A stretch of DNA of 64,000 bases. Source: Bacteroidia bacterium. GTDB taxonomy: Bacteria; Bacteroidota; Ignavibacteria; UBA10030. The position numbers and the translations under genes were made by a program. The stretch covers positions 337,824 to 401,823 of the forward strand of contig BQML01000002.1 of NCBI GenBank assembly GCA_022180565.1. Reading direction: 5' to 3'. A model generated the notes under the pieces. That model saw only the letters and a program-made list of their open reading frames with translations, did no database searches and was not told where the DNA came from. Position 1 is the stretch's first letter; each line of letters opens with the position of its first letter. This document shows positions 1 through 64,000 of the stretch, piece by piece.

Positions 1-545
1 TCCTTCAGCGCGGTAACATCATGGAAGGAATTAATTTCTGCTCCCGGAGCAGCGCCCCCCTGGCCAATATTCTCAGAAAGGGATTGACCAAGTTTCCCGA
101 GGGGCATGACCGGATTCGGGAGGCCATCGAGAACGCGGGGAAGGAAGAGACGTTCAAGCTGGAACACCGACTCGGCATTTTGGCTTCCATCGCCGGCATC
201 GCGCCGCTGTTGGGTTTTCTGGGGACCGTAACGGGAATGATCGGAGCGTTCAGGGTGATCCAGGAACGTGGAGGGGCTGTGAACCCCGGCGACCTCGCAG
301 GAGGCATCTGGGAAGCTCTGTTGACGACAGCATTCGGCCTTCTGGTGGGAATCATCGCCTACGGATTCTATAATTACTTTGTCAACAGGGTCGGAAGGTT
401 CGTGTACGAGATGGAGAACGGTTCCGAGGAATTCCTTGATCTCGTCGTTTCCGGACAGCTCGACAGCGGGCCGGAAAAGGAGCAGTCCCGACGCAAGGCT
501 ACAGGGACGACAGAGGAATACTTTCAGCGGAAGTCCGATCGATGA
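1..545 (+). CDS. exbB: MotA/TolQ/ExbB proton-channel family protein, 5' end cut
   Basis: This is the inner-membrane channel subunit that couples proton flow to TonB or Tol work at the outer membrane. The reading frame is open to the left edge, and the six codons before the first ATG (position 21) read as normal family sequence, so the true start and the first membrane helix lie outside the window. Two membrane helices typical of the family are visible, at about residues 51-77 and 96-118 counted from position 21; the first contains the small-residue pattern LLGFLGTVTGMIGAF. The stop overlaps the exbD start by four bases (ATGA at 542-545). It leads an exbB-exbD-tonB operon. Confidence 0.9.
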   Translation, partial: LQRGNIMEGINFCSRSSAPLANILRKGLTKFPEGHDRIREAIENAGKEETFKLEHRLGILASIAGIAPLLGFLGTVTGMIGAFRVIQERGGAVNPGDLAGGIWEALLTTAFGLLVGIIAYGFYNYFVNRVGRFVYEMENGSEEFLDLVVSGQLDSGPEKEQSRRKATGTTEEYFQRKSDR

Positions 546-943
546 AGTTCTCGACACAGCATAAGCCGCTCGCGATGTTTTCCTCTTCGTCGCTGACGGA
601 TATCGTTTTCCTGCTTCTCATTTTTTTCCTGCTCTCCTCGTCATTCGTTCTGCAGACAGGTATCAAGGTTCAGCTTCCGCGATCTGCCACCGCCGAACAG
701 CAGTCGCAGACTCAGATCATCGTCACAGTCACGGCTGATGGCAGAGTGTATCTGAATACGGAACAAGTAGGCGTGGATGCTCTGGGTGCACGGCTTGCAC
801 CCCTTGTAAGCAAGGATCCCGAGAAGCTCGTGATTATCAAGGCGGATCAAACCGTCAGTCTTCAGAGTGCCGTTCAGGTCATGGATATCGCCAAGGGTGT
901 CGGCGCTCAGCGATTGTTGATCGCAACACAACCGGGGGCGTGA
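542..943 (+). CDS. exbD: ExbD/TolR family biopolymer transport protein
   Basis: ExbD sits in the ExbB pore and carries the proton-accepting aspartate. The 133-residue protein has a short cytoplasmic start, one membrane helix at about residues 18-40, and a periplasmic domain. Asp20, in SLTDIVFLLL, sits where the functional aspartate of the family is expected. The C-terminal half (VIIKADQTVSLQSAVQVMDIAKGVG) resembles the ExbD/TolR periplasmic fold. Length and layout are normal. It is translationally coupled to exbB and ends 7 bases before the next gene. Confidence 0.93.
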   Translation: MKFSTQHKPLAMFSSSSLTDIVFLLLIFFLLSSSFVLQTGIKVQLPRSATAEQQSQTQIIVTVTADGRVYLNTEQVGVDALGARLAPLVSKDPEKLVIIKADQTVSLQSAVQVMDIAKGVGAQRLLIATQPGA

Positions 944-950
944 GACAGCC

Positions 951-1748
951 GTGGAAACTTCCAGAGAAACACGAACCGGATGGGCTGTCTCCCTCGTTTT
1001 CCATGCCGTTCTTCTGATTTGTTTCCTGCTCATCAGTGTTCCTGAGATGGTCGAGAATCAGGATTTCATCGAAGTGATCTGGGGCGCCCCCGCAACATCC
1101 ACGCATGGGCCGACATTGAGAACCGAATCATCGCCGGCGTCCAATGCATCCTCCCGTACGACAGTGAAACGTGATGCAAAAGCAGAGATTCGCCCGCCGT
1201 CCCAGCCCGTGATCCTTCCGGAACGGCGTATGCCCGATCCGATGAACGATGCCGTCACCGTTCCGCGTACCGAAAAGCTGGATGTGCCCGAAGAGACGAA
1301 TCGGAAGGAACGCGTTGAGAGAGGAGGAGTGGGAGAGCGTGATGTTTCCGGAGGCCGCGGAACAGGTGAGCGTGATCAGATAGGTCCGCCTACGCCCATT
1401 TCAGGCGCGCCAATGGGGTCCGGGAGTGTTTCGCCGGGTGTGGGGGGGGATGTCGACAAAGGCGTGACGTTCTCGATTCAGTGGACCCAGGGAGGAACAA
1501 GGCGAAAAATCAGTGGAGAACTGCCGAAGTATCCCTCCGGAGTGAACGTCGAAGCGCAGATCAAAATCCTCACCGTCGTCCTCCCCGATGGGACGGTCAA
1601 ATCTACCCAACCTGCCCAAAAGGCTCATACAGCCCTGGAAGAAGCGGCGATGAAAGAAGTGAGACTGTGGAGGTTTGAACCGCTTCGTGCTTCCCAACCT
1701 CAAGAAGAACAGAGCTGTGTTGTCACGTTTCTGTTCACCCTGCGCTAA
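951..1748 (+). CDS. TonB-like energy transducer
   Basis: A GTG start gives 265 residues with the TonB layout: an N-terminal membrane helix at about residues 10-29, a long proline-, glycine- and charge-rich spacer (about 50-160), and a C-terminal domain. The C-terminal part (about 180-265) holds the TonB-type pattern of a beta strand, 'LPDGTVKSTQPAQKA', a helix 'ALEEAAMKEVRLWRFEP', and a last strand ending in VTFLFTL. It should span the periplasm and pass energy from ExbB/ExbD to outer-membrane receptors. TolA-like use cannot be excluded. Its stop overlaps that of the convergent sugar transferase gene by two bases. Confidence 0.82.
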   Translation: METSRETRTGWAVSLVFHAVLLICFLLISVPEMVENQDFIEVIWGAPATSTHGPTLRTESSPASNASSRTTVKRDAKAEIRPPSQPVILPERRMPDPMNDAVTVPRTEKLDVPEETNRKERVERGGVGERDVSGGRGTGERDQIGPPTPISGAPMGSGSVSPGVGGDVDKGVTFSIQWTQGGTRRKISGELPKYPSGVNVEAQIKILTVVLPDGTVKSTQPAQKAHTALEEAAMKEVRLWRFEPLRASQPQEEQSCVVTFLFTLR

Positions 1749-3157
1749 TACGCATCCTTCCCAAACAACACCGCCCGTAATGTCTTGAGGATAATCTTCA
1801 GGTCGAAGGCGAGTGACCAGTTTTCCACGTAGTACACGTCGTACTTTGTCCGTTCCTCAATGGGCGCATTGCCCCGCAGGCCGTTGACCTGGGCCCACCC
1901 GGTCATCCCGGTTTTTACACGGTGACGATCGAGGTATTTCGGTATCTGGCCCTTGAAACGGTCGACGAAATGCGGCCGCTCGGGTCTGGGCCCCACAATG
2001 CTCATTTCCCCGCGCAGGACGTTGAACAGCTGGGGGAGTTCATCGAGGCTGAAGCGGCGTAGGAAACGGCCCACGGGAGTCGTCCGGGGATCGTCCTTCG
2101 TTGCCCACACCGGTCCGGTTTCCTTTTCTGCATCCGTACGCATCGTTCGAAACTTGATGAGGTCGAAACGCTTGCCGTCGAGACCCACCCGCTCCTGAAG
2201 GTACAGAACGGGCCCGGGAGAAGTAAGCTTGACGATGACTGCGATCAGGATCAGAAGAGGACTCGCGAGGAGAAGGACGAGTGTAGCCACCGTTAAGTCG
2301 AAAGCTCTTTTGACGATCGTATTCCAGGTGGAGAGTGCCGCCTCCCTGACTTGGAGGAAGGGGATACCCTCGAGTTCGGTGACGCGCACGCGGCTTGTCA
2401 TGAGTTCCACCATGTCGGGAACCATCAGCATGGCCGCAGGGAGGCCTTCGCTCTCGCGAATGAGCTCGAGGAGACGCGGATGCTCCTCGGAAGGCAGGGC
2501 GATCAGGATAAGATCGGTCCCGTGTGCGCGCACGAAATCCGGCACGTCGTGGATGGACCCGAGCAGTGGAGCGTCGGTGTGCGCGAAGGAGCCGCGGCCG
2601 TTGACGGAAAAAAAGCCCTGGATCCGGTAACCCAAGGCGGGATTGCGGGCGATGGCATGGTAGATGCGGACGGCGGTTTCGTTCGAGCCGACAATAACGG
2701 CGTTGCGGACGTCGTTCCCGCGACGGTACCACATTTGCTCGAACTTCATGACGAGGAATCGTCCCATGGAGATCGTGATCACAGAAGAAACCGCGAGCAG
2801 AGCGAAGACAAGACGGGAGAAGGAAAAGGCCCGATAGAAGAACGCTGCGGCCATCACGATCAACATTCCGATAGCAACAATCCGAACGATGGGAAAAAAT
2901 TCTTCTGTAAAATGGATGGTCCGGCGCGGACGATACATTCCTCGCGACTGAAAGAGGAACACCCACGCGGGGATCACGAACAGCGACCCGTACACATAGG
3001 CCTCAAGCGGAGGAAACCCGAGCTCGACGGGGAAGATGGAAGTTAAGGGAGAATAGAAACGCAGCCAGTACGAGATGAGAAAGGCGGCTTCGATTGCGAA
3101 CGCGTCGGAAACGACGGCAAGAAACGGGATGAAGAAGTCTTTTCTCCGGACCGGCAT
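1745..3157 (-). CDS. Undecaprenyl-phosphate sugar phosphotransferase (WcaJ/ExoY type)
   Basis: This enzyme moves a sugar 1-phosphate from a nucleotide sugar to undecaprenyl phosphate, the first step of exopolysaccharide or O-unit assembly. The 470-residue protein has four N-terminal membrane helices (within about 10-130), a soluble Rossmann-like domain (about 145-265, containing NAVIVGSNETAVRIY), a further hydrophobic helix (about 288-308) and the C-terminal bacterial sugar transferase domain. Family motifs visible are KFRTM, DELPQLFNVLRGEMS and VGPRPE. Length fits the polyprenyl glycosylphosphotransferase family. It is the last gene of a minus-strand cluster behind gmhA; sugar specificity cannot be read. 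Confidence 0.92.
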   Translation of the reverse strand: MPVRRKDFFIPFLAVVSDAFAIEAAFLISYWLRFYSPLTSIFPVELGFPPLEAYVYGSLFVIPAWVFLFQSRGMYRPRRTIHFTEEFFPIVRIVAIGMLIVMAAAFFYRAFSFSRLVFALLAVSSVITISMGRFLVMKFEQMWYRRGNDVRNAVIVGSNETAVRIYHAIARNPALGYRIQGFFSVNGRGSFAHTDAPLLGSIHDVPDFVRAHGTDLILIALPSEEHPRLLELIRESEGLPAAMLMVPDMVELMTSRVRVTELEGIPFLQVREAALSTWNTIVKRAFDLTVATLVLLLASPLLILIAVIVKLTSPGPVLYLQERVGLDGKRFDLIKFRTMRTDAEKETGPVWATKDDPRTTPVGRFLRRFSLDELPQLFNVLRGEMSIVGPRPERPHFVDRFKGQIPKYLDRHRVKTGMTGWAQVNGLRGNAPIEERTKYDVYYVENWSLAFDLKIILKTLRAVLFGKDAY

Positions 3158-3175
3158 GGGAATGATCAGAACTCC

Positions 3176-3763
3176 TCAGCCGAACAGTTCCTGCTCAACC
3201 TGCTGAAAAATAATATGGCCGATCGTGATATGTCCCTCCTGAATCCGCTGTGTGTCGTCCGAAGGAACGATGAGCACGCAGTCCGCAAGGTCTTTGGAGA
3301 CTCCTCCATCTTTCCCAAGGAATGCAATGGTCTTGAGGCCCTTGTTTCCCGCAGCCTTGAAGGCACGATTCACGCTCTCGGAGCGTCCACTGGTGCTGAT
3401 GCCGATGAGGACATCCCCCTTGTTTCCGAGCGCTTCGACCGCCCGGGCAAACACGTTGTCATAGCCGATGTCGTTTGCGCCCGCAGTCAGCGTGGAGGTA
3501 TCCGTTGTGAGCGCTATGGCCGGCAGACCGGGCCTCTTGACCGACGGGTTGAGCCGTATCACCATTTCTGTGGCGAGATGCTGTGCATCAGCTGCACTGC
3601 CCCCGTTCCCGCAGAGGAGGACCTTGTGTCCGGTGCCCAGCGCTTCCTTGACAAGGTCAATGGCCCGCGAAATCTCGCCCACCAACCGGTCTGCAATCCG
3701 TTGTTTGGTTTCGGCGCTTTCCCGGAGGGAATCCAGAATGAACTTCTGCCGTGCTGAGTTCAT
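3176..3763 (-). CDS. gmhA: Phosphoheptose isomerase (SIS domain)
   Basis: GmhA converts sedoheptulose 7-phosphate to D-glycero-D-manno-heptose 7-phosphate for LPS core or glycan synthesis. The 195-residue protein is one SIS domain with the hallmark stretches LLCGNGGSAADAQHLATE (about 50-67), ALTTDTSTLTAGAND, GISTSGRSESV and TIGHIIFQQVE, as in known GmhA. Its start overlaps the end of the upstream GGGP synthase gene by four bases, and the sugar transferase gene follows 18 bases later, so the three cell-surface genes look co-transcribed. A DiaA-like role is possible for SIS relatives but the motifs favour GmhA. Confidence 0.88.
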   Translation of the reverse strand: MNSARQKFILDSLRESAETKQRIADRLVGEISRAIDLVKEALGTGHKVLLCGNGGSAADAQHLATEMVIRLNPSVKRPGLPAIALTTDTSTLTAGANDIGYDNVFARAVEALGNKGDVLIGISTSGRSESVNRAFKAAGNKGLKTIAFLGKDGGVSKDLADCVLIVPSDDTQRIQEGHITIGHIIFQQVEQELFG

Positions 3764-4518
3764 ACGGTTTTGAGTTTGGTTGAATGCACGGCCTGTGCGA
3801 AAGCACGGATGAGCCGCGCCTCCCCGTCTTCTTCATGAACCGTTCCCGTCACCACAAACGATGCGCCTGCCCGGACACGCGCTGCGGCGTCCTCCGGTGT
3901 TCTGATACCGCCGCCGACAAACAATGGAAGCCCACAACGGCTCGCAACAGCCTGGATCATGGCTTCGGGCACAGGGGCGTCTGCTCCACTGCCGGCATCA
4001 AGATAGAGGCACTTCATGCCGATCAGCTCGGCGGCAAGGGCGTGTGCCACCGCAATGTCCGGCTTGTGCGGGGGGATCGGCTGAGTGTTGCTCATAAACT
4101 CCGCGGATGTCGTTTTGCCTGAATCAACAAGCATGTAGCCGGTGGATATGGCCTCAAGTCCCATCTTGCGAATGATCGGCGCTGCAAGTACCTGGTTTCC
4201 GATCAAATGTTCCGGATTCCTTCCGCTGATGAGGACGAGGAACAGGATTGCGTCGGCAAGGGGCGAAACCTGAAAGAGACTCCCGGGAAAAATCAGAACG
4301 GGAAGAGTTGTGTTTCGCTTTACGATTCCAAGCGCGTGTTCGAACTGGTTCGTCATCATAAGGCTGCCGCCCACCAGAAACCCGTCGGCACCTGCCTCCG
4401 TCGCAGTCCGGATGAACGCCGGCAAATCGGTGTCCCCGATTTTGTCGGGATCGAGAAGGATCAAATACCCTGCACCCCGCTCATGGCGAATACGGATGAG
4501 TCGTTCAAACGTTGTCAT
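3760..4518 (-). CDS. Geranylgeranylglyceryl phosphate synthase family protein (bacterial group II)
   Basis: The family joins a prenyl diphosphate to sn-glycerol 1-phosphate to make an ether-lipid precursor; Bacteroidota members have been shown to do so. The 252-residue TIM-barrel protein shows YLILLDPDKI near the N-terminus, GADGFLVGGS, VLIFPGS, 'YLDAGSGA' and FVGGGIRTPEDA (phosphate-binding loops). I chose the ATG at 4518 rather than one 8 codons upstream because GGGAGG lies about 10 bases before it and the protein then starts like its homologues (TTFERL). It lies between alaS and gmhA on the same strand. Substrate chain length and actual lipid product are unknown. Confidence 0.88.
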   Translation of the reverse strand: MTTFERLIRIRHERGAGYLILLDPDKIGDTDLPAFIRTATEAGADGFLVGGSLMMTNQFEHALGIVKRNTTLPVLIFPGSLFQVSPLADAILFLVLISGRNPEHLIGNQVLAAPIIRKMGLEAISTGYMLVDSGKTTSAEFMSNTQPIPPHKPDIAVAHALAAELIGMKCLYLDAGSGADAPVPEAMIQAVASRCGLPLFVGGGIRTPEDAAARVRAGASFVVTGTVHEEDGEARLIRAFAQAVHSTKLKTV

Positions 4519-4543
4519 GGGCGGCCTGCCTCCCCTGAACAAT

Positions 4544-7342
4544 TCATGGATTCAAGAATGATCGTACGATCGATTCGGTTGTCTTCAACGCGTCACCGAG
4601 CTTGGAAACATCCCGTCCGCCGGCCGTGGCAAGATGAGGCCTCCCGCCGCCCCCTCCGCCCAGCAACCTGGCAACGGCTCCCACGATCTTACCCGCCTCC
4701 AGCTTCTTTGCGGCAATGAGATCATCCGTCACCACGCACACGAGCGCCACCTTCTGATCCATAACCGATGCCAGAAGTCCGACTCCGCTTCCAATTTTTT
4801 CCCGAAGTCTGTCTCCGAGCGATTTCAGTTCGTCCATCGAACCGACGGAAACTTCCGCGGAAACGAGCCGTGCTCCGTTCAGCGGCGTCCCGCGCTGGAT
4901 CAGCGTGTCGATGTCCGCCGCAAGTGATCGGACACGCAAACGTGAGATCTCCTTCTCCATGAGTTTTCGCAGATCCACCAGGCCAAGAATGATGTCTTCG
5001 AGGCCTCTGCGGCGAAGATCCTGGTCGGCAAATCCGGAGAGCAGGTTAGCCGGGGCGGCAGAAGCGCTCTTCCTGACCCGCTCAAGCTCCGCTTCAAGTT
5101 TCCGGATGGCGCCGGAGGCCGCTTCTGCCTGCGTCGATCCGAGCCGTCCGGCCTCGGTAATCATTGATTCCACCATTGAAATCTGATTTTCCGCATACGC
5201 CGCGCGTTCGCCAAATTCCCGTTCGCGCAGAGCCAGGAATTCCCTCGCACGATCCGACGTGACGGCCTCGATCCGCCGCGTCCCGCTGGAAACACTGCCC
5301 TCGGAGCGGAACTTGAAAAAACCGATGTCGGAGGTCGAGGCCACGTGCGTCCCTCCGCAAAACTCTTTACTGAATTCACCAAACTGTACGACGTTCACGC
5401 GATCCCCGTACTTGTCGCCGAAGAACATCAGGGCGCCCATTCTTTTTGCCTCTTCAAACGGAATGTTTCTGTGATGTGTGAGCGGGATATGTTCGCGGAT
5501 CTTTTCATTGACGAGCGCTTCAATGTCGTCCAACTGAGCTCTTTCCAAGGCTGAATGATGCGTGAAGTCGAAACGCAGGTGGTCCGGGGCAACGAGCGAA
5601 CCGGCCTGACGCACATGAGTGCCGAGAATCTGCCGGAGAGCGGCATGAAGCAGGTGCGTGGCAGTGTGATTCTTCATGATCTCGCTCCGCCGCTCCTTGT
5701 CCACACGGGCCCGGACCGATCGTCCGATCATTTTCCTGGTCTCGCCGATAATTCTATGGGCAATGACGGCCCCATCTCGCTGGGTGTCGAGAACGACAGC
5801 TCTGCCCATGCTCCCCTCCAGGATGCCGGTATCGCCGACCTGGCCGCCGGCCTCGCCATAGAACGGCGTCTTATCCAAAACCACGAATTCGCCGACTGCC
5901 GCCTGGACAAGCGCATCGGGCTCCTCCAGGGTGTCATACCCCGTAAATCGGGTCTCGGGCGCGGATTCCTTCAGCATGAGTTTCAACGCAGAGGGAGTTT
6001 CGGCCCGGCGCGCGGATTCCCTTGAGCGTGTTCGTTGCTGGTCAAGGAGTTTGTTGAACCTTTCTTCATCAACCGTAAGCCCGCGTTCGCCCGCCATCAA
6101 CTGCGTAAGATCAAAGGGAAAACCAAAGGTGTCGTACAGCTTGAAGGCATCTTCGCCGCTGATCATTGTTCGGTTTGACCGTTCGAGGTTCCGTACCATC
6201 TCGTCAAACATCTCCAGCCCGCGGTCGAGGGTTGCCCCAAATCCTTCTTCCTCTCCTTTGATGATGTCTGCCACATGAGATCTTCGCGCAGTGATTTCCG
6301 GAAAGACGTCACCCATTGTCTGAACGAGAGTGGGCACAAGCTTGTGAAGGAACGGTTCGTGAAAGCCGAGCGTTCGTCCGAAGCGTGCTGCACGTCTCAG
6401 AATGCGGCGCAGAACATAGCCCCTTCCCTCATTGGACGGCACCGCTCCGTCCGCGAGGGCAAACGTAAGAGCCCTGACGTGGTCGGCAATGACCCGCATC
6501 GCCGTGTCGATCTCCGACTGTTCGCGCGGCAGGCCGGGATCCATGCGGCCGTCATAGGATTTCCCGCTGATCGTACTGAGAGTGCCGATCAGGGGCGAGA
6601 AGACGTCGGTGTCGTAGTTTGAGTTCTTCCCCTGCATCACCGCGCACATGCGTTCGAACCCCATCCCGGTATCAACATGTTTTGCGGGCAACGGTGTCAG
6701 CGTTCCTGATGCATCACGGTCGTACTGAATAAATACGAGATTCCAGATTTCCATCACGTCGGCGCGGCCCGCATTGACCAGCGAGGCATCGGCTGTTCCC
6801 GCTGGTGTTCGATCGATATGGATCTCCGAACACGGGCCGCATGGTCCCGTATCTCCCATCTCCCAAAAGTTCTCCTTGCGGCCGAAACGCAAGATGTGTG
6901 ATGGGTCAATGTCTGTTACGGTGCGCCAGAGGTTGGCCGCCTCGTCGTCGTCTGTGAACACCGTTGCCCAGAGGCGCTTCTTTGACAGCCCCCATTCCTT
7001 TGTCAGCAGTTCCCAAGCCCAGGCAATCGCTTCCTTTTTGTAATAATCGCCAAAGGACCAGTTCCCCAGCATTTCGAAGAACGTGTGATGGTAGGTATCG
7101 CGCCCGACCTCTTCGAGATCGTTATGTTTTCCGCTGACACGAATGCACTTCTGCGTGTCGACGGCGCGGGTGTACGGACGTTTCCCGGTTCCCAGAAACA
7201 CGTCCTTGAATTGGTTCATCCCCGCATTCGTGAACAGAAGGGTGGGATCGTCGAAGGGAAAGACTGGGCCGCTGGGAACGATGGTATGCCCGCGGTCTTC
7301 GAAGAATTTCAGGAACGCGCTGCGGAGGTCGCGGGAGGTCAT
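4544..7342 (-). CDS. alaS: Alanyl-tRNA synthetase
   Basis: Charges tRNA-Ala. The 932-residue protein has the full bacterial layout: class II catalytic core at the N-terminus (GHTIVPSGPVFPFDDPTLLFTNAGMNQF), the tRNA-recognition helices, an editing domain with the zinc ligands HTATHLLH and FCGGTHV, and a C-terminal DHHA1-type glycine-rich region (LLGGGGGGRPHLATAGG). An in-frame ATG 19 codons upstream exists, but the start at 7342 overlaps the clpS stop in an ATGA and gives the usual N-terminus. It is thus translationally coupled to clpS. No sign of damage. Confidence 0.97.
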   Translation of the reverse strand: MTSRDLRSAFLKFFEDRGHTIVPSGPVFPFDDPTLLFTNAGMNQFKDVFLGTGKRPYTRAVDTQKCIRVSGKHNDLEEVGRDTYHHTFFEMLGNWSFGDYYKKEAIAWAWELLTKEWGLSKKRLWATVFTDDDEAANLWRTVTDIDPSHILRFGRKENFWEMGDTGPCGPCSEIHIDRTPAGTADASLVNAGRADVMEIWNLVFIQYDRDASGTLTPLPAKHVDTGMGFERMCAVMQGKNSNYDTDVFSPLIGTLSTISGKSYDGRMDPGLPREQSEIDTAMRVIADHVRALTFALADGAVPSNEGRGYVLRRILRRAARFGRTLGFHEPFLHKLVPTLVQTMGDVFPEITARRSHVADIIKGEEEGFGATLDRGLEMFDEMVRNLERSNRTMISGEDAFKLYDTFGFPFDLTQLMAGERGLTVDEERFNKLLDQQRTRSRESARRAETPSALKLMLKESAPETRFTGYDTLEEPDALVQAAVGEFVVLDKTPFYGEAGGQVGDTGILEGSMGRAVVLDTQRDGAVIAHRIIGETRKMIGRSVRARVDKERRSEIMKNHTATHLLHAALRQILGTHVRQAGSLVAPDHLRFDFTHHSALERAQLDDIEALVNEKIREHIPLTHHRNIPFEEAKRMGALMFFGDKYGDRVNVVQFGEFSKEFCGGTHVASTSDIGFFKFRSEGSVSSGTRRIEAVTSDRAREFLALREREFGERAAYAENQISMVESMITEAGRLGSTQAEAASGAIRKLEAELERVRKSASAAPANLLSGFADQDLRRRGLEDIILGLVDLRKLMEKEISRLRVRSLAADIDTLIQRGTPLNGARLVSAEVSVGSMDELKSLGDRLREKIGSGVGLLASVMDQKVALVCVVTDDLIAAKKLEAGKIVGAVARLLGGGGGGRPHLATAGGRDVSKLGDALKTTESIVRSFLNP

Positions 7343-7656
7343 ACTTCGATTTTCGTATGGAGGGCGATCTCCTCGAGCACGGAGGAGACCCTTAAGCATT
7401 CGTCCATCGGTCCCTCATACACTGCCGCAAGCCCCCTCGTGTGGACTTCCCACGCAAGCTCTTCGGCCCGGGTGGAGTCACAGCCTGTGGCCTTGATCAA
7501 CTGGCCGATGACCTCGTCAAAGGTATGAATGTCGTCGTTGAACAAAATAACCTTTGCCGGTTCCTGTGTTTTGGTGGAATCCTCTTCAATGGATTCCAAG
7601 ACCGGTGCTTCCGCTCCCGGCATGGAATCCCCTATTTCCAGCACATGAGGACTCAT
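7339..7656 (-). CDS. clpS: ATP-dependent Clp protease adaptor ClpS
   Basis: ClpS binds proteins with N-degron residues and hands them to ClpAP-type proteases. The 105-residue protein has a loose N-terminal tail and the ClpS fold: VILFNDDIHTFDEVI (about 38-52), then helices including AEELAWEVHTRGLAAVYEG. The NDD-hT motif that forms the N-degron pocket is intact. It is the first gene of the minus cluster that includes alaS. A promoter match lies just upstream (7668-7696), leaving a leader of only a few bases. Aat, which makes ClpS substrates, is encoded 46 kb away in this window. Confidence 0.93.
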   Translation of the reverse strand: MSPHVLEIGDSMPGAEAPVLESIEEDSTKTQEPAKVILFNDDIHTFDEVIGQLIKATGCDSTRAEELAWEVHTRGLAAVYEGPMDECLRVSSVLEEIALHTKIEV

Positions 7657-7667
7657 TGCAACAAGAA

Positions 7668-7696
7668 AACATACGAAAAAAAGGCCACCATTTCAA
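7668..7696 (-). promoter_or_regulatory. Predicted promoter of clpS-alaS cluster
   Basis: On the minus strand TTGAAA (7691-7696) and TATGTT (7668-7673) are 17 bp apart, and the -10 element is preceded by CG as in other promoters of this window. The -10 ends 11 bases before the clpS ATG, so the predicted leader is only about 4 bases. Confidence 0.5.
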
Positions 7697-7733
7697 TTGA
7701 GAGGCGCAGAGAGAACCTCCCCGATTCCCGGGC

Positions 7734-8981
7734 TTACATGTTTTTGATGATTGCCTCGCCGAATTCGGAGCATTTCACCTCCTTTGCTCCTTCCATCAAC
7801 CGAGCAAAATCATAGGTCACGGTTTTTGATGTGATCGTGCGTTCAAGTCCGCGTACTATCAGATCCGCCGCCTCGGTCCATCCCAGGTATCGAAGCATCA
7901 TCTCGCCTGAAAGGATTACCGAACCCGGATTCACTTTGTCCTGGTTGGCATACTTCGGCGCGGTACCGTGTGTTGCCTCGAAGACAGCGTAGCCGTTTTC
8001 ATAGTTGATGTTCCCGCCGGGAGCAATGCCGATCCCGCCCACCTGTGCCGCCAGGGCATCGGAGATATAGTCCCCGTTCAGGTTTAATGTGGCAATCACA
8101 TCGTATTCGGCAGGGCGCGTCAGAATCTGCTGCAGGAAATTGTCCGCGATCATGTCCTTAATGACCATGCCGTTCGGAAGTTTCACCCACGGGCCGCCAT
8201 CCAGCAGGACTCCCCCAAACTCCTTCTGTGCCAGCTCATATCCCCAATCACGAAATGCTCCTTCGGTGAACTTCATGATGTTGCCTTTGTGGACGAAGGT
8301 GACAGACGATCGGTTGTTCGCGATCGCGAATTTGATTGCCGCGCGAATCAACCGTGTACTGCCCTCTTGGGAAACCGGCTTCACGCCGATGCTGGACGTT
8401 TGCGGAAACCGGATCTTCTTTACTCCCATTTCCTTCTGAAGCCAGTCGACGATTTTCTTCGCTTCCGGAGAACCTGCTTTCCACTCGATACCGGCGTAAA
8501 TGTCCTCCGTGTTCTCCCGGAAGATCACCATGTTCACCTTTTCGGGATGTTTGACGGGCGAAGGCACACCGTCAAAATAGCGGACCGGACGCAGGCACAC
8601 GTACAGATCCAGCATCTGCCTCAGCGCGACGTTGATGGACCGGATGCCCCCGCCCACCGGCGTGGTCAGCGGCCCTTTTATGGCTACAACGTGCGTCTTG
8701 ATGGCTTCGAGTGTGTCGTCATGGAGCCATGTATTCGGACCGTACACGTCATTGGCTTTTTCACCCGCGTAGACTTCAAACCAGACGATCGAGCGCTTTC
8801 CGCCGTAGGCCTTCTTGACGGCTTCGTCGAACACGCGCTGGGATGCCCGCCAGATGTCGGGACCCGTTCCATCGCCTTCGATATAGGGAATGATGGGGTG
8901 ATCAGGGACGTTGAGCTGGCCGTCACGGACGGTAATGCGCTTTCCTCCGGACGGTTCCTGGAGCTTACGATAGGATGGCAT
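7734..8981 (-). CDS. icd: Isocitrate dehydrogenase, NADP-type
   Basis: Oxidative decarboxylation of isocitrate to 2-oxoglutarate in the TCA cycle. The 415-residue protein is collinear with the E. coli-type enzyme: [13 protein letters not shown] near the N-terminus, substrate loop [13 protein letters not shown] (with the serine phosphorylated in E. coli), [13 protein letters not shown], and the cofactor region [17 protein letters not shown]. The Lys-Tyr pair in APKYA is the one that selects NADP in the E. coli enzyme. AGGAG lies about 7 bases before the ATG. It stands alone, 77 bases downstream of clpS's start on the same strand. Confidence 0.96.
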
Positions 8982-9140
8982 GTGGTTCTCCTGACTCGTT
9001 CGAATTGTATGAACAGCGGTAGATTGAGGTACAACCCTGTGGCGCGGAATAACTCAAAATTATTTCAATGTACCTAGAATTTGGCTGAATTCCATATGCT
9101 GTTTTGTTATCGCCTGTCCCCGAGAACAGATCCTGCCGTG

Positions 9141-9169
9141 TTGCTTCTCCCTGGCTCTTTTCGTATATT
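9141..9169 (+). promoter_or_regulatory. Predicted promoter of TPR gene
   Basis: TTGCTT (9141-9146) and TATATT (9164-9169) are separated by 17 bp; the -10 is preceded by TTTTCG. It lies 37 bp before the ATG at 9207. Confidence 0.6.
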
Positions 9170-9206
9170 TTTTTCCTGTTTGTCCCACCACACACGAGGG
9201 TTGCTC

Positions 9207-10577
9207 ATGAAGTCTCCGATTCTTCTTGCCGCGTTTCTGGCCGCTTTTCTTCTGTTTCAGGGTTTTCAATGCGCGTCGTCGGAATTCACCGGAGCCAAGC
9301 TCCACATCCAACAAAACAACTATCCCGAAGCCAAGCGTTTGCTGGAGATTGAGGTCCAAAAGAATCCGCAGAACGAAGAGGCGTGGTACTTGTTGGGATG
9401 GGTGAGCGGTGAAGCGGGGGATTACGAATCCATGAACGCCTCCTATGGAAAGGCGCTGGAGCTTTCCCCCCGATTTGCGAAGGATATCCGAGCGAACCGC
9501 TATAACCGTTGGGCCCAGGCGCTGAACCGTGGACTTCAATACCTGGAACGCGCTTCCCCAGAATCCACGAGCTTCTACGAGAGTGCCCTCGAGGAGTTCG
9601 ATAAGGCTGTTCGCATTTGGCCCGATACCTCGTTGACCTACCGGTACATTGGATACGCTTACTACAACAGCGGCCGGCCGGACAAGGCCCTTGAGGCGTT
9701 CACGACGGGCTGGGAGAAGGGAAAGGATATCGAATCGCTGAAGCCTGCGGTGCGATTGCATATTGAACGAGGGGACCAGCTGAAGACCCGGTTCGAGTCC
9801 GATAACGCCGACAAGCTCAAAGCGGCCGAGAATCTTGCCGCCATCAGGAAGAACACGCGCAAGAGCGATGTCATCGACCGATTGGGCGCTCCGGACAGGA
9901 TCAAACGCGGCCCCCGAAATTCCAAGAAGGAAGAGCTGGAGTACCGTAGGTTCAATTTGACCGTCAGCATCGATAATGACCGGGTAACGGCGAAGAATTT
10001 CTCCAAGCCGTACGTCCCTGATATCGATTCCACGAATCAACGGCTCGCCCTGCAGGAGTATGACCAGGCGATCCGGCTTCTCACTGAGGCCAAGGATGCA
10101 GGAATGAGCGACGCCGAAACGCTGAACATGTTTCTGCGCGCCTACATTCAGTCGAACAGGATTGGCGAGGCGGTGTCGGAGTACGAACGGGTGGTGGCAG
10201 GAGATCCGACCAATAAAGATAATCTGTACGTGCTGGGAGTTCTGTACAGGAGCTCAGGAAACTATCAAAAAGCCATTGACAGTTTCTCCAGTGCCTATAA
10301 GATCGATCCCGAGTTCACAGATGCTCTCTTCGATCTCGGCGCCACGTACTATAATTGGGGCGTGGACCTGATGAGGGCGGCAGAAGAAAAAGGGGAAACG
10401 ACCCAACTGCACAAGGAGAAGTTCAGGGAGGCACTGCCCTACATCGAGGAAGTCTCCAAACGACGGCCTGACGATGTACAGGTGTGGGAAACGCTGGGAA
10501 CGATCTACGCACAGCTCGGCAGGCAAGACGACGCCCTGAAGGCGTTTGACCGGGCCGATGGGTTGAAGGCAAAATAA
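9207..10577 (+). CDS. TPR-repeat exported protein
   Basis: The 456-residue protein starts with a hydrophobic export signal (about 1-22, ending near FQGFQCAS); the Cys could be lipidated but the residues before it do not form a standard lipobox. Two blocks of tetratricopeptide repeats follow (about 25-185 and 285-450), e.g. NEEAWYLLGWVSGEAGDYESM, separated by a middle region (about 220-285) that looks like a small SmpA/BamE-like or DUF-type insertion (DVIDRLGAPDRIKRGP). The start at 9207 is chosen because CGAGGG precedes it and a signal peptide follows; upstream in-frame codons cover the promoter. Role unknown; likely periplasmic scaffold. Confidence 0.82.
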   Translation: MKSPILLAAFLAAFLLFQGFQCASSEFTGAKLHIQQNNYPEAKRLLEIEVQKNPQNEEAWYLLGWVSGEAGDYESMNASYGKALELSPRFAKDIRANRYNRWAQALNRGLQYLERASPESTSFYESALEEFDKAVRIWPDTSLTYRYIGYAYYNSGRPDKALEAFTTGWEKGKDIESLKPAVRLHIERGDQLKTRFESDNADKLKAAENLAAIRKNTRKSDVIDRLGAPDRIKRGPRNSKKEELEYRRFNLTVSIDNDRVTAKNFSKPYVPDIDSTNQRLALQEYDQAIRLLTEAKDAGMSDAETLNMFLRAYIQSNRIGEAVSEYERVVAGDPTNKDNLYVLGVLYRSSGNYQKAIDSFSSAYKIDPEFTDALFDLGATYYNWGVDLMRAAEEKGETTQLHKEKFREALPYIEEVSKRRPDDVQVWETLGTIYAQLGRQDDALKAFDRADGLKAK

Positions 10578-10599
10578 CGGTTCATTCACGTTCATCACT

Positions 10600-10625
10600 C
10601 AATGCCCATCTCCGGATGGGCATTG
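10600..10625 (+). terminator. Perfect 11-bp hairpin between TPR gene and DUF3467 gene
   Basis: CAATGCCCATC, loop TCCG, then the exact complement, 22 bases after the TPR stop. There is no T-run after it, so it may be an mRNA-stabilising or processing hairpin, or a weak terminator, rather than a classical intrinsic terminator. Confidence 0.45.
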
Positions 10626-10644
10626 TCGTATCGGGAGCAAGGCG

Positions 10645-10968
10645 ATGGCAGACCAGCCGCAGCAGCAGCAAATCAATATTGAACTGGGGGAGAAAGAAGC
10701 GGAGGGCATCTACTCCAACCTGGCGATCATCACACACTCGCCGGCGGAATTTGTCATCGATTTCACCCGCGTCCTTCCCGGCACTCCAAGAGCACGAGTG
10801 CACGCTCGGGTTATCATGACCCCTCAGCACACCAAGATGCTTCTCGGTGCACTCAAGGAAAATGTCGAGAAGTTCGAGAAGAAATACGGGGAGATCAAGA
10901 TCGCAGGGGAGCCCGGGGGTCAGATCCTAGGCTTTCAGCCTCCTCCCAAAGGGGAGAAGGTGCATTAG
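10645..10968 (+). CDS. DUF3467 family protein
   Basis: A 107-residue protein that matches the DUF3467 pattern: short Q-rich start, then INIELGEKEAEGIYSNLAII, FVIDF, 'LPG' and an R-x-I-M-T-P-x-H-x-K-x-L segment (ARVIMTPQHTKMLLGAL), ending with a helix and a Pro/Gly tail. Members are common in Bacteroidota and many other phyla; no function is established. It follows the TPR gene by 67 bases that hold a hairpin, and it converges on hslU. Confidence 0.85.
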   Translation: MADQPQQQQINIELGEKEAEGIYSNLAIITHSPAEFVIDFTRVLPGTPRARVHARVIMTPQHTKMLLGALKENVEKFEKKYGEIKIAGEPGGQILGFQPPPKGEKVH

Positions 10969-10996
10969 ACAGGAGGCAGGAGACAGGAGTCAGGGG
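10969..10996. repeat. Four tandem heptamers of the CAGGAG type
   Basis: ACAGGAG-GCAGGAG-ACAGGAG-TCAGGGG lie head to tail directly after the DUF3467 stop. Just after them GTCAGG (10989-10994) can pair with CCTGAC (11002-11007), or CAGGGG with CCCCTG (11007-11012), so the convergent gap also holds a modest hairpin that may end transcription of hslU or DUF3467. Confidence 0.6.
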
Positions 10997-11030
10997 AGAG
11001 TCCTGACCCCTGGCCCCTCAATCCGCTTCT

Positions 11031-12413
<1,383 letters not shown>

Positions 12414-12443
12414 GGTGGCGATCAGAGTCGATGCAAGAAATGC

Positions 12444-13004
12444 TCAGGACAGTTGTTCGAGAATGATGTTCGTGTTCGTGTAAATGCAGATCTCTGCGGC
12501 GTTTTCAAGGGCTTCCCGGACGATCTCCGGTGCACCAAGATTCGTATGTTTCATCAAAGCCCGCGCAGCCGCCAGCGCAAAAGGACCGCCCGAGCCCACC
12601 GCCACGATGCCGTCATCGGGTTCGATGACCTCGCCGTTCCCCGAAATGATCAGGGAATGCTCCCGGTCCACTACGGCGAGCAGCGCCTCAAGCTGGCGGA
12701 GATATTTGTCCGTCCGCCAGAGCTTTGCAAGCTCCACCGCCGAACGAACCAGTTGGCCGCGGTGCTTTTCGAGCTGTTCTTCAAAACGGTCCAGCAGGCT
12801 GAGGGCATCAGCCGCCGCGCCGGCGAAGCCCACAAGCACTGAGTCTTTATAGAGCTTGCGAATCTTGTTGGAGCGCTGTTTCATCACCGTGTTGCCAAGC
12901 GTGACCTGCCCGTCGCCGCCGAGAGCCGCAACACCGTTTCGGCGCAGTCCGATGATCGTAGTCGCGTGAATGGTCTCCCGATTCACAACCCCTGAATGCT
13001 TCAT
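12444..13004 (-). CDS. hslV: HslV, proteolytic subunit of the HslUV protease
   Basis: N-terminal nucleophile peptidase of 186 residues. The catalytic Thr should be Thr15 in [12 protein letters not shown]; the mature enzyme would start there after loss of 14 residues, a longer propeptide than the single Met of E. coli. [44 protein letters not shown] and the YTN near the C-terminus match the family. It is 4 bases downstream of rpoN and upstream of hslU, in one operon. Confidence 0.96.
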
Positions 13005-13008
13005 GCGT

Positions 13009-14439
13009 TCACCCTATGCTCTTTCTGAGTCTGGCGATCGGCAACCCCAATTGCTCTCGGTACTTCGCTACTGTCCGCCGAGCCAGCTTGATGCCATCGT
13101 TTCGAAGCAATTCTGCGATCTTGTCGTCGTTCAGAGGATTCTTCGGGTCCTCCCCGGCAATCAGTTCCTTCACCTTTTGCTTGACGACTTGGTTCGACAG
13201 GTCCTCGCCGCTTGCTGTCTCGATGCCCGACGTGAAGAAATGCTTCAGTGAATAAACACCAAATTCCGTCTGCACGTATTTGCTGTTCACGACCCGGCTG
13301 ATGGTTGAGATATCCACGCCAACTACCTCGGCAATGTCTTTGTAGATCATGGGTTTCAAAGTCTCCCCATCATCAAACCACTCCCGTTGCCGGTCGACGA
13401 TCGCACGCATGACCTTGAGGAGCGTCTCGCGGCGCTGATGGATCGAGGCAATGAACCATTTTGCCGATTCGAACTTCTGCTTGATGAAGTCTTTCGTCTC
13501 CTTGGAGGCTTTCTTCCCCTTCGGCGTGACAAGTTCCCTGTATGCGCGGTTAAGGCGCAGGGTGGGAATATTCCGGTCGTTGAGGGTGATCAGAAAATCC
13601 CCGTCATCCTTTTCCACGATGAAGTCCGGCGTCACGTAGTTTTCCTGGGCGGAGAACTCTCCCTCGCCGGGCTTGGGATTCAAATGCTGGATGAGATCGA
13701 TCACCCGCTTGAGCGTGTCAAGGCCGACCGCGAGATGCTGGGCCAATGCCTCGTACCGCCTGAGTTTGAGATCTTCAAAATGATGCTCCAGGATCTTCAG
13801 TGCGAGTTCCTTCAGGAGGGGGTCATACGCGCCCGCCCGAACCTGAGCGATCAGGCATTCGGTGAGATTCCGGGCCGCGATCCCCGGTGGATCAAGCTGC
13901 TGAATCTTTTGCAGGACAGCCTCAGCGCGGTCGAGAGAAATTTCCAGGCCGTAGGTCAGATTGAGGTCCTGAACAATCAGATTCAGTTCTCTTCGGAGAT
14001 AACCGTCTTCGTCGACGTTGCCGATGATTTCCTCGGAGAGGAGAATGTCCGTCTCATCGACCTCAAGCATTCTGAACTGGGCCAGGAGGCGCTCGGAAAG
14101 GGGCGGCGTGGAGGGGAGAGGCGGCTCGACATCACCATCTTCGTCCGCCGGCGCGCGGGCCTCCGGACTCTTGAATCCCGCAAGATCGTCGTTGAGATAA
14201 TCGTCGAGCGTATATCCCTCCTCGTCCTCACCATTCGTGTTCTCCGTTTCTTCGGGAGATTCCGGCTCCTCTTGAAGAAGGTTCTCTTCCACCTCAAGCA
14301 TGGGATTCAACTCGAGCTCGGTTTTGATCCTCTGCTCAAGGGCAAGGTTCGGGAGCTGAAGGAGTTTGAGGTACTGGACCTGCTGGGGCGTAAGCTTGAG
14401 GCCGAGGCGCAGTTGCTGGGAGAGGTTCAGGGTCGCCAC
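13009..14439 (-). CDS. rpoN: RNA polymerase sigma-54 factor
   Basis: Directs transcription from -24/-12 promoters with AAA+ activators. The 476-residue protein has region I ([26 protein letters not shown]), an acidic region II (about 50-110), the core-binding domain, a helix-turn-helix ([20 protein letters not shown]) and the RpoN box [10 protein letters not shown] close to the C-terminus. I place the start at a GTG (14439) and not at an upstream ATG: GGAGG lies 9 bases before it, it begins 2 bases after the stop of the upstream gene, and the product begins as in other RpoN proteins. No enhancer-binding activator is encoded in the window. Confidence 0.95.
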
Positions 14440-14441
14440 GG

Positions 14442-15026
14442 TCAACGTCCTCCGGAAGATTCGATCTCCAAACGTGATCGGCAGTATGCCAGGAAGCGTT
14501 GATACCACGACGCTCCATAGGCCCGGACCAACGCGTTGCCGGCGAATTCGGCAAGCGGGACGCCTGCGGCCGCACCGCCCTCGAGCGCCGGTTTGCAGTG
14601 TTGCAGATACTCAAAGCGGATGCGCTCGTGCAACCCGCGGTCGATTCTGATCGGAAAGAGGTGACACGACAAGGGCTTTCGCCAACCTATCTCGCCGGCG
14701 AGGAAGGCCTTTTCAAACGAACACCGGGCAACATCGCCTTCGTAGGTGACGAAGACACACGCCGCACCGTCCACGCAGGTCGTGACAAGATCCCCCGCAC
14801 CCCCTTCGACAAATCCCCGTTCCTCAATGACCTGAAGGTGCTTCGCGCTAAGATGTTTGCGCACAACCGGAAAAGCCGCGTGGATTTCTGCCACTTCGTC
14901 GTCGGAAACCGGCGCACCCCGCCCACCGGGCATGGTACAACACGCACCCTTGCACGCATTCACGTTACATTGAAAATGCAGGCCGGGAAGGGCCGGGTCA
15001 ATCGCTATGTCGTCAATCTGACTCAC
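14442..15026 (-). CDS. DUF3109 family protein with cysteine cluster
   Basis: A 194-residue protein of the DUF3109/YkgJ-like cysteine-cluster type. Cysteines occur in HFQCNVNACKGACCTMPGG (C-x5-C-x3-CC), CVDGAACVF, RCSFE, PLSCHLFPI and LQHCKP, a set expected to hold a metal or Fe-S centre. An ATG 21 codons upstream is open, but a good promoter (15049-15078) lies between it and a GTG at 15026, so the shorter form is preferred. It leads the rpoN-hslV-hslU cluster. Function is not known. Confidence 0.8.
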   Translation of the reverse strand: MSQIDDIAIDPALPGLHFQCNVNACKGACCTMPGGRGAPVSDDEVAEIHAAFPVVRKHLSAKHLQVIEERGFVEGGAGDLVTTCVDGAACVFVTYEGDVARCSFEKAFLAGEIGWRKPLSCHLFPIRIDRGLHERIRFEYLQHCKPALEGGAAAGVPLAEFAGNALVRAYGASWYQRFLAYCRSRLEIESSGGR

Positions 15027-15048
15027 GGGAGAGCTTCTGCCGTCAATC

Positions 15049-15078
15049 AGTATAATCAATTTTCGCCAAAAAAGGCAA
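15049..15078 (-). promoter_or_regulatory. Predicted promoter of DUF3109-rpoN-hslVU operon
   Basis: Minus-strand TTGCCT (15073-15078) and TATACT (15049-15054) with an 18-bp T/A-rich spacer. It places the transcription start near 15042, which supports the GTG at 15026 as the first codon of the DUF3109 gene. Confidence 0.55.
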
Positions 15079-15215
15079 CGCACTGGCATGACGGATCTTC
15101 CGCCTTCGTCTACAACCTTTTCGTTGTTGGTGGAGTCTTAGCAGTATGTTTCCGAGGACCATGCAGGCCGCGGAACCGAAAAACGAATTTGCGCGAACGA
15201 TGAATGGAGAACCCG

Positions 15216-17855
15216 ATGAAGGTTTGGATCGGCTTGCTCGGAGCCGCCTTTCTTCCCCTTGTGAGCTTTGCTCAGCGGCCGGCGGTTCATAGTCTTCACA
15301 TTACGGAACCGGTCGTGATCGACGGACTGCTGACGGAGTCTGTGTGGTCGGTGCCGGGGTTCTCCGACTTTAGGCAGAAGGATCCCCGTCAGGGAGAAGC
15401 TCCAACCGAACGGACGGAAGTGTGGGTTGCGTACGATGATGGAGCCCTCTATGTGGCAGCGCGGATGTACGATGCCGCCCCGGATTCGATCATGCGAATC
15501 CTGTCCCGTCGTGATGCGTTCGTTACTGCCGATCAATTTGCGGTGTATCTGGATCCGTATCACGATGGGAGATCGGGATACTACTTTTCCGTCACGGCGG
15601 CGGGGGCGATCTCCGATGGAGTCATGTACAACGACGATTGGACGCAAAGTTCCTGGGATGGTGTATGGGAAAGTGCTGTCAATGTTGATGAGCAGGGATG
15701 GACCGTGGAATTGCGTATTCCGTTCTCACAATTGCGATTCCACGAACAGAAAGACCATGTGTGGGGAATCAACTTCAAGTGGGTGATCGGAAGGAAAAAC
15801 GAGTTCGATTATATGGTCTTTACCCCCAGGAACGAGAGCGGATTCGTATCACGATTCGGCACGCTGAATGGCATTCGGGATATTAGTCCCGGCGGGGCAG
15901 TTGAACTGCTTCCATACGTCAATACGCGTGCGGAGTATATCAGGAGCCAGCCCGGCGACCCGTTTCATTCCGGATCTCGATATTTTCCGGGAGTCGGGGC
16001 CGACTTGAAGGTCGGATTGACAAGCAACCTGACCTTGAATGCCACGGTGAATCCGGATTTCGGCCAGGTGGAGGTGGATCCCGCGGTGGTGAATCTCAGC
16101 GACGTGGAAACGTTCTTCTCGGAAAAAAGACCGTTCTTCATCGAGGGCGCAAACATCTTCGAGTTCGGCTACGGCGGCTCAAACAATTTCTGGGGCTTCA
16201 ACTGGTCCAACCCGACAATTTTCTACAGCCGTCGCATCGGCCGATCCCCTCAGGGAGGCCTTCCCTCGTTTGACTATGCCGACCTTCCTCTGGGAACGCA
16301 TATCCTGGGGGCCGGAAAACTGACCGGCCGGGTGTTTGACCAATGGAAGGTCGGGACCATCCACGCGGTGACCAGGCGCGAGTTTGCCGAAATCCAATCC
16401 TCAGGACAGCGATCGAGTGTGGAAATCGAACCGTTGACCTATTATGGAATCGCCAGAATTCAGCGTGACTTCGACGAAGGGAAACAAGGACTCGGCATAG
16501 TATCGACCTACACGCGCAGGAGTTTTGCCGATCAGCGTTTGCGGGACCAGGTCAATGCAGGGGCGGTTGTGGGCGGCATCGACGGTTGGGCGTTTCTCGA
16601 CGACGACAAAGCGTACGTTATCACCGGCTGGGCGGCCTTTTCCCATGTCTCGGGGTCGCGGACGCGGATGACGGCCCTTCAACGAAATTCGACTCACTAC
16701 TTCCAGCGCCCCGATGCAAGGCACGTCGAAGTAGATTCCTCGGCAACGTCTCTTACCGGCTATGCCGGACGAATAATGCTGAATAAGCAGAAGGGACCGG
16801 TGATCCTCAATGCGGCGATCGGCGTTGTCGATCCAAAATTCGACGTCAATGACCTCGGGTTCCAGAGCCGAACCGACTTGATCAACAGTCATGTGGTTTT
16901 GGGGTACAAGTGGACGGATCCGACCGCGTACTATCGTTCCCTGCGCATTCAGGCATCGACGTTTGCAAACTTTGACTTCGGCGGAAACAAGATCTGGCAC
17001 GGCTACTGGATGAACACGTATCTTGAGTATCCGAACTACTATTGGACGGCCGCCGGCTTTGCGTACAATCCCTTTACCTACGATATCCGACGAACTCGGG
17101 GAGGACCCATGATGCTCACCCTGCCCGGGAGAGAGTTCTGGATGGAAACGGGAACGGACAGTCGAAACAACGTGGTGGCGTCAATCTTCGGATTCACGTA
17201 CATGCGGACCGACGAAGCGGAATGGCAGATTGAGGCGAACATCGAATGGAAGCCCGCGCCGAATGTCTCGGTGACGGCCGGGCCGTATTTTTCGAAAGAC
17301 CGGACAAAGGCGCAGTGGGTAACTTCGGTTGCTGATCCTCTTGCCGGCCAAACCTACGGTACCCGGTACGTGTTTGCGACGTTGAATCAGACGTCGGTGG
17401 GGGCCAGCATGAGACTGAACTGGACATTCTCGCCGCAGTTAAGTCTGCAGGTCTACATGCAACCCCTGATCTCTGTCGGTGATTACCACGATTACAAGGA
17501 ACTGAAAGCTCCCCGCACATTCAATTTCCTCAAGTACGGGACGGAAGGATCCTCCCTCACTGAAGCGGTCGGGCCCGACGGCGGGGTCGAGTACCAGGCG
17601 GACCCTGATGGTGCAGGACCTGCTCCGGGATTCGTATTTCCTAATCCCGATTTCAATATTACGTCTATCCGAGGAAATGCAGTCTTGCGTTGGGAATACC
17701 GTCCGGGCTCAACATTCTATTTGGTGTGGACCCGCAGTAGTTTCGGTTCCTCCCCTGACGGGAGGTTCAGTTTCCGGCGCGCGGTCGATCGTTTGATCGA
17801 AACGGAAACGGACAATATCTTTATGGTAAAGTTCACATATTGGTTTTCGATGTAA
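15216..17855 (+). CDS. DUF5916 outer-membrane barrel protein with CBM9-like domain
   Basis: An 879-residue secreted protein. A signal peptide (about 1-20, cut near SFA-Q) is followed by a carbohydrate-binding family 9-like domain (about 25-200; 'VIDGLLTESVW...FSDFRQKDPRQGEAPTERTEVWVAYDDGALYVAARM' spread over the start) and a long DUF5916 region rich in alternating aromatic strands that ends in VKFTYWFSM, as outer-membrane barrels do. The family motif 'LNATVNPDFGQVEVDPAVVNLSDVET' region and EKRPFFIEGANIF are clear. GGAG 7 bases before the ATG at 15216 favours it over an ATG four codons earlier. A terminator follows. Substrate unknown; such proteins are abundant in Bacteroidota. Confidence 0.9.
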   Translation: MKVWIGLLGAAFLPLVSFAQRPAVHSLHITEPVVIDGLLTESVWSVPGFSDFRQKDPRQGEAPTERTEVWVAYDDGALYVAARMYDAAPDSIMRILSRRDAFVTADQFAVYLDPYHDGRSGYYFSVTAAGAISDGVMYNDDWTQSSWDGVWESAVNVDEQGWTVELRIPFSQLRFHEQKDHVWGINFKWVIGRKNEFDYMVFTPRNESGFVSRFGTLNGIRDISPGGAVELLPYVNTRAEYIRSQPGDPFHSGSRYFPGVGADLKVGLTSNLTLNATVNPDFGQVEVDPAVVNLSDVETFFSEKRPFFIEGANIFEFGYGGSNNFWGFNWSNPTIFYSRRIGRSPQGGLPSFDYADLPLGTHILGAGKLTGRVFDQWKVGTIHAVTRREFAEIQSSGQRSSVEIEPLTYYGIARIQRDFDEGKQGLGIVSTYTRRSFADQRLRDQVNAGAVVGGIDGWAFLDDDKAYVITGWAAFSHVSGSRTRMTALQRNSTHYFQRPDARHVEVDSSATSLTGYAGRIMLNKQKGPVILNAAIGVVDPKFDVNDLGFQSRTDLINSHVVLGYKWTDPTAYYRSLRIQASTFANFDFGGNKIWHGYWMNTYLEYPNYYWTAAGFAYNPFTYDIRRTRGGPMMLTLPGREFWMETGTDSRNNVVASIFGFTYMRTDEAEWQIEANIEWKPAPNVSVTAGPYFSKDRTKAQWVTSVADPLAGQTYGTRYVFATLNQTSVGASMRLNWTFSPQLSLQVYMQPLISVGDYHDYKELKAPRTFNFLKYGTEGSSLTEAVGPDGGVEYQADPDGAGPAPGFVFPNPDFNITSIRGNAVLRWEYRPGSTFYLVWTRSSFGSSPDGRFSFRRAVDRLIETETDNIFMVKFTYWFSM

Positions 17856-17879
17856 GCGCAATCTTCACTCCATCCGGAA

Positions 17880-17916
17880 AAGGCCGCGGACTCCCTCCCG
17901 CGGCCTTGCTGTTTTT
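17880..17916 (+). terminator. Rho-independent terminator after DUF5916 gene
   Basis: AAGGCCGCGG (17880-17889) pairs perfectly with CCGCGGCCTT (17898-17907) across an 8-base loop, followed by GCTGTTTTT. Confidence 0.88.
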
Positions 17917-17992
17917 GCCGGAGGATTGACGGCCTTGCGGGGAAATTCTGATCATCCCTTGAATTCCGATGAGGTTTTCTTCACTTTCCTGC

Positions 17993-18020
17993 GAACGTTT
18001 CCCCATCTGCACCCGTCCTA
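17993..18020 (+). promoter_or_regulatory. Possible ECF-type promoter of the sigma/anti-sigma/HEAT operon
   Basis: GAACGT (17993-17998) and GTCCTA (18015-18020) are 16 bp apart, the layout of many ECF promoters (GAAC ... GTC), 24 bp before the sigma gene start, which would fit autoregulation. A competing housekeeping-type match is TTGAAT (17959-17964), 17 bp, CACTTT (17982-17987). Confidence 0.35.
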
Positions 18021-18044
18021 CTATCTGAACACCGGAGCAAGCGC

Positions 18045-18626
18045 TTGACCGACCAAGAACTGGTCCGCCGGGTCCGAGAAGGGGACCTGGCGGCCTTTCG
18101 AACAATCGTGGATCAGAACAAGCTGGCAGTGTTCAGGCTGGCCTACGACATGACCGGGAACCGGCAAGACGCTGAGGACATCTCTCAGGAGGTATTTGTG
18201 AAGGCCTATCGTTCACTCGAGCGTTTTCGCGGAGAGGCAAAGCTGAGTTCATGGCTTTACCGGATCACCGTCAATGCCTGCCACGATCATCACAGCCGAA
18301 AGAGATGGAACGCAATGCGCCCGGACGGTCAGATGGAGGAGCGCGACGAAACTCCGATGTTCCACGGTCATGCCGGGGATGACCCCGAAACGGCGGCCGA
18401 AAGGACCATGATGCAGGGTCACATCGAAGCCGCTTTGGAACGCCTGACCCCGCGTGAGCGCGCGGTCTTCACGCTGAGGCATTACCAGGACCTGAGTCTC
18501 CGGGAGATTGCCGGTATCCTCAAGATATCGGAAGGGACCGTGAAGTCGATGTTGTTCAGGGCCCTGAAACGATTGCAGAAGGAACTTCAGTTCTACCGGA
18601 AAGACCTGGGAGTGCAACGACCATGA
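18045..18626 (+). CDS. ECF-family RNA polymerase sigma factor
   Basis: A 193-residue sigma-70 group 4 (RpoE/SigW-like) factor. Region 2 (about 10-75) contains MTGNRQDAEDISQEVFVKAYRSL and WLYRITVNACHD; region 4 (about 125-180) contains LTPRERAVFTLRHYQDLSLREIA and the recognition helix SEGTVKSMLFRALKRLQ. The start is TTG with CGGAG 8 bases before it. The stop overlaps the start of the anti-sigma gene (ATGA). It should be held inactive by the next gene product until an envelope signal. Confidence 0.93.
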   Translation: MTDQELVRRVREGDLAAFRTIVDQNKLAVFRLAYDMTGNRQDAEDISQEVFVKAYRSLERFRGEAKLSSWLYRITVNACHDHHSRKRWNAMRPDGQMEERDETPMFHGHAGDDPETAAERTMMQGHIEAALERLTPRERAVFTLRHYQDLSLREIAGILKISEGTVKSMLFRALKRLQKELQFYRKDLGVQRP

Positions 18627-19426
18627 TGACCCATTGGGAGTGTGAGCAACTCTTTGTCGAAGCGCTGTACGGTGAGTTGACGGGTCCGCGCCGGCACCAA
18701 TTTGACGATCATCTGGCGGGATGCGAGGATTGCCGTGGCGCGTTCCAGCGGCTGGCAGAAGTCTCTGCCCTTATGGATCACCGTGAGCGCTCCGAACCCA
18801 CGGCGGCTGAATGGACGGCGTTTTGGAACGAGCTCGAAGACCGTCTGACGGCAGGTGCGAAAACAGAGACGCCGCGGAACTCTATCCTGGATCGACTCCG
18901 CCCTGTCCACATAAGCTGGGCCGCGGGTATTGCCGCCGTGGTTCTGGTTGCCTTTGGCATCGTAATCGGACAACGGGTCGGTGTTCCGACCGATGGCGAC
19001 CTTGGTACCCATTTTTCCACGGCCGAGAAAATTCTTCTGAATGAACGGGCCTTGAACTACCTCGAACGGTCCAAAGTGTTGCTGCTCGGTGTCGTGAATG
19101 GCGGCTTCGTCGAGCCGACGTCCGGGTTGGCCCGGGAGCAGGAGATCTCGCGGTCCCTGGTGACCGAGGCCGCAAACCTCAGGCAGGAACTCACCGCAGC
19201 GGATGAGCAGCGGCTGAAACAGCTGATTGCCGAGCTTGAAGTGATCCTCCTTCAGCTTGCCAATCTTGAACAGACCGCAGATATTCCCGCGCTGGAGATT
19301 ATACGGGGCGGGGTGGAACGGCAGGGACTCCTGCTGAAGATTAACCTGGAACAAATGCGCGCCCAGGCGCCGCCGGTACCGGCGGATACTGCGCGCAAAC
19401 CTACAACCGAAAGGAAACCAATATGA
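18623..19426 (+). CDS. Zinc-finger anti-sigma factor, membrane-anchored
   Basis: The 267-residue protein begins with a ZAS-type anti-sigma domain: CEQLFVEALYGELTG followed by the zinc motif H-x3-C-x2-C in DDHLAGCEDCRG (about 28-39). One membrane helix lies at about 95-115 (ISWAAGIAAVVLVAFGIVIG). The remaining roughly 150 residues would be periplasmic and are rich in long helices (e.g. ELTAADEQRLKQLIAELEVI), so they may form a coiled sensor domain. It is coupled on both sides by four-base overlaps, to the sigma gene and to the first HEAT gene. Confidence 0.88.
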   Translation: MMTHWECEQLFVEALYGELTGPRRHQFDDHLAGCEDCRGAFQRLAEVSALMDHRERSEPTAAEWTAFWNELEDRLTAGAKTETPRNSILDRLRPVHISWAAGIAAVVLVAFGIVIGQRVGVPTDGDLGTHFSTAEKILLNERALNYLERSKVLLLGVVNGGFVEPTSGLAREQEISRSLVTEAANLRQELTAADEQRLKQLIAELEVILLQLANLEQTADIPALEIIRGGVERQGLLLKINLEQMRAQAPPVPADTARKPTTERKPI

Positions 19427-21003
19427 CAGGCCGGTTGATGAATCTTGTAGCTGTGTATGTCGCCTCCTTCGTGGTGATGGCGGCGGTGCCCGTCGAACCG
19501 CTCTCTCTGAACGACGGGATGCAGGACGAGGCCGCAAAGGCCTATGCGAAGGCCTACGATCTGGTGTTGGACGAGCAATGGAATGCCGCCAAGGCCGCTC
19601 TGGAGGCATTTGTGAAGCAGTATCCCCGCAGTTCGGCGATCGACGCCGCCCGGTTCTGGCAGTGCTACGTTCGTGAAAAATTGAACGAAAATCCGGAAAG
19701 CGTGTTTGAGGCCTACACCGCGTTCATCAAGGACTACCCAAGAAGCAAATGGGTGAACGACGCAAAATCCAACATGGCACGGCTCGCCTATCAACTGGCA
19801 CGGGCCGGAAAGCCGCAGTACGAGGCCACCCTGCAATCGATGGGTAAGGCCGAAGATGAAGAGGTTCAGCTAGCCGCCCTCTACGCGTTGCAGAATGTCG
19901 GAGACGATCGTGCATTTTCGGCGGTGGTCAATCTGTACCGAAAGAGCACCGACGAAAAACTCCGCAGCAAAATCGTCTATGTCCTCGGAGAGTTCCGAAA
20001 CGATTCGGCGCTTACGGTCCTCGTGGATATTGCCGGGTCCGATCGGAGTGTCAGTGTCCGCAGAAATGCCGTGTACGCCATTGGAAACCGGAACGAGGCT
20101 GAAGCACTCAGGGCCCTGAGCCAGATTGTCCGTTCGCAGACCGATATCAAAGTGCGAGAGGCCGCGTTGTACGCCGCCGCCAATCTCAAGACACAGGAGG
20201 TCGTTCCCCTCCTGACGGAAACGGCCCTCAGCGGACAGGAGGAATCGGTCAGCCGGGCCGCCGTGTATGCACTCGGCAATATCGACTATGCTGAGGCGGG
20301 AAAATCACTCCAAACGATCCTGCGTGATGCCAGGGATGAGAAGGTGCGCGAAGCGGCCCTCTACGCGTTGGCAAACAGGGACAACGGGGCCGGCTTGGGA
20401 GTGTTGAAAGAGGTGGCCCTTAAGGATGCCAACGGGAAACTCAGAAAGGCGGCCACCTACGCGATCGCCAATGTGAGGAGTGCCGAGGCTTCCGCGGCGT
20501 TGAAAGAGATCTTCCGCTCGAGCTCGGACGCGGAGATCCGCAAGGCGGCACTCTATTCAATGGCGAATCATGAGGCGGCCGACGCGGAGACCTTCTTTCT
20601 GGAAGTTGCTCTGAACTCGAAAGAGACCGAGCTCGCCAAAACGGCGGTGTACGCACTTTCCAATCTGCGCGCCAAAGGCGCGAGAGGCAAGCTCATGGAG
20701 GTTGTGAAGCAGGCGAAATCGACCGAGGTCCGCAAGGCCGCCTTGTATCAGATCGCCCATGAGGCGGACGCGGAGGCCGTGAAAGTACTTGCTGGAATTC
20801 TCAAGGAAGAAACCGATCCTGATGTGCGCCTTGCGGTTGTTCATGCGCTGGGGAATACGGGCAGTGACGAGGCTGTGCCTGCGCTGGTCGAGGTCGCAAA
20901 ATCCGGTGACAACAAGCGTCTTCGTACAGCCGCCGTCAGCGCTCTTGGGCAGATCGGAACGGACAAAGCGCGCGCCGCACTGATCGAGATTCTTCAGCAA
21001 TGA
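19423..21003 (+). CDS. Exported TPR-HEAT repeat protein
   Basis: A 526-residue protein with a signal peptide (about 1-22), a TPR-like segment of the YbgF type (about 30-120, 'AALEAFVKQYPRSSAIDAARFW'), then about a dozen HEAT repeats up to the C-terminus. The repeats share a core like VREAALYALAN at about 31-residue spacing (VRRNAVYAIGN, VREAALYAAAN, VSRAAVYALGN, LRKAATYAIAN, IRKAALYSMAN). It should be a periplasmic binding scaffold. Four-base overlaps join it to the anti-sigma gene and to a second HEAT gene, which suggests that it works in the sigma factor's signal path or is its main output. Confidence 0.88.
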   Translation: MTGRLMNLVAVYVASFVVMAAVPVEPLSLNDGMQDEAAKAYAKAYDLVLDEQWNAAKAALEAFVKQYPRSSAIDAARFWQCYVREKLNENPESVFEAYTAFIKDYPRSKWVNDAKSNMARLAYQLARAGKPQYEATLQSMGKAEDEEVQLAALYALQNVGDDRAFSAVVNLYRKSTDEKLRSKIVYVLGEFRNDSALTVLVDIAGSDRSVSVRRNAVYAIGNRNEAEALRALSQIVRSQTDIKVREAALYAAANLKTQEVVPLLTETALSGQEESVSRAAVYALGNIDYAEAGKSLQTILRDARDEKVREAALYALANRDNGAGLGVLKEVALKDANGKLRKAATYAIANVRSAEASAALKEIFRSSSDAEIRKAALYSMANHEAADAETFFLEVALNSKETELAKTAVYALSNLRAKGARGKLMEVVKQAKSTEVRKAALYQIAHEADAEAVKVLAGILKEETDPDVRLAVVHALGNTGSDEAVPALVEVAKSGDNKRLRTAAVSALGQIGTDKARAALIEILQQ

Positions 21004-22103
21004 TCGAGGCAGGCATGAGGATTCGAATCCTGTCCCTGACCATATTCTGGGCGGCCGCTTCCGTGTCTGCACAGACGGTGGTGAAGCTGACCGGTCCGGA
21101 TGAGTCGCTCGCAGAGCGTTGGGCAAAGGCCGCACGGGAAGCGCCTGCTTCGGGAGCCTGGATCGCCTACAGCATCGATCGCCTGATGGAGGAGAATTCC
21201 TGGATCGGAAGCTTTCGGAGCATCCCTGATGAGCGCGACGTCTCGCTCTACGAGCTTGTCACCGGGACCAGGATCACGATGATCGAGGCGAGGGATCCCA
21301 CTCCGCACAGGGTGGAAAAAGGAGGAGATCGGCGATGGGTTCGCAAAGAGGTCGCCCTCCTGTTTGAATTTGCAGGAGCCGTGTCCGATCCGGCCTCGGC
21401 CCGGACCATGCAGGTGACCAATGTTTCCCTGCCCGTCGAGTTGAACGGCCGGCCGTTATATTGGCTGGGGAATGTACCGGTCGAAGTTAGTGTCGAATTC
21501 CTCGTCCGGAATCTTGCGAGGTCCGACGGTCGCCAGGCCGAGCGGCTGGTCCAAGGGATCGGATTTCATGGGAGCGCGCGGGCTTTTGAAGTCCTCAAAG
21601 GGATCCTCGAGAGCCATCCTTCCGGGAACGTTCGGGAAGACGCCGCTTTCTGGATCAGTCAGATCGATACACCGGCGGCATTGGAGGTCCTCCTCAAGGT
21701 AGCCATTGGTGATGAATCGGCGGGCGTGTCGGAAAAAGCCGTATGTGGAATCAGCCAGATCAAAGACGAGGCGGCAACAGAGGCGCTCATTGGCCTTGCG
21801 CGCACGGCTCCCCGGCGGGAGATCCGAAAAAAGGCCGTCTTCTGGCTGGCGGAGCGAACATCACGGAAGGCCATGGATGCGATCGAAGAATTCGTGGAAC
21901 GTGGTCCCGACGAAGATGTCCAGAAACAGGCCGTCTTCGCCCTCAGCCAGCTTCCGGGTGGCCAGGGGGTTCCGCACATGATCCGTGTTGCCCGCACGCA
22001 TTCCAACCCGCGGATCCGCAAACAGGCGATCTTCTGGCTCGGCGAAAGCGAAGACCCGCGGGCATTCGAGGCGATCGTGGCGATCGCACGCGGAGAGCCC
22101 TGA
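21000..22103 (+). CDS. Exported HEAT repeat protein
   Basis: A 367-residue protein with a signal peptide (about 1-25, ending VSAQ), an N-terminal region without a recognised fold (about 26-160, 'GAWIAYSIDRLMEENSWIG') and HEAT repeats from about 165 to the end (VREDAAFWISQ, IRKKAVFWLAE, VQKQAVFALSQ, IRKQAIFWLGE). The W-containing repeat signature differs from that of the upstream HEAT protein. It overlaps that gene by ATGA and closes the four-gene operon. Confidence 0.85.
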   Translation: MIEAGMRIRILSLTIFWAAASVSAQTVVKLTGPDESLAERWAKAAREAPASGAWIAYSIDRLMEENSWIGSFRSIPDERDVSLYELVTGTRITMIEARDPTPHRVEKGGDRRWVRKEVALLFEFAGAVSDPASARTMQVTNVSLPVELNGRPLYWLGNVPVEVSVEFLVRNLARSDGRQAERLVQGIGFHGSARAFEVLKGILESHPSGNVREDAAFWISQIDTPAALEVLLKVAIGDESAGVSEKAVCGISQIKDEAATEALIGLARTAPRREIRKKAVFWLAERTSRKAMDAIEEFVERGPDEDVQKQAVFALSQLPGGQGVPHMIRVARTHSNPRIRKQAIFWLGESEDPRAFEAIVAIARGEP

Positions 22104-22235
22104 CCGGCTCTTGCTTCGTGGAGGTTTAACGCGTACTATCCCGCCTCCAGTACCCTCCTTCCGACCCCGATGCGCCGTCCTGCTCTCCCCGGCCATCGCC
22201 GGAGCCGATCCTGCACCGAATCATTCCATTGAGGT

Positions 22236-22363
22236 GGGCACAAAAAAAAGTGGGCTGCCGTACGCCGAACGGCAGCCCGTCAGCTCGTCGAAGGAGGCTT
22301 GTAGGTTTGACAACGAGCTGTTTGTGGGGGACTCTGGTTCTTGATGAAACAAACTCCGTGCCC
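22236..22363 (-). ncRNA. Possible structured RNA or 3'-UTR element
   Basis: Three hairpins follow one another: TTTGT/ACAAA (22321-22325 with 22349-22353), CAGCTCGT/ACGAGCTG (22281-22288 with 22313-22320) and a 10-bp GGGCTGCCGT/ACGGCAGCCC (22252-22261 with 22269-22278). GGGCAC (22236-22241) and GTGCCC (22358-22363) could close the whole. Read on the minus strand the last hairpin runs into eight T's, so the RNA would end there; the loop of the middle hairpin then exposes CCTCCTT. No known RNA family was recognised. It may simply be the 3' end of the TPR mRNA that starts at 23127. Confidence 0.35.
22242..22278 (-). terminator. Rho-independent terminator, minus strand
   Basis: GGGCTGCCGT and ACGGCAGCCC form a perfect 10-bp stem with a 7-base loop; on the minus strand it is followed by A-C and eight T's (the A-run at 22242-22249). 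It lies about 240 bases beyond the stop of the minus-strand TPR gene. Confidence 0.85.
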
Positions 22364-22518
22364 GAATCCCGCTCTCAAATCAGCTCGATTTTACGCTTTG
22401 TTGAACGGTTTCATTCCAATTTTTGCAAAACTCGTTCCTCCCACGTTCCAAGAATCGAGAAGGGAAAGGAAAAAACCGGATTGCACCCCGCCAAAATCAG
22501 GAGGAATTCCTCTAAAGG

Positions 22519-23127
22519 CTATGGTTTGCCGTGCAGGGTCCGGTTGAGGATTTCAAGAAGCTCCCTTGCTTTGGCGTTTTCTTCAGGAGAAGTGAGCTCA
22601 ACGTAACGCCGGATGGCCTCGGCGGCGGAGCTCAGGTCGTTGTTCATCGCGTGAACGAGGCCCAGATTGAAATATGCGTTGGGGTAATCAGGGTCAATTT
22701 CTGCGGCCATTTGAAAATGGGTTTTGGCAAGTCGAAGATCGCCTGACTCAAAATAGAGATTCCCCAGATTGTAATGCGACTCGAGATGGCGCGGGTCTTC
22801 CTTCAGCGATCGCGTAAAGCAGTCAAAGGCTTTGGTGGTCCTGCCGGCCTTTGACTCAAGGATTCCCAGATTGCAATACGCATCGGCGGTTGATTCCCCC
22901 TCGGCAATGGCCTGCTGATAGAATCGTGCCGCCCGGTCATCGCCGCGCTCATCGAGCAAAAGGGCCTTCTCGAAGGGACTCAAGGTATCCGGCAGATGGA
23001 GGATCCTGCCTGAACCTTCGAAGAGGGGAAGCTGAGCGACCGTCTGACCGCCCTTCGCTTTCTTGCGGACTCTCTGAAACCCTATCTTCGAGGCCGGCTT
23101 GGGCGTGAACGGGAGAATGTGTGCCAT
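22519..23127 (-). CDS. Cytoplasmic TPR-repeat protein
   Basis: A 202-residue protein without signal peptide. After a basic N-terminal stretch (about 10-30, KPASKIGFQRVRKKAKGG) come about four tetratricopeptide repeats (about 50-190), e.g. DAYCNLGILESKAGRTTKAFDC and HYNLGNLYFESGDLRLAKTHF. It lies 65 bases downstream of ku on the same strand and may be co-transcribed with the NHEJ genes. Partner unknown. Confidence 0.8.
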   Translation of the reverse strand: MAHILPFTPKPASKIGFQRVRKKAKGGQTVAQLPLFEGSGRILHLPDTLSPFEKALLLDERGDDRAARFYQQAIAEGESTADAYCNLGILESKAGRTTKAFDCFTRSLKEDPRHLESHYNLGNLYFESGDLRLAKTHFQMAAEIDPDYPNAYFNLGLVHAMNNDLSSAAEAIRRYVELTSPEENAKARELLEILNRTLHGKP

Positions 23128-23192
23128 GCGGATATCGCTCTCTTAAGTGGCCGTGGACGCGCCGACGGCTGCCGTGCTCGTGGCTACAGTTT

Positions 23193-24041
23193 CTATACGG
23201 CCCTTGCCTTTCGGATTTTCTGTTTCGTTTGAACAGCCTTTCGCCCCGTGGCCTTTGCCATCGGTTTGCGCTGAGATTTTGCCTGCTCAATGCTCTGTTT
23301 GAGCGCGGTCATGATGTCCACGACAGGTTTCGCCTCCTCTTCCATCGTCACGATCTCCTTCCCCTGAACCTTGGCTTCGATCATTTCAACGAGGGCATCA
23401 TGGTAGGTGTCCTTCAGATCGAGCTTCTTGTACGTCATGGACATGGAATCCACGAGACTGCGTGCAAGCTTCAATTGATCCTTGTCAATCTTCTGTTCCT
23501 CAAGCTGTGGAACGTCGGCCATCTTCTTCAGCTCGTGAGGATACCTCAGCTTGTACAACACAATACCTCCGTCCATCGGGCCAATAAGCACCACATCCTC
23601 GCGGTCTCGCAGAACGACCTTGCCGATGCCGACCTTGCCGGTCTCCTTGAGGGTGTGGCTTAGCAACGCGTACGCCTTGGCGGCCACGGGACCGTCGGGT
23701 CCGGCAAAGTAGGGGGACTCGTAGAGCATCGGAGTCACCTCCCTCGCATTGATGAATCCAGCTATCTCGATTACTTTCGTGCTCTTAAGCTTTATCTTGT
23801 CGAGATCCTCAGGCTCTACAATCACATACTGGTCGGGTTCATACTGATACCCCTTGACGATGTCGTCCTTGGTAACAACCTTACTGCATTTCTTGCAGCG
23901 CTTGTCGTATCCGACCGGACCATTGCACTCGCGGTGGATCTGATTGAAGCTGATCTTCTGTTCCGTGTCCACGGCGTTGTAGACACGGATAGGAATCGTG
24001 ACCAGCGAAAAACGGATGTGGCCCTTCCAGATGGCTCTCAT
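23193..24041 (-). CDS. ku: Ku protein (NHEJ DNA-end binding)
   Basis: Bacterial Ku forms a homodimeric ring on DNA ends and recruits LigD. The 282-residue protein opens with MRAIWKGHIRFSLVTIPIRVYNA and contains HRECNGPVGYDKRCKKC and the core up to about residue 250, then a short lysine-rich tail (QRKPMAKATGRKAVQTKQKIRKA) of the kind that helps LigD contact and DNA threading. AAGGAGG lies 5 bases before the ATG. It follows ligD by 140 bases on the same strand. Confidence 0.96.
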   Translation of the reverse strand: MRAIWKGHIRFSLVTIPIRVYNAVDTEQKISFNQIHRECNGPVGYDKRCKKCSKVVTKDDIVKGYQYEPDQYVIVEPEDLDKIKLKSTKVIEIAGFINAREVTPMLYESPYFAGPDGPVAAKAYALLSHTLKETGKVGIGKVVLRDREDVVLIGPMDGGIVLYKLRYPHELKKMADVPQLEEQKIDKDQLKLARSLVDSMSMTYKKLDLKDTYHDALVEMIEAKVQGKEIVTMEEEAKPVVDIMTALKQSIEQAKSQRKPMAKATGRKAVQTKQKIRKARAV

Positions 24042-24181
24042 GGTTGCCTCCTTATGGCGATATAGGCCCCGGCTTTGATATTCATTCCTTGTTCGATGTC
24101 GACCCCTGCCCCCTCACCTCACCCACGCTGCTCTGAGTCATCATGGCCAGCGATCGTGAAGGTCGAATGTTGAGGCGCTCT

Positions 24182-26488
24182 TTACAGATCCGGCCGTAGT
24201 CTTAAGAACACGGGCTCGCGCATCATTCCGTCCCTCGTAAACGATGCGTATTGCACCTCGCACATCATGGTCGGCTCAACCCACGTCGTCAGGCTATCAT
24301 CCAGCGGCTTTTCCCTGATGGGCCGCTTGATTTCTTTCAATTTTTTCAGCTCGGCGAGCAATGATTTCAGAGTTTTGTCGTCGAATCCCGATCCGACCTT
24401 TCCAACGTACTTCAACCCCTTTTCATCCTTGAAGGCGACATGGATGGCCCCGAATACCCGTTCCCGGTTTCCTTTCCCGCGGGTGTATCCGATGATCACG
24501 CAGTCCGCCGTGTGACGGGTTTTAACCTTGAGCCAGAAGGGGCTTCGTTTGCCGGGCTGATAGGGGCTTGTCCGCACCTTTGCCATGATGCCCTCCAGCC
24601 CCATCGTTCCCGCCGCCCTGAACAGCTCCTCGCCTTCCTCCACGGCCTCGCTAACCCGGTATGCCGTTCCGGACTTGACGGCGTCCGTCAGCCAGGTTCT
24701 GCGACGATGGAGCGGCTCGTTCAGGATTGGACGGCCGTCGAGGTACAGGCAATCAAAAATATAACAAATTACCGGATACTTTGCTCGCGCGCGTTCGATG
24801 GCGTGTTCTGAGGTCTGTTGCATACGGTGAATAACGTGCTTGAAGACGGGCTTCCCATGCCCATCCAGACAGACAATCTCGGCATCGAAGAGGCCGTTTG
24901 TGGCGCGAAAGGACTCCTCGGCATTGAGAAGCTCAGGAAAGCTCGCGGTGATATCCTTGCCGTTTCTGCTCAAGATCCGCATCTCACCTTCGTCAAGCGA
25001 GATCATGGCACGGATGCCGTCCCATTTGATTTCGTAGATGTACTCGTCCGACACGGGAGGCTTCTCGCGGCTTTCCGAAAGCATGAACTCTATCCGCTGA
25101 CGCAGGAAGTCGATCTGGGGGACATCCACGCGCTCACACAGCCAGTTCTTCCCGCCGGTCTTGTGCATCCGATACTCGCCATTGAGCTCCTTGCTCTGAA
25201 GGCGGAAATAGAACCCGTTTTTCTTCTCTTTTGTGATCTGATATCTTCCCAGTGCGTACACCCAGACATCGCCTCCGCCATATTGACCCTTGGGGATCTT
25301 TCCCTCGAAGGTGAGGTAGCTCAGCGGATGATCCTCGACTTCCACGGCCAGGCGTTTGATACCGGGACGCTGAGGGAGGCCTTTGGGGACGGCCCACGAT
25401 TTAAGTGTTCCGTCTTTTTCGAGACGGAGGTCATAGTGCAAACGCGATGCATGGTGACGGTGAATAACGAAGGCGTTCCCTCGACCTGCTTTGACCGTGG
25501 GGCCGGGCTCGGGTGTCCGATGGAACTCCCGTTTGTTGTCGTACGTCTTCAGGGATTGCTCGGCCGCCTCACGCGTTTGGGGCTTGATCCTTGCCTGCTT
25601 GCGGTGCGTATGAAGCTGAGCGGCGTACGCCGCAATGCCCTCCCAAGGGTCGCCTTCGTTCAGAACCATATCAGGAACGGTTTCGAGATTCAGTTCGGCA
25701 GGCGAGCCGAGGCTTTCCAAACGCTCCCAGGAAAGAGGGGTGGACACGGGTGCGCCGGCGCTTCCGCGGACGCTGTACGCGGAGATGATCGTCTGATGCG
25801 GCCGGTTACGGTAGATGTCCATCAGGAGCTTTCCCTTGCGGTATTCCTTTTTGATATGAAGCGTTGTCCTTGACTTGTTCTTCTCCACAAAGGGTTGAGC
25901 AATTGCCTTCGCGGCTTCAAACACGTCATCAAAGGTCCACTTGGGTTCGACCGGGGCAACAAGGTGAAGACCTTTTTTTCCCGTCGTCTTCACAAACGTC
26001 TGATATCCGTACTGTTCCAGATGCTCCCGGAAATCGAAAGCGATCTCTTTGATAGTGTCAAAACGCATGCCTTCGGGGGGGTCCAGATCGACGACAAAGT
26101 AGTCGGGTTTGTCAAACTCGGGTGCACGGCAGTGCATCTGGTGCAGCTCTATGCAGGCAAGGTTTGCCAGGAAGACCAGCGAGGCATCCTCGGTGGCAAT
26201 CATGTAATCCTTCTTCCGATCGTCGCCGAGCTCGATATGGTCCATCCACTCCGGCGCCCAGTCAGGACGATTTTTTTGAAAAAACGATTCGTCTCCGATT
26301 CCGTTGGGAAACCGAACAACCGAAAGGGGACGACCCTTGATGTGGGAGAGGATCGTAGGAGCCAGCGTGAGGTAGTAGTGGACCAACTCAGCCTTCAGGA
26401 TGCCGTCCTCAGGCCAAAGAACTTTCTTCAGGTTTGAGAGCTCAAGCGTGCGTTTGCCGACCTTGACGTATTGAGAAGTACGGGCCAT
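24182..26488 (-). CDS. ligD: Multidomain DNA ligase D (POL-PE-LIG)
   Basis: Repairs double-strand breaks with Ku. The 768-residue protein has the order polymerase/primase (about 1-290, with the metal site VVDLDPPEG), 3'-phosphoesterase (about 325-440, HHASRLHYDLRLE and PKGLPQRPG), ATP-dependent ligase (about 465-768) with the adenylated lysine Lys488 in YEIKWDGIRA and the OB-fold end. POL-PE-LIG is the mycobacterial order; Pseudomonas LigD is PE-LIG-POL. A longer open frame upstream runs over the divergent DUF72 gene and is rejected. The start at 26488 lies 7 bases after a -10 element, so the mRNA should be leaderless. Confidence 0.95.
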   Translation of the reverse strand: MARTSQYVKVGKRTLELSNLKKVLWPEDGILKAELVHYYLTLAPTILSHIKGRPLSVVRFPNGIGDESFFQKNRPDWAPEWMDHIELGDDRKKDYMIATEDASLVFLANLACIELHQMHCRAPEFDKPDYFVVDLDPPEGMRFDTIKEIAFDFREHLEQYGYQTFVKTTGKKGLHLVAPVEPKWTFDDVFEAAKAIAQPFVEKNKSRTTLHIKKEYRKGKLLMDIYRNRPHQTIISAYSVRGSAGAPVSTPLSWERLESLGSPAELNLETVPDMVLNEGDPWEGIAAYAAQLHTHRKQARIKPQTREAAEQSLKTYDNKREFHRTPEPGPTVKAGRGNAFVIHRHHASRLHYDLRLEKDGTLKSWAVPKGLPQRPGIKRLAVEVEDHPLSYLTFEGKIPKGQYGGGDVWVYALGRYQITKEKKNGFYFRLQSKELNGEYRMHKTGGKNWLCERVDVPQIDFLRQRIEFMLSESREKPPVSDEYIYEIKWDGIRAMISLDEGEMRILSRNGKDITASFPELLNAEESFRATNGLFDAEIVCLDGHGKPVFKHVIHRMQQTSEHAIERARAKYPVICYIFDCLYLDGRPILNEPLHRRRTWLTDAVKSGTAYRVSEAVEEGEELFRAAGTMGLEGIMAKVRTSPYQPGKRSPFWLKVKTRHTADCVIIGYTRGKGNRERVFGAIHVAFKDEKGLKYVGKVGSGFDDKTLKSLLAELKKLKEIKRPIREKPLDDSLTTWVEPTMMCEVQYASFTRDGMMREPVFLRLRPDL

Positions 26489-26495
26489 GGAGCAC

Positions 26496-26524
26496 AAAAT
26501 ACGGGGGAATGGGGGAAGAGTAAA
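26496..26524 (-). promoter_or_regulatory. Predicted leaderless promoter of ligD
   Basis: Minus-strand TTTACT (26519-26524), 17 bp, TATTTT (26496-26501), preceded by CG. Exactly 7 bases (GTGCTCC) lie between the -10 and the ligD ATG, so transcription should begin at or next to the start codon. Confidence 0.5.
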
Positions 26525-26581
26525 GCCCGAGCACGCCCCTGAGGTGTTCCATTGAATATGCCGGTCGGCAGCTTCCATTGG

Positions 26582-26610
26582 TTGATATTCTTCCAATCGC
26601 CTGCTATTTT
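26582..26610 (+). promoter_or_regulatory. Predicted leaderless promoter of DUF72 gene
   Basis: TTGATA (26582-26587), 17 bp, TATTTT (26605-26610), then 7 bases (CAGGCCC) and the ATG at 26618. No Shine-Dalgarno fits in this space. Confidence 0.55.
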
Positions 26611-26617
26611 CAGGCCC

Positions 26618-27433
26618 ATGCAACTCCTTGCCGGCACAAGCGGATACAGCTATCCCGAATGGAAGGGGTGGTTCTATCCTGAAGACTTGCATCATGCAGA
26701 ATTTCTCCCGTACTACGCCAAACGGCTCCCATCGGTAGAAATCAACAATACGTTCTATCGTTTCCCCAACGCCTCGATGATTGAGGGTTGGTCTGCCTCC
26801 GTGCCGGAACATTTTCGATTCTCCATCAAGGCATCCCAAAAAATCACACATATCAAGCGTCTGAGGAACGCGCAGGACGAGACGGGGTATCTGTTGAAAA
26901 CGATCCGAGCACTCGGCCCGAAACTTGGCGTCGTCCTGTTTCAATGTCCTCCTCAGCTCAAAAAAGACGCGGGGAGATTGAGGGAGTTCCTTGCGGCTCT
27001 TCCGGACGACGTTCGTTGCGCGTTTGAATTTCGTCATGAGTCATGGTTTGATGATGAAGTATTGGATATGTTGCGCGGAAAGGATTGTGCCCTTTGTGTG
27101 GCGGACACGGACGAGGAACTGGAGGTGCCTTTTGTCGGTACGGCGCGATGGGGGTATCTGAGACTTCGGCGCCCCCATTACACGCCCGCCGACTTGGAGG
27201 CATGGGTGAAGAAGATCGAGGGACAGGGGTGGGATCCCGCGTTCGTTTTTTTCAAGCATGAGGACAGAGGGGTGGGGGCAACCATGGCTCTGAAGTTTTT
27301 GGCGATTGCTGAAGGAAAACCTCTGCCTCCCGACCCGAAGGGACCTGCGAACATCGCCCCGCGAAAGACACCGGGGACAAGGGCACAGGTGTCAAGAGGC
27401 AAGCCGAAGAGATCGTCTTCGCGAAAGAAATAG
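26618..27433 (+). CDS. DUF72 family protein
   Basis: A 271-residue TIM-barrel-like protein of the DUF72 (YecE) family. Signature stretches are GTSGYSYPEWKGWFYPEDL at the N-terminus, EINNTFYRFPN, FRFSIKASQKITH, LGVVLFQCPPQLKKD and FEFRHESWFDDEV. The function of the family is unknown. The last roughly 35 residues are a basic, low-complexity tail (RGKPKRSSSRKK). It is divergent from ligD and 7 bases upstream of a hydrolase gene. Confidence 0.9.
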   Translation: MQLLAGTSGYSYPEWKGWFYPEDLHHAEFLPYYAKRLPSVEINNTFYRFPNASMIEGWSASVPEHFRFSIKASQKITHIKRLRNAQDETGYLLKTIRALGPKLGVVLFQCPPQLKKDAGRLREFLAALPDDVRCAFEFRHESWFDDEVLDMLRGKDCALCVADTDEELEVPFVGTARWGYLRLRRPHYTPADLEAWVKKIEGQGWDPAFVFFKHEDRGVGATMALKFLAIAEGKPLPPDPKGPANIAPRKTPGTRAQVSRGKPKRSSSRKK

Positions 27434-27440
27434 CCTTCCC

Positions 27441-28109
27441 GTGATCAGGTCTCGCTTGCTGACGTTTTCTGCGGGTGAAGGAAAAGCGAGTGCGCTCTAC
27501 CTTTGTCCGGCCAACGCCAGGGCCCTTCTGGTGTTTGGCCATGGGGCAGGGGCGGGAATGCGGCATGGGTTCATGGAGGAAATGTCGCAACGGCTCTCCT
27601 CGAGGGGAATCGCGACGTTCCGCTATCAATTTCCTTATATGGAGAAGCGCATCCGTCGTCCCGATCCTCAGCCCGTTTTGTTGGATACGGTGAGATCGGC
27701 GGTTGAAGAAGCGAAACGATTGAGCGGTACGCTTCCCCTGTTCGCCGGAGGCAAGTCGATGGGGGGAAGGATGACCTCGCTCGCGGCGGCTTCAGAGGGG
27801 ATGGAGGGGGTTCGCGGGATTATCTTCTTTGGATTTCCACTCCACCCCGCCGGGAGGCCGGGTACCGACCGGGCAAAGCATCTCTCCGAAGTCAGACTTC
27901 CCATGCTGTTTCTGGCGGGTACCCGCGATAAACTTTCCGATCTGAATCTTCTGCGCGCCATTTGTACCGCCCTGCCTCAGGCCGAGTTGCACATCGTTGA
28001 GGGAGGTGATCATTCCTTCAATGTCTTAAAGAGATCGGGAAGGACACCGGATCAAGTGTTCGAAAGTCTGGCGGGTACTGTGGCCGATTGGATTGCGCGC
28101 ATCGCATAG
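27441..28109 (+). CDS. Alpha/beta hydrolase (KANL3/Tex30-like)
   Basis: A 222-residue cytoplasmic hydrolase. Nucleophile Ser in AGGKSMGGRMTS (about 97), Asp in FLAGTRDKLSD and His in VEGGDHSFNV give a complete triad; the start VFGHGAGAGMRHGFME forms the oxyanion-hole region seen in the KANL3/Tex30 and dienelactone-hydrolase-like group. GTG start is chosen because it follows the DUF72 stop by 7 bases; a longer frame overlaps DUF72. Substrate unknown. Confidence 0.85.
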   Translation: MIRSRLLTFSAGEGKASALYLCPANARALLVFGHGAGAGMRHGFMEEMSQRLSSRGIATFRYQFPYMEKRIRRPDPQPVLLDTVRSAVEEAKRLSGTLPLFAGGKSMGGRMTSLAAASEGMEGVRGIIFFGFPLHPAGRPGTDRAKHLSEVRLPMLFLAGTRDKLSDLNLLRAICTALPQAELHIVEGGDHSFNVLKRSGRTPDQVFESLAGTVADWIARIA

Positions 28110-28181
28110 ATTCAGCTGAACTCCTTTCCAGCCGCATTCACGATTTGTTCTTCCGGACCAATTCCTCCCTAAAAAAAATAC

Positions 28182-28210
28182 TTGACAGAATGATATAATT
28201 TTGATATCAT
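28182..28210 (+). promoter_or_regulatory. Strong promoter of the SPFH-Arc operon
   Basis: TTGACA (28182-28187) is a perfect -35, 17 bp from TATCAT (28205-28210). The -10 lies inside the second of three phased TGATATCA palindromes, so a repressor bound there should block RNA polymerase. GGAGG (28227-28231) stands 7 bases before the ATG. Confidence 0.75.
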
Positions 28211-28221
28211 TAAGATATCAC
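28191..28221. promoter_or_regulatory. Operator: three TGATATCA-type palindromes at 11-bp spacing
   Basis: TGATATAAT (28191), TGATATCAT (28202) and AGATATCAC (28213) repeat every 11 bp, one helical turn, over the spacer, -10 and start of transcription. TGATATCA is self-complementary. This fits cooperative binding of ribbon-helix-helix dimers on one DNA face; the operon's second gene encodes such a protein. Confidence 0.6.
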
Positions 28222-28238
28222 ACTCTGGAGGATTTCTG

Positions 28239-29114
28239 ATGCAAACCATTGCTGAAAAACCCGGTCGGAAGATCAACGGATTCATTTCGCTCGGCATTCT
28301 GATCCTTCTGTTGTTTGCCAATGCATACCTGATCTATTGGATGGTTGTGAACGAGGCGCCTGAAGGGCTCTGGGTGGAGATTCCGCTTCTTGTGTACACG
28401 ATTCTGCACATGATCGGGTTCTTCATCGTTCAGCCCAACGAAGCCCGGGTGCTGGTTCTGTTCGGCCGTTATGCGGGTTCGGTGCGGGACCCGGGTTTCT
28501 GGTGGGCAAATCCTTTCATGGTCAAACAGCATATTTCGTTGCGCATCCGGAACTTCAACAGCGATAAGATCAAGGTCAACGATAACCATGGCAATCCGAT
28601 CGAAATTGCCGCTGTTGTGGTCTGGCGCGTGATCGATACAGCTCATGCGCTCTTTGATGTCGAAGACTTTGAGCAATTTGTGGCGATTCAGAGTGAAACA
28701 GCCATTCGCGGTCTTGCCTCCGAGTATCCATACGATTCCCAGGAAGAGGAGCGATCGTCTCTCCGCGGGAACCCTCAGGAGATCGCCGAGCACCTGCAGA
28801 AGGAGCTTCAGACGCGTCTCCAGGTTGCCGGTGTTGAGGTCACGGAATCTCGCATCAGCCACCTTGCCTACGCACCCGAGATCGCGCAGGCAATGCTCCG
28901 CCGCCAGCAGGCGCAGGCGATCATCGCCGCGCGTCGCAAGATCGTCGAGGGCGCCGTGGGAATGGTGGATGATGCGCTCCGACTCCTGAGTGAACACAAC
29001 ATCGTCGAACTGGACGAGGAGAAGAAGGCGACCATGGTCAATAATCTGATGGTGGCCCTGGTGTCCGAAAGCGAGGCACAGCCGGTGATTAACACCGGGA
29101 CCTTGTATCAATGA
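28239..29114 (+). CDS. SPFH/prohibitin-domain membrane protein
   Basis: A 291-residue protein with two N-terminal membrane helices (about 15-37 and 45-65) followed by an SPFH/band 7 domain (about 67-220: [78 protein letters not shown] spread over the domain) and a helical C-terminus. Such proteins build membrane microdomain scaffolds. The stop overlaps the next gene by ATGA. Promoter and operator are unusually clear. Confidence 0.92.
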
Positions 29115-29290
29115 TGGGGAAGAAGAAATTCTTGCTCCGGATCGATGAGGAGATCTATGCGGCGCTGGAGAAATGGGCTTCGGATGATCTGAGGAGCATC
29201 AACGCTCAGATCGAGTTTCTCCTCAAAGAGATTCTCAGAAAGTCGGGGAGGCTGGAATCTTCCGGACAGAAATCGAGGAAATCCTCATGA
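29111..29290 (+). CDS. Arc-type ribbon-helix-helix DNA-binding protein, 59 aa
   Basis: A small basic protein with the ribbon-helix-helix layout: strand KKFLLRID, first helix [15 protein letters not shown], the turn RSIN and second helix [15 protein letters not shown], close to the Arc family pattern. The tail ([11 protein letters not shown]) is polar. Dimers of this fold bind short palindromes side by side, matching the operator at 28191-28221. It is joined by ATGA overlaps to the SPFH gene before it and the unknown gene after it; a second ATG one codon later (29114) could be the start. Probable autorepressor of the operon. Confidence 0.85.
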
Positions 29291-29793
29291 CAAGGATTGC
29301 CTCTTTGGCCGGCACATCGCTGGAATGCACGCAAAGAAGCCTTTGGAAACAGGAGTTCGATTTCCGCGCGGCGGATCTTGTCCTCGGAACATTCCGCTTT
29401 ACGGATGTTTTCAAGCGGTGCGCAAGGGTGGAGACGCCTGAAGGGACCTGGACGTTTGAGCGCAAGGGACTCTGGAAACCCGGAGTTCTTGTTCGGGATG
29501 AGAACGGGAAGACGGTGGCGCAGATTCCTTGGACCATGTCGGGGGAGATGCGGATACGCTGCACGATGGCCCGCGTCCTTCGTCTGAAACGCATCGGCTG
29601 GCGAAGGACCGATTACGAGATAACGACGGACATGAATTTTCCCCTGATCAACATCAAGAGAACGAACGGATTCAAAACCGGTCTTTCCATTGCATTGACC
29701 GAACGCGCAGGGCATTTGCCTGAACTGCCGTGGGTCTTGTTCTTCGGGGTTTTCACGTGTTTGACCGATGCGGGCGGCAGGCGGGCGAGATAG
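29287..29793 (+). CDS. Unknown protein in SPFH-Arc operon
   Basis: I do not recognise this 168-residue protein. No signal peptide is seen. The sequence is rich in short strands with aromatic and charged residues (TFRFTDVFKRCARVETPEGTW, FERKGLWKPGVLVRDENG), which suggests a beta-structured fold, possibly of the tubby/LURP-one-like kind. A hydrophobic segment lies near the C-terminus (LPELPWVLFFGVFTCLTD, about 144-161). The start overlaps the Arc gene stop (ATGA), so it is produced with the SPFH protein and the regulator. Confidence 0.7.
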   Translation: MTRIASLAGTSLECTQRSLWKQEFDFRAADLVLGTFRFTDVFKRCARVETPEGTWTFERKGLWKPGVLVRDENGKTVAQIPWTMSGEMRIRCTMARVLRLKRIGWRRTDYEITTDMNFPLINIKRTNGFKTGLSIALTERAGHLPELPWVLFFGVFTCLTDAGGRRAR

Positions 29794-29827
29794 GGGGTTC
29801 AGTCAAACCGGGATTCTCTGAATACCG

Positions 29828-29859
29828 CGGCCTGCCCGCGAGAGCACGCAGGCAGGCCG
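29828..29859. repeat. Intergenic hairpin between convergent genes
   Basis: CGGCCTGCC (29828-29836) and GGCAGGCCG (29851-29859) form a 9-bp stem with a 14-base loop. No T-run follows on either strand. It may be a dispersed intergenic palindrome or a Rho-independent-like stop for both convergent genes. Confidence 0.6.
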
Positions 29860-29873
29860 ATGGTTGCGGCAGT

Positions 29874-30362
29874 TCACTTCAAGGTTCCCCGGAATCCCCC
29901 CGGTCCGCCGAACCCGCGGTTGAAAGCGTCCCGATGCATCCGGCCCCGGAATCCGCCCCGCCTCATGCCATCCATCCTTCCCATCCCCAGCCTCTCCTTC
30001 CAGACCTTCCGTTGCTCGGGGGTGAGCAAGTTGTTGATGGCGAACCAAGTCTTGACGCGTTGGACCTTTGCGTCGGCCTGGAGCCTGGAGATCTCTCCGA
30101 GTTTCTGCTCAATCGCCGTCTGGTCGGGTTTGTCAGCTGTGAAGAGTTTCCGGACATCGAGCCTCATGTTGGCGATTTGTGCCCGGCGTTCAATGGCATC
30201 TCGCATCGCCTTATCATGGATGTCATTGACAGCCTTCTTTTGCTGCTCCGTCAGATTCAGCTCGTCCATTATGCGCATTCGCATCCCCTGACCCGGGCCC
30301 GGTTGAGCCAGAACAGGAGTTGCCAGCGCCGTTACAAAGATCGCCACTGCCAGGATTTTCAT
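29874..30362 (-). CDS. Spy/CpxP-like periplasmic protein
   Basis: A 162-residue exported protein with a signal peptide (about 1-20, ending VLAQ), a helical middle with two LTxxQ motifs (ELNLTEQQKKAVNDI and NNLLTPEQRKVWKE), as in the Spy/CpxP and zinc-resistance-associated families, and a glycine/arginine-rich C-terminus (about 128-162, GGFRGRMHRDAFNRGFGGPGG). Likely a periplasmic chaperone or stress sensor. GGAG 7 bases before the ATG at 30362 and the signal peptide favour this start over an upstream one. Confidence 0.85.
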   Translation of the reverse strand: MKILAVAIFVTALATPVLAQPGPGQGMRMRIMDELNLTEQQKKAVNDIHDKAMRDAIERRAQIANMRLDVRKLFTADKPDQTAIEQKLGEISRLQADAKVQRVKTWFAINNLLTPEQRKVWKERLGMGRMDGMRRGGFRGRMHRDAFNRGFGGPGGFRGTLK

Positions 30363-30652
30363 AATACGCTCCGTGTTTTTCCAATTCTCCGATAGTTTTT
30401 CACATGTTTGACACGGTATGCCGAAGCGCGGTTTAAGCGGTTGGGATACACGGGATCGTGCAAATCGACGTGACAGCAATCACGCCAACCACGAAAGAAA
30501 CCGGTATTCTTTTCCTCGCCCCACACTCGTCAGGTAAAAAATTCCAAGGGGCTTGCGTCTTTTTAAAAAAATGCGAATACTCGAAATGTGGCATCCGATT
30601 TGATGCCTCTGTGACGAAACTCTCTTGTAGCTCACCTCCCAGGCTATAGGAC
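30363..30652. other. Intergenic 290 bp between divergent genes
   Basis: Upstream region of the Spy-like gene (minus) and of a small unknown gene (plus). No convincing promoter pair, repeat or RNA was found; a short ATP-run (TTTTTAAAAAAA, about 30560-30572) is present. Confidence 0.5.
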
Positions 30653-31069
30653 ATGAATTGGAATTCACCCTCCTCCGTTCAGCTCGTTGTTCGTGACTTG
30701 AACGAGATCGCCGCGGATGCTTATCGCCATCGCATCCGCTCCACCATGAAGAAAGGCGGCAACGGTGTGTACGACCGGAGCAAAGGCGGCCGCGAATATA
30801 CCCTCCCGCCCCGATACACTCTGAACACCCGGGCTCGTTTTGAACTGACCACCGTTCACGCGGATTTCATTTCTCTCCGCGCCGTTTCTCTGACAGATCC
30901 TTCATGCTTCATTTCTGTGATTGTTGACAGCCGAGGAAGCCTCTGCTCCCTCATTCTTCCCGACCGCGAAGTCCGCCGGGACGATCGCCAACCTGCCCAG
31001 TTCGGGGCGGCATTTCACAAACCGCAATCCACCGTCAAACAACCGCTGGTCTTCTCCGACGAACAGTGA
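30653..31069 (+). CDS. Hypothetical protein, 138 aa
   Basis: Not recognised. No signal peptide or membrane helix. The middle (about 45-100, YTLPPRYTLNTRARFELTT, FISLRAVSLTDPSCFISVIVDSRG) looks beta-rich, and codon third positions are GC-rich like neighbouring genes. The stop lies one base before the ATG of the next small gene, which supports both being translated. A minus-strand frame (30665-30859) competes with it and lacks comparable support. Could still be spurious. Confidence 0.5.
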   Translation: MNWNSPSSVQLVVRDLNEIAADAYRHRIRSTMKKGGNGVYDRSKGGREYTLPPRYTLNTRARFELTTVHADFISLRAVSLTDPSCFISVIVDSRGSLCSLILPDREVRRDDRQPAQFGAAFHKPQSTVKQPLVFSDEQ

Positions 31070-31070
31070 A

Positions 31071-31259
31071 ATGGATATTGCCTTGAAAATCTTCCTTGTT
31101 GTTTTTCTGTACATTGTCGGAATGGTTCTCGTCATCCGTTTCGCCGCGTTCATGCACCGCTGCGACGACGATGTGAGGTCAATGATGAGAAAGCCGAAAA
31201 ACAATTCACGCCGCGCACGCCGCCTCAAGAAGTCCCGCCCGCGCTATCAGCCGGCATAG
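31071..31259 (+). CDS. Small membrane protein, 62 aa
   Basis: One membrane helix (about 4-27, ALKIFLVVFLYIVGMVLVIRF) followed by a short acidic stretch (HRCDDDV) and a strongly basic tail (RRARRLKKSRPRY). The start ATG follows the stop of the preceding gene by one base, arguing for coupling. No family recognised. It converges on dprA with a 3-base gap. Confidence 0.5.
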   Translation: MDIALKIFLVVFLYIVGMVLVIRFAAFMHRCDDDVRSMMRKPKNNSRRARRLKKSRPRYQPA

Positions 31260-31262
31260 CTT

Positions 31263-32360
31263 TCAGAACTCTGCCTTCACAAAATACTTCCCCGGCAGTT
31301 GACGAACAAGTCCCTTAAATTCCAGGGATAAGAGAGTCACCAGACAATCAGACGTTGAGAGTGCGGTCCTCTCCGAAAGCACGTCAATGTGTACCGGTTC
31401 GTCGCTCAACCTCTGCAGTATCGTGTTCTCGAACAATGTCAACTCGGGCAAGGGCAACGTCCGCCTTTCCTGGCTGCGCGATGAGCCGGCAAGCGCCGGG
31501 AATTCCGCGAGCACGTCGTTCACCGAGTGCGTGAGTTTCGCCCGGCCTTGTTGAATCAGCAGATGCGGACCCATGCTCCGTTTTTCGGTGATCATACCCG
31601 GAACGGCAAAGACTTCACGATTCTGATCAAGCGCCGTCGACGCAGTGATCATCGCCCCGCCATCTTCATCCGACTCCACGACGATCACCCCCAGGGAGAT
31701 TCCGCTGATAAGTCTGTTCCTCCTTGGAAAGTTTGACGCTTCGGGCTGGGTGCCCAGCGGGAACTCCGATATCACGACGCCCTGTCGGGCGATGCGCTGG
31801 AGCAGACGGCGATTTTCGGGAGGATACGGGACGTCGAGTCCCGAACCAATGACGGCGATCGTTCTTCCCCCCGCCCTGAGGGCGGCTTCATGAGCGAAGG
31901 TATCGATTCCTCTCGCCAGACCGCTCACGATGGTGATTCCCACTTCCACGAGCTCCCTGGCCAGATTCTCTGTGACGCGCTGGCCGTAACTGCTCGGCTT
32001 GCGGGTGCCCACAATACCTATGGAATGGCGATCAACTTCGGCAAACGTACCGAGAGCATAGAGGAGGGGAGGAGGGTCGTAGATCCTTTTGAGAAGGGAA
32101 GGATAGGAGTCATCCCAGTAAGAAAGGATGTGTGCGCCGATCCGGTTGACAGCCTTGAGTTGCTCGTCTGCGAAATCCTCGCCGTCGTGATGAGCGATGG
32201 CGCTCGCCAGCTTTCTGTCGATGCCCGGAACTCTGATCAGTTCACGCGGCCCGGCGCGCAACACCGCTCCGGCATCGCCAAAGTGCGTCACCAGAGCGCG
32301 GATCTTGAGCGGACCCAACCGCGGCACGGATGAAAGCCGCAGGAGATCACGAATGTTCAA
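31263..32360 (-). CDS. dprA: DNA-processing protein DprA (Smf)
   Basis: Loads RecA on single-stranded DNA taken up in transformation. The 365-residue protein has an N-terminal helical region (about 1-60, SVPRLGPLKIRALVTHFGD), the Rossmann-like DprA domain (about 75-290) with GTRKPSSYGQRV, SGLARGIDTFAHEAAL, 'GLDVPYPPENRRL' and 'GVIVVESDEDGGAM', and a C-terminal winged-helix (about 310-365). The start is TTG. It is the last gene behind glmM, a TPR gene and eutN-like gene, 24 bases after the latter. No other competence gene is in the window. Confidence 0.95.
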   Translation of the reverse strand: MNIRDLLRLSSVPRLGPLKIRALVTHFGDAGAVLRAGPRELIRVPGIDRKLASAIAHHDGEDFADEQLKAVNRIGAHILSYWDDSYPSLLKRIYDPPPLLYALGTFAEVDRHSIGIVGTRKPSSYGQRVTENLARELVEVGITIVSGLARGIDTFAHEAALRAGGRTIAVIGSGLDVPYPPENRRLLQRIARQGVVISEFPLGTQPEASNFPRRNRLISGISLGVIVVESDEDGGAMITASTALDQNREVFAVPGMITEKRSMGPHLLIQQGRAKLTHSVNDVLAEFPALAGSSRSQERRTLPLPELTLFENTILQRLSDEPVHIDVLSERTALSTSDCLVTLLSLEFKGLVRQLPGKYFVKAEF

Positions 32361-32384
32361 GGATGATTCCCCCCAGGGATGGTT

Positions 32385-32657
32385 TTATTGTTCGATCGAA
32401 ATGTCGTCGACGACTGCTACGATAACGGTGTGTACAGGGGCGTCGGTTCTTCGCAGGATTTGCTGGGCTCCCGCCCCCTCCTGCAGAACCAACACGGTGT
32501 CGCCCACGCCGGCATCGACGCGGTCAATGGCCAGCATTTCGCGTCCCTCGAGTTTCCCGTCCAGCGTCACAGGTGTCACCAGCAGGAGTTTATACTCCTG
32601 AAGCGATGCATGCTTCTGAGTTGCAACAATGGTTCCCGTCACCTTGCACAGAATCAT
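32385..32657 (-). CDS. EutN/CcmL-type microcompartment vertex protein
   Basis: A 90-residue protein matching the EutN/CcmL pentamer family: MILCKVTGTIVATQKHASLQ at the N-terminus, then 'YKLLLVTPV', 'AIDRVDAGVGDTVLVLQEGAGA' region and VHTVIVAVVDDI near the end. Members cap the vertices of bacterial microcompartment shells. No hexameric shell protein (BMC domain) or encapsulated enzyme is seen here, so this is an orphan. It overlaps the TPR gene by ATGA and precedes dprA by 24 bases, in an operon led by glmM. Confidence 0.88.
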   Translation of the reverse strand: MILCKVTGTIVATQKHASLQEYKLLLVTPVTLDGKLEGREMLAIDRVDAGVGDTVLVLQEGAGAQQILRRTDAPVHTVIVAVVDDISIEQ

Positions 32658-33604
32658 CGTCTTTCCCCCCTTCGCGCCACTTCGGCTTCCGCCGCTATGT
32701 ATCCAAACGCCGGCCAGTAACTTCCCTTTAAAATCTTCCGGAAAAGCCGCATTGCTTGCTCGGTCTGTCCGTTGACAAGATACCAGTTGGCCACCCCGTA
32801 CCCCTGTGTGGCAAGGTCAAGCTCACTAGCGCCGGTTTCCTTCAGAAGGGAGTCCGGCGGAATAATCCCTTTGTACATCAATAGCCGCCGATGGTAGCTG
32901 AAGTTCTCAATGATGTTCATTTCCGGACGGATGTTTTCCAGGACCGATTCGGCTTCTCCCGGTCTCCCGGCACGGCGCAGACTCATGTATAGCCAATCGC
33001 TTGCCGCGACGAGCATGTCGTCGTTTGTCGAATACCTCAGGCACTCTCTGTAAGCCCTTGCGGCCTTGTCGAACTCGCCTTTGAGATAGTAAGCCAGGCC
33101 AAGATGATACCAGATGTTCGTTTTCAGCGTGCTCGTTGGAATGTTCTTCTCATTGGGCTGGCCGTCAGGCTCGATGGTGTCTTCAATACCCTCAACGAGC
33201 CGCGAGGCGTGCAGGAGGTCCCGAATTGCCTTGTCGAATTGTCGTAGGGTGATAGAGCGATGGCCCCGGTGGCGATACAGCCGGGCGTCGGTCGGGGCGA
33301 GTTCAATCGCCTGCGAAAACAATTCAATGGCTTCCCGGTACTTCCAGATATACGCGGCCCGGCGCCCAAGCCAGAGGATGTTTTCAACGGCGGTTGGATC
33401 GGCATCGTAAGCCGCCTTTGCCTCAGCGTATTCGGCTTCGAGCTTTGCCTTCTGAGCCCCCAAGTCTTTTCGGTAGAGAGGCTCTCCCAGAAGAGAGAAT
33501 GCCTCCGGTTGAACAAGCGTCCCGACGGAGGGAACGGGCTGCTGACCGACAAGGATACCGATCGAAAAGAAAAGGCCCGTGATCACGCGCTGTCCGCGGG
33601 TCAT
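32654..33604 (-). CDS. Exported TPR-repeat protein
   Basis: A 316-residue protein with a signal peptide (about 1-22) and several tetratricopeptide repeats (about 75-150 and 165-235), e.g. AIELFSQAIELAPTDARLYRH and WYHLGLAYYLKGEFDKAARAY. The last third (about 240-316) continues the helical pattern with YLVNGQTEQAMRLFRKIL. It overlaps glmM upstream and the eutN-like gene downstream by four bases each. Function unknown; a solute-binding or envelope scaffold role is likely. Confidence 0.82.
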   Translation of the reverse strand: MTRGQRVITGLFFSIGILVGQQPVPSVGTLVQPEAFSLLGEPLYRKDLGAQKAKLEAEYAEAKAAYDADPTAVENILWLGRRAAYIWKYREAIELFSQAIELAPTDARLYRHRGHRSITLRQFDKAIRDLLHASRLVEGIEDTIEPDGQPNEKNIPTSTLKTNIWYHLGLAYYLKGEFDKAARAYRECLRYSTNDDMLVAASDWLYMSLRRAGRPGEAESVLENIRPEMNIIENFSYHRRLLMYKGIIPPDSLLKETGASELDLATQGYGVANWYLVNGQTEQAMRLFRKILKGSYWPAFGYIAAEAEVARRGERR

Positions 33605-34968
33605 GTTGCGGCCTCCCGCATGATTTCCTCTGCAAGCGAGCGAGCCTGTGTTTCATCAGGTCCCTCCGAGATAATCCGGATGATCGGTTCGGTGTTGGAA
33701 GGACGAAGATGAACCCAGGAACGCTCGAAATCGATACGAATACCGTCGTCGGTGTTGACGATTCCCTTCCCGGCATATCGCTTCGCAAGCCGGGCAAGGA
33801 GTGACGGCACATCCCGCGAATCCGATTCAATCCGATGCTTTGTCATCACGTATTCCGGAAGGGTTCTCCGCAGTTCGGACAGCGGCCCGCCGAACTCAGC
33901 CAGATGCTGAAGCGTGATCCCTATGCCGACGAGAGCATCCCGGCCCAGGTGCACGGTAGACAAGATCACGCCTCCGCTGCCCTCGCCCCCGATGATTGAT
34001 CCGGCCTCTTTCATTTTTGCCGCTACATTGATTTCGCCGACCGGTGTTCGGATGACTCTGACCCCAAATGGTCCTGCAACGTCTTCAACGGCTCTCGTCG
34101 TGGAGAGATTGACGACCACGGGGGAAAGTGGTTTCTTGTTCTTCCGGGCCTCGTGTTGCAGAACGAATTTCACCGCCTGGACAATGGTGTACTCTTCGCC
34201 GAACGGTTTCCCCTCTTCATCGATAAGAACGAGCCTGTCGCCGTCGGGGTCCACCGCCATGCCCAGATCGGCGCGTTCGCGGCGAACCCTCCGGCGGAGA
34301 GCCGTAAGGTTTTCGGGCAGGGGTTCAGGTGTGTGGGCGAAGACGCCTGAGACGTCGCAGTTCATTTCAAGGACTGTGCAGCCAAAGGCCTTGAGGAGGT
34401 CGGGAATGACCGCCCCCGCGGAGGCGTTGACGCAATCGACCACCACTTTGAAGCGCCTTTTTCGTACGGTTCTGAGATTGATATAGGGTATTTTGAGAAC
34501 CTCCTCCACATGTTTTTGCAGAAACGAATCGTCGGTCCTGTGGCGTCCAAGTTTGTTCCAGGGGACGAATCCGGGAGACCCGCTGCGGAGAATACTCTGG
34601 AGTCGCTCGTGTTGATCCTTATTGAGGAACATACCCGAGTTTGCAAGAAACTTGAGGCCGTTCCATTCGATCGGATTATGGCTTGCCGTGATCGAGATGC
34701 CGCCGGCGCACTTGAGTTGTTCGACGGCAATCTGGATGGTCGGCGTGGGGCAAACCCCGAGAGCAACAACGTCGCATCCTGCGGAGAGGAGCGTCGACGA
34801 GACGATATTGCCGATGGGCTTTCCGGTGACGCGGCCGTCCCGACCGATGACAATTGGCCGGCGGCCGCAGTATTCTGCAAAGGCGGCGGCATATCGGACA
34901 AGGACGTCGGGGGTCAGGCTGGTGCCGATAATGCCGCGGACGCCGGAGATGCTGGAGATGAGGGACAT
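33601..34968 (-). CDS. glmM: Phosphoglucosamine mutase (alpha-D-phosphohexomutase)
   Basis: Converts glucosamine 6-phosphate to glucosamine 1-phosphate for UDP-GlcNAc. The 455-residue protein has ISGVRGIIG at the N-terminus, catalytic serine in TASHNPIEWNGLK (about 98), metal loop VDPDGDRLV (about 240), sugar loop GEGSGGVIL and phosphate loop RPSNTEPIIRI near the C-terminus. A phosphomannomutase/phosphoglucomutase role cannot be excluded from sequence alone. A longer frame upstream overlaps the divergent AMMECR1 gene and lies beyond the promoter, so ATG 34968 is used. It leads the glmM-TPR-eutN-dprA operon. Confidence 0.88.
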   Translation of the reverse strand: MSLISSISGVRGIIGTSLTPDVLVRYAAAFAEYCGRRPIVIGRDGRVTGKPIGNIVSSTLLSAGCDVVALGVCPTPTIQIAVEQLKCAGGISITASHNPIEWNGLKFLANSGMFLNKDQHERLQSILRSGSPGFVPWNKLGRHRTDDSFLQKHVEEVLKIPYINLRTVRKRRFKVVVDCVNASAGAVIPDLLKAFGCTVLEMNCDVSGVFAHTPEPLPENLTALRRRVRRERADLGMAVDPDGDRLVLIDEEGKPFGEEYTIVQAVKFVLQHEARKNKKPLSPVVVNLSTTRAVEDVAGPFGVRVIRTPVGEINVAAKMKEAGSIIGGEGSGGVILSTVHLGRDALVGIGITLQHLAEFGGPLSELRRTLPEYVMTKHRIESDSRDVPSLLARLAKRYAGKGIVNTDDGIRIDFERSWVHLRPSNTEPIIRIISEGPDETQARSLAEEIMREAAT

Positions 34969-34991
34969 AAAGGGCTTGAAAAGCGCCGAAA

Positions 34992-35020
34992 AATGTACGA
35001 AATGACCCTGGCAGAAGCAA
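34992..35020 (-). promoter_or_regulatory. Predicted promoter of glmM operon
   Basis: Minus-strand TTGCTT (35015-35020), 17 bp, TACATT (34992-34997) preceded by TTTCG. Leader of about 16 bases to the ATG, without a Shine-Dalgarno. Confidence 0.65.
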
Positions 35021-35022
35021 CC

Positions 35023-35051
35023 TTGAATGTTGTCGGGGCCTTGCGTACTTT
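35023..35051 (+). promoter_or_regulatory. Predicted promoter of AMMECR1 gene
   Basis: TTGAAT (35023-35028), 17 bp, TACTTT (35046-35051), preceded by CG. It is back to back with the glmM promoter, the two -35 elements being 2 bases apart. GAGGTG (35061-35066) lies 8 bases before the GTG start. Confidence 0.6.
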
Positions 35052-35074
35052 TCAGCCAACGAGGTGAACGTAGG

Positions 35075-35641
35075 GTGTTTGAAGACGTTGAGAAACGCGA
35101 CCTGCTGAGAATTGCGCGCGCCTCGATCGAGGGCGTGCTGGGCGGCGAGCGGCCGACGATGCCCGATGCGTCGGCGCATTTGCTCGAGAGACGTGGAGTC
35201 TTTGTGACCCTGCGGGTCGGGAAGGAACTGCGGGGTTGTATCGGGTACGTCGAGCCTCGACTCCCGCTCGCGCAAGCCGTGGCGGAAGTGGCATGTAAGG
35301 CGGCCTTTGAAGATCCGAGGTTTGCTCCGCTTACCCCTGAAGAGCTACCGTCGGTGGACATTGAGATCTCAGTGCTTTCGCCGCTGGAGGCAGTACGGGA
35401 CATTGCGGAGATTGAGGTGGGGAGACACGGGCTCATTATCGAAGCCGGAAGGTGCAAAGGGTTGCTTCTGCCGAACGTTCCTGTTGAGTACGGCTGGGAC
35501 CGTGAGGAGTTTTTGAATCATACTGCACTCAAGGCGGGGCTTCCTCCTGAGGCGTGGCGGGACGAACATACGCGCTTGTTCAAGTTTACGACAGAAACGT
35601 TTTCGGAAACGGAACTCTACCAACCGCATCAGCCTCTCTGA
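35075..35641 (+). CDS. AMMECR1-domain protein (AmmeMemoRadiSam system protein A)
   Basis: A 188-residue protein that is one AMMECR1 domain. Family motif LRGCIGYVEPRLPLAQAV (about 55-72) is intact, as are AFEDPRFAPLTPEEL, DIEISVLSPLE and the ending ELYQP. The GTG at 35075 is chosen because GAGGTG stands 8 bases before it. The gene lies directly upstream of a MEMO1 gene, the usual pairing; the third member, a radical SAM enzyme, is not in the window. Biochemical role is unknown. Confidence 0.93.
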   Translation: MFEDVEKRDLLRIARASIEGVLGGERPTMPDASAHLLERRGVFVTLRVGKELRGCIGYVEPRLPLAQAVAEVACKAAFEDPRFAPLTPEELPSVDIEISVLSPLEAVRDIAEIEVGRHGLIIEAGRCKGLLLPNVPVEYGWDREEFLNHTALKAGLPPEAWRDEHTRLFKFTTETFSETELYQPHQPL

Positions 35642-35695
35642 TTCTCTCGCTGGCCATGCATACTCGTTCTCCACATTCATCGCGTGGTGGTCACC

Positions 35696-36520
35696 ATGTC
35701 CGTCCGTGAAGCCGCAGTCGCAGGATTATTCTATCCTGAGCTCAAGAGCATCCTCGAAAAAGAGGTCGATGAATACCTGCTGAGGGCAAAGTCTGTGCGG
35801 ATTGACGGCACAATCCGCGGTCTCCTTTGCCCGCATGCCGGCTTTGCGTACTCGGGAATGACCGCTGCGGCCGGATACAGGTTATTGAAAGGCCGGACAT
35901 ACGATGCCGCGATCATTGTCGGTCCGAGTCACCGGGAGTATTTCGACGGGATTTCGATCCATCCCGGAACTTCGTATAAGACTCCGCTGGGCGAGACCTC
36001 GATCGACGCCGGACTCAGGGCGCTGCTTGCCAAAGCGCATCCATCAATTATCCTCTCTGAGCATGGACATACGATGGAGCACTCGGTCGAAGTACAATTG
36101 CCGTTCCTGCAGAGGGCGCTTGGCCGCACACCGTTTGTGCCTCTGGTCATGGGTGATCAGCGGCGCGAACTGTGCATGGCGCTCGCCGAGGCTCTGAGCA
36201 AGGTTTGTCAGGACCGCAATGTCCTCCTCGTGGCCAGCAGCGATCTGTCGCACTATCATCCGTATGCCGAGGCGGTTGGCCTTGACAAACGCGTTGTAGA
36301 GGATGTGGAGGCGTTTCGACCTGAGGACCTCCTGCGGAAACTCGAGCTCGAGGAGGTCGAGGCCTGCGGTGGAGGCCCGATTGTTTCCGTCATGCTTGCC
36401 GCGCGTGCGCTCGGTGCCGTGCACTGCAAGGCCCTCTTTTACTGCAATTCCGGCGACGTGACGGGTGAAAAGGACGCCGTCGTCGGATATCTGTCGGCGG
36501 CTCTTTTCCAGGATTCCTGA
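35696..36520 (+). CDS. MEMO1 family protein (AmmeMemoRadiSam system protein B)
   Basis: A 274-residue protein related to class III extradiol dioxygenases. VAGLFYP opens it; the metal-site histidines are expected in CPHAGFAYSG (about 45), GPSHREYFDG, EHSVEVQLPFLQ and SSDLSHYHPY; the end is GDVTGEKDAVVGYLSAA. A GTG at 35684 four codons upstream is the alternative start. It follows AMMECR1 by about 55 bases and is followed without gap by the DUF2520 gene. Confidence 0.93.
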   Translation: MSVREAAVAGLFYPELKSILEKEVDEYLLRAKSVRIDGTIRGLLCPHAGFAYSGMTAAAGYRLLKGRTYDAAIIVGPSHREYFDGISIHPGTSYKTPLGETSIDAGLRALLAKAHPSIILSEHGHTMEHSVEVQLPFLQRALGRTPFVPLVMGDQRRELCMALAEALSKVCQDRNVLLVASSDLSHYHPYAEAVGLDKRVVEDVEAFRPEDLLRKLELEEVEACGGGPIVSVMLAARALGAVHCKALFYCNSGDVTGEKDAVVGYLSAALFQDS

Positions 36521-37417
36521 TTGCCCCGCGTTCAACGGCCGCACAACATATCCTTGATCGGAGCAGGCAGGGTTGGATCGACCCTGGCTGTCCTGCTCTC
36601 CCGCAAAGGATACCGCTTCCTCTCCGTCATCAGCCGCAGTCCGTCTTCCGCGCGGTCCCTGGCCCGGAAGCTGCGCGTTCGGATTGCTTCCTCCCGTATC
36701 GAGGACATTCCTGCCGAATCCGATCTTGTGATGGTCGCGGTACCCGATGAATCCATTGAGACTGTTGTCCGTGATCTTGCCCGCGAGGTTCCGCTGAACT
36801 GGCCCCGCGTCACCGTGTTTCATGTTTCGGGAGCCGTAACCCGGGATGCGCTGGCAGATGCGGCGGTACTCGGAGCGCGAACATTCTCGCTTCATCCGAT
36901 CCAACTGTTTCCCCGGAAAAACACTCTGAAAGATCAGATCGCGATCATGAAGGGGATTTGGTACGGGTTCGAAGGGGAACGGCGCGCAGAGCGGACTGCA
37001 AAGCGCCTTGTGCGCGATCTTGGGGGAAAGATCGTGGTCGTTCCGAAACAGGCAAAAATTTTGTATCATGCAGCATGTGTTTTTGCGTCGAACTACCCTG
37101 TGGCCGTTTTGGCCGTGGCGCAGTCGCTGGCACGGCAGGCAGGTCTTTCCGGTTTGGCGCCTCTATCCCCGTTGATCAACGCGGCGGTCGGCTTGGCCTC
37201 TGCAGGAGATCCACGGGAGGCTCTGACGGGGCCGATCGCCAGGGGAAGCGTCGAGACCGTCAGGAGGCAACGACAGGCCCTGGAGGCCCTTGATCCGCGA
37301 GTGGCGAGGGCTTACGCGGCCATTGGATCCCTGGCTCTGGATTTGGCGACGGAAAAAGGGGGGATGGAGAAAGAACGGATTCGAATACTGAGAAATCTCC
37401 TGACTTCAAAACCGTGA
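36521..37417 (+). CDS. Rossmann-like DUF2520 oxidoreductase-like protein
   Basis: A 298-residue protein with an N-terminal NAD(P)-binding fold (ISLIGAGRVGSTLAVLLSRKGY, about 10-31) and a C-terminal helical DUF2520 domain (about 130-290: FSLHPIQLFP, YHAACVFASNYPVAVLAVAQSL, ALTGPIARGSVETV). It resembles ketopantoate-reductase-like proteins, but the substrate is not known. The start is TTG, immediately after the MEMO1 stop. Its stop overlaps the next gene's GTG by four bases. Confidence 0.88.
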   Translation: MPRVQRPHNISLIGAGRVGSTLAVLLSRKGYRFLSVISRSPSSARSLARKLRVRIASSRIEDIPAESDLVMVAVPDESIETVVRDLAREVPLNWPRVTVFHVSGAVTRDALADAAVLGARTFSLHPIQLFPRKNTLKDQIAIMKGIWYGFEGERRAERTAKRLVRDLGGKIVVVPKQAKILYHAACVFASNYPVAVLAVAQSLARQAGLSGLAPLSPLINAAVGLASAGDPREALTGPIARGSVETVRRQRQALEALDPRVARAYAAIGSLALDLATEKGGMEKERIRILRNLLTSKP

Positions 37418-38229
37418 TTGTTGATTATCATACGCATACTTTGCTGTGCAAGCATGCAGAGGGAAATGCGGAGGATTATATTCTGCGCGCCCTTGACCTG
37501 GGATTCAATGAGATCGGATGTTCCGAGCATATTCCGATGCCGGGCGGATTCGATGAAAAGCACAGAATGAGCCTCGGCGAATACATGTCCACGTATGCGC
37601 CGCAGATTTCACACCTGCGGGAGCAATACAAGGGTCGGATCAATGTCCGAAGAGGTATCGAAGCCGATTTCTTCCCCGGGACGGAGGAGTGGGTGCGGGG
37701 ATTCATCGCGGAGAATGACTTCGACTACGTGATCGGCTCTGTACATTTTCTGGGGACATGGGGATTTGATGACGTCGTCTTTATTCACCAGTACGACGAA
37801 CGGGATGTGGACGAGGTCTATGAACAGTACTTTCGGGCCGTGAGCCGGTCGGCAGCGTCGGGGTTGTTTGACATCATCGGACACTGTGACCTCGTGAAGA
37901 AATTCGGCCACCGGCCTACAAAGAATCTTCGGGACCTCGCCTGGGAGGCGTTGAAGGAGATCAGGAAAGCGGGAATGTGCATCGAAATCAATACATCAGG
38001 ATTGCGAAAGCCGGTGAGAGAAATCTACCCCTCGGAATCGCTCCTGGAGATGATTCATGAGCTGCGGATTCCGCTGACGCTTGGATCGGATGCCCATGCC
38101 CCGGGGGATGTGGGAAAGGATTTTGATCGTGCAGTCGCGTTGGTGGAACGATTTGGCGGCGGGAAGATCGCTGTTTTTGAGCGAAGACAGCGTTCGATGC
38201 TTCCCGTTTCGCGCCCGGCTTTTGCCTAG
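37414..38229 (+). CDS. Histidinol-phosphatase, PHP family (HisJ/HisK-like)
   Basis: A 271-residue PHP-fold phosphatase. Metal ligands appear in DYHTHTLLCKHAEG (N-terminus), CSEHIPMPG, RRGIEADFFPG, IGSVHFLG, IIGHCDLVKKFGH and LGSDAHAPGDVG, the full HisK-type set. It would dephosphorylate histidinol phosphate in histidine synthesis, although no other his gene is nearby, and some relatives act on other phosphates. GTG start overlaps the preceding stop (GTGA). Confidence 0.85.
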   Translation: MIVDYHTHTLLCKHAEGNAEDYILRALDLGFNEIGCSEHIPMPGGFDEKHRMSLGEYMSTYAPQISHLREQYKGRINVRRGIEADFFPGTEEWVRGFIAENDFDYVIGSVHFLGTWGFDDVVFIHQYDERDVDEVYEQYFRAVSRSAASGLFDIIGHCDLVKKFGHRPTKNLRDLAWEALKEIRKAGMCIEINTSGLRKPVREIYPSESLLEMIHELRIPLTLGSDAHAPGDVGKDFDRAVALVERFGGGKIAVFERRQRSMLPVSRPAFA

Positions 38230-38246
38230 GAGAAAGCGAGGACTGT

Positions 38247-39029
38247 ATGGCCTATCAGACGTTGTTGCTGGAAGTGAAGGACAGGATCGCGGTGCTCACG
38301 ATCAACAGGCCGGAGAAGCTGAATGCGCTGAATGCAACGACAAAGAACGAGATGGTGCATGCCCTGGAGTCCTGTAAATCGAATGTATCGGTCGATGTGG
38401 TCATCATCACCGGTGCGGGTGAAAAAGCTTTTGTGGCCGGGACGGACATAGGAGAACTTACGGGGCTGAACCCGGACACCGGCAAGGAATTTTCCTCCCG
38501 CGGCCAGGAAGTGTTCAATCTGGTGGAACATCTGGGCAAACCGGTGATCGCAGCCGTCAACGGATATGCACTTGGGGGCGGGTGTGAACTTGCGCTTGCC
38601 TGCCATCTGCGGATCGCTTCCGAGAACGCGAAGTTTGGCCAGCCGGAGGTGAACCTGGGCATTATCCCGGGGTACGGCGGAACCCAGAGGCTCGCCCGGC
38701 TTGTGGGGACGGGGCGCGCAATGGAAATGATCCTTACCGGCGAGCCCATTGATGCGATGGAGGCGCACCGGATCGGTCTCGTCAACAAAGTGGTGCAGCA
38801 AAGAGATCTTCTGGACACTTGCCGTGCTATAGCCGCGAAGATTGCTGCAAAGAGCCAGGTGGCCATCCGATTGGCTCTCAAAGCTGTGAATATGACTCGG
38901 GAAACAATGCAGGCCGACGGACAGGAGCTCGAAGCAAGCCTGTTCGGCGTCTGTTGCGGATCGGAGGATTTTCAAGAGGGGACGAAAGCTTTTCTGGAGA
39001 AGAGGAAACCGGAGTTCAGGAACAGGTAG
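38247..39029 (+). CDS. Enoyl-CoA hydratase/isomerase (crotonase)
   Basis: A 260-residue crotonase-fold enzyme. Oxyanion-hole stretches KAFVAGTDIGEL and NGYALGGGCELALACHLRIA, and both catalytic glutamates of true hydratases (one in GGGCELA, one in FGQPEVNLGIIPGYGGTQRL), are present. It should hydrate short-chain enoyl-CoA in beta-oxidation or butanoate metabolism. A GAGG motif stands 6 bases before the ATG. It follows the PHP gene by 17 bases. Confidence 0.9.
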   Translation: MAYQTLLLEVKDRIAVLTINRPEKLNALNATTKNEMVHALESCKSNVSVDVVIITGAGEKAFVAGTDIGELTGLNPDTGKEFSSRGQEVFNLVEHLGKPVIAAVNGYALGGGCELALACHLRIASENAKFGQPEVNLGIIPGYGGTQRLARLVGTGRAMEMILTGEPIDAMEAHRIGLVNKVVQQRDLLDTCRAIAAKIAAKSQVAIRLALKAVNMTRETMQADGQELEASLFGVCCGSEDFQEGTKAFLEKRKPEFRNR

Positions 39030-39112
39030 AATAAAGGAAGAACGTCCGCGGCCTCGTTTATTTCATCTTTACAACTTATCTCATCCACTAAAACATTGAA
39101 CGTCTAGACGCC

Positions 39113-40585
39113 TTGAGCCAATCCAAATCACCACCGCGTGCGGTAACCATGGACAAACTCGTTTCGCTGGCGAAGCGGCGCGGGTTCATCTTTCAGTCGA
39201 GCGAGATCTACGGCGGGTTGAACGGATGCTGGGACTACGGTCCGATGGGTGTGGAAATGCTCAACAATCTGAAACACCATTGGTGGCGCAGTATGACCTA
39301 CCGGCCTGATGTGGAGGGAATCGACGCATCGATTCTCATGCATGCGCGGGTCTGGGAGGCCTCGGGTCACGTCGAGAATTTCACCGATCCAATGGTGGAT
39401 TGTCGCCAGTGCAAATCCAGGTTTCGTGTCGATACCCTGCTCGACGAGCTTTCGGTCAAGAAAAAAAAGGAAGTGCTGAGGGCGCTCGTTCCGGGGGAGT
39501 ATGAAGGACAGCTGAAAGACGAAGCCGTTCTTGAAGCCTTCGAGCATCTCGCCGGCGATCCTGCCAAGATCCTTGCGGTGATCGCATGCCCGACCTGCGG
39601 AAACAAAGGAACTTTCACCGAAGCCCGGAAATTTAATCTGATGTTCAAGACATTTGTCGGATCGGTCGAGGATTCTTCTGCCACCGTTTTCCTGCGTCCG
39701 GAAACGGCTCAGGGGATCTTCGTCAATTTTCAGAACGTCCTGGTATCCTCGCGCCAGAAAATCCCTTTCGGAATCGCCCAGATCGGAAAGGCATTCCGGA
39801 ATGAAATCAACACGAAGAACTTTCTCTTCAGGACACGCGAGTTCGAGCAAATGGAGATGCAGTTTTTTGTGAAGCCCGGTACGGATGACGAGTGGTTTGC
39901 GTACTGGAAGGAGGAGAGGATGAAGTGGTTCCGTGATCTCGGGATGACGGAGGCGAGACTTCGATGGCACCGGCATCCACAGGAGAAGCTCGCCCATTAC
40001 GCCAAAGGAGCATTCGACATCGAATATGAGTTTCCGTTCGGTTGGGGGGAAATCGAGGGCATCCATAATCGCACAGACTATGATCTCTCGCGCCACCAGG
40101 AATTCTCGAAGAAAAGCATGGAATACTATGACGAGGAGTCGAAATCGAGGTACGTTCCCTACGTGATCGAGACATCTGCCGGGGCCAGCAGATCGTTCAT
40201 GGCGTTCTTGGTGGATGCGTATGCCGAGGAGGAGGCCCCGACGGGAGAAGGGGGAACAGAAACACGCGTTGTTCTCAAACTGCATCCCAGGCTGGCCCCG
40301 ATGAAGGTTGCCGTATTTCCTCTTGTGAACCGCGACGGAATGCCGGAAACGGCGAAAAAGATCGAAGCCGACCTTCGTCCGTGGTTCCGTGTGTTCTATG
40401 ACGAAAGCGGCGCGATCGGCAGGAGATATCGCCGCCAGGACGAAATCGGCACACCGTATTGTGTCACGGTGGATTCCCAGACACTGCAGGACCAGACAGT
40501 GACGGTTCGGGAACGCGACTCCATGCGGCAGGAGCGCGTCGCTGTTGACCGGTTGAAGGAGTACTTCACGCAACTCTTTCTATAG
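39113..40585 (+). CDS. glyQS: Glycyl-tRNA synthetase, alpha2 type
   Basis: The single-chain, dimeric GlyRS (as in Thermus and eukaryotes), not the two-subunit GlyQ/GlyS of many bacteria. The 490-residue protein has KRRGFIFQSSEIYGGLNGCWDYGPMG, a zinc-ribbon-like pair CRQCKSRF ... CPTCGNKGTF (about 98-165), class II motif 2 FGIAQIGKAFRNEI and motif 3 region, and the anticodon-binding C-terminus. The start shown is TTG; an ATG 12 codons later (39149) is an alternative because no clear Shine-Dalgarno decides. Confidence 0.95.
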   Translation: MSQSKSPPRAVTMDKLVSLAKRRGFIFQSSEIYGGLNGCWDYGPMGVEMLNNLKHHWWRSMTYRPDVEGIDASILMHARVWEASGHVENFTDPMVDCRQCKSRFRVDTLLDELSVKKKKEVLRALVPGEYEGQLKDEAVLEAFEHLAGDPAKILAVIACPTCGNKGTFTEARKFNLMFKTFVGSVEDSSATVFLRPETAQGIFVNFQNVLVSSRQKIPFGIAQIGKAFRNEINTKNFLFRTREFEQMEMQFFVKPGTDDEWFAYWKEERMKWFRDLGMTEARLRWHRHPQEKLAHYAKGAFDIEYEFPFGWGEIEGIHNRTDYDLSRHQEFSKKSMEYYDEESKSRYVPYVIETSAGASRSFMAFLVDAYAEEEAPTGEGGTETRVVLKLHPRLAPMKVAVFPLVNRDGMPETAKKIEADLRPWFRVFYDESGAIGRRYRRQDEIGTPYCVTVDSQTLQDQTVTVRERDSMRQERVAVDRLKEYFTQLFL

Positions 40586-40592
40586 GTACCGC

Positions 40593-41774
40593 ATGGCCCC
40601 CCTGAAGGAATGGCGAATCCGGGCACTGGTGACTGTCCTGATCTTCCAGACCCCGTCGGCCATCCTCCCTGCCCAGTGGGACCTTGGCGGAGAGATCGAC
40701 CGTCGCCTCCAGCGGGGGATCGATCATATTTACAATCTCGAGTTCTACGACGCCGACAAGCAATTCGACGAAGTGATCCGTCTTCGTCCCGATCACCCCG
40801 CAGGCTATTTCTTCCGTGCGATGACCCAATGGTGGCGGATTCTCTCGGATTTCGACAACGAGTCGCAGGATGAGCGCTATCACGAGATGCTTGAGCGCGT
40901 CATCGGATTGTGCGAAGAACGGTTGAAGCGCGATCCGGATGATATCACGGCGCTCTTCTTCAAGGGAGGCGCGTTGGGATTCCGAGGACGTCTTCGCGTC
41001 AACAGGGGCAACTGGTTTGGTGCCATCCAGGACGGCCTGGCGGCGCTCCCGATTGTCCGCCGCGCCCACGCGCTCGATTCAACCAATTACGATGTCCTGC
41101 TCGGGATCGGCATCTACAATTACTATGCTGAGATTGTGCCCCGCGAGTATCCCATCGTTCGGCCGTTCATGATCTTCCTCCCATCGGGAGACAGGGCAAA
41201 AGGATTGGAACAGCTGCACCTCGCTGCGGAGAAGGCGAAATATGCACGGACCGAGGCGACCTACTTTTTAGCACAAAGCTACTTCCTCTACGAGAAGAAC
41301 TATGCCAAAGCGGCGGAGTTGGTCGGTGAGCTGAGCCGGAAGTATCCTCGCAACCCCCAGTTTCTCCGCTACTGGGGAAGGTGCCTTGTCACGCTGAGCC
41401 GATGGGAAGAGGGGTTCAAGGTCTTTTCCCGCGTCGTGGAGTCCTTCGAAAAGAAGCAGGTGGGATTTCGCGAGATCGATGCGAGGGAAGCGTATTACTA
41501 CCTGGGAAAGTACTTTTTCCTGAGGCAACGATATGAGGATGCCGCAAAGAACTTCCAGGAGTGCGAAAGACTGTCTTATCTCGTCGATAAAAACGAAGAG
41601 TCAGGATTTCTCTCCATGGCGGTGCTCCACCGCGGCATGATCTATGATGTGACGGATCGGCGAAAAGATGCGGTCGCTCAGTACCGTCGTGTCCTTGCCA
41701 TGAAGGAGTATGAACAGACTCACCGGGACGCGAGGAGATTTCTTGAAACGCCTTACAAAGGGAGTGCCCAATGA
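40593..41774 (+). CDS. Exported TPR-repeat protein
   Basis: A 393-residue protein with a signal peptide (about 1-27, LVTVLIFQTPSAILPAQ). It has tetratricopeptide-like repeats spread over about 45-130 and 200-390, e.g. EFYDADKQFDEVIRLRPDHPAG and YYYLGKYFFLRQRYEDAAKNF. Similar proteins are common in Bacteroidota and Ignavibacteriota. It follows glyQS by 7 bases and overlaps the ZIP transporter gene by ATGA. Confidence 0.82.
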   Translation: MAPLKEWRIRALVTVLIFQTPSAILPAQWDLGGEIDRRLQRGIDHIYNLEFYDADKQFDEVIRLRPDHPAGYFFRAMTQWWRILSDFDNESQDERYHEMLERVIGLCEERLKRDPDDITALFFKGGALGFRGRLRVNRGNWFGAIQDGLAALPIVRRAHALDSTNYDVLLGIGIYNYYAEIVPREYPIVRPFMIFLPSGDRAKGLEQLHLAAEKAKYARTEATYFLAQSYFLYEKNYAKAAELVGELSRKYPRNPQFLRYWGRCLVTLSRWEEGFKVFSRVVESFEKKQVGFREIDAREAYYYLGKYFFLRQRYEDAAKNFQECERLSYLVDKNEESGFLSMAVLHRGMIYDVTDRRKDAVAQYRRVLAMKEYEQTHRDARRFLETPYKGSAQ

Positions 41775-42514
41775 TCACGGCCTTGTTCTTCGGGCTTGCT
41801 GCCGCGGGGGCTGAGTTTCTTGGTGGCGCGCTGATAGCCGCCCGCCGTCAATGGCCAAATCGCTTGCAGGAGGTTCTTCTGGCCCTCGGAGCCGGATTCA
41901 TTTTGGCCCTGGTTTTTCTTGATCTGATCCCGCACAGCATCGAGGCGGTGGGAGAATCTGCTGCAATCGCCATGATGGCCGGTTTTGCCGTCGTTCATTT
42001 CTTCGAACATACTGTGGTCGGTCATCTGCATTTTGGGGAGGAAACGCATGCCGACGTGATGGTTTCCAGGCAAGCCGGACTCTCTGCCTTCGGGGGCCTC
42101 TTTCTCCATGCGTTCTTCGACGGGTTTTCCATTTCCGCAGGTGTTCAGTTCGATCCGTTCCTCGGACTGCTGATCTTCCTTGGGATTCTCCTGCACAAAT
42201 TCCCCGAGGGACTCACGATCGGATCAATCATGCAATCGGCGGGATTCTCACGACGGGTAGTGCTGTGGGCGGCCGGCGGTATCGGGACGGGGACAGTCCT
42301 TGGAGTGCTTTCCGTGTTTCTCATCGCATCGGTCGATGAGTCGATTGTCGGATTGGCGTTTGCGTTCTCAGCCGGCGTTGCCATCTACGTCGGCGCCAGC
42401 GATCTTATCCCAGAGATCAATCGTTCAAAGAGCAGGATGCCGCCGTTAGTCGTGTTTGGTGGAATGCTGTTGTTCGCCCTGAGCGAATGGTTGTTAGAGG
42501 GGTTGATGAAGTGA
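41771..42514 (+). CDS. ZIP family metal transporter
   Basis: A 247-residue membrane protein with about eight helices. The metal-binding motifs in helices 4 and 5 are intact: HAFFDGFSISAG and LHKFPEGLTIGS. A histidine-containing loop (HFFEHTVVGHLHFGEETH, about 76-93) lies before them. It should import zinc or related divalent metals across the inner membrane. Overlaps the TPR gene upstream; a weak terminator follows. Confidence 0.92.
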   Translation: MITALFFGLAAAGAEFLGGALIAARRQWPNRLQEVLLALGAGFILALVFLDLIPHSIEAVGESAAIAMMAGFAVVHFFEHTVVGHLHFGEETHADVMVSRQAGLSAFGGLFLHAFFDGFSISAGVQFDPFLGLLIFLGILLHKFPEGLTIGSIMQSAGFSRRVVLWAAGGIGTGTVLGVLSVFLIASVDESIVGLAFAFSAGVAIYVGASDLIPEINRSKSRMPPLVVFGGMLLFALSEWLLEGLMK

Positions 42515-42582
42515 AGCGGGAGGGTGATTCGCGATATCGTCGCGGTCAGAAGAGAGGAGAGACACGGATTCGGCCGATGGGA

Positions 42583-42606
42583 ACCCTGCAGGAGGGGTCT
42601 TTTTTG
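42583..42606 (+). terminator. Weak intrinsic terminator after ZIP gene
   Basis: ACCCT, loop GCAGG, AGGGGT (one bulged G), then CTTTTTT. Lies in the convergent gap between the ZIP gene and the PorQ-like gene. Confidence 0.5.
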
Positions 42607-42614
42607 GACAGAGG

Positions 42615-43568
42615 TCAAAGACCGGAAGATGAGCCGATGATCATTCCGACTGTCAGTCGGTGAAGTCCTCCGATCTTTCCGTACGAATTGAAAGCATAAT
42701 CCAGCCGATAGGTTCCCAGCAGGATTCCTCCTCCAAGGGCAAATCCGGCCATTCCTGCACTGTCTCCAATTTTCAACTCCCTTCTCTTTTCATGGTCATA
42801 CCCGACTCGCAGGCGGACTGCTTCGCTGACCATGAACTCCGCTCCGAAGGTGAACGAACCCAACCGGTCGAGGAACGATCCGCCCTTTTCCGTGAGTTTG
42901 TGAAAGTTCAGGTTCAGAAACACCGGGAGGTGTTCAGGTCGCTTGGTGATGCCGACCGTGAGACTGAGCGGAAGGGATTCACGGGTACCGTCGTAGGTGG
43001 TGAGCTGGGTTCCGGCATGGAGGAGGCTGGCGCCGATGCTGATGTTCTCGGACGGAATGCGGTACAGAATCCCTGCTCCAGCGGCCACAGCCGACGAGGC
43101 ATACTCGGCAATCGAAGAATGGAGGAACTCGACACTTGCCCCCGCAAACACATCATCATCCAGCGGTGTTCCCCAGCCCACGACGAACGCGAGTTCCCGG
43201 GCAGAAAAGGTTCCAAACGTATTCATGGATTCATCGGTCCGGTTGAACGATCCATAGTCTATATAGATGATTCCGGCGCCGAAGGTGCCGAGATCGGAGA
43301 TCGCCTGTGCGTAGGTAACCGATCCCGCGTTTACATCCAGAAGATGCCTGAGAAAGCCGGCGGAGGCGGATGCCTCTTCCAGGGTAGCCAGGGCAGAAGG
43401 ATTGTAGAGGAGGAGGTTCGGATCGTTCGTCATGGATACGACACTGCTGTTCAGCGCGGCGGCCCGGGCGTTCATATCGAGGCGTAGAAAGTCGAACGTT
43501 CCCGTGCGTTGGGCGGGTGCGAGGGAGATTCCAAAGAGAAGAACGATGAAAACACGCCGGAGGAGCAT
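42615..43568 (-). CDS. PorQ/PorV-like outer-membrane barrel protein
   Basis: A 317-residue protein with a signal peptide (about 1-19) and a barrel of the PorV/PorQ/FadL-like type: FLRLDMNARAAALNSSVVSMTNDPNLLLYNPSALATLE spread over 27-65 is the diagnostic opening, and the C-terminus ends in strands (HRLTVGMIIG). PorQ belongs to the type IX secretion apparatus in Bacteroidota, while related proteins occur without it; no other por/gld gene is in the window, so the role is open. Promoter candidate at 43584-43613. Confidence 0.85.
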   Translation of the reverse strand: MLLRRVFIVLLFGISLAPAQRTGTFDFLRLDMNARAAALNSSVVSMTNDPNLLLYNPSALATLEEASASAGFLRHLLDVNAGSVTYAQAISDLGTFGAGIIYIDYGSFNRTDESMNTFGTFSARELAFVVGWGTPLDDDVFAGASVEFLHSSIAEYASSAVAAGAGILYRIPSENISIGASLLHAGTQLTTYDGTRESLPLSLTVGITKRPEHLPVFLNLNFHKLTEKGGSFLDRLGSFTFGAEFMVSEAVRLRVGYDHEKRRELKIGDSAGMAGFALGGGILLGTYRLDYAFNSYGKIGGLHRLTVGMIIGSSSGL

Positions 43569-43583
43569 GACGGAATCTACCCA

Positions 43584-43613
43584 ACTATGGACAGAATTTC
43601 AAATTCCGGTCAA
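43584..43613 (-). promoter_or_regulatory. Predicted promoter of PorQ-like gene
   Basis: Minus-strand TTGACC (43608-43613), 18 bp, CATAGT (43584-43589). Its -35 abuts that of the divergent rpmE promoter. Confidence 0.4.
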
Positions 43614-43642
43614 TTGCGCCTGAACGACATTTTTGGTATATT
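43614..43642 (+). promoter_or_regulatory. Predicted promoter of rpmE
   Basis: TTGCGC (43614-43619), 17 bp, TATATT (43637-43642), with TTTTTGG before the -10. Confidence 0.6.
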
Positions 43643-43671
43643 ACGAAGCACCTGTGAAACTGGAGGTTTTC

Positions 43672-43896
43672 ATGAAGGCGGGAATTCACCCCGAATATAC
43701 CAAGTCGATTGTCACCTGCGTCTGCGGCAATACGTTTGAAACGCGGTCCACTGCAGGGAATCTTCACGTTGAAATCTGCTCGAACTGTCATCCGTTCTTT
43801 ACAGGCAAACAGAAGTTGGTCGATTCGGCGGGACGCGTGGAGAAGTTCACGCGAAAGTACGGCAAAAGGAAGCCGGCGGAGCCGACAGAATCCTGA
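43672..43896 (+). CDS. rpmE: 50S ribosomal protein L31, zinc-binding type
   Basis: A 74-residue ribosomal protein with the four cysteines of the zinc form: TCVCGNTF and [22 protein letters not shown]. The start at ATG 43672 is set by GGAGG 5 bases upstream and by homology (MKAGIHPEY). The C-terminal tail ([10 protein letters not shown]) is slightly longer than in E. coli. A strong terminator follows. Confidence 0.96.
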
Positions 43897-43915
43897 GAGG
43901 TCTGGAACACGATCC

Positions 43916-43955
43916 AAAGCGGAATGTGCAAGACGTGCATTCCGCTTTTTCTTTT
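43916..43955 (+). terminator. Rho-independent terminator after rpmE
   Basis: AAAGCGGAATG (43916-43926) pairs perfectly with CATTCCGCTTT (43938-43948); the T-run continues to 43950, then CTTTT. Confidence 0.88.
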
Positions 43956-43986
43956 CCTATCTTGCCGCATCCTCTGATGCGCACCT

Positions 43987-44730
43987 ATGCTTGTCCTGAT
44001 CAAAGAAACGTACGATGATCTGAGCCGACACACGGCAGGGATGATTGCGGACCGTATCCGCAGGAAACCTGACCTTGTGCTGGGCCTGGCGACGGGAACG
44101 ACGCCGCTCGGGTTGTACCGGGAGCTCATCCGCCTGCACAGAAACGACGGCCTGAGCTTTGCGCGTGTAACGACATTCAATCTGGATGAATACATCGGAC
44201 TTCCGCGCACCCACCCGCAAAGCTATTATCATTTCATGCAGGAAAACCTGTTTCGACATATCGACGTCGACCCGACAGCAATTTACATTCCGGACGGCAT
44301 GGCGCCGGATATCGACGCCCAGTGCGAATGGTACGAGCAGCAGATCGTGCGGCGCGGAGGAATCGACGTGCAGATTCTGGGCATCGGTGCCAACGGTCAT
44401 ATCGCGTTCAACGAACCTGGGTCATCCCTCGGGTCCCGAACGCGAATCAAAACTCTGGCGGATCAGACGGTCAAAGACAACGCGCGCTTCTTCAAGACGG
44501 CCGATGAAGTGCCGAAGACCGCGATTACGATGGGAATCGGCACAATCATGGAGGCACGGGAGGTGTTCTTGGTGGCAAGCGGTGCCGGCAAAGCGGCGGC
44601 TGTGAAAGCGGCCATCGAGGGACCCATCACGGCAATGGTGCCCGCGTCGATCATCCAGATGCACCGCAAAGCTTATGTGCTCCTGGACCGCGATGCCGCT
44701 TCGCAACTGACCCATACCTTTCGGGGTTGA
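43987..44730 (+). CDS. nagB: Glucosamine-6-phosphate deaminase
   Basis: Converts glucosamine 6-phosphate to fructose 6-phosphate and ammonia. The 247-residue protein carries GLATGTTPLGLYRELI, the catalytic-site stretch TFNLDEYIGL, GIGANGHIAFNEPGSS, and 'ITMGIGTIMEAREVFLVASG'. A TTTTCCTATCTT element (43952-43963) upstream resembles the window's -10 motif, but no -35 is evident. The stop overlaps the next gene's TTG. Together with glmM and the GlmU-like gene it forms an amino-sugar set. Confidence 0.95.
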   Translation: MLVLIKETYDDLSRHTAGMIADRIRRKPDLVLGLATGTTPLGLYRELIRLHRNDGLSFARVTTFNLDEYIGLPRTHPQSYYHFMQENLFRHIDVDPTAIYIPDGMAPDIDAQCEWYEQQIVRRGGIDVQILGIGANGHIAFNEPGSSLGSRTRIKTLADQTVKDNARFFKTADEVPKTAITMGIGTIMEAREVFLVASGAGKAAAVKAAIEGPITAMVPASIIQMHRKAYVLLDRDAASQLTHTFRG

Positions 44731-46007
44731 TACCGATGGTCTCTCATCTCTGTTTGTTCGAAGACACTTCCGCTTCTCATTTTCTCCCGTTGACGTACTT
44801 CCGGCCGGTGTACAATCTTAAGTGCGGGATTTATTCTCTCAAGGAGAAGATTCTGCGCGCGTTTCCACGGGCGTCGGTCGCTCTTCACTGCCGCCCCTAT
44901 TTGGCCGAGTACATGCGTGTTCGATACCCCGGGGTTCCGGTGAACGAGTTGGAGCGTGCCGATTATCTTTTTGTGAACGGCCGCTTGCTCGTCGATGAGG
45001 ACATTACCAGGACGCTCGGGTCGGATTCCCGATCCGAACGTGTGTTCGTCCGCGGCAACGAGCTTGTCGCGGCACGCGTGAGAGCCGGGAACCTTCACCG
45101 AATCGAGTCCATCTTTCGGGGTCTCGTTTCACACGATGCTTTCGGGGATTTTCCAAAACAGGAAGTCAATGCAACCCTGATCAACTATCCATGGGAGCTG
45201 ATCAACCAGAATGAGAGGGAGTTGGTGTCGGATTTCGAGGCGATCAGGGCAGGGCGGAAACGGAGCGGGAGGAGGCGGGGAAAATGGACCGGCGTGTATG
45301 TTCTCGGGGCGGGAAAAGTTGTTGTCGAAGATGGTGCGACCATCATGCCGGGCACGGTGATTAATGCAGAGGAGGGACCTGTCCATCTTGGAAAGAATGT
45401 TCGCGTGTTCCCCCAGGCAACCATCATCGGCCCGGTGCATGTCGGCAACGGGAGCTGGATCAAGGCCGGTGCCCGGATCTATGGAGGCACCACCATCGGA
45501 CCCCACTGCAAAGTCGGCGGCGAAGTGGTCGGATCGATCTTTCAGGGATACGCCAACAAACAGCACGGAGGATTCCTCGGCCACTCGTATGTGGGCGCCT
45601 GGGTGAATCTCGGAGCGGACACGAACAACAGTGATCTGAAGAATAACTACGGGCCTGTCAGGGTCATGCTCGGAACCGAGCAGATTGACACCGGTCTGCA
45701 GTTCGTGGGCCTGATCATGGGCGATCATTCCAAGACCGCGATCAACTCGATGTTCAATACGGGCACGATCGTGGGTGTGAGTAGCAACATTTTCGGTACG
45801 GGCTTTCCGCCGAAGTATGTTCCTTCGTTTTCCTGGGGAGCGGCGGGGGAAACCTTCACGACCTTCAATGTGGACAAAGCCATCGAAGTCGCGCGCCGGA
45901 TGATGGAGCGCAGGAAGATCCTGCTTACTGCCCAGGAGGAGCTTCTCTTCAAGGCCATTTTTGATCTTACGGCCGCCGAACGGCGGCGGCAGGGGATGCC
46001 CCAATAG
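44727..46007 (+). CDS. GlmU-like sugar nucleotidyltransferase with left-handed beta-helix
   Basis: A 426-residue protein. The N-terminal part (about 1-190) corresponds to the GlmU-like NTP-transferase domain but lacks the usual GxGTRM loop: it opens LCLFEDTSASHFLPLTYFRPVY. The C-terminal part (about 195-370) is a left-handed beta-helix of hexapeptide repeats (VVVEDGATIMPGTVI, VHLGKNVRVFPQATI, VGNGSWIKAGARIYGG, TIGPHCKVGGEV). The family is typical of Bacteroidota and relatives; its substrates are not established. TTG start overlaps nagB's stop; ATG 44736 is an alternative. Confidence 0.88.
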   Translation: MIPMVSHLCLFEDTSASHFLPLTYFRPVYNLKCGIYSLKEKILRAFPRASVALHCRPYLAEYMRVRYPGVPVNELERADYLFVNGRLLVDEDITRTLGSDSRSERVFVRGNELVAARVRAGNLHRIESIFRGLVSHDAFGDFPKQEVNATLINYPWELINQNERELVSDFEAIRAGRKRSGRRRGKWTGVYVLGAGKVVVEDGATIMPGTVINAEEGPVHLGKNVRVFPQATIIGPVHVGNGSWIKAGARIYGGTTIGPHCKVGGEVVGSIFQGYANKQHGGFLGHSYVGAWVNLGADTNNSDLKNNYGPVRVMLGTEQIDTGLQFVGLIMGDHSKTAINSMFNTGTIVGVSSNIFGTGFPPKYVPSFSWGAAGETFTTFNVDKAIEVARRMMERRKILLTAQEELLFKAIFDLTAAERRRQGMPQ

Positions 46008-46009
46008 GT

Positions 46010-47383
46010 ATGAACAATCCGGAGATCCAAACCCCAGATCAGCGGGAAGGCCTGTACACGGGGCCGCGTGGAACGGCTGTGAAGATCCTCAACAGGGTCG
46101 AGCGATCGGATGCGTACCTCGACCGGCTTCTGGAAGCGGAACTCCAATCCCAGGACATGAACGAGCTGGACAAGGGATTCATGACGGAGATCGTTACCGG
46201 CACGGTCCGGTGGCGGGCCAAGCTCGACTGGGTACTGACGGGGTTTTTCCATGGGAATTTCACCAAAGCAGAGACGAACATTCGGAATGCGTTGAGAGTG
46301 GCGCTGTATCAGATTCTCTTCCTCGACCGCGTTCCGCCCTCGGCGGCCGTGAATGAATCCGTGGAGTTTATCAAACGGCTTCGGGGTCAGAGGGTCGCCG
46401 ATCTGGTGAATGCGGTGCTGAGGAACATTCTGAGGAATCTGGAGAACATCCGGTATCCCGATGCAAACGAGAATCCGATCCAGCACCTGGCCGTTGTCGA
46501 GTCGCACCCCCAATGGATTGTACAGCGCTGGGTTTCTCGGTTTGGGGCCGATGAGGCCAGACAGATGCTTGCGGCGAACAACCGAAGGCCGGATCTGACG
46601 CTGCGCGTCAATCGTCTGAAGATCGATTTCAACTATTTTCTGTCGAAGCTCGAAAACCATCAGATCCAATTCACGCGGTCGGCATTTCTGGACTTCTTCG
46701 TGAGAGTCAAACATATGGCCGGGATCGGGGGGTCGGAGATGTTCCGACAGGGCTTTTTTGTGGTGCAGGATGAGAGTGCAGGGCTGGCGGTGACATTACT
46801 CGATCCGCAGCCCGGCGAGCGCGTGCTTGATCTGTGCGCGGCTCCCGGCGGCAAGACGACGATGATCGGTGAGTTGATGAAAAACACCGGAGAGATCGTT
46901 GCGGTGGACCGATACGAGACGCGCCTCCAGCTTGTCAAGAAAGCTTGCCAGCGGTTGGGGATCGCCAATGTCCATGCGATCGCTGCCGATGCTTCGGAGT
47001 TGGAGACTGCTCCAGCGGACAGGGTTCTTGTCGACGCGCCGTGTTCGGGCCTGGGTGTGCTGGCGAAGAAGCCCGACGCGAAATGGAAACGCGAGCAGGA
47101 GGACATCGAGGCTCTGGTGCGGATTCAGCGCGGAATCCTGGCACGAGCGGCGACCCTTGTAAAACCCGGGGGTGTTTTGGTGTACAGCACCTGTACCACG
47201 GAGCCTGAAGAGAACATGGAACTTGTGCGGGAGTTCCTCGCATCGCGGCCGGAGTTCTCCATCGAGGCCGCATCGGCATTTGTGAATCCCCAGTTGATGC
47301 ATCCTGAAGGCTATGTGGAAACCCTTCCGCATCGTCATGGCATGGACGGTTCCTTCGCCGTTCGGCTGAGAAAAGTCTCCTGA
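46010..47383 (+). CDS. rsmB: 16S rRNA (cytosine-967 C5) methyltransferase
   Basis: The 457-residue protein has an N-terminal NusB-like domain (about 20-155, AVKILNRVERSDAYLDRLLEAEL) and a SAM-dependent methyltransferase domain. LDLCAAPGGKTTMIGELM binds SAM; the catalytic cysteine lies in YSTCTTEPEEN and the release cysteine in VDAPCSGLGVLAKKPDAKWKRE. It follows the GlmU-like gene by 2 bases. Length and layout are normal for RsmB. Confidence 0.94.
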   Translation: MNNPEIQTPDQREGLYTGPRGTAVKILNRVERSDAYLDRLLEAELQSQDMNELDKGFMTEIVTGTVRWRAKLDWVLTGFFHGNFTKAETNIRNALRVALYQILFLDRVPPSAAVNESVEFIKRLRGQRVADLVNAVLRNILRNLENIRYPDANENPIQHLAVVESHPQWIVQRWVSRFGADEARQMLAANNRRPDLTLRVNRLKIDFNYFLSKLENHQIQFTRSAFLDFFVRVKHMAGIGGSEMFRQGFFVVQDESAGLAVTLLDPQPGERVLDLCAAPGGKTTMIGELMKNTGEIVAVDRYETRLQLVKKACQRLGIANVHAIAADASELETAPADRVLVDAPCSGLGVLAKKPDAKWKREQEDIEALVRIQRGILARAATLVKPGGVLVYSTCTTEPEENMELVREFLASRPEFSIEAASAFVNPQLMHPEGYVETLPHRHGMDGSFAVRLRKVS

Positions 47384-47392
47384 CCGCTCCGT

Positions 47393-47420
47393 TTGCTTCC
47401 CGGGGAATAGTCCGTATATT
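47393..47420 (+). promoter_or_regulatory. Predicted promoter of DUF1028-kbl operon
   Basis: TTGCTT (47393-47398), 16 bp, TATATT (47415-47420), preceded by CG. AAGGAG stands 6 bases before the ATG at 47468. Confidence 0.6.
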
Positions 47421-47467
47421 TCCCCCGCCAGAAAATCTTCATCCCTACGATAGAAAAGGAGTACGGT

Positions 47468-48490
47468 ATGAGGAACAGACTCTTGTCCGCACTTGCTCTC
47501 GCAGGTCTCCTGGTTTTTCCTCCAGAATTTCCCTCTCACCTCAACGATCCCTTTGCCGCTACCTTCTCCATCGCCGCGGTGGATTTGGAAAATGGAGATG
47601 TGGGCGTCGCCGTCCAGTCGAAGTTCCCCAACGTCCGGCCCGTCGTGCCGTGGATGGAGGTGGGCGTCGGAGCGATTGCCACGCAGTCGTTCGTCAACGT
47701 GTCCTACGGGCCCCGCGGATTGGCGCTCATGCGGAATGGAGCCAACGCGGAAGAGGCGTTGAGAATTCTGGTGAGGACCGACAGCGCACGGGAGGTGAGG
47801 CAGGCGGGAATTGTGGATGCCCGGGGGAATGCCGCCAGTTGGACGGGAAGCGAGTGCTTTGACTGGGCGGGCGGCAGGGCCGGGAAGAACTTTGGCGGGA
47901 AGGGGACACTTGTGACAGGAAAAGGATATGCCGCCCAGGGAAACATTCTGGTCAGCCGCGAAACCGTTGAAGCGATGGCCAGGACGTTTGAGACCACCCA
48001 GGGCTCCCTTGCCGACCGCCTCCTTGCGGCGTTGTTAGCCGGCGGAAAGGCCGGTGGGGACAAGCGCGGAGAACAATCCGCGGCACTGGTCGTCAAGCGC
48101 AAGGGGGCCGGGTACGACGGAACGACTGACGATTTCATCGACATCAGTGTGTATGACCATGCCACACCGCTTCAGGAACTGGAACGGCTGTACAAGCTCC
48201 ATAAGCTGTTTTTCTTCAGGAGCGCACCCGAGAATCTTCTCCCTATCGACGAAAAGCTCTGCCGCGAGCTCCAGGCCCTTCTCAAGGACAAAGAATACAA
48301 GGGGATGGCATTCTATGCGGGGCCGATCAACGGCGTTTTCGACGCCGCGACGAAGAAGGCACTTCAGGATTTCATGGGGTGGGAAAACTATGATGTCCGG
48401 ATCAGAGATGACGACAAGATCGACAGGCAGGTGCTGGAGGACATCCGGAAGAACTATGCCATGTGGAAGCAACAAAAAGGAAAACGATGA
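47468..48490 (+). CDS. DUF1028 protein with C-terminal peptidoglycan-binding-like domain
   Basis: A 340-residue exported protein: hydrophobic signal (about 1-22), DUF1028 domain of the N-terminal-nucleophile-like type (about 30-235: [76 protein letters not shown]) and a C-terminal domain resembling a putative peptidoglycan-binding module (about 255-335, [26 protein letters not shown] region). Catalytic activity of DUF1028 is not established. The stop overlaps kbl (ATGA). Confidence 0.88.
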
Positions 48491-49701
48491 ACCCGCAGGA
48501 ACTTTTTCTCTCCGAGCTGAAGCGGCTGGAAGAATCCAAAACCTATAAGTACGAAACCCCTCTTCAAAGCCCCCAGGGAGGGGTGGTCAAGGTTCGGGGG
48601 AAAAAAGTGATCATGCTCGCGTCGAACAACTATCTTGGCATGTCCAATCACCCGAAGATCCGGAAGGCCGCAGCAGATGGGATCCGCAAGTACGGGTTCG
48701 GGGTTGCTTCCGTGCGGTTTCTGTGCGGGACGCAGACGATCCATCTGGATCTGGAAAAGCAGATCTCGAAATTCGTCGGCGCCGAGGACACGATTCTCTT
48801 CTCATCCTGTTTTGCGGCGAACGAGGGATTCTTTGCCTCGCTGACGAACGAAAAGTTGGGATATGAAACCTACAAGGATGTGATCTACAGCGATCGCCTG
48901 AATCATGCGAGCATTATCGACGGCCAGCGGCTCTGCCGGGCGGAGACGACGGACAAGAAGATCTACGAGCACGTGAACATGGAGCATCTCGAGAAGCTGC
49001 TGGAAGAAGACAGGAACAAGGACTATCGGTTCCGCATCATTGCCACCGACGGGGTGTTCAGCATGGAAGGCGATCTCGCCCCGTTGCCGAAGCTCGTTCA
49101 ACTTGCACGCCGGTATGGTGCTTTGCTGTTTGTGGACGACTCGCATGCTATCGGCGTCTGCGGGAAGTCGGGCCGCGGCACACCCGAGCACTTCAATGTT
49201 CTCGGCCAGATCGATGTGCTGACCGGTACGCTCGGCAAGGCGATCGGCGGAGCTTCGGGGGGCTACATCAGCGGATCCAAGGCGCTGATCGCTTATCTTC
49301 GGCAGAAGTCGAGGCCTTACACGTTCTCCAATTCTCTGCCGCCTGCCATCGTCGAGGCCTGCAAGGCATCGTTCAAACTGCTGTCCACGGATAAGTCGCT
49401 TGTGCGCCGTTTGCATGAGAACACGGCATATTTCCGCAGAGAGATTCAGCGGCTCGGATTCAGGATTTTAGAGAGCACCCATCCCATTGTCGCGATTATG
49501 CTCGGGGAGGCCTCCGTCGCTCAGGACATGAGCGCCGCCTTGCTCAAGGAGGGCGTGTACATCAAGGGTCTCTGGTTCCCGGTTGTCCCGCGCGGGGAGG
49601 CCCGGTTGAGAGCCCAGATCTCTGCAGCGCTCACGCGGAAAGATCTTGACCGCGCGCTCGAAGCGTTTGCGAAAGTTGGTACCGCAATGGGCGTGGTTTG
49701 A
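48487..49701 (+). CDS. kbl: Glycine C-acetyltransferase (2-amino-3-ketobutyrate CoA ligase)
   Basis: A 404-residue PLP enzyme of the alpha-oxoamine synthase family that cleaves 2-amino-3-ketobutyrate with CoA to glycine and acetyl-CoA. It tracks E. coli Kbl throughout: [61 protein letters not shown] and the PLP-lysine motif [15 protein letters not shown]. No threonine dehydrogenase gene is adjacent. The ATG at 48487 overlaps the DUF1028 stop and is preferred to one eight codons upstream. Serine palmitoyltransferase-like use is less likely. Confidence 0.92.
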
Positions 49702-49707
49702 GAATCG

Positions 49708-50826
49708 ATGAAGGGACGGATCGTCTTTATCGATCTGCTGCGAGGCTGGGCGGCGCTGGTCATGATCGAAGTTCATGTCTTCAACGCTTTTCTCGCCCCG
49801 GCGGAAAAGGCTACCACCTGGTTCTCCCTCCTTACGTTTGTGAACGGGTTGGTCGCTCCCACGTTCTTGTTTGTGGCGGGACTGGTGTTTGCGATCGTGT
49901 CGGAGGGCAAGCGCGAAGGGTCCCGATCCTCTCCCGATCCGGTACGCAAACAGGCAGCGAGAATTCTCCTCATATGGAGTGTCGGCTATGCCCTCCACAT
50001 TCCCCTATTCTCTTTTTCCGCCCTCCTGGAGCTTCCGCCTCAAGGGTGGCTCACATTCTACCAATCCGACATTCTTCACTGCATTGCGACAGGGCTGTTG
50101 ATCCTCATGGTGCTGGGGACCTTTCTGCCACGTGGACGGACGACGGCGTGGTGGCTTGCAGGCATGACGATCGTTGTTGTCGTCGGTGGCGTGTTCCTGG
50201 AGGGGAATGACAAGGTGGCGGCTCTGCACCCGGCGATTCGGGCGTATGTGGACCACAACTTGTCTCTCTTTCCTCTGTTCCCCTGGCTTGGATTCTTGCT
50301 GGCCGGCGGGGCCCTTGGGGCGTTCTATGCGCATGAAACGCGCAACGGAAACGAAGCCGGGTTTGGGCGGTTCCTTGGCATCGTTGGACTTCTCCTCATG
50401 ATTCTCTCTGTCCCGGAACTCGTCGGTATTCTGCCCCCCTGGCCCACAAGCGGGAAGGTTTCACCGTTCTTCTTCTCCCTTCGCCTTGGCATTGTTCTCT
50501 TGCTTCTTCTGGTGTGCAGGATTTGGGTTGTCCTGCGGGGGACCACAACTTCCTTTGTCCTCGATGCCGGACGGGAATCGCTCTTGATTTATGCAGGACA
50601 TTTGCTCATTCTGTACGGTACGTTCCTTGGGGGCAGGAGTCTGGTCGATCGTTTCGGGGGGTCGATGAGTGCCCCGGTTTGTGTTCTGGCCACTGCCGCG
50701 TTGATGACACTGATGATCGCCATGGCACGAGGGTGGGGCGCCCTGAAAGATTCTTCGCGTGTTCTCTCACGCCGCGTGGCGATGGCCTCGGCCGGTTGCG
50801 CGGCGGCGGTATTTTTTCTTCAATGA
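49708..50826 (+). CDS. DUF1624/HGSNAT-like membrane acyltransferase
   Basis: A 372-residue polytopic membrane protein with about nine or ten helices. The N-terminus RIVFIDLLRGWAALVMIEVHVFNAF is the conserved first helix of the heparan-alpha-glucosaminide N-acetyltransferase-like (DUF1624) family, with the histidine expected to carry the acyl group, and WLTFYQSDILHCIATGLL follows. It may acetylate a surface sugar. It starts 6 bases after kbl and ends 6 bases before rmuC. Confidence 0.85.
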   Translation: MKGRIVFIDLLRGWAALVMIEVHVFNAFLAPAEKATTWFSLLTFVNGLVAPTFLFVAGLVFAIVSEGKREGSRSSPDPVRKQAARILLIWSVGYALHIPLFSFSALLELPPQGWLTFYQSDILHCIATGLLILMVLGTFLPRGRTTAWWLAGMTIVVVVGGVFLEGNDKVAALHPAIRAYVDHNLSLFPLFPWLGFLLAGGALGAFYAHETRNGNEAGFGRFLGIVGLLLMILSVPELVGILPPWPTSGKVSPFFFSLRLGIVLLLLLVCRIWVVLRGTTTSFVLDAGRESLLIYAGHLLILYGTFLGGRSLVDRFGGSMSAPVCVLATAALMTLMIAMARGWGALKDSSRVLSRRVAMASAGCAAAVFFLQ

Positions 50827-50832
50827 TGGTCC

Positions 50833-51912
50833 ATGGATCTTCTCCTTATTCTTCTCACCGTGGTGCTCGCCGCCCTCATCGTGGTGATTGTCCTGATTGT
50901 CCGCAAGCAGCCTCTCCCCTCGCAGGATCCGATGCAGGCTGTGACGTTCATGCAACAGCAGATGGACAGTTTGCGGGCCGAGGTGTCCGCCAGCTTGAAG
51001 AACGCGACGGACACTCTCAATCAGCACCTTGGGATGGTCTCGTCCCAGACTCGTCACGTTGGTGATAGGCTGGATAACGCCGCAAGGGTCATCCAGGACG
51101 TCCAGGGCAAGCTGGGAGAGTTATCCCGGGCAACACAGGAAATCAAGGAGCTGGGAACGAGTGTCTCGAAGCTCGAGGGGATGCTCCGGGCACCTAAATT
51201 TCGCGGCGGACTTGGCGAACTTCTTCTGGAGGATCTGATGAAGCAGGTCCTTCCACCCAATTCGTATGCCGTCCAGCACAGGTTTAAGACGGGAGAAACG
51301 GTCGACGCGATCATCGTGACGGCGGGAGGCAAGGTGCCCGTCGATGCCAAATTTCCCCTGGAGAATTTTCGCAAGATGCTCGAGGCGCCCTCGGATCAGG
51401 AAAAACGCTCTGCCCAGCGCGCGTTCACGGCGGATGTGAAGAAACATATCGACGCGATCGCGACCAAATACATCCGTCCCGACGAAGGCACGTTTGATTT
51501 TGCCCTCATGTACATCCCGGCCGAGAATATCTATTATGAAACAATCATCAAGGATGAGGCGTTTGGCGAGGAGAACGGCTTGTACTCCTATGCCACGGGG
51601 CGGCATGTTGTTCCCGTTTCACCGAACAGTTTCTATGCTCACTTGAGGGTGATTGCGCTCGGACTGAAAGGTCTTGAGATCGAAAAGAGCGCCCGCGAGA
51701 TTTTTCAGAACCTTTCCCGGCTCGGAACGGAACTGCGGAAATTCACCGAGGTGTTTGAAACATTGGGTACGCATTTGACGAACGCCAGGAACAGCTATGA
51801 CAGGGCCGACAAGCAGTTGAATAGTTTTACAGATCGGTTGAAGAGTCTTCAAGCCCCGGATCAAGAAGGCGAGAAGCCCGCACAACTGGACCTCCTCTCC
51901 GGCGGCGGGTGA
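50833..51912 (+). CDS. rmuC: RmuC family DNA recombination protein
   Basis: A 359-residue protein anchored by one N-terminal helix (about 3-23), followed by a coiled-coil region (about 35-105) and the RmuC nuclease-like domain (about 115-310: KFRGGLGELLLEDLMKQVLP, TVDAIIVTAGGKVPVDAKFPLENF, FALMYIPAENIYYE). RmuC limits recombination at inverted repeats in E. coli. Normal length. A promoter candidate for the next gene lies in the 98-base gap after it. Confidence 0.93.
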   Translation: MDLLLILLTVVLAALIVVIVLIVRKQPLPSQDPMQAVTFMQQQMDSLRAEVSASLKNATDTLNQHLGMVSSQTRHVGDRLDNAARVIQDVQGKLGELSRATQEIKELGTSVSKLEGMLRAPKFRGGLGELLLEDLMKQVLPPNSYAVQHRFKTGETVDAIIVTAGGKVPVDAKFPLENFRKMLEAPSDQEKRSAQRAFTADVKKHIDAIATKYIRPDEGTFDFALMYIPAENIYYETIIKDEAFGEENGLYSYATGRHVVPVSPNSFYAHLRVIALGLKGLEIEKSAREIFQNLSRLGTELRKFTEVFETLGTHLTNARNSYDRADKQLNSFTDRLKSLQAPDQEGEKPAQLDLLSGGG

Positions 51913-51921
51913 TCGATCTCC

Positions 51922-51951
51922 TTGCTTTTCCACTTTTTTTTCTCCAATATG
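51922..51951 (+). promoter_or_regulatory. Weak promoter candidate before duplicated membrane protein gene
   Basis: TTGCTT (51922-51927), 18 bp of T-rich spacer, AATATG (51946-51951). GGGAGG stands 4 bases before the ATG at 52011. Confidence 0.35.
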
Positions 51952-52010
51952 ACGCCTGTCTTTGAGTCCATCGATTTCTCATCCGCCACACCTTTTTCGA
52001 GGGAGGTTGT

Positions 52011-52805
52011 ATGAACGGAAGTTCAAATCAGTCGCCTGGACTGCAGTGGAAGTGGGTCTTTATCGGGGTCGCGGTCGGAGTCGGCATCGCCGCCACCTCT
52101 TCTCTTGTTGTTCTTCCTACCTTTCATGCAACGCCCATTCAGGCGCTCGTCTTGCTGGCAGGGTTCATTGCGACCGGTGCGATCGTAGGCTACGCTTCAC
52201 CCGGGGTCACCATCAAAGAAGCCAGCGTTGCCGGGGGACTTGTGGCGCTGTTGACGATGATCATCTTGTATGTCTCCGGCGCAGCGCTGGGACAGGATAT
52301 GCTGAGGAACCTTCTCCTCGTGGCACTCGGCTTCGGATTAAGCTGGATCGGAGCATGGGTCGGTGAGAAACTGCAAGGAAGCGAGGGACATAGTGAGGAA
52401 GAGACCAAGCGGCTCTTCACCGATGTGCAGGCGAAATGGGTGATTGTGGGCGTTGTCCTGGGATTTGCCCTCAACGTGCTGGCAGTATTTATTTTGACGC
52501 CGATCTTTAATGTGCGCCTCGACGTTGCGTTCGGTGCATTTCTCTTCAGCTTGACCGTCACAGGATTCATTGTGGCGTACAAGTCGCCGGGTGTAACGTT
52601 GAAGGAACCCGCCATTGCGGGCTTCCTTGCCGTTTTGCTCGACTGGTCCTTCCTCGAGTTCATGCTCGATCTTTACGTCTCGGGCGGGTACCTTGCGTTC
52701 GGCTTGATTCTTGGATTTTGTCTCAACTTGTTCGGTGCCTGGCTGGGTGAAAAATACCAGATGAGCGTCGAAAGCAGGCAGGCGGATTCCGTCGCGTCGG
52801 TCTGA
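52011..52805 (+). CDS. Internally duplicated membrane protein
   Basis: A 264-residue protein made of two tandem copies of about 110 residues. Copy one (about 13-122) and copy two (about 141-250) share KWVFIGVAVG/KWVIVGVVLG, SPGVTIKEASVAGGLVALL/SPGVTLKEPAIAGFLAVLL and GAWVGEKLQ/GAWLGEKYQ. Each copy has about four membrane helices. The short linker (GSEGHSEEETKRLFTDVQ) is acidic. The family is not recognised; single-copy relatives may exist as DUF-type proteins. It ends with a strong terminator. Confidence 0.82.
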   Translation: MNGSSNQSPGLQWKWVFIGVAVGVGIAATSSLVVLPTFHATPIQALVLLAGFIATGAIVGYASPGVTIKEASVAGGLVALLTMIILYVSGAALGQDMLRNLLLVALGFGLSWIGAWVGEKLQGSEGHSEEETKRLFTDVQAKWVIVGVVLGFALNVLAVFILTPIFNVRLDVAFGAFLFSLTVTGFIVAYKSPGVTLKEPAIAGFLAVLLDWSFLEFMLDLYVSGGYLAFGLILGFCLNLFGAWLGEKYQMSVESRQADSVASV

Positions 52806-52829
52806 CGAACGCAGAAACGTTTTGCACGG

Positions 52830-52863
52830 AGGCCTCTTCTGCCCTTGCAGGAGAGGCCTTTTC
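52830..52863 (+). terminator. Rho-independent terminator
   Basis: A 13-bp stem (52830-52842 with 52847-52859; one G-T pair) with loop CCTT, followed by TTTTC. Confidence 0.85.
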
Positions 52864-52945
52864 GTTGGCTTCGCCCATGGTGTTTGAGGTTCCACTTTTC
52901 GTTATCTTTCTTTGATCATTTGTTCCAGTACCCCAGACAAACGAC

Positions 52946-54037
52946 ATGAAGACTCTTAAACGCATTGCCATTCTGACCGGCGGCGGTGACTGTCCGGGTT
53001 TGAACGCGGTTATTCGCAGCATCGCGAAACCCGCCATGGCGTACTTCGGTGCTACCGTGATCGGGATTGAAGATGGCTTCGAAGGATTGGTGGAAGGACG
53101 TCACCGGGACCTGAGTTACCGCGATGTGAGCGGGATTCTCCACCTTGGCGGCACGATCCTGGGTACATCGAACAAGGGAGACCCGTTCCATTTTCCGGTC
53201 GTGACACCGTCCGGTATCGAAGTGCAGGACTGCTCCAGTCGCGCCATTGATCATTACAATGATCTCAATCTCGATGCACTCTTTGCTATAGGGGGAGACG
53301 GAACGATGCACATCGTGGACAAATTCTCCGATATGGGTCTGAATTTCATCGGTGTGCCGAAGACGATCGACAACGATCTTGCCTCCACAGACGTTACCTT
53401 CGGGTATGATTCCGCTCTTTCGGTGGCCACGGAGGCTATTGACAGACTGCAGACCACTGCGTCGGCTCATCACCGCGTGATGGTCGTAGAAGTCATGGGA
53501 CGGTATGCGGGTTGGATCGCTCTGGGCGCGGGGCTGGCCGGCGGCGCCGATGTCATCCTGATTCCCGAGATCCCTTTCCATTGGAACAAAGTTTTCGAGT
53601 TCGTTCAGGAGCGAAGCAGAAGAGGGGGGAGGTTCAGCATCGTGTGCGTGGCGGAGGGAGCAAAGCCGGCGGACGGGGATATTGTGGTGAAGGAGAAGGA
53701 TGTCCGGAGGACAGACCCGGTCCGACTGGGCGGAATCGGAGAATTGGTCGGAAAGAAGATCACCGAAGCGACGGGTCTGGAGACGCGAGTGACGGTCCTA
53801 GGACATTTGCAGAGAGGCGGGAGTCCGACGCCCTATGACAGAATTCTGGCCACAAAGTACGGATCGATGGCACTGCAATTGGCGACTGAGGGGAAGTTCG
53901 GTTACATGGTAAGTCTCCGCGGCACCGATGTGATCGGAGTCCCCGTGAAGCAGGCCATCATGAAACTTCGCACGGTCCCGCCTGACTCCCAGCTCGTCCT
54001 GGCGGCCCGCGCCGTCGGGACATCGTTCGGAGACTGA
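52946..54037 (+). CDS. pfkA: 6-phosphofructokinase, group III type
   Basis: Glycolytic phosphorylation of fructose 6-phosphate. The 363-residue protein has GGGDCPGLNAVIR, phosphate-donor loop GGDGT (116-120), catalytic PKTIDNDL with Asp142, and GGSPTPYDRILA. Gly119 (position 104 of E. coli) predicts ATP use, whereas Lys139 (position 124) is a residue shared with PPi-dependent enzymes; this Gly/Lys pair is known from ATP-using actinobacterial group III enzymes. Donor preference is therefore likely ATP but not certain. It leads pfkA-aat-purC-archease-rtcB. Confidence 0.93.
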   Translation: MKTLKRIAILTGGGDCPGLNAVIRSIAKPAMAYFGATVIGIEDGFEGLVEGRHRDLSYRDVSGILHLGGTILGTSNKGDPFHFPVVTPSGIEVQDCSSRAIDHYNDLNLDALFAIGGDGTMHIVDKFSDMGLNFIGVPKTIDNDLASTDVTFGYDSALSVATEAIDRLQTTASAHHRVMVVEVMGRYAGWIALGAGLAGGADVILIPEIPFHWNKVFEFVQERSRRGGRFSIVCVAEGAKPADGDIVVKEKDVRRTDPVRLGGIGELVGKKITEATGLETRVTVLGHLQRGGSPTPYDRILATKYGSMALQLATEGKFGYMVSLRGTDVIGVPVKQAIMKLRTVPPDSQLVLAARAVGTSFGD

Positions 54038-54063
54038 GGAAATTCCGTGAGACCGGAGGCCCC

Positions 54064-54663
54064 ATGCATGGAGCCAGGCACACGCCGAGCATTCTCGATC
54101 CCGCGTTCCTCCTGAACGCTTATCGCCAGGGATTCTTTCCCATGGCTGATTCGCAAACTGGAGAGATCCGCTGGTATTCGCCCGATCCGCGCGGAATTCT
54201 TGAACTGGATGGTCTTGTGATTTCACGAAGTTTGCGGAGAACGCTCAGACGGGGCGTGTACGAAATCCGGACGGACACGGCATTTGATTCGGTCATCTCT
54301 CACTGCCGGGAGAGGGCTGAAACCTGGATCTCAGACGTGATTTTGCAGAGCTACCTTGCTCTGCACCGGCTTGGACATGCCCACAGCGTCGAGGCGTGGA
54401 TGGATGGAAGGCTTGCAGGGGGCCTGTACGGCGTCGCCATCGGCGGAGCATTCTTCGGTGAATCGATGTTTTCGCATGAACGCGACGCCTCAAAATGCGC
54501 GCTCGTCCACTTGGTCGAACGACTGAAGACCCGGGGATTTTGTTTGCTTGATACGCAGTTCCTGACCCCACACCTGGCCTCGCTCGGCGCGACCGAGATT
54601 TCACGAAAGGAGTATCTGCAGAGGCTTGAGGAGGCGGTCAGACTGCCCTGCTCATTTTCTTAG
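54064..54663 (+). CDS. aat: Leucyl/phenylalanyl-tRNA--protein transferase
   Basis: Adds Leu or Phe to N-terminal Lys or Arg, creating N-degrons read by ClpS. The 199-residue protein shows YRQGFFPMADSQTGEIRWYSPDPRG, IRTDTAFDSVISHCRER, AHSVEAWMDGRLAGGLYGVAIGGAFFGESMFS and LLDTQFLTPHLASLGATEI, all diagnostic. The length is slightly short of the E. coli enzyme at the N-terminus but the core is full. It follows pfkA by 26 bases; clpS lies elsewhere in the window. Confidence 0.95.
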   Translation: MHGARHTPSILDPAFLLNAYRQGFFPMADSQTGEIRWYSPDPRGILELDGLVISRSLRRTLRRGVYEIRTDTAFDSVISHCRERAETWISDVILQSYLALHRLGHAHSVEAWMDGRLAGGLYGVAIGGAFFGESMFSHERDASKCALVHLVERLKTRGFCLLDTQFLTPHLASLGATEISRKEYLQRLEEAVRLPCSFS

Positions 54664-54677
54664 AAAGGATCCGTACG

Positions 54678-55583
54678 GTGGCGTCTCTGGAACAAGTGAT
54701 CACTGAAACCAATCTTGACGGACTAGGACCGGTTCGCCGCGGAAAAGTCAGGGACATCTACGATTTGGGCGATTCGCTTCTGCTTGTGGCAACAGACCGT
54801 CTCTCCGCCTACGATGTCGTGATGCCGCAGGGGATTCCGTTCAAAGGCAAGGTGCTGACCCGGATTTCAGAATTCTGGTTTGGAAAAATGGAGGATATTG
54901 TTCCGAATCACCTGCGTTCCACCGTGGTGTACGATTTTCCGTCGATGTGCAAGCCGCATTGGGACATTCTGCGTGACCGGACAATGTGGGTCAAGAAGAC
55001 GAAACCCCTTCCGGTGGAATGCGTTGTCAGGGGATATCTCTCCGGTTCAGGGTGGAACGAATATCGCGAGACCGGGGCTGTGTGCGGCGTACGGCTGCCG
55101 AAAGGCCTGGTCGAATCCTCCCGCTTGCCGGAACCTCTTTTTACGCCAGCAACAAAGGAAGAAGTGGGAGTACACGATGAAAACATCACATTTGAACGAA
55201 TGCGGGAGCTTGTAGGATCCGAACTTGCGGAGAAGGTGCGTGCCATTTCGCTCTCACTCTACGGTCGTGCGGCCGGGCTTGCGGAGGAGCGGGGTATCAT
55301 CATTGCAGATACAAAAATGGAGTTTGGCGTGGATGAGAAGGGCGAGTTGATCCTCATTGATGAACTCTTGACGCCCGATTCGTCCCGTTTCTGGCCGAAG
55401 GAACAATACAGGCCCGGTGCCGGCCAGCCAAGCTTTGACAAGCAATTCGTACGGGACTATCTTTTGTCCATCAACTTCAATAAGAAACCTCCCGGACCGA
55501 AACTGCCGGACGAGATCATTTTGAAGACATCCGCTCTCTATCTGGAAGCGCTGAAGATTCTGACCGGGGAAACCCTGTTGTAA
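54678..55583 (+). CDS. purC: SAICAR synthase (phosphoribosylaminoimidazole-succinocarboxamide synthase)
   Basis: Purine biosynthesis step joining CAIR and aspartate. The 301-residue protein, of the longer eukaryote/Bacteroidota-like form, shows RRGKVRDIYDLGDSLLLVATDRLSAYDVV, 'VECVVRGYLSGSGWNEY', FTPATKEEVGVHDENITF, IIADTKMEFGVDEKG and LIDELLTPDSSRFW. GTG start, 14 bases after aat. No other pur gene is in the window. Confidence 0.96.
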   Translation: MASLEQVITETNLDGLGPVRRGKVRDIYDLGDSLLLVATDRLSAYDVVMPQGIPFKGKVLTRISEFWFGKMEDIVPNHLRSTVVYDFPSMCKPHWDILRDRTMWVKKTKPLPVECVVRGYLSGSGWNEYRETGAVCGVRLPKGLVESSRLPEPLFTPATKEEVGVHDENITFERMRELVGSELAEKVRAISLSLYGRAAGLAEERGIIIADTKMEFGVDEKGELILIDELLTPDSSRFWPKEQYRPGAGQPSFDKQFVRDYLLSINFNKKPPGPKLPDEIILKTSALYLEALKILTGETLL

Positions 55584-55587
55584 TCTC

Positions 55588-56019
55588 ATGGAAACGACTG
55601 CCGAGGCGGGTTACCGAATCCTTGAACATCCCGCCGATATCGGGATTGAAGCCTGGGGGACGACGCTGAGTGAAGCGTTTCGACAGGCTGTGAACGGCTT
55701 GATGGCTGTGATTACGGACCCGGAGAAGGTTCATCCTTCGGAAGAGAGGGAGGTTCATCTGACGGCTGATGATCCTGGCCACCTTCTCGTCCGCCTGCTT
55801 TCCGAAGCCCTCTTTCATTTTGATGCCGGAAAATTCCTGACGTCAAGGCTCTCGATTCGTGAGATGAGCGGCACGACCATTGCCGGTTCATTGCTTGGAG
55901 AGATTCTTGACCCCTCCCGGCATGTTCTGAAACTCGATGTGAAGGCCGTAACCTATCATCAGCTTTCGGTGGTTGACGAGGGCAGCATGGTTCGCGTTCG
56001 TGTATTCTTCGACATTTAA
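55588..56019 (+). CDS. Archease, RtcB activator
   Basis: A 143-residue archease. YRILEHPADIGIEAWGTTLSEAF at the N-terminus includes the metal-binding aspartate region (HPADIG), and the end VKAVTYHQLSVVDEGSMVRVRVFFDI is the typical C-terminus. Archease speeds up guanylation and turnover of RtcB. The stop TAATG overlaps the rtcB start by one base, the strongest possible functional link. Confidence 0.95.
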   Translation: METTAEAGYRILEHPADIGIEAWGTTLSEAFRQAVNGLMAVITDPEKVHPSEEREVHLTADDPGHLLVRLLSEALFHFDAGKFLTSRLSIREMSGTTIAGSLLGEILDPSRHVLKLDVKAVTYHQLSVVDEGSMVRVRVFFDI

Positions 56020-57446
56020 TGACGCTCCGTAAGATTGACAACTACCGGTACGTCGTTCCAAAGTCGTTCCGCGACGGCATGACTGTCGAAGGATTGATCT
56101 ACGCCGACGAGGATCTGATACGTGCGATAGAGAAGGACCAGACCCTTGGTCAGGTTGCCAATGTGGCAACCCTCCCGGGCCTCGTTGGGCGTTCGCTCGC
56201 GATGCCGGATGCCCATCAGGGCTACGGATTTGCAATAGGTGGTGTGGCGGCGGTTGACGCAGAAACCGGCGTGGTTTCGGCGGGGGGTGTAGGATTTGAT
56301 ATCAATTGCGGAGTTCGCCTGCTTGCGACGGAACTGGACATTGAGGCCGTCAAAGGCCGAATCGAACAAACCGTAAACGAGTTGTTCAGGAATATTCCCT
56401 GTGGCACGGGAACACACGGATTGGTTCGGCTGTCGTTTGAAGAGCTTGATACTGTTCTGGCTCAAGGTGCCCGTTGGGCGGTAGAGTCGGGGTACGGCTC
56501 AGCGCGCGATCTGGATTTCATCGAGGAGGGGGGGGCGATGCCCGGGGCTGATCCTTCGGCGGTAAGCGATAGGGCGAAACAACGAGGCAAGGATCAGCTC
56601 GGAACGCTGGGTTCGGGAAACCATTTTGTGGAAGTTCAGTATGTTCGTGAGATTTTCGATGAAGAGGCAGCCCGTGTGTTCGGGCTTAAGCCCGGCCAGG
56701 TCACGGTGTTGATCCATACCGGCTCGCGGGGGTTGGGGCACCAGGTATGCACGGACTCCTTGGATATCATGCAGAGCGCCATGAAGAAGTACGGGATCCA
56801 GGTTGTGGACAGACAGCTGGCCTGCGTGCCCATCAGATCTCCCGAGGGCAAACACTACCTGGGAGCGATGGCGGCAGCGGCGAATTTCGCGTTCGCAAAC
56901 CGTCAAATGATCACACACTGGGTTCGTGACGTCTTTCGCCGAGTGCACGGTCTTGATGAGGTGAGGATTGTGTACGACGTGGCGCATAATATCGCCAAGA
57001 TGGAGGAGCACAGGATTGGGGGAGTGATGAAGCGTGTGCTGGTGCATCGCAAGGGCGCAACGCGAGCGTTTCCGCGTCATCGGCCTGAGATCCCGAAGGA
57101 GTACATTGAAATCGGGCAGCCCGTGTTGATCCCCGGCAGTATGGGGACCTCATCATACGTGCTCGTCGGAACCGAACGGGCCATGGAGGAGACCTTCGGT
57201 TCTTCGTGCCACGGGGCGGGCCGTGCAAAAAGCCGACATGCGGCGAAGAAGGATTTGACTGCCGAGGAACTCGTGAGGGCGATGGGGGAAAAGGGAATCC
57301 ATGTGCGCGGGGCGTCGAAGAGCGGGTTGACAGAGGAGCATCCTGGAGCATATAAGGACGTCAGCGCGGTGGTGGAGGTTGTTCACCGCGCCGGCATTGC
57401 GCGCAAGGTGGCTCAGCTCATTCCGGTGGGAGTGATCAAAGGGTGA
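56019..57446 (+). CDS. rtcB: RNA-splicing ligase RtcB
   Basis: Joins 2',3'-cyclic phosphate (or 3'-phosphate) RNA ends to 5'-OH ends using GTP and manganese. The 475-residue protein carries the metal cysteine in GFDINCGVRLLATEL, LGSGNHFVEVQ, HTGSRGLGHQ, YDVAHNIAKMEEH and the guanylated-histidine motif SCHGAGRAKSRHAAKK. It is coupled to archease. Whether it acts in tRNA repair, tRNA splicing or stress recovery is not visible here. Confidence 0.96.
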   Translation: MTLRKIDNYRYVVPKSFRDGMTVEGLIYADEDLIRAIEKDQTLGQVANVATLPGLVGRSLAMPDAHQGYGFAIGGVAAVDAETGVVSAGGVGFDINCGVRLLATELDIEAVKGRIEQTVNELFRNIPCGTGTHGLVRLSFEELDTVLAQGARWAVESGYGSARDLDFIEEGGAMPGADPSAVSDRAKQRGKDQLGTLGSGNHFVEVQYVREIFDEEAARVFGLKPGQVTVLIHTGSRGLGHQVCTDSLDIMQSAMKKYGIQVVDRQLACVPIRSPEGKHYLGAMAAAANFAFANRQMITHWVRDVFRRVHGLDEVRIVYDVAHNIAKMEEHRIGGVMKRVLVHRKGATRAFPRHRPEIPKEYIEIGQPVLIPGSMGTSSYVLVGTERAMEETFGSSCHGAGRAKSRHAAKKDLTAEELVRAMGEKGIHVRGASKSGLTEEHPGAYKDVSAVVEVVHRAGIARKVAQLIPVGVIKG

Positions 57447-57457
57447 AGGCGTCCGGC

Positions 57458-57486
57458 TTGGAGACGGTTGCAGATTTTTGTATATT
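57458..57486 (+). promoter_or_regulatory. Predicted promoter of mrp-nifU
   Basis: TTGGAG (57458-57463), 17 bp, TATATT (57481-57486), with TTTTTG before the -10. Confidence 0.55.
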
Positions 57487-57534
57487 GAAGAATAACTCTG
57501 AGAATGAATACCAGAAATATGAAATGGAGTTTTC

Positions 57535-58626
57535 ATGTCTGAATTGACGCAAGAAACCGTATTGAAGTCGCTGAAGAAGGTTCAGGACCCGGATCTCCAT
57601 AGGGATATTGTGACGCTGGGGTTTGTGAAGGATATCCGGATCACGGGAAAGGATGTAAGCCTGAGGCTTGAATTGACGACGCCGGCTTGTCCGGTGCGAG
57701 ATCAATTCAAAGCCGACAGCGAGGCCGCGATCCGCGAGGCGATCCCGGAAGTCGGAAACATCTCCATTGAAATGAGCTCGAATGTAGTTTCCCATCTCAA
57801 TGAGCGAAAGGATGCCATCATCCCGGGGGTGAAAAACACCGTTGCGGTGGCAAGCGGCAAGGGGGGGGTGGGGAAGTCAACCGTGGCGGTAAATCTGGCA
57901 GTTTCTCTGGCCATGGATGGAGCAAGGGTGGGACTCGTCGATGCGGACGTGTATGGACCCAGCGCACCCCTGATGTTCGGGATCAATGAAAAGCCAAAAA
58001 TGGCCAACCAGAAGCTTCTCCCTCTGGAAAAGCACGGGGTGAAAGTCATGTCCATTGGGTTTCTCGTTGATCCCATGCAGGCGGTGATCTGGCGCGGTCC
58101 CATGGCGAGCGGAGCGGTCAAGCAGTTTTTGTCGGATGTGGATTGGGGTGAACTCGATTATCTGATTTTTGACCTCCCCCCGGGGACAGGGGATATTCAG
58201 TTGACCCTCGTCCAAACTATCCCTCTGACCGGCGCAGTCATTGTCACCACACCGCAGGATGTGGCTCTTGCAGATGCACGCAAAGGGTTGGTGATGTTCA
58301 CCAAAGTCAATGTTCCCGTGCTGGGCATTGTGGAGAACATGAGCTACTACATCTGCAGTCATTGCGGTCATCGGGACGACATCTTTGATTCGGGAGGAGG
58401 GAAGAAGACGGCCACAGAACTCGGAGTGCCGTTTCTGGGAGAAATTCCGCTTTACACGGGGATCCGCGCAGGAGGAGACAGGGGGCTGCCTGTGGTCGCA
58501 GGGGAGCCGGATTCAAAGCATGCGGAGACCATCCGTCAGATCGCTCGCCAGCTTGCCGCGCAAATCAGCATTCAACATGTCATGGCCCCGCCCATGCCAA
58601 AGGTGGAAATTCTGCTCAACACATGA
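57535..58626 (+). CDS. mrp: Mrp/ApbC/NBP35 family Fe-S cluster carrier ATPase
   Basis: A 363-residue P-loop protein that carries and transfers Fe-S clusters. N-terminal MIP18/DUF59 domain (about 5-85, VQDPDLHRDIVTLGFVKDI), then the deviant Walker A VASGKGGVGKSTVAVNLAVS (about 103-122), switch motifs and the cluster cysteines in SYYICSHCGHRDDIF (C-x2-C). Overlaps the NifU-domain gene by ATGA. GGAG stands 6 bases before the ATG. Confidence 0.94.
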   Translation: MSELTQETVLKSLKKVQDPDLHRDIVTLGFVKDIRITGKDVSLRLELTTPACPVRDQFKADSEAAIREAIPEVGNISIEMSSNVVSHLNERKDAIIPGVKNTVAVASGKGGVGKSTVAVNLAVSLAMDGARVGLVDADVYGPSAPLMFGINEKPKMANQKLLPLEKHGVKVMSIGFLVDPMQAVIWRGPMASGAVKQFLSDVDWGELDYLIFDLPPGTGDIQLTLVQTIPLTGAVIVTTPQDVALADARKGLVMFTKVNVPVLGIVENMSYYICSHCGHRDDIFDSGGGKKTATELGVPFLGEIPLYTGIRAGGDRGLPVVAGEPDSKHAETIRQIARQLAAQISIQHVMAPPMPKVEILLNT

Positions 58627-58859
58627 ACGCTCTGCAGCGAGAATCCGTGGAGAAGACCCTTGCGAGGGTGAGACCGTACCTGCGTGAGGATGGAGGTGAC
58701 GTCGAGCTGGTTCGGATACGAGACGATGGGATTGTGGAGGTTCGGCTCACGGGTTCCTGTGTGTCATGTCCGCTTTCGGTCATGACCGTCAGAGCGGGCA
58801 TTGAGCGCGCGCTGATGTTGGACCATGAGGAGATCCGGAGAGTTGAACAGGTGAAATAA
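58623..58859 (+). CDS. NifU-like C-terminal domain protein
   Basis: A 78-residue protein that is a lone NifU C-terminal (Nfu) domain. YLREDGGDVELVRI and the cluster-binding GSCVSCPLSVMTVRAGIE with C-x2-C are present. It would deliver Fe-S clusters together with Mrp, to which it is translationally coupled. It converges on ftsE with a 13-base gap and no clear terminator. Confidence 0.93.
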   Translation: MNALQRESVEKTLARVRPYLREDGGDVELVRIRDDGIVEVRLTGSCVSCPLSVMTVRAGIERALMLDHEEIRRVEQVK

Positions 58860-58872
58860 GAAGCCCTCTTCT

Positions 58873-59544
58873 CTAGCGCTCCCTCTTCAGTTCCACTTCG
58901 ACCAGTTTTCCTTCCTTCAGTTGCACGATTCGTGCGGGAAATTTCCTGACCAGCTCATAATTGTGCGTGGCCATGAGGATGGCTGTGCCGCGCATGTTGA
59001 TCTTCATCAAGAGTTCCATGATCTCGTTCGACGCGGCCGGATCAAGATTTCCGGTGGGCTCGTCTGCAAGGAGGAGCGGTGGGGCATTGACGATCGCACG
59101 CGCGATGACAACCCTCTGCTGTTCACCCCCGGAAAGTTCGTGCGGCATTTGGAGGCGCTTGTGGCTGAGGCCGACATCTGCCAGGGCCAGTAGAACTCTT
59201 TTCTTGATCTCACTCCGGCGTGCGTTGGTCACATACAGCGCAAACGCGACATTCTCAAACACATCGCGGTCTTCCAGCAATTTGAAATCCTGAAAAACGA
59301 CGCCGATGCGTCGGCGGAGGAACGGGATTTCACGTGTCCTTGCCTTTGATGAATCGAATCCGGCCACCGTGACGGTCCCCGAATCGGGCTTCAGATCCAT
59401 GTACAGAAGGCGAAGTAGGGAGCTCTTTCCGGCGCCGGTGGGGCCAACCAGATAGACGAACTCCCCGTTCTTCAGAGAGAAATGTACCTTGTCAAGAACG
59501 CGCTGGCCGTCGAAGGACACGGAGACATCCTGAAGGTCAATCAT
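58873..59544 (-). CDS. ftsE: Cell-division ABC ATPase FtsE
   Basis: A 223-residue ABC ATPase. Walker [15 protein letters not shown] (about 34-47), Q-loop FQDFKLL, signature [16 protein letters not shown], Walker [13 protein letters not shown] and H-loop ATHNYE are intact; [11 protein letters not shown] and FQDFKLL are typical of FtsE. With FtsX it controls septal peptidoglycan hydrolases. ftsX, which normally follows, is absent: the next gene is the convergent nifU. The ATG at 59544 is used; it overlaps the pdxA stop by 8 bases. Confidence 0.88.
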
Positions 59545-60526
59545 GGCGGTTCCGGAAGATTGTGACGGCAAGTCTCACGGCTTCGATCATGCTGTCGATG
59601 CGGGCAACGCCTTGTCCGGCAAGGTCATAGGCGGTGCCGTGATCGGGCGATGTGCGGATGAGGTCGAGGCCGGCAGAAAAATTGACGGCTTTGCCGAATG
59701 AAAGGAGTTTCAGGGGAATGAGCCCCTGATCGTGATACATCGCCAGAATGGCGTCAAAAGAGCGATACTGCTTGCTTCCGAAAAAACCATCCGCTGGAAA
59801 CGGGCCCTCGGCCTGGATGTGCCGTGATTGTGCCTCTTCGAGAGCCGGCTGGAGGGCATTGGTTTCATCACTGCCGATGATGCCGCGTTCGCCGGCATGA
59901 GGATTGAGGCCGAGAACCGCAATGCGCGGTTTCTTGATTCTAAAATCCCGCTTCAGCGAATCGTTCAGGATGTCGAGTTTCTCCACAATCTTCTCGCGGG
60001 TGACACGATCCGGTACTTCCCTCAACGGCACGTGGATGGTGACAAGACCGACACGCATTTCATCAGACACGAGCATCATGGCAACGCGTGTAGACCGTGA
60101 GAGCAGAGCGATCATCTCCGTCTGCCCCGGAAAATGATACCCGGCGAGGCGGAGTGCTTCCTTGGAGGCGGGCGCTGTCACCATCGCCTGCGCCTTCCCG
60201 GCCAAACAGAGATTCACGGCGGCCTCGATGGCACTGCCGGCGGTCTTTCCGGATGCGCGTGTGGGTTTCCCGTATTCGACATCGGCCCAAATGCCGTCGC
60301 CAACATCCTGAACAGGAATCACACGCCCTTTGGGGAGCATGGCGGCGGCCTTTTGAAGGGGAACAGTGATCCGGAGCCCGGCGCGAACGTGCTCGAAGAC
60401 GCTCAGCGGGCCGACGAGCACGGGGGTGCAAAGAGCCTGAACCGAGCGATGGATCGCAGTTTTGAGAGCGATCTCAGGTCCGATGCCGTTCATGTCCCCG
60501 ATGGTAATGGCGATGACAGGCTTCAC
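59537..60526 (-). CDS. pdxA: 4-hydroxythreonine-4-phosphate dehydrogenase
   Basis: Vitamin B6 synthesis by the DXP-dependent route. The 329-residue protein shows TIGDMNGIGPEIALK at the N-terminus, VTAPASKEALRLAGYHFPGQTEMIA, VGLVTIHVPL, LGLNPHAGERGIIG, GPFPADGFF and MYHDQGLIPLKLLSFGKAVNFSAGLDLIRTSPDHGTA in pieces, all diagnostic. The start overlaps the GWxTD gene's stop (ATGA). Confidence 0.96.
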   Translation of the reverse strand: MKPVIAITIGDMNGIGPEIALKTAIHRSVQALCTPVLVGPLSVFEHVRAGLRITVPLQKAAAMLPKGRVIPVQDVGDGIWADVEYGKPTRASGKTAGSAIEAAVNLCLAGKAQAMVTAPASKEALRLAGYHFPGQTEMIALLSRSTRVAMMLVSDEMRVGLVTIHVPLREVPDRVTREKIVEKLDILNDSLKRDFRIKKPRIAVLGLNPHAGERGIIGSDETNALQPALEEAQSRHIQAEGPFPADGFFGSKQYRSFDAILAMYHDQGLIPLKLLSFGKAVNFSAGLDLIRTSPDHGTAYDLAGQGVARIDSMIEAVRLAVTIFRNRHD

Positions 60527-61911
60527 AAGTGTTCCACCTGAATCAGTCGATAATCTCCGTTCCGCCTCTGATCCTCAAACACGAATCGGCGCTTCAGCGA
60601 GACGTACGTCCATACCTCCCGCGGCGAACGGTTGGGCGTGAACATCCGGCGGGATTCGGTGGGGGTTCCGTACAGAATGAAAATCCTGCCCCGGTCGGTT
60701 TTGTACCCGTTTGCGTCGTTTCCCCGGGAGTAGAGTCGGATGGCTTCATCGACCCGACGATAATACTCGACCATGAGCTCATTGTACGCTGTCGTTGTGT
60801 CGGGATCCCTCTTGCGCCAGAATTCGTGAAACTGTCGAATGGCGCGGGCCTCCGAGAAGGATCGGAGTGCGGCCATCTCGTCTTCGGATGCAATATGCTC
60901 AAGGGCATCGACGGCAAGTTCCATGTTTCTCAAGGAAGCCGGCTGATTGTGCCAGAGGACCCGGAAAGCATACTCGTAAGACTTTTGCATCCCTTGGAAA
61001 CCGAATGTGACACTGATACGAGCGCGTCCGGGAAGAAGACGTTCGAGGGGAAGCGGAAGGAAGACCGTTCGCCACGGCCCGGGGCCCGGCGAAGCGATGT
61101 AGCGGACTGTTCCTCCGGAGGCTGTAAGAGTGTCCCCGGCCCTGGGTTGGAGATCTGTTCGTCCGGAAATGACGGCAAGGGAGTCCCCCGTGAATTCCTG
61201 CACACCGAGGGACGATTGCTCCGGCTGGAGCGTAAGGGAAAACCGAGCCGTCACCGTGCCTGATGACGCGGGCGTTTTGACCAGGAACAGTTGCCCTCCC
61301 CGCTCGCCGAAATACACATCGGTGCCGTGGTTCAAGACGGAAAAGACAGAATCGGCGGTTCGAGAGGGAGGAAGAACAAACGCGGGAGCGGAAGCATCAA
61401 AGGGGCCCACAGGCGGGCGCGTGACAACCTTCTGGTCACGACTTAAAAATGTCCGTTCCGACTGGCGATCCTCCACGTTAAAGTGAACGGTGTAGGTGCC
61501 GGGGGGGACCGTGAATGACACCGCGCCCTGAATATCAGCCGGAGTTTCTTGCGTGGCCGGGATTTGCCGCTTTTGCAGACGGATCGTGCGGATATGGCGA
61601 GCGGCCGACACGTCCTGTTCGTTGAACAATTCAATGAGCACGACTCCGCGTGCAAGGAAATCATCGGGACGCATCGATTCGATATTCCTCAAGACAACGA
61701 AGAAATCCTCTCGAATGCGGTAATGGATGTTGATGAGGCTGGTTGTTGAATCAGTCGAGAACCAGGGAATGGCCTCAAAGGATACCAGGGGTGACGGTTG
61801 TGAGCGTGTTCCGGAGCGCGGGCCGTCGACTTGGCCGTGAGCGGGAATCACAACCAGAAGAGCCATCGCCAGGAAGCTACGAGAGATGGAGATCGTGGAG
61901 GATCGTTGCAT
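60523..61911 (-). CDS. GWxTD domain-containing secreted protein
   Basis: A 462-residue exported protein. Signal peptide at about 1-28 (SRSFLAMALLVVIPAHGQ). A beta-rich N-terminal half (about 45-300) is followed by the C-terminal GWxTD domain (about 365-462): FHEFWRKRDPDTTTAYNELMVEYYRRV in two pieces and DRGRIFILYGTPTESRRM, EVWTY. This domain is widespread in Bacteroidota, Ignavibacteriota and relatives; function unknown. The ATG at 61911 overlaps the end of the oxidase gene by 35 bases; ATG 61866 would avoid that but shortens the signal peptide. Confidence 0.85.
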   Translation of the reverse strand: MQRSSTISISRSFLAMALLVVIPAHGQVDGPRSGTRSQPSPLVSFEAIPWFSTDSTTSLINIHYRIREDFFVVLRNIESMRPDDFLARGVVLIELFNEQDVSAARHIRTIRLQKRQIPATQETPADIQGAVSFTVPPGTYTVHFNVEDRQSERTFLSRDQKVVTRPPVGPFDASAPAFVLPPSRTADSVFSVLNHGTDVYFGERGGQLFLVKTPASSGTVTARFSLTLQPEQSSLGVQEFTGDSLAVISGRTDLQPRAGDTLTASGGTVRYIASPGPGPWRTVFLPLPLERLLPGRARISVTFGFQGMQKSYEYAFRVLWHNQPASLRNMELAVDALEHIASEDEMAALRSFSEARAIRQFHEFWRKRDPDTTTAYNELMVEYYRRVDEAIRLYSRGNDANGYKTDRGRIFILYGTPTESRRMFTPNRSPREVWTYVSLKRRFVFEDQRRNGDYRLIQVEHL

Positions 61912-63442
61912 TTTGATCACCGATGATCTTTCCCGGATTGAGAATGAAATGAGGGTCAAACGCTTGTTTGACGGTTCGGAAGAGAGAATACGTCTCCTTG
62001 CCATACAGCCGTTCAAGGAACGGGGTGCGGACGAAACCGTCCCCATGTTCGCCCGACAGCGTACCCCCCAGCCCGATCGCAAGGTCGTACACCTCGGACG
62101 CAACAGTGTCGACCATCCTGTACTGTCTGAGGTCAGTCAAGTCAACAAAGGCCGCGCAGTGGATGTTCCCGGTGGCCGCGTGGCCGTACAAACTGAATCG
62201 GATGTCATTGCGGTCCAGGATGGCCTTGAGTCCCTTGACATATGCGGCCAGATGCTTGACCGGTACGCAAACGTCTTCAATGAAGGAACTCTTCCGCCGG
62301 GATTGCTCGGAGTTGATTGCCTTGCTGGCCTCCTCGCGCAATTTCCAAAACGCCCTTTGCTCCGCCTCTTCGGTGAGCGGATGATGTCTGCGGGCAGGAA
62401 GGTGTGCGGCGATGCGTCCCAGGTGTACCACGGATTTCTGAAGGTCTTCCAGGACATCTCCTTCAAATTCCACATACAGCAACACCGGCGACGCCCCCTC
62501 GATAAGTCGGTCAACAGCCGGATCGAGGCCTGCGGCAAGGCGGGTGTAGGTCTGGTCCATGATTTCGACGGCAGAGGGGTGAAGTTCAAGCGCCGTGAGC
62601 GTGGCATCCACCGCCTGGTCGTACGTTGCAAGGGAGAGAAGCGATCCCAAACGATACGCGGGAACCGGAGCAGTTTGAAGCTCCGCCTCGACAACAACGG
62701 CAAGGGTTCCTTCAGACCCCACGAGAATCTTCCGGAAATCCGTTTGCGATCCCGCAACGGCATCCTTGAGATTGTATCCCGAAGAGTTCTTTGGGACATC
62801 CGGAAAAGAGCTTCGGATGACGTCTTTCTTGTCTTGAAGAAGCGGTGTGAGTGTCCGGACGATGCCGGCAAAAAACGGGTTCAGGAGATCGTTGATGTCT
62901 TGCCCGGGCGGACCGATAACGGCCTTTTCGCCGTTGGAAAGAACGACGGTCAACGAGCGAACGTGGTCCTTCATTGACCCGTATCGAACACCATGAGCCC
63001 CTGCCGCGTTTGTCGCAATCATTCCTCCGATCGTGCACATGCTGGCACTGGCCGGGTCGACCGGAAAGACTCTTCCCTTGGTCCGGAGCGTTCTGTTGAG
63101 GGATTCCAGAACAACTCCGGGTTGGACTCTGACCGATGAATCCTCCAACATTTGGATGCCTGTCATATGCTTCGTGAAGTCAATGATCAGTCCCATTCCC
63201 ACGGCTTGGCCCGCGAGGCCGGTCGCGGCTCCGCGCGGAATGACCGGAAGTTCATTGTCGAAACAGTACCTGACGACTTGTTCCACCTCTTCGGCATAGC
63301 GCGGGGACACAAGCCCCAACGGCATCACGGAGTACCAGCATCGGTCGCTCCGATACTGCTCAAGCGTTTCGCGCTCAAAAGAGCATCGTTCCCCCATGAT
63401 CGAACGAATATCGCGTTCCACCGCGGAAGAAAATGCGGCCAT
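61877..63442 (-). CDS. FAD-linked oxidase (GlcD / D-lactate dehydrogenase-like)
   Basis: A 521-residue flavoprotein. The FAD-binding type 4 domain (about 35-215) contains PVIPRGAATGLAGQAVG and GGMIATNAAGAHGVRYGSMKDHV; the C-terminal FAD-oxidase domain (about 220-460) contains VGSEGTLAVVVEA and the metal/active-site stretches YGHAATGNIHCAAF and GLGGTLSGEHGDGF. It should oxidise a 2-hydroxy acid such as glycolate or D-lactate; the protein ends after KAFDPHFILNPGKII without a fused Fe-S domain. It follows the aminopeptidase gene without a gap. Confidence 0.92.
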   Translation of the reverse strand: MAAFSSAVERDIRSIMGERCSFERETLEQYRSDRCWYSVMPLGLVSPRYAEEVEQVVRYCFDNELPVIPRGAATGLAGQAVGMGLIIDFTKHMTGIQMLEDSSVRVQPGVVLESLNRTLRTKGRVFPVDPASASMCTIGGMIATNAAGAHGVRYGSMKDHVRSLTVVLSNGEKAVIGPPGQDINDLLNPFFAGIVRTLTPLLQDKKDVIRSSFPDVPKNSSGYNLKDAVAGSQTDFRKILVGSEGTLAVVVEAELQTAPVPAYRLGSLLSLATYDQAVDATLTALELHPSAVEIMDQTYTRLAAGLDPAVDRLIEGASPVLLYVEFEGDVLEDLQKSVVHLGRIAAHLPARRHHPLTEEAEQRAFWKLREEASKAINSEQSRRKSSFIEDVCVPVKHLAAYVKGLKAILDRNDIRFSLYGHAATGNIHCAAFVDLTDLRQYRMVDTVASEVYDLAIGLGGTLSGEHGDGFVRTPFLERLYGKETYSLFRTVKQAFDPHFILNPGKIIGDQNATILHDLHLS

Positions 63443-64000
63443 TTATTTCCAATGAGATAAAAAATCGACGAGAAGGCGAACGCCTACGCCCGAAGCCCCG
63501 CGCTGCGTGTAGTCCCCGTTTTCCTCGAGCATAGCGGTGCCCGCGATATCCAGATGGACCCACGGGTAATTACCGATGAATTTTCTGAGAAACCACGCGG
63601 CTGTGATGGCACCGGCCCAGCGTCCGCCGACGTTCTTGACGTCCGCGACATCGCTCTTGATAAGCTTTTCGTATTCATCGAACAGCGGAAGCTGCCACAC
63701 ACGCTCGTAAGTCCGGTCACCCGACTCCTTGAGACGCTTCATCAGCTCCTCATCGGTGCCCATCATTCCTGTCGCGTAATGGCCTAGAGCAACCACACAT
63801 GCACCGGTGAGGGTGGCGAGATCGATGACGGCGGCGGGCTTGAATCGTTCCGCATATCCAAGGGCATCAGCGAGGATCAGACGGCCCTCGGCGTCTGTGT
63901 TGTCGACTTCCGATGTTTTTCCGTTATAATGACGCAGGATGTCTCCGGGACGGATCGACTGGCCGCTGGGCATGTTCTCGACGGCCGGCACAAGACCGAC
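63443..64000 (-). CDS. pepA: Leucyl aminopeptidase (M17), N-terminal part outside window
   Basis: The visible 185 residues are the C-terminal catalytic part of an M17 cytosol aminopeptidase; the frame stays open to the right edge. The diagnostic NTDAEGRLILADAL lies just after ENMPSGQSIRPGDILRHY, followed by DLATLTGACVVALG, 'RVWQLPLFDEY', KSDVADVKNVGGRWAGAITAAWFL and WVHLDIAGTA. It cleaves N-terminal residues from peptides with two metal ions. It is the first visible gene of a minus operon leading through the oxidase, GWxTD and pdxA to ftsE. Confidence 0.95.
   Translation of the reverse strand, partial: VGLVPAVENMPSGQSIRPGDILRHYNGKTSEVDNTDAEGRLILADALGYAERFKPAAVIDLATLTGACVVALGHYATGMMGTDEELMKRLKESGDRTYERVWQLPLFDEYEKLIKSDVADVKNVGGRWAGAITAAWFLRKFIGNYPWVHLDIAGTAMLEENGDYTQRGASGVGVRLLVDFLSHWK

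What the first reader, a model, noticed from the sequence alone, without database searches (positions are those of the whole stretch)
31263..34968. Orphan microcompartment vertex gene inside a glmM-TPR-dprA operon
Seen: an EutN/CcmL-type gene overlaps an exported TPR gene, with glmM upstream and dprA downstream, in one chain with a single promoter. Known: such proteins normally cap shells built from BMC hexamers. No BMC shell gene or signature enzyme is in 64 kb. Inference: either a satellite locus serving a shell encoded elsewhere, or a EutN-fold protein reused for another task.
Basis: partly seen in the sequence, partly recalled or inferred. Interest (0 to 1): 0.5.

Follow-up and report, generated by a model that had tools for sequence, protein, structure and literature searches.

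The report
Vertex gene of a scattered microcompartment
The lone shell-corner gene is one piece of a protein organelle whose genes are scattered around this bacterium's genome, and comparison with relatives suggests that the organelle breaks down deoxyribose, the sugar of DNA.

Summary
The EutN/CcmL gene is real (window 32385-32657, minus strand), has the vertex-protein fold, and sits in a glmM-TPR-eutN-dprA chain. It is not an orphan: the same genome has two more EutN genes (between deoB-like and rpoD-like genes) and two BMC-domain genes on another contig. Among 61 genomes, EutN and BMC genes co-occur almost perfectly. In genomes without the dispersed shell, glmM and dprA are neighbours with no EutN between them, which argues against a glmM- or dprA-related job.

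This fits the published "FRAG" microcompartments, reported to have no obvious aldehyde-producing enzyme. I propose one for this lineage. Deoxyribose-phosphate aldolase (DeoC) carries an encapsulation-peptide-like, Cys-rich N-terminal extension in 33 of 33 dispersed-shell genomes with a strong DeoC match. The complete extension is in 0 of 11 shell-less genomes, though one (G057) keeps a peptide-like helix. An acetaldehyde dehydrogenase with conserved C-terminal peptides co-occurs with the shell.

Best reading: a scattered DNA-sugar metabolosome, this gene encoding one of its three vertex proteins. Shell membership is close to certain. The deoxyribose function rests on comparison and is untested at the bench; tests of peptide amphipathicity were weak, and no PduL was found.

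The parts
32385..32657 (-). eutN3: EutN/CcmL-family vertex (BMC-P) gene, 90 aa; the finding itself
   Evidence: PF03319 87.1 bits; fold model and PDB matches; same site in 31 of 31 uncut relatives' loci
33601..34968 (-). glmM (phosphoglucosamine mutase); host gene of the chain, also beside dprA where EutN is absent
   Evidence: TIGR03990 502.8 bits
32654..33604 (-). TPR protein; lineage-specific, not part of the conserved set
   Evidence: Pfam TPR families; homologue in 5 of 32 relatives' loci
31263..32360 (-). dprA; host gene of the chain
   Evidence: TIGR00732 261.6 bits
35072..35641 (+). AMMECR1-family gene, divergent from glmM; marks the upstream end of the chain
   Evidence: PF01871 195.5 bits

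Best explanation
The gene encodes one of three vertex proteins of a bacterial microcompartment whose genes are dispersed over the genome (a FRAG-type shell). SHOWN by sequence in G000: EutN3 in the glmM-dprA chain; EutN1 and EutN2 between deoB-like and rpoD-like genes; two BMC-domain genes on contig C7, one with a long C-terminal tail; an aldehyde dehydrogenase of the acetylating acetaldehyde type elsewhere on C2; and DeoC elsewhere on C2. Many relatives add a PduS/RnfC-like protein next to a tandem-BMC gene; no tandem-BMC gene was found in G000. INFERRED: the shell encloses DeoC, through its N-terminal peptide, and the aldehyde dehydrogenase, through its C-terminal peptides. [quoted passage not shown] acetaldehyde is oxidised inside to acetyl-CoA, so that the toxic, volatile intermediate is contained. 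How CoA is recycled without PduL is unexplained; a PTA-type enzyme is only a candidate.
For: Own genome: 2 BMC genes and 3 EutN genes. Co-occurrence: 42 of 61 genomes have EutN and 42 of 61 have BMC, differing only by G012 and G051. Site: 31 of 31 uncut relatives' loci have EutN3 between glmM and dprA. Absence: among 25 shell-less, compact-only or mixed genomes with a dprA hit, 0 have EutN near dprA and 24 have glmM upstream, 19 of these within 181 bases by match ends. DeoC extension: 33 of 33 dispersed genomes with a strong DeoC match, 0 of 11 shell-less ones. Class sample of 197: EutN and extension both 61, EutN only 12, extension only 2, neither 122; EutN and AldDH both 67, EutN only 6, AldDH only 1, neither 123. 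The AldDH's best family is acetylating acetaldehyde dehydrogenase, 610.4 bits, just under its cut-off of 620.1, which suits DeoC's product. A compact locus in Aminicenantes (L305) holds BMC, EutN, AldDH and an RpiB-DeoC fusion beside a nucleoside transporter, a pyrimidine-nucleoside phosphorylase and a cytidine deaminase.
Against: No experiment. Hydrophobic moments of the putative peptides are weak: 1 of 9 beat shuffles at 0.05 and the mean DeoC profile gave 0.09. No PduL in dispersed genomes. No tandem-BMC gene in G000. G057, shell-less, keeps a peptide-like DeoC N-terminus. 12 of 73 EutN genomes of the class sample lack a detected extension; 2 of these (G009, G049) have compact clusters, the rest were not examined. 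Related genomes are not independent; two of the 11 shell-less genomes are only 55% and 62% complete (G022, G044). RpiB was not tested in dispersed genomes.
Confidence: 0.8

Rival explanations
1. EutN3 belongs to the dispersed shell, but the shell does not process deoxyribose. The DeoC extension serves something else (metal binding by its cysteines, regulation, oligomerisation), and the aldehyde dehydrogenase handles acetaldehyde from another source such as ethanol.
For: The extension contains conserved cysteines besides the peptide-like helix. Peptide amphipathicity was weak. Sutter et al. 2021 found no obvious signature enzyme for FRAG types (passages). 8 of 197 class genomes have EutN and the AldDH without a detected extension.
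Against: Complete extension in 33 of 33 dispersed and 0 of 11 shell-less genomes; within genus g8 the two shell-bearing genomes have it and the four shell-less ones do not. The AldDH is of the acetaldehyde type. deoB-like genes adjoin the EutN pair in 19 of 26 non-compact loci.
Confidence: 0.13
2. The EutN fold is reused here for a task tied to glmM or dprA (cell-wall precursor or DNA uptake), independent of any shell.
For: The position beside dprA is kept over a wide clade: 54 of 80 named loci have dprA downstream.
Against: EutN presence tracks BMC presence; glmM and dprA stand together without EutN in genomes lacking the dispersed shell; in G036 the EutN genes lie instead in a cluster with PduL and AldDH genes.
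Confidence: 0.03
3. The scattered genes are decaying remnants of a lost compact locus and no working compartment is made.
For: No main locus; no PduL; BMC-T not found in some members, G000 included.
Against: The main BMC gene is 88-100% identical to that of G000 in 32 loci from 29 relatives, while EutN3 is 54-74% identical; the same sites are kept over six families of the order; the 33 glmM-dprA EutN3 frames matched show no internal stop.
Confidence: 0.04

Closest known systems
FRAG1-7 microcompartments (Sutter et al. 2021, PMC8217296; passages seen)
   Same: Shell genes in several genomic places, a BMC-P triplet, an aldehyde dehydrogenase remote from shell genes, and Ignavibacteriae among the reported hosts
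   Different: No signature enzyme was reported for FRAG; here DeoC with a peptide-like extension is proposed.
SPU (sugar phosphate utilisation) microcompartments (PMC4207490, PMC8217296; passages seen)
   Same: DeoC-type aldolase plus aldehyde dehydrogenase and related shell proteins; same proposed chemistry (products of DNA degradation)
   Different: SPU genes sit in one locus, with RpiB; here they are dispersed, and RpiB was not tested
HO microcompartment (Haliangium ochraceum; PMC8217296 passages)
   Same: BMC-P triplet; some genomes reported to have a remote pfam01791 aldolase with an EP-like N-terminal extension
   Different: Other phylum, with a main locus; the match of DeoC extension to shell presence tested here was not part of the passages seen
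PVM-like compact clusters in the same order (genus g9, G049)
   Same: EutN and BMC genes, an aldehyde dehydrogenase and a PduS-like protein
   Different: One cluster with PduL, acetate-kinase-like and, in g9, class II aldolase-like genes (names by eye); no EutN near dprA

Membership tests
EutN/CcmL vertex protein (BMC-P) | Family profile and fold | tested here: met
   PF03319 87.1 bits; model and PDB matches
EutN/CcmL vertex protein (BMC-P) | Pentamer capping a shell vertex | not testable with these tools
   Only a monomer was modelled
FRAG-type microcompartment | Shell genes in several genomic places without a main locus | tested here: met
   Three shell places in G000, none holding both EutN and BMC genes
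FRAG-type microcompartment | Three BMC-P paralogues (triplet) | tested here: met
   3 EutN genes, falling in three groups of a quick tree
FRAG-type microcompartment | Assignment by the published shell-protein HMMs | not testable with these tools
SPU microcompartment | DeoC-type aldolase as probable cargo | tested here: met
   TIGR00126 290 bits with an N-terminal extension; packaging itself untested
SPU microcompartment | RpiB (pfam02502) with the aldolase | not tested
SPU microcompartment | Genes in one locus | tested here: not met
   Five places in G000
Encapsulation-peptide cargo | Terminal amphipathic helix of about 18 residues joined by a linker | tested here: inconclusive
   Terminal conserved peptides seen; hydrophobic moments weak
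PVM-like microcompartment | PduL phosphotransacylase, present in the compact clusters of this order | tested here: not met
   No PF06130 match in G000; 6 of 61 genomes, all compact or mixed

The most novel reading that the evidence does not exclude
The scattered microcompartment of this clade is a constitutive DNA-scavenging organelle, built from single genes kept in housekeeping operons, several beside DNA-handling genes (dprA, ruvB-like, a DNA-glycosylase-like gene, rpoD-like). DNA taken up or turned over would be stripped to deoxyribose-5-phosphate and burned inside the shell. The Cys-rich DeoC extension would be a new cargo module, perhaps a metal or Fe-S site that couples DeoC to the PduS-like flavoprotein.
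Probability: 0.12. Interest if true: 0.75.

Novelty: new variant of a known kind. Interest (0 to 1): 0.6.

Why it matters
Sutter et al. 2021 list FRAG types among microcompartments with an aldehyde dehydrogenase but no obvious aldehyde-producing enzyme, and leave their function open (passages). Here a natural experiment, shell present or absent among relatives, points to DeoC and an acetaldehyde dehydrogenase as cargo. If right, the open question becomes testable with two tagged proteins, and surveys that look only near shell genes will have missed cargo encoded far away. It would also be a whole organelle kept without an operon, with one vertex gene held beside dprA over a large clade.

Tried and rejected
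Orphan or repurposed EutN: rejected after the own-genome searches and the glmM-dprA site test.

Satellite of a compact shell: the compact clusters (genus g9 genomes and G049) occur in genomes without EutN near dprA, so they are a separate system. G036 is mixed: its three EutN genes lie with PduL, an AldDH and one BMC gene, while a BMC pair, a tandem BMC, DeoC and a second AldDH lie elsewhere.

PduL as part of the dispersed system: not found. PTA family: in 59 of 61 genomes whatever the shell, so uninformative. TPR protein as partner: 5 of 32 loci. Single promoter: nothing on this strand. BMC-H2's C-terminal tail: no Pfam match beyond the BMC domain.

Weak or partial: hydrophobic moments. My two strict patterns for the AldDH tails both matched in 10 of 19 sequences recovered from 30 loci; by eye all 19 have related peptides. 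The careful vertex tree did not finish; the quick one has few columns and joins of long branches. The gene caller in my scripts is crude (longest little-overlapping frames). The names ruvB, DNA glycosylase, deoB, rpoD, acetate kinase and class II aldolase are by eye or by tblastn between loci, not profile-checked. In the scripts the EutN1 (and PdxJ) query was translated in a wrong frame, so EutN genes there were found with the EutN2 and EutN3 queries; the absence of EutN in shell-less genomes also rests on the PF03319 search.

Rows dropped or sorted by hand: the sorting of 61 genomes into 37 dispersed (G036 mixed, G012 and G051 with one family missing), 6 compact-only and 18 shell-less is mine. 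G012, G014 and G018 have no DeoC match; weaker DeoC copies (G035, G050, G053, G056, G059 and the compact genomes other than G009) were set aside; G015 and G029 have none. G023 and G020 were missed by my pattern and read by eye. G214 (weak, E 0.0071) and G098 (44% identical AldDH) were kept in the class counts. Of 12 AldDH loci fetched, 10 entered the alignment.
Full report
What is there. The EutN/CcmL gene (window 32385-32657, minus strand, 90 aa) is a confident family member (PF03319, 87.1 bits, cut-off 25). Its nearest solved relatives by sequence are CcmL, EutN and shell vertex proteins. A model built with 42 sequences has mean pLDDT 87.4; its best PDB matches are CcmL and EutN chains, the first twenty with query TM-scores of 0.83-0.88. 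The gene sits in a chain glmM-TPR-eutN-dprA; the first two junctions are ATGA overlaps, and 24 bases separate eutN from the first listed dprA start.

It is not alone. The window is C2:337824-401823 of a 3.0 Mb draft genome, G000. That genome has two BMC-domain genes on C7, of 97 aa and of 184 aa with a C-terminal tail, and two further EutN genes at C2:68.0-68.6 kb, between a deoB-like and an rpoD-like gene (both named from sequence). The three EutN genes fall into three groups of a quick tree, and each group has relatives in microcompartment loci elsewhere, other phyla included. That tree has few columns, and its careful search did not finish.

Shell and gene come and go together. Of 61 genomes (own and relatives), 42 have EutN and 42 have BMC genes; the two sets differ only by G012 and G051. 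By hand I sorted the 43 shell-bearing genomes into 37 with a dispersed set (G036 being mixed) and 6 with a compact cluster only; 18 have neither family. In 31 of 31 uncut relatives' loci EutN3 lies between glmM and dprA on one strand, in some with other genes between; a 32nd is cut at a contig end. Of 25 genomes that are shell-less, compact-only or mixed and that gave a dprA hit, none has EutN near dprA and 24 have glmM upstream. In 19 of these the gap between matches is at most 181 bases; in the other five it is 218 to about 1,400 bases. So glmM and dprA do not need the gene.

Spread. In a named genome collection, the best 80 relatives of EutN3 were kept (111 were found). Of these 80, 54 have dprA downstream, 38 have glmM and 37 have both. 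They are mostly records named Ignavibacteria, Ignavibacteriales, Bacteroidetes or the like, with Kryptonia among those that have both partners.

Where the cargo may be. In relatives, a PduS/RnfC-like protein precedes the tandem-BMC gene; no tandem-BMC match was found in G000. PduL is confined to 6 of 61 genomes, all compact or mixed. Searching with a compact-locus AldDH found a second, longer AldDH (frames mostly 528-591 aa) in 36 of the 37 dispersed genomes, all but the 81% complete G014, and a weaker match in 1 of 18 shell-less genomes, G035. The best family of G000's copy is acetylating acetaldehyde dehydrogenase (TIGR02518, 610.4 bits, just below the cut-off of 620.1). It ends in a variable linker with two conserved peptides (10 sequences). 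Near it lie ruvB-like and DNA-glycosylase-like genes (by eye). With G000's copy as query over a class sample, 68 of 197 genomes match at E <= 1e-60, and 67 of the 68 have EutN.

The aldehyde source. DeoC (TIGR00126) is in 54 of 61 genomes, with or without shell, but its N-terminus differs. In dispersed-shell genomes it starts with a short helix-like peptide, then a Cys-rich stretch, about 60 residues in all. All 33 dispersed genomes with a strong match have it: 32 by pattern and G023 by eye; G036 has a variant. None of 11 shell-less genomes with a strong match has the complete extension; two of the 11 (G022, G044) are only 55% and 62% complete. Exceptions are telling. G057, shell-less, keeps a peptide-like helix without the cysteines. 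In genus g8, G008 and G030 (shell) have the extension and G020, G024, G026 and G028 (no shell) do not; G024 keeps only its later part. In the class sample the 60-residue stretch alone finds 63 of 197 genomes, in frames mostly of 288-347 aa. Against EutN the table is 61 both, 12 EutN only, 2 extension only (G180, 78% complete; G214, a weak match) and 122 neither. The Fisher p of 6e-36 takes no account of shared ancestry.

Mechanism. DeoC yields acetaldehyde and glyceraldehyde-3-phosphate, and the co-occurring dehydrogenase is of the class that turns acetaldehyde into acetyl-CoA. A deoB-like gene, whose product would feed DeoC (established biochemistry), adjoins the EutN pair in 19 of 26 non-compact relatives' loci with 1.5 kb flanks, and an rpoD-like gene in 25 of 26. 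In locus L305 (Aminicenantes) a nucleoside transporter, an RpiB-DeoC fusion, BMC, EutN, AldDH and tandem-BMC genes stand together, followed on the other strand by a pyrimidine-nucleoside phosphorylase and a cytidine deaminase. This is what a gathered version of the dispersed set would look like. Encapsulation is inferred from the position and co-occurrence of the peptides. Published encapsulation peptides are terminal amphipathic helices of typically 18 residues joined by a disordered linker (PMC12339742, passages). My own amphipathicity tests were weak.

Relation to what is known. Sutter et al. 2021 (PMC8217296, passages) describe FRAG types: shell genes in as many as six places, a BMC-P triplet, found in Ignavibacteriae and related phyla, with an AldDh but no obvious signature enzyme, function open. 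They also describe SPU loci with DeoC and RpiB, proposed to use products of DNA degradation, and remote EP-bearing aldolases in some HO genomes. SPU was first noted in Axen et al. 2014 (PMC4207490, passages). The scattered shell is therefore known, and this gene is a member by its features. The proposal of DeoC and this dehydrogenase as its cargo in this clade appears new: searches of an open-access library (listings), and passages of three further papers, showed no paper assigning a function to FRAG. Subscription journals and supplements were not searched.

Verdict. The wider result is a testable assignment for a microcompartment class whose function was left open.

Noticed in passing
L006:13346-13900 (own genome, C7); L126:5441-5998: The second BMC gene carries a C-terminal tail of about 100 residues ending in a conserved helix-loop-helix-like stretch; Pfam shows only the BMC domain. 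It recalls (from memory) nucleic-acid-binding tails such as that of EutK.
   Followed up: partly
L006:13955-14248 and relatives' loci: The main BMC gene is 88-100% identical to that of G000 in 32 loci from 29 relatives, far above its neighbours in the set.
   Followed up: partly
DeoC N-termini, e.g. L182:1468-2328 (-): Conserved cysteines follow the peptide-like helix; a possible metal or Fe-S site of unknown role.
   Followed up: no
L305:2590-4005 (Aminicenantes): RpiB-DeoC fusion inside a shell locus with nucleoside genes; its linker holds a peptide-like stretch and a short Cys motif.
   Followed up: partly
L284:4699-5960 (Myxococcales): Two EutN genes next to a class II aldolase-like gene, like the HO satellite locus described in PMC8217296.
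   Followed up: no
L100:8366-13693 (G036): A mixed genome: three EutN genes clustered with PduL, an AldDH, one BMC gene and an acetate-kinase-like gene, while other shell genes are dispersed.
   Followed up: partly
window 35072-37417: AMMECR1- and Memo-family genes lie side by side, divergent from glmM.
   Followed up: no
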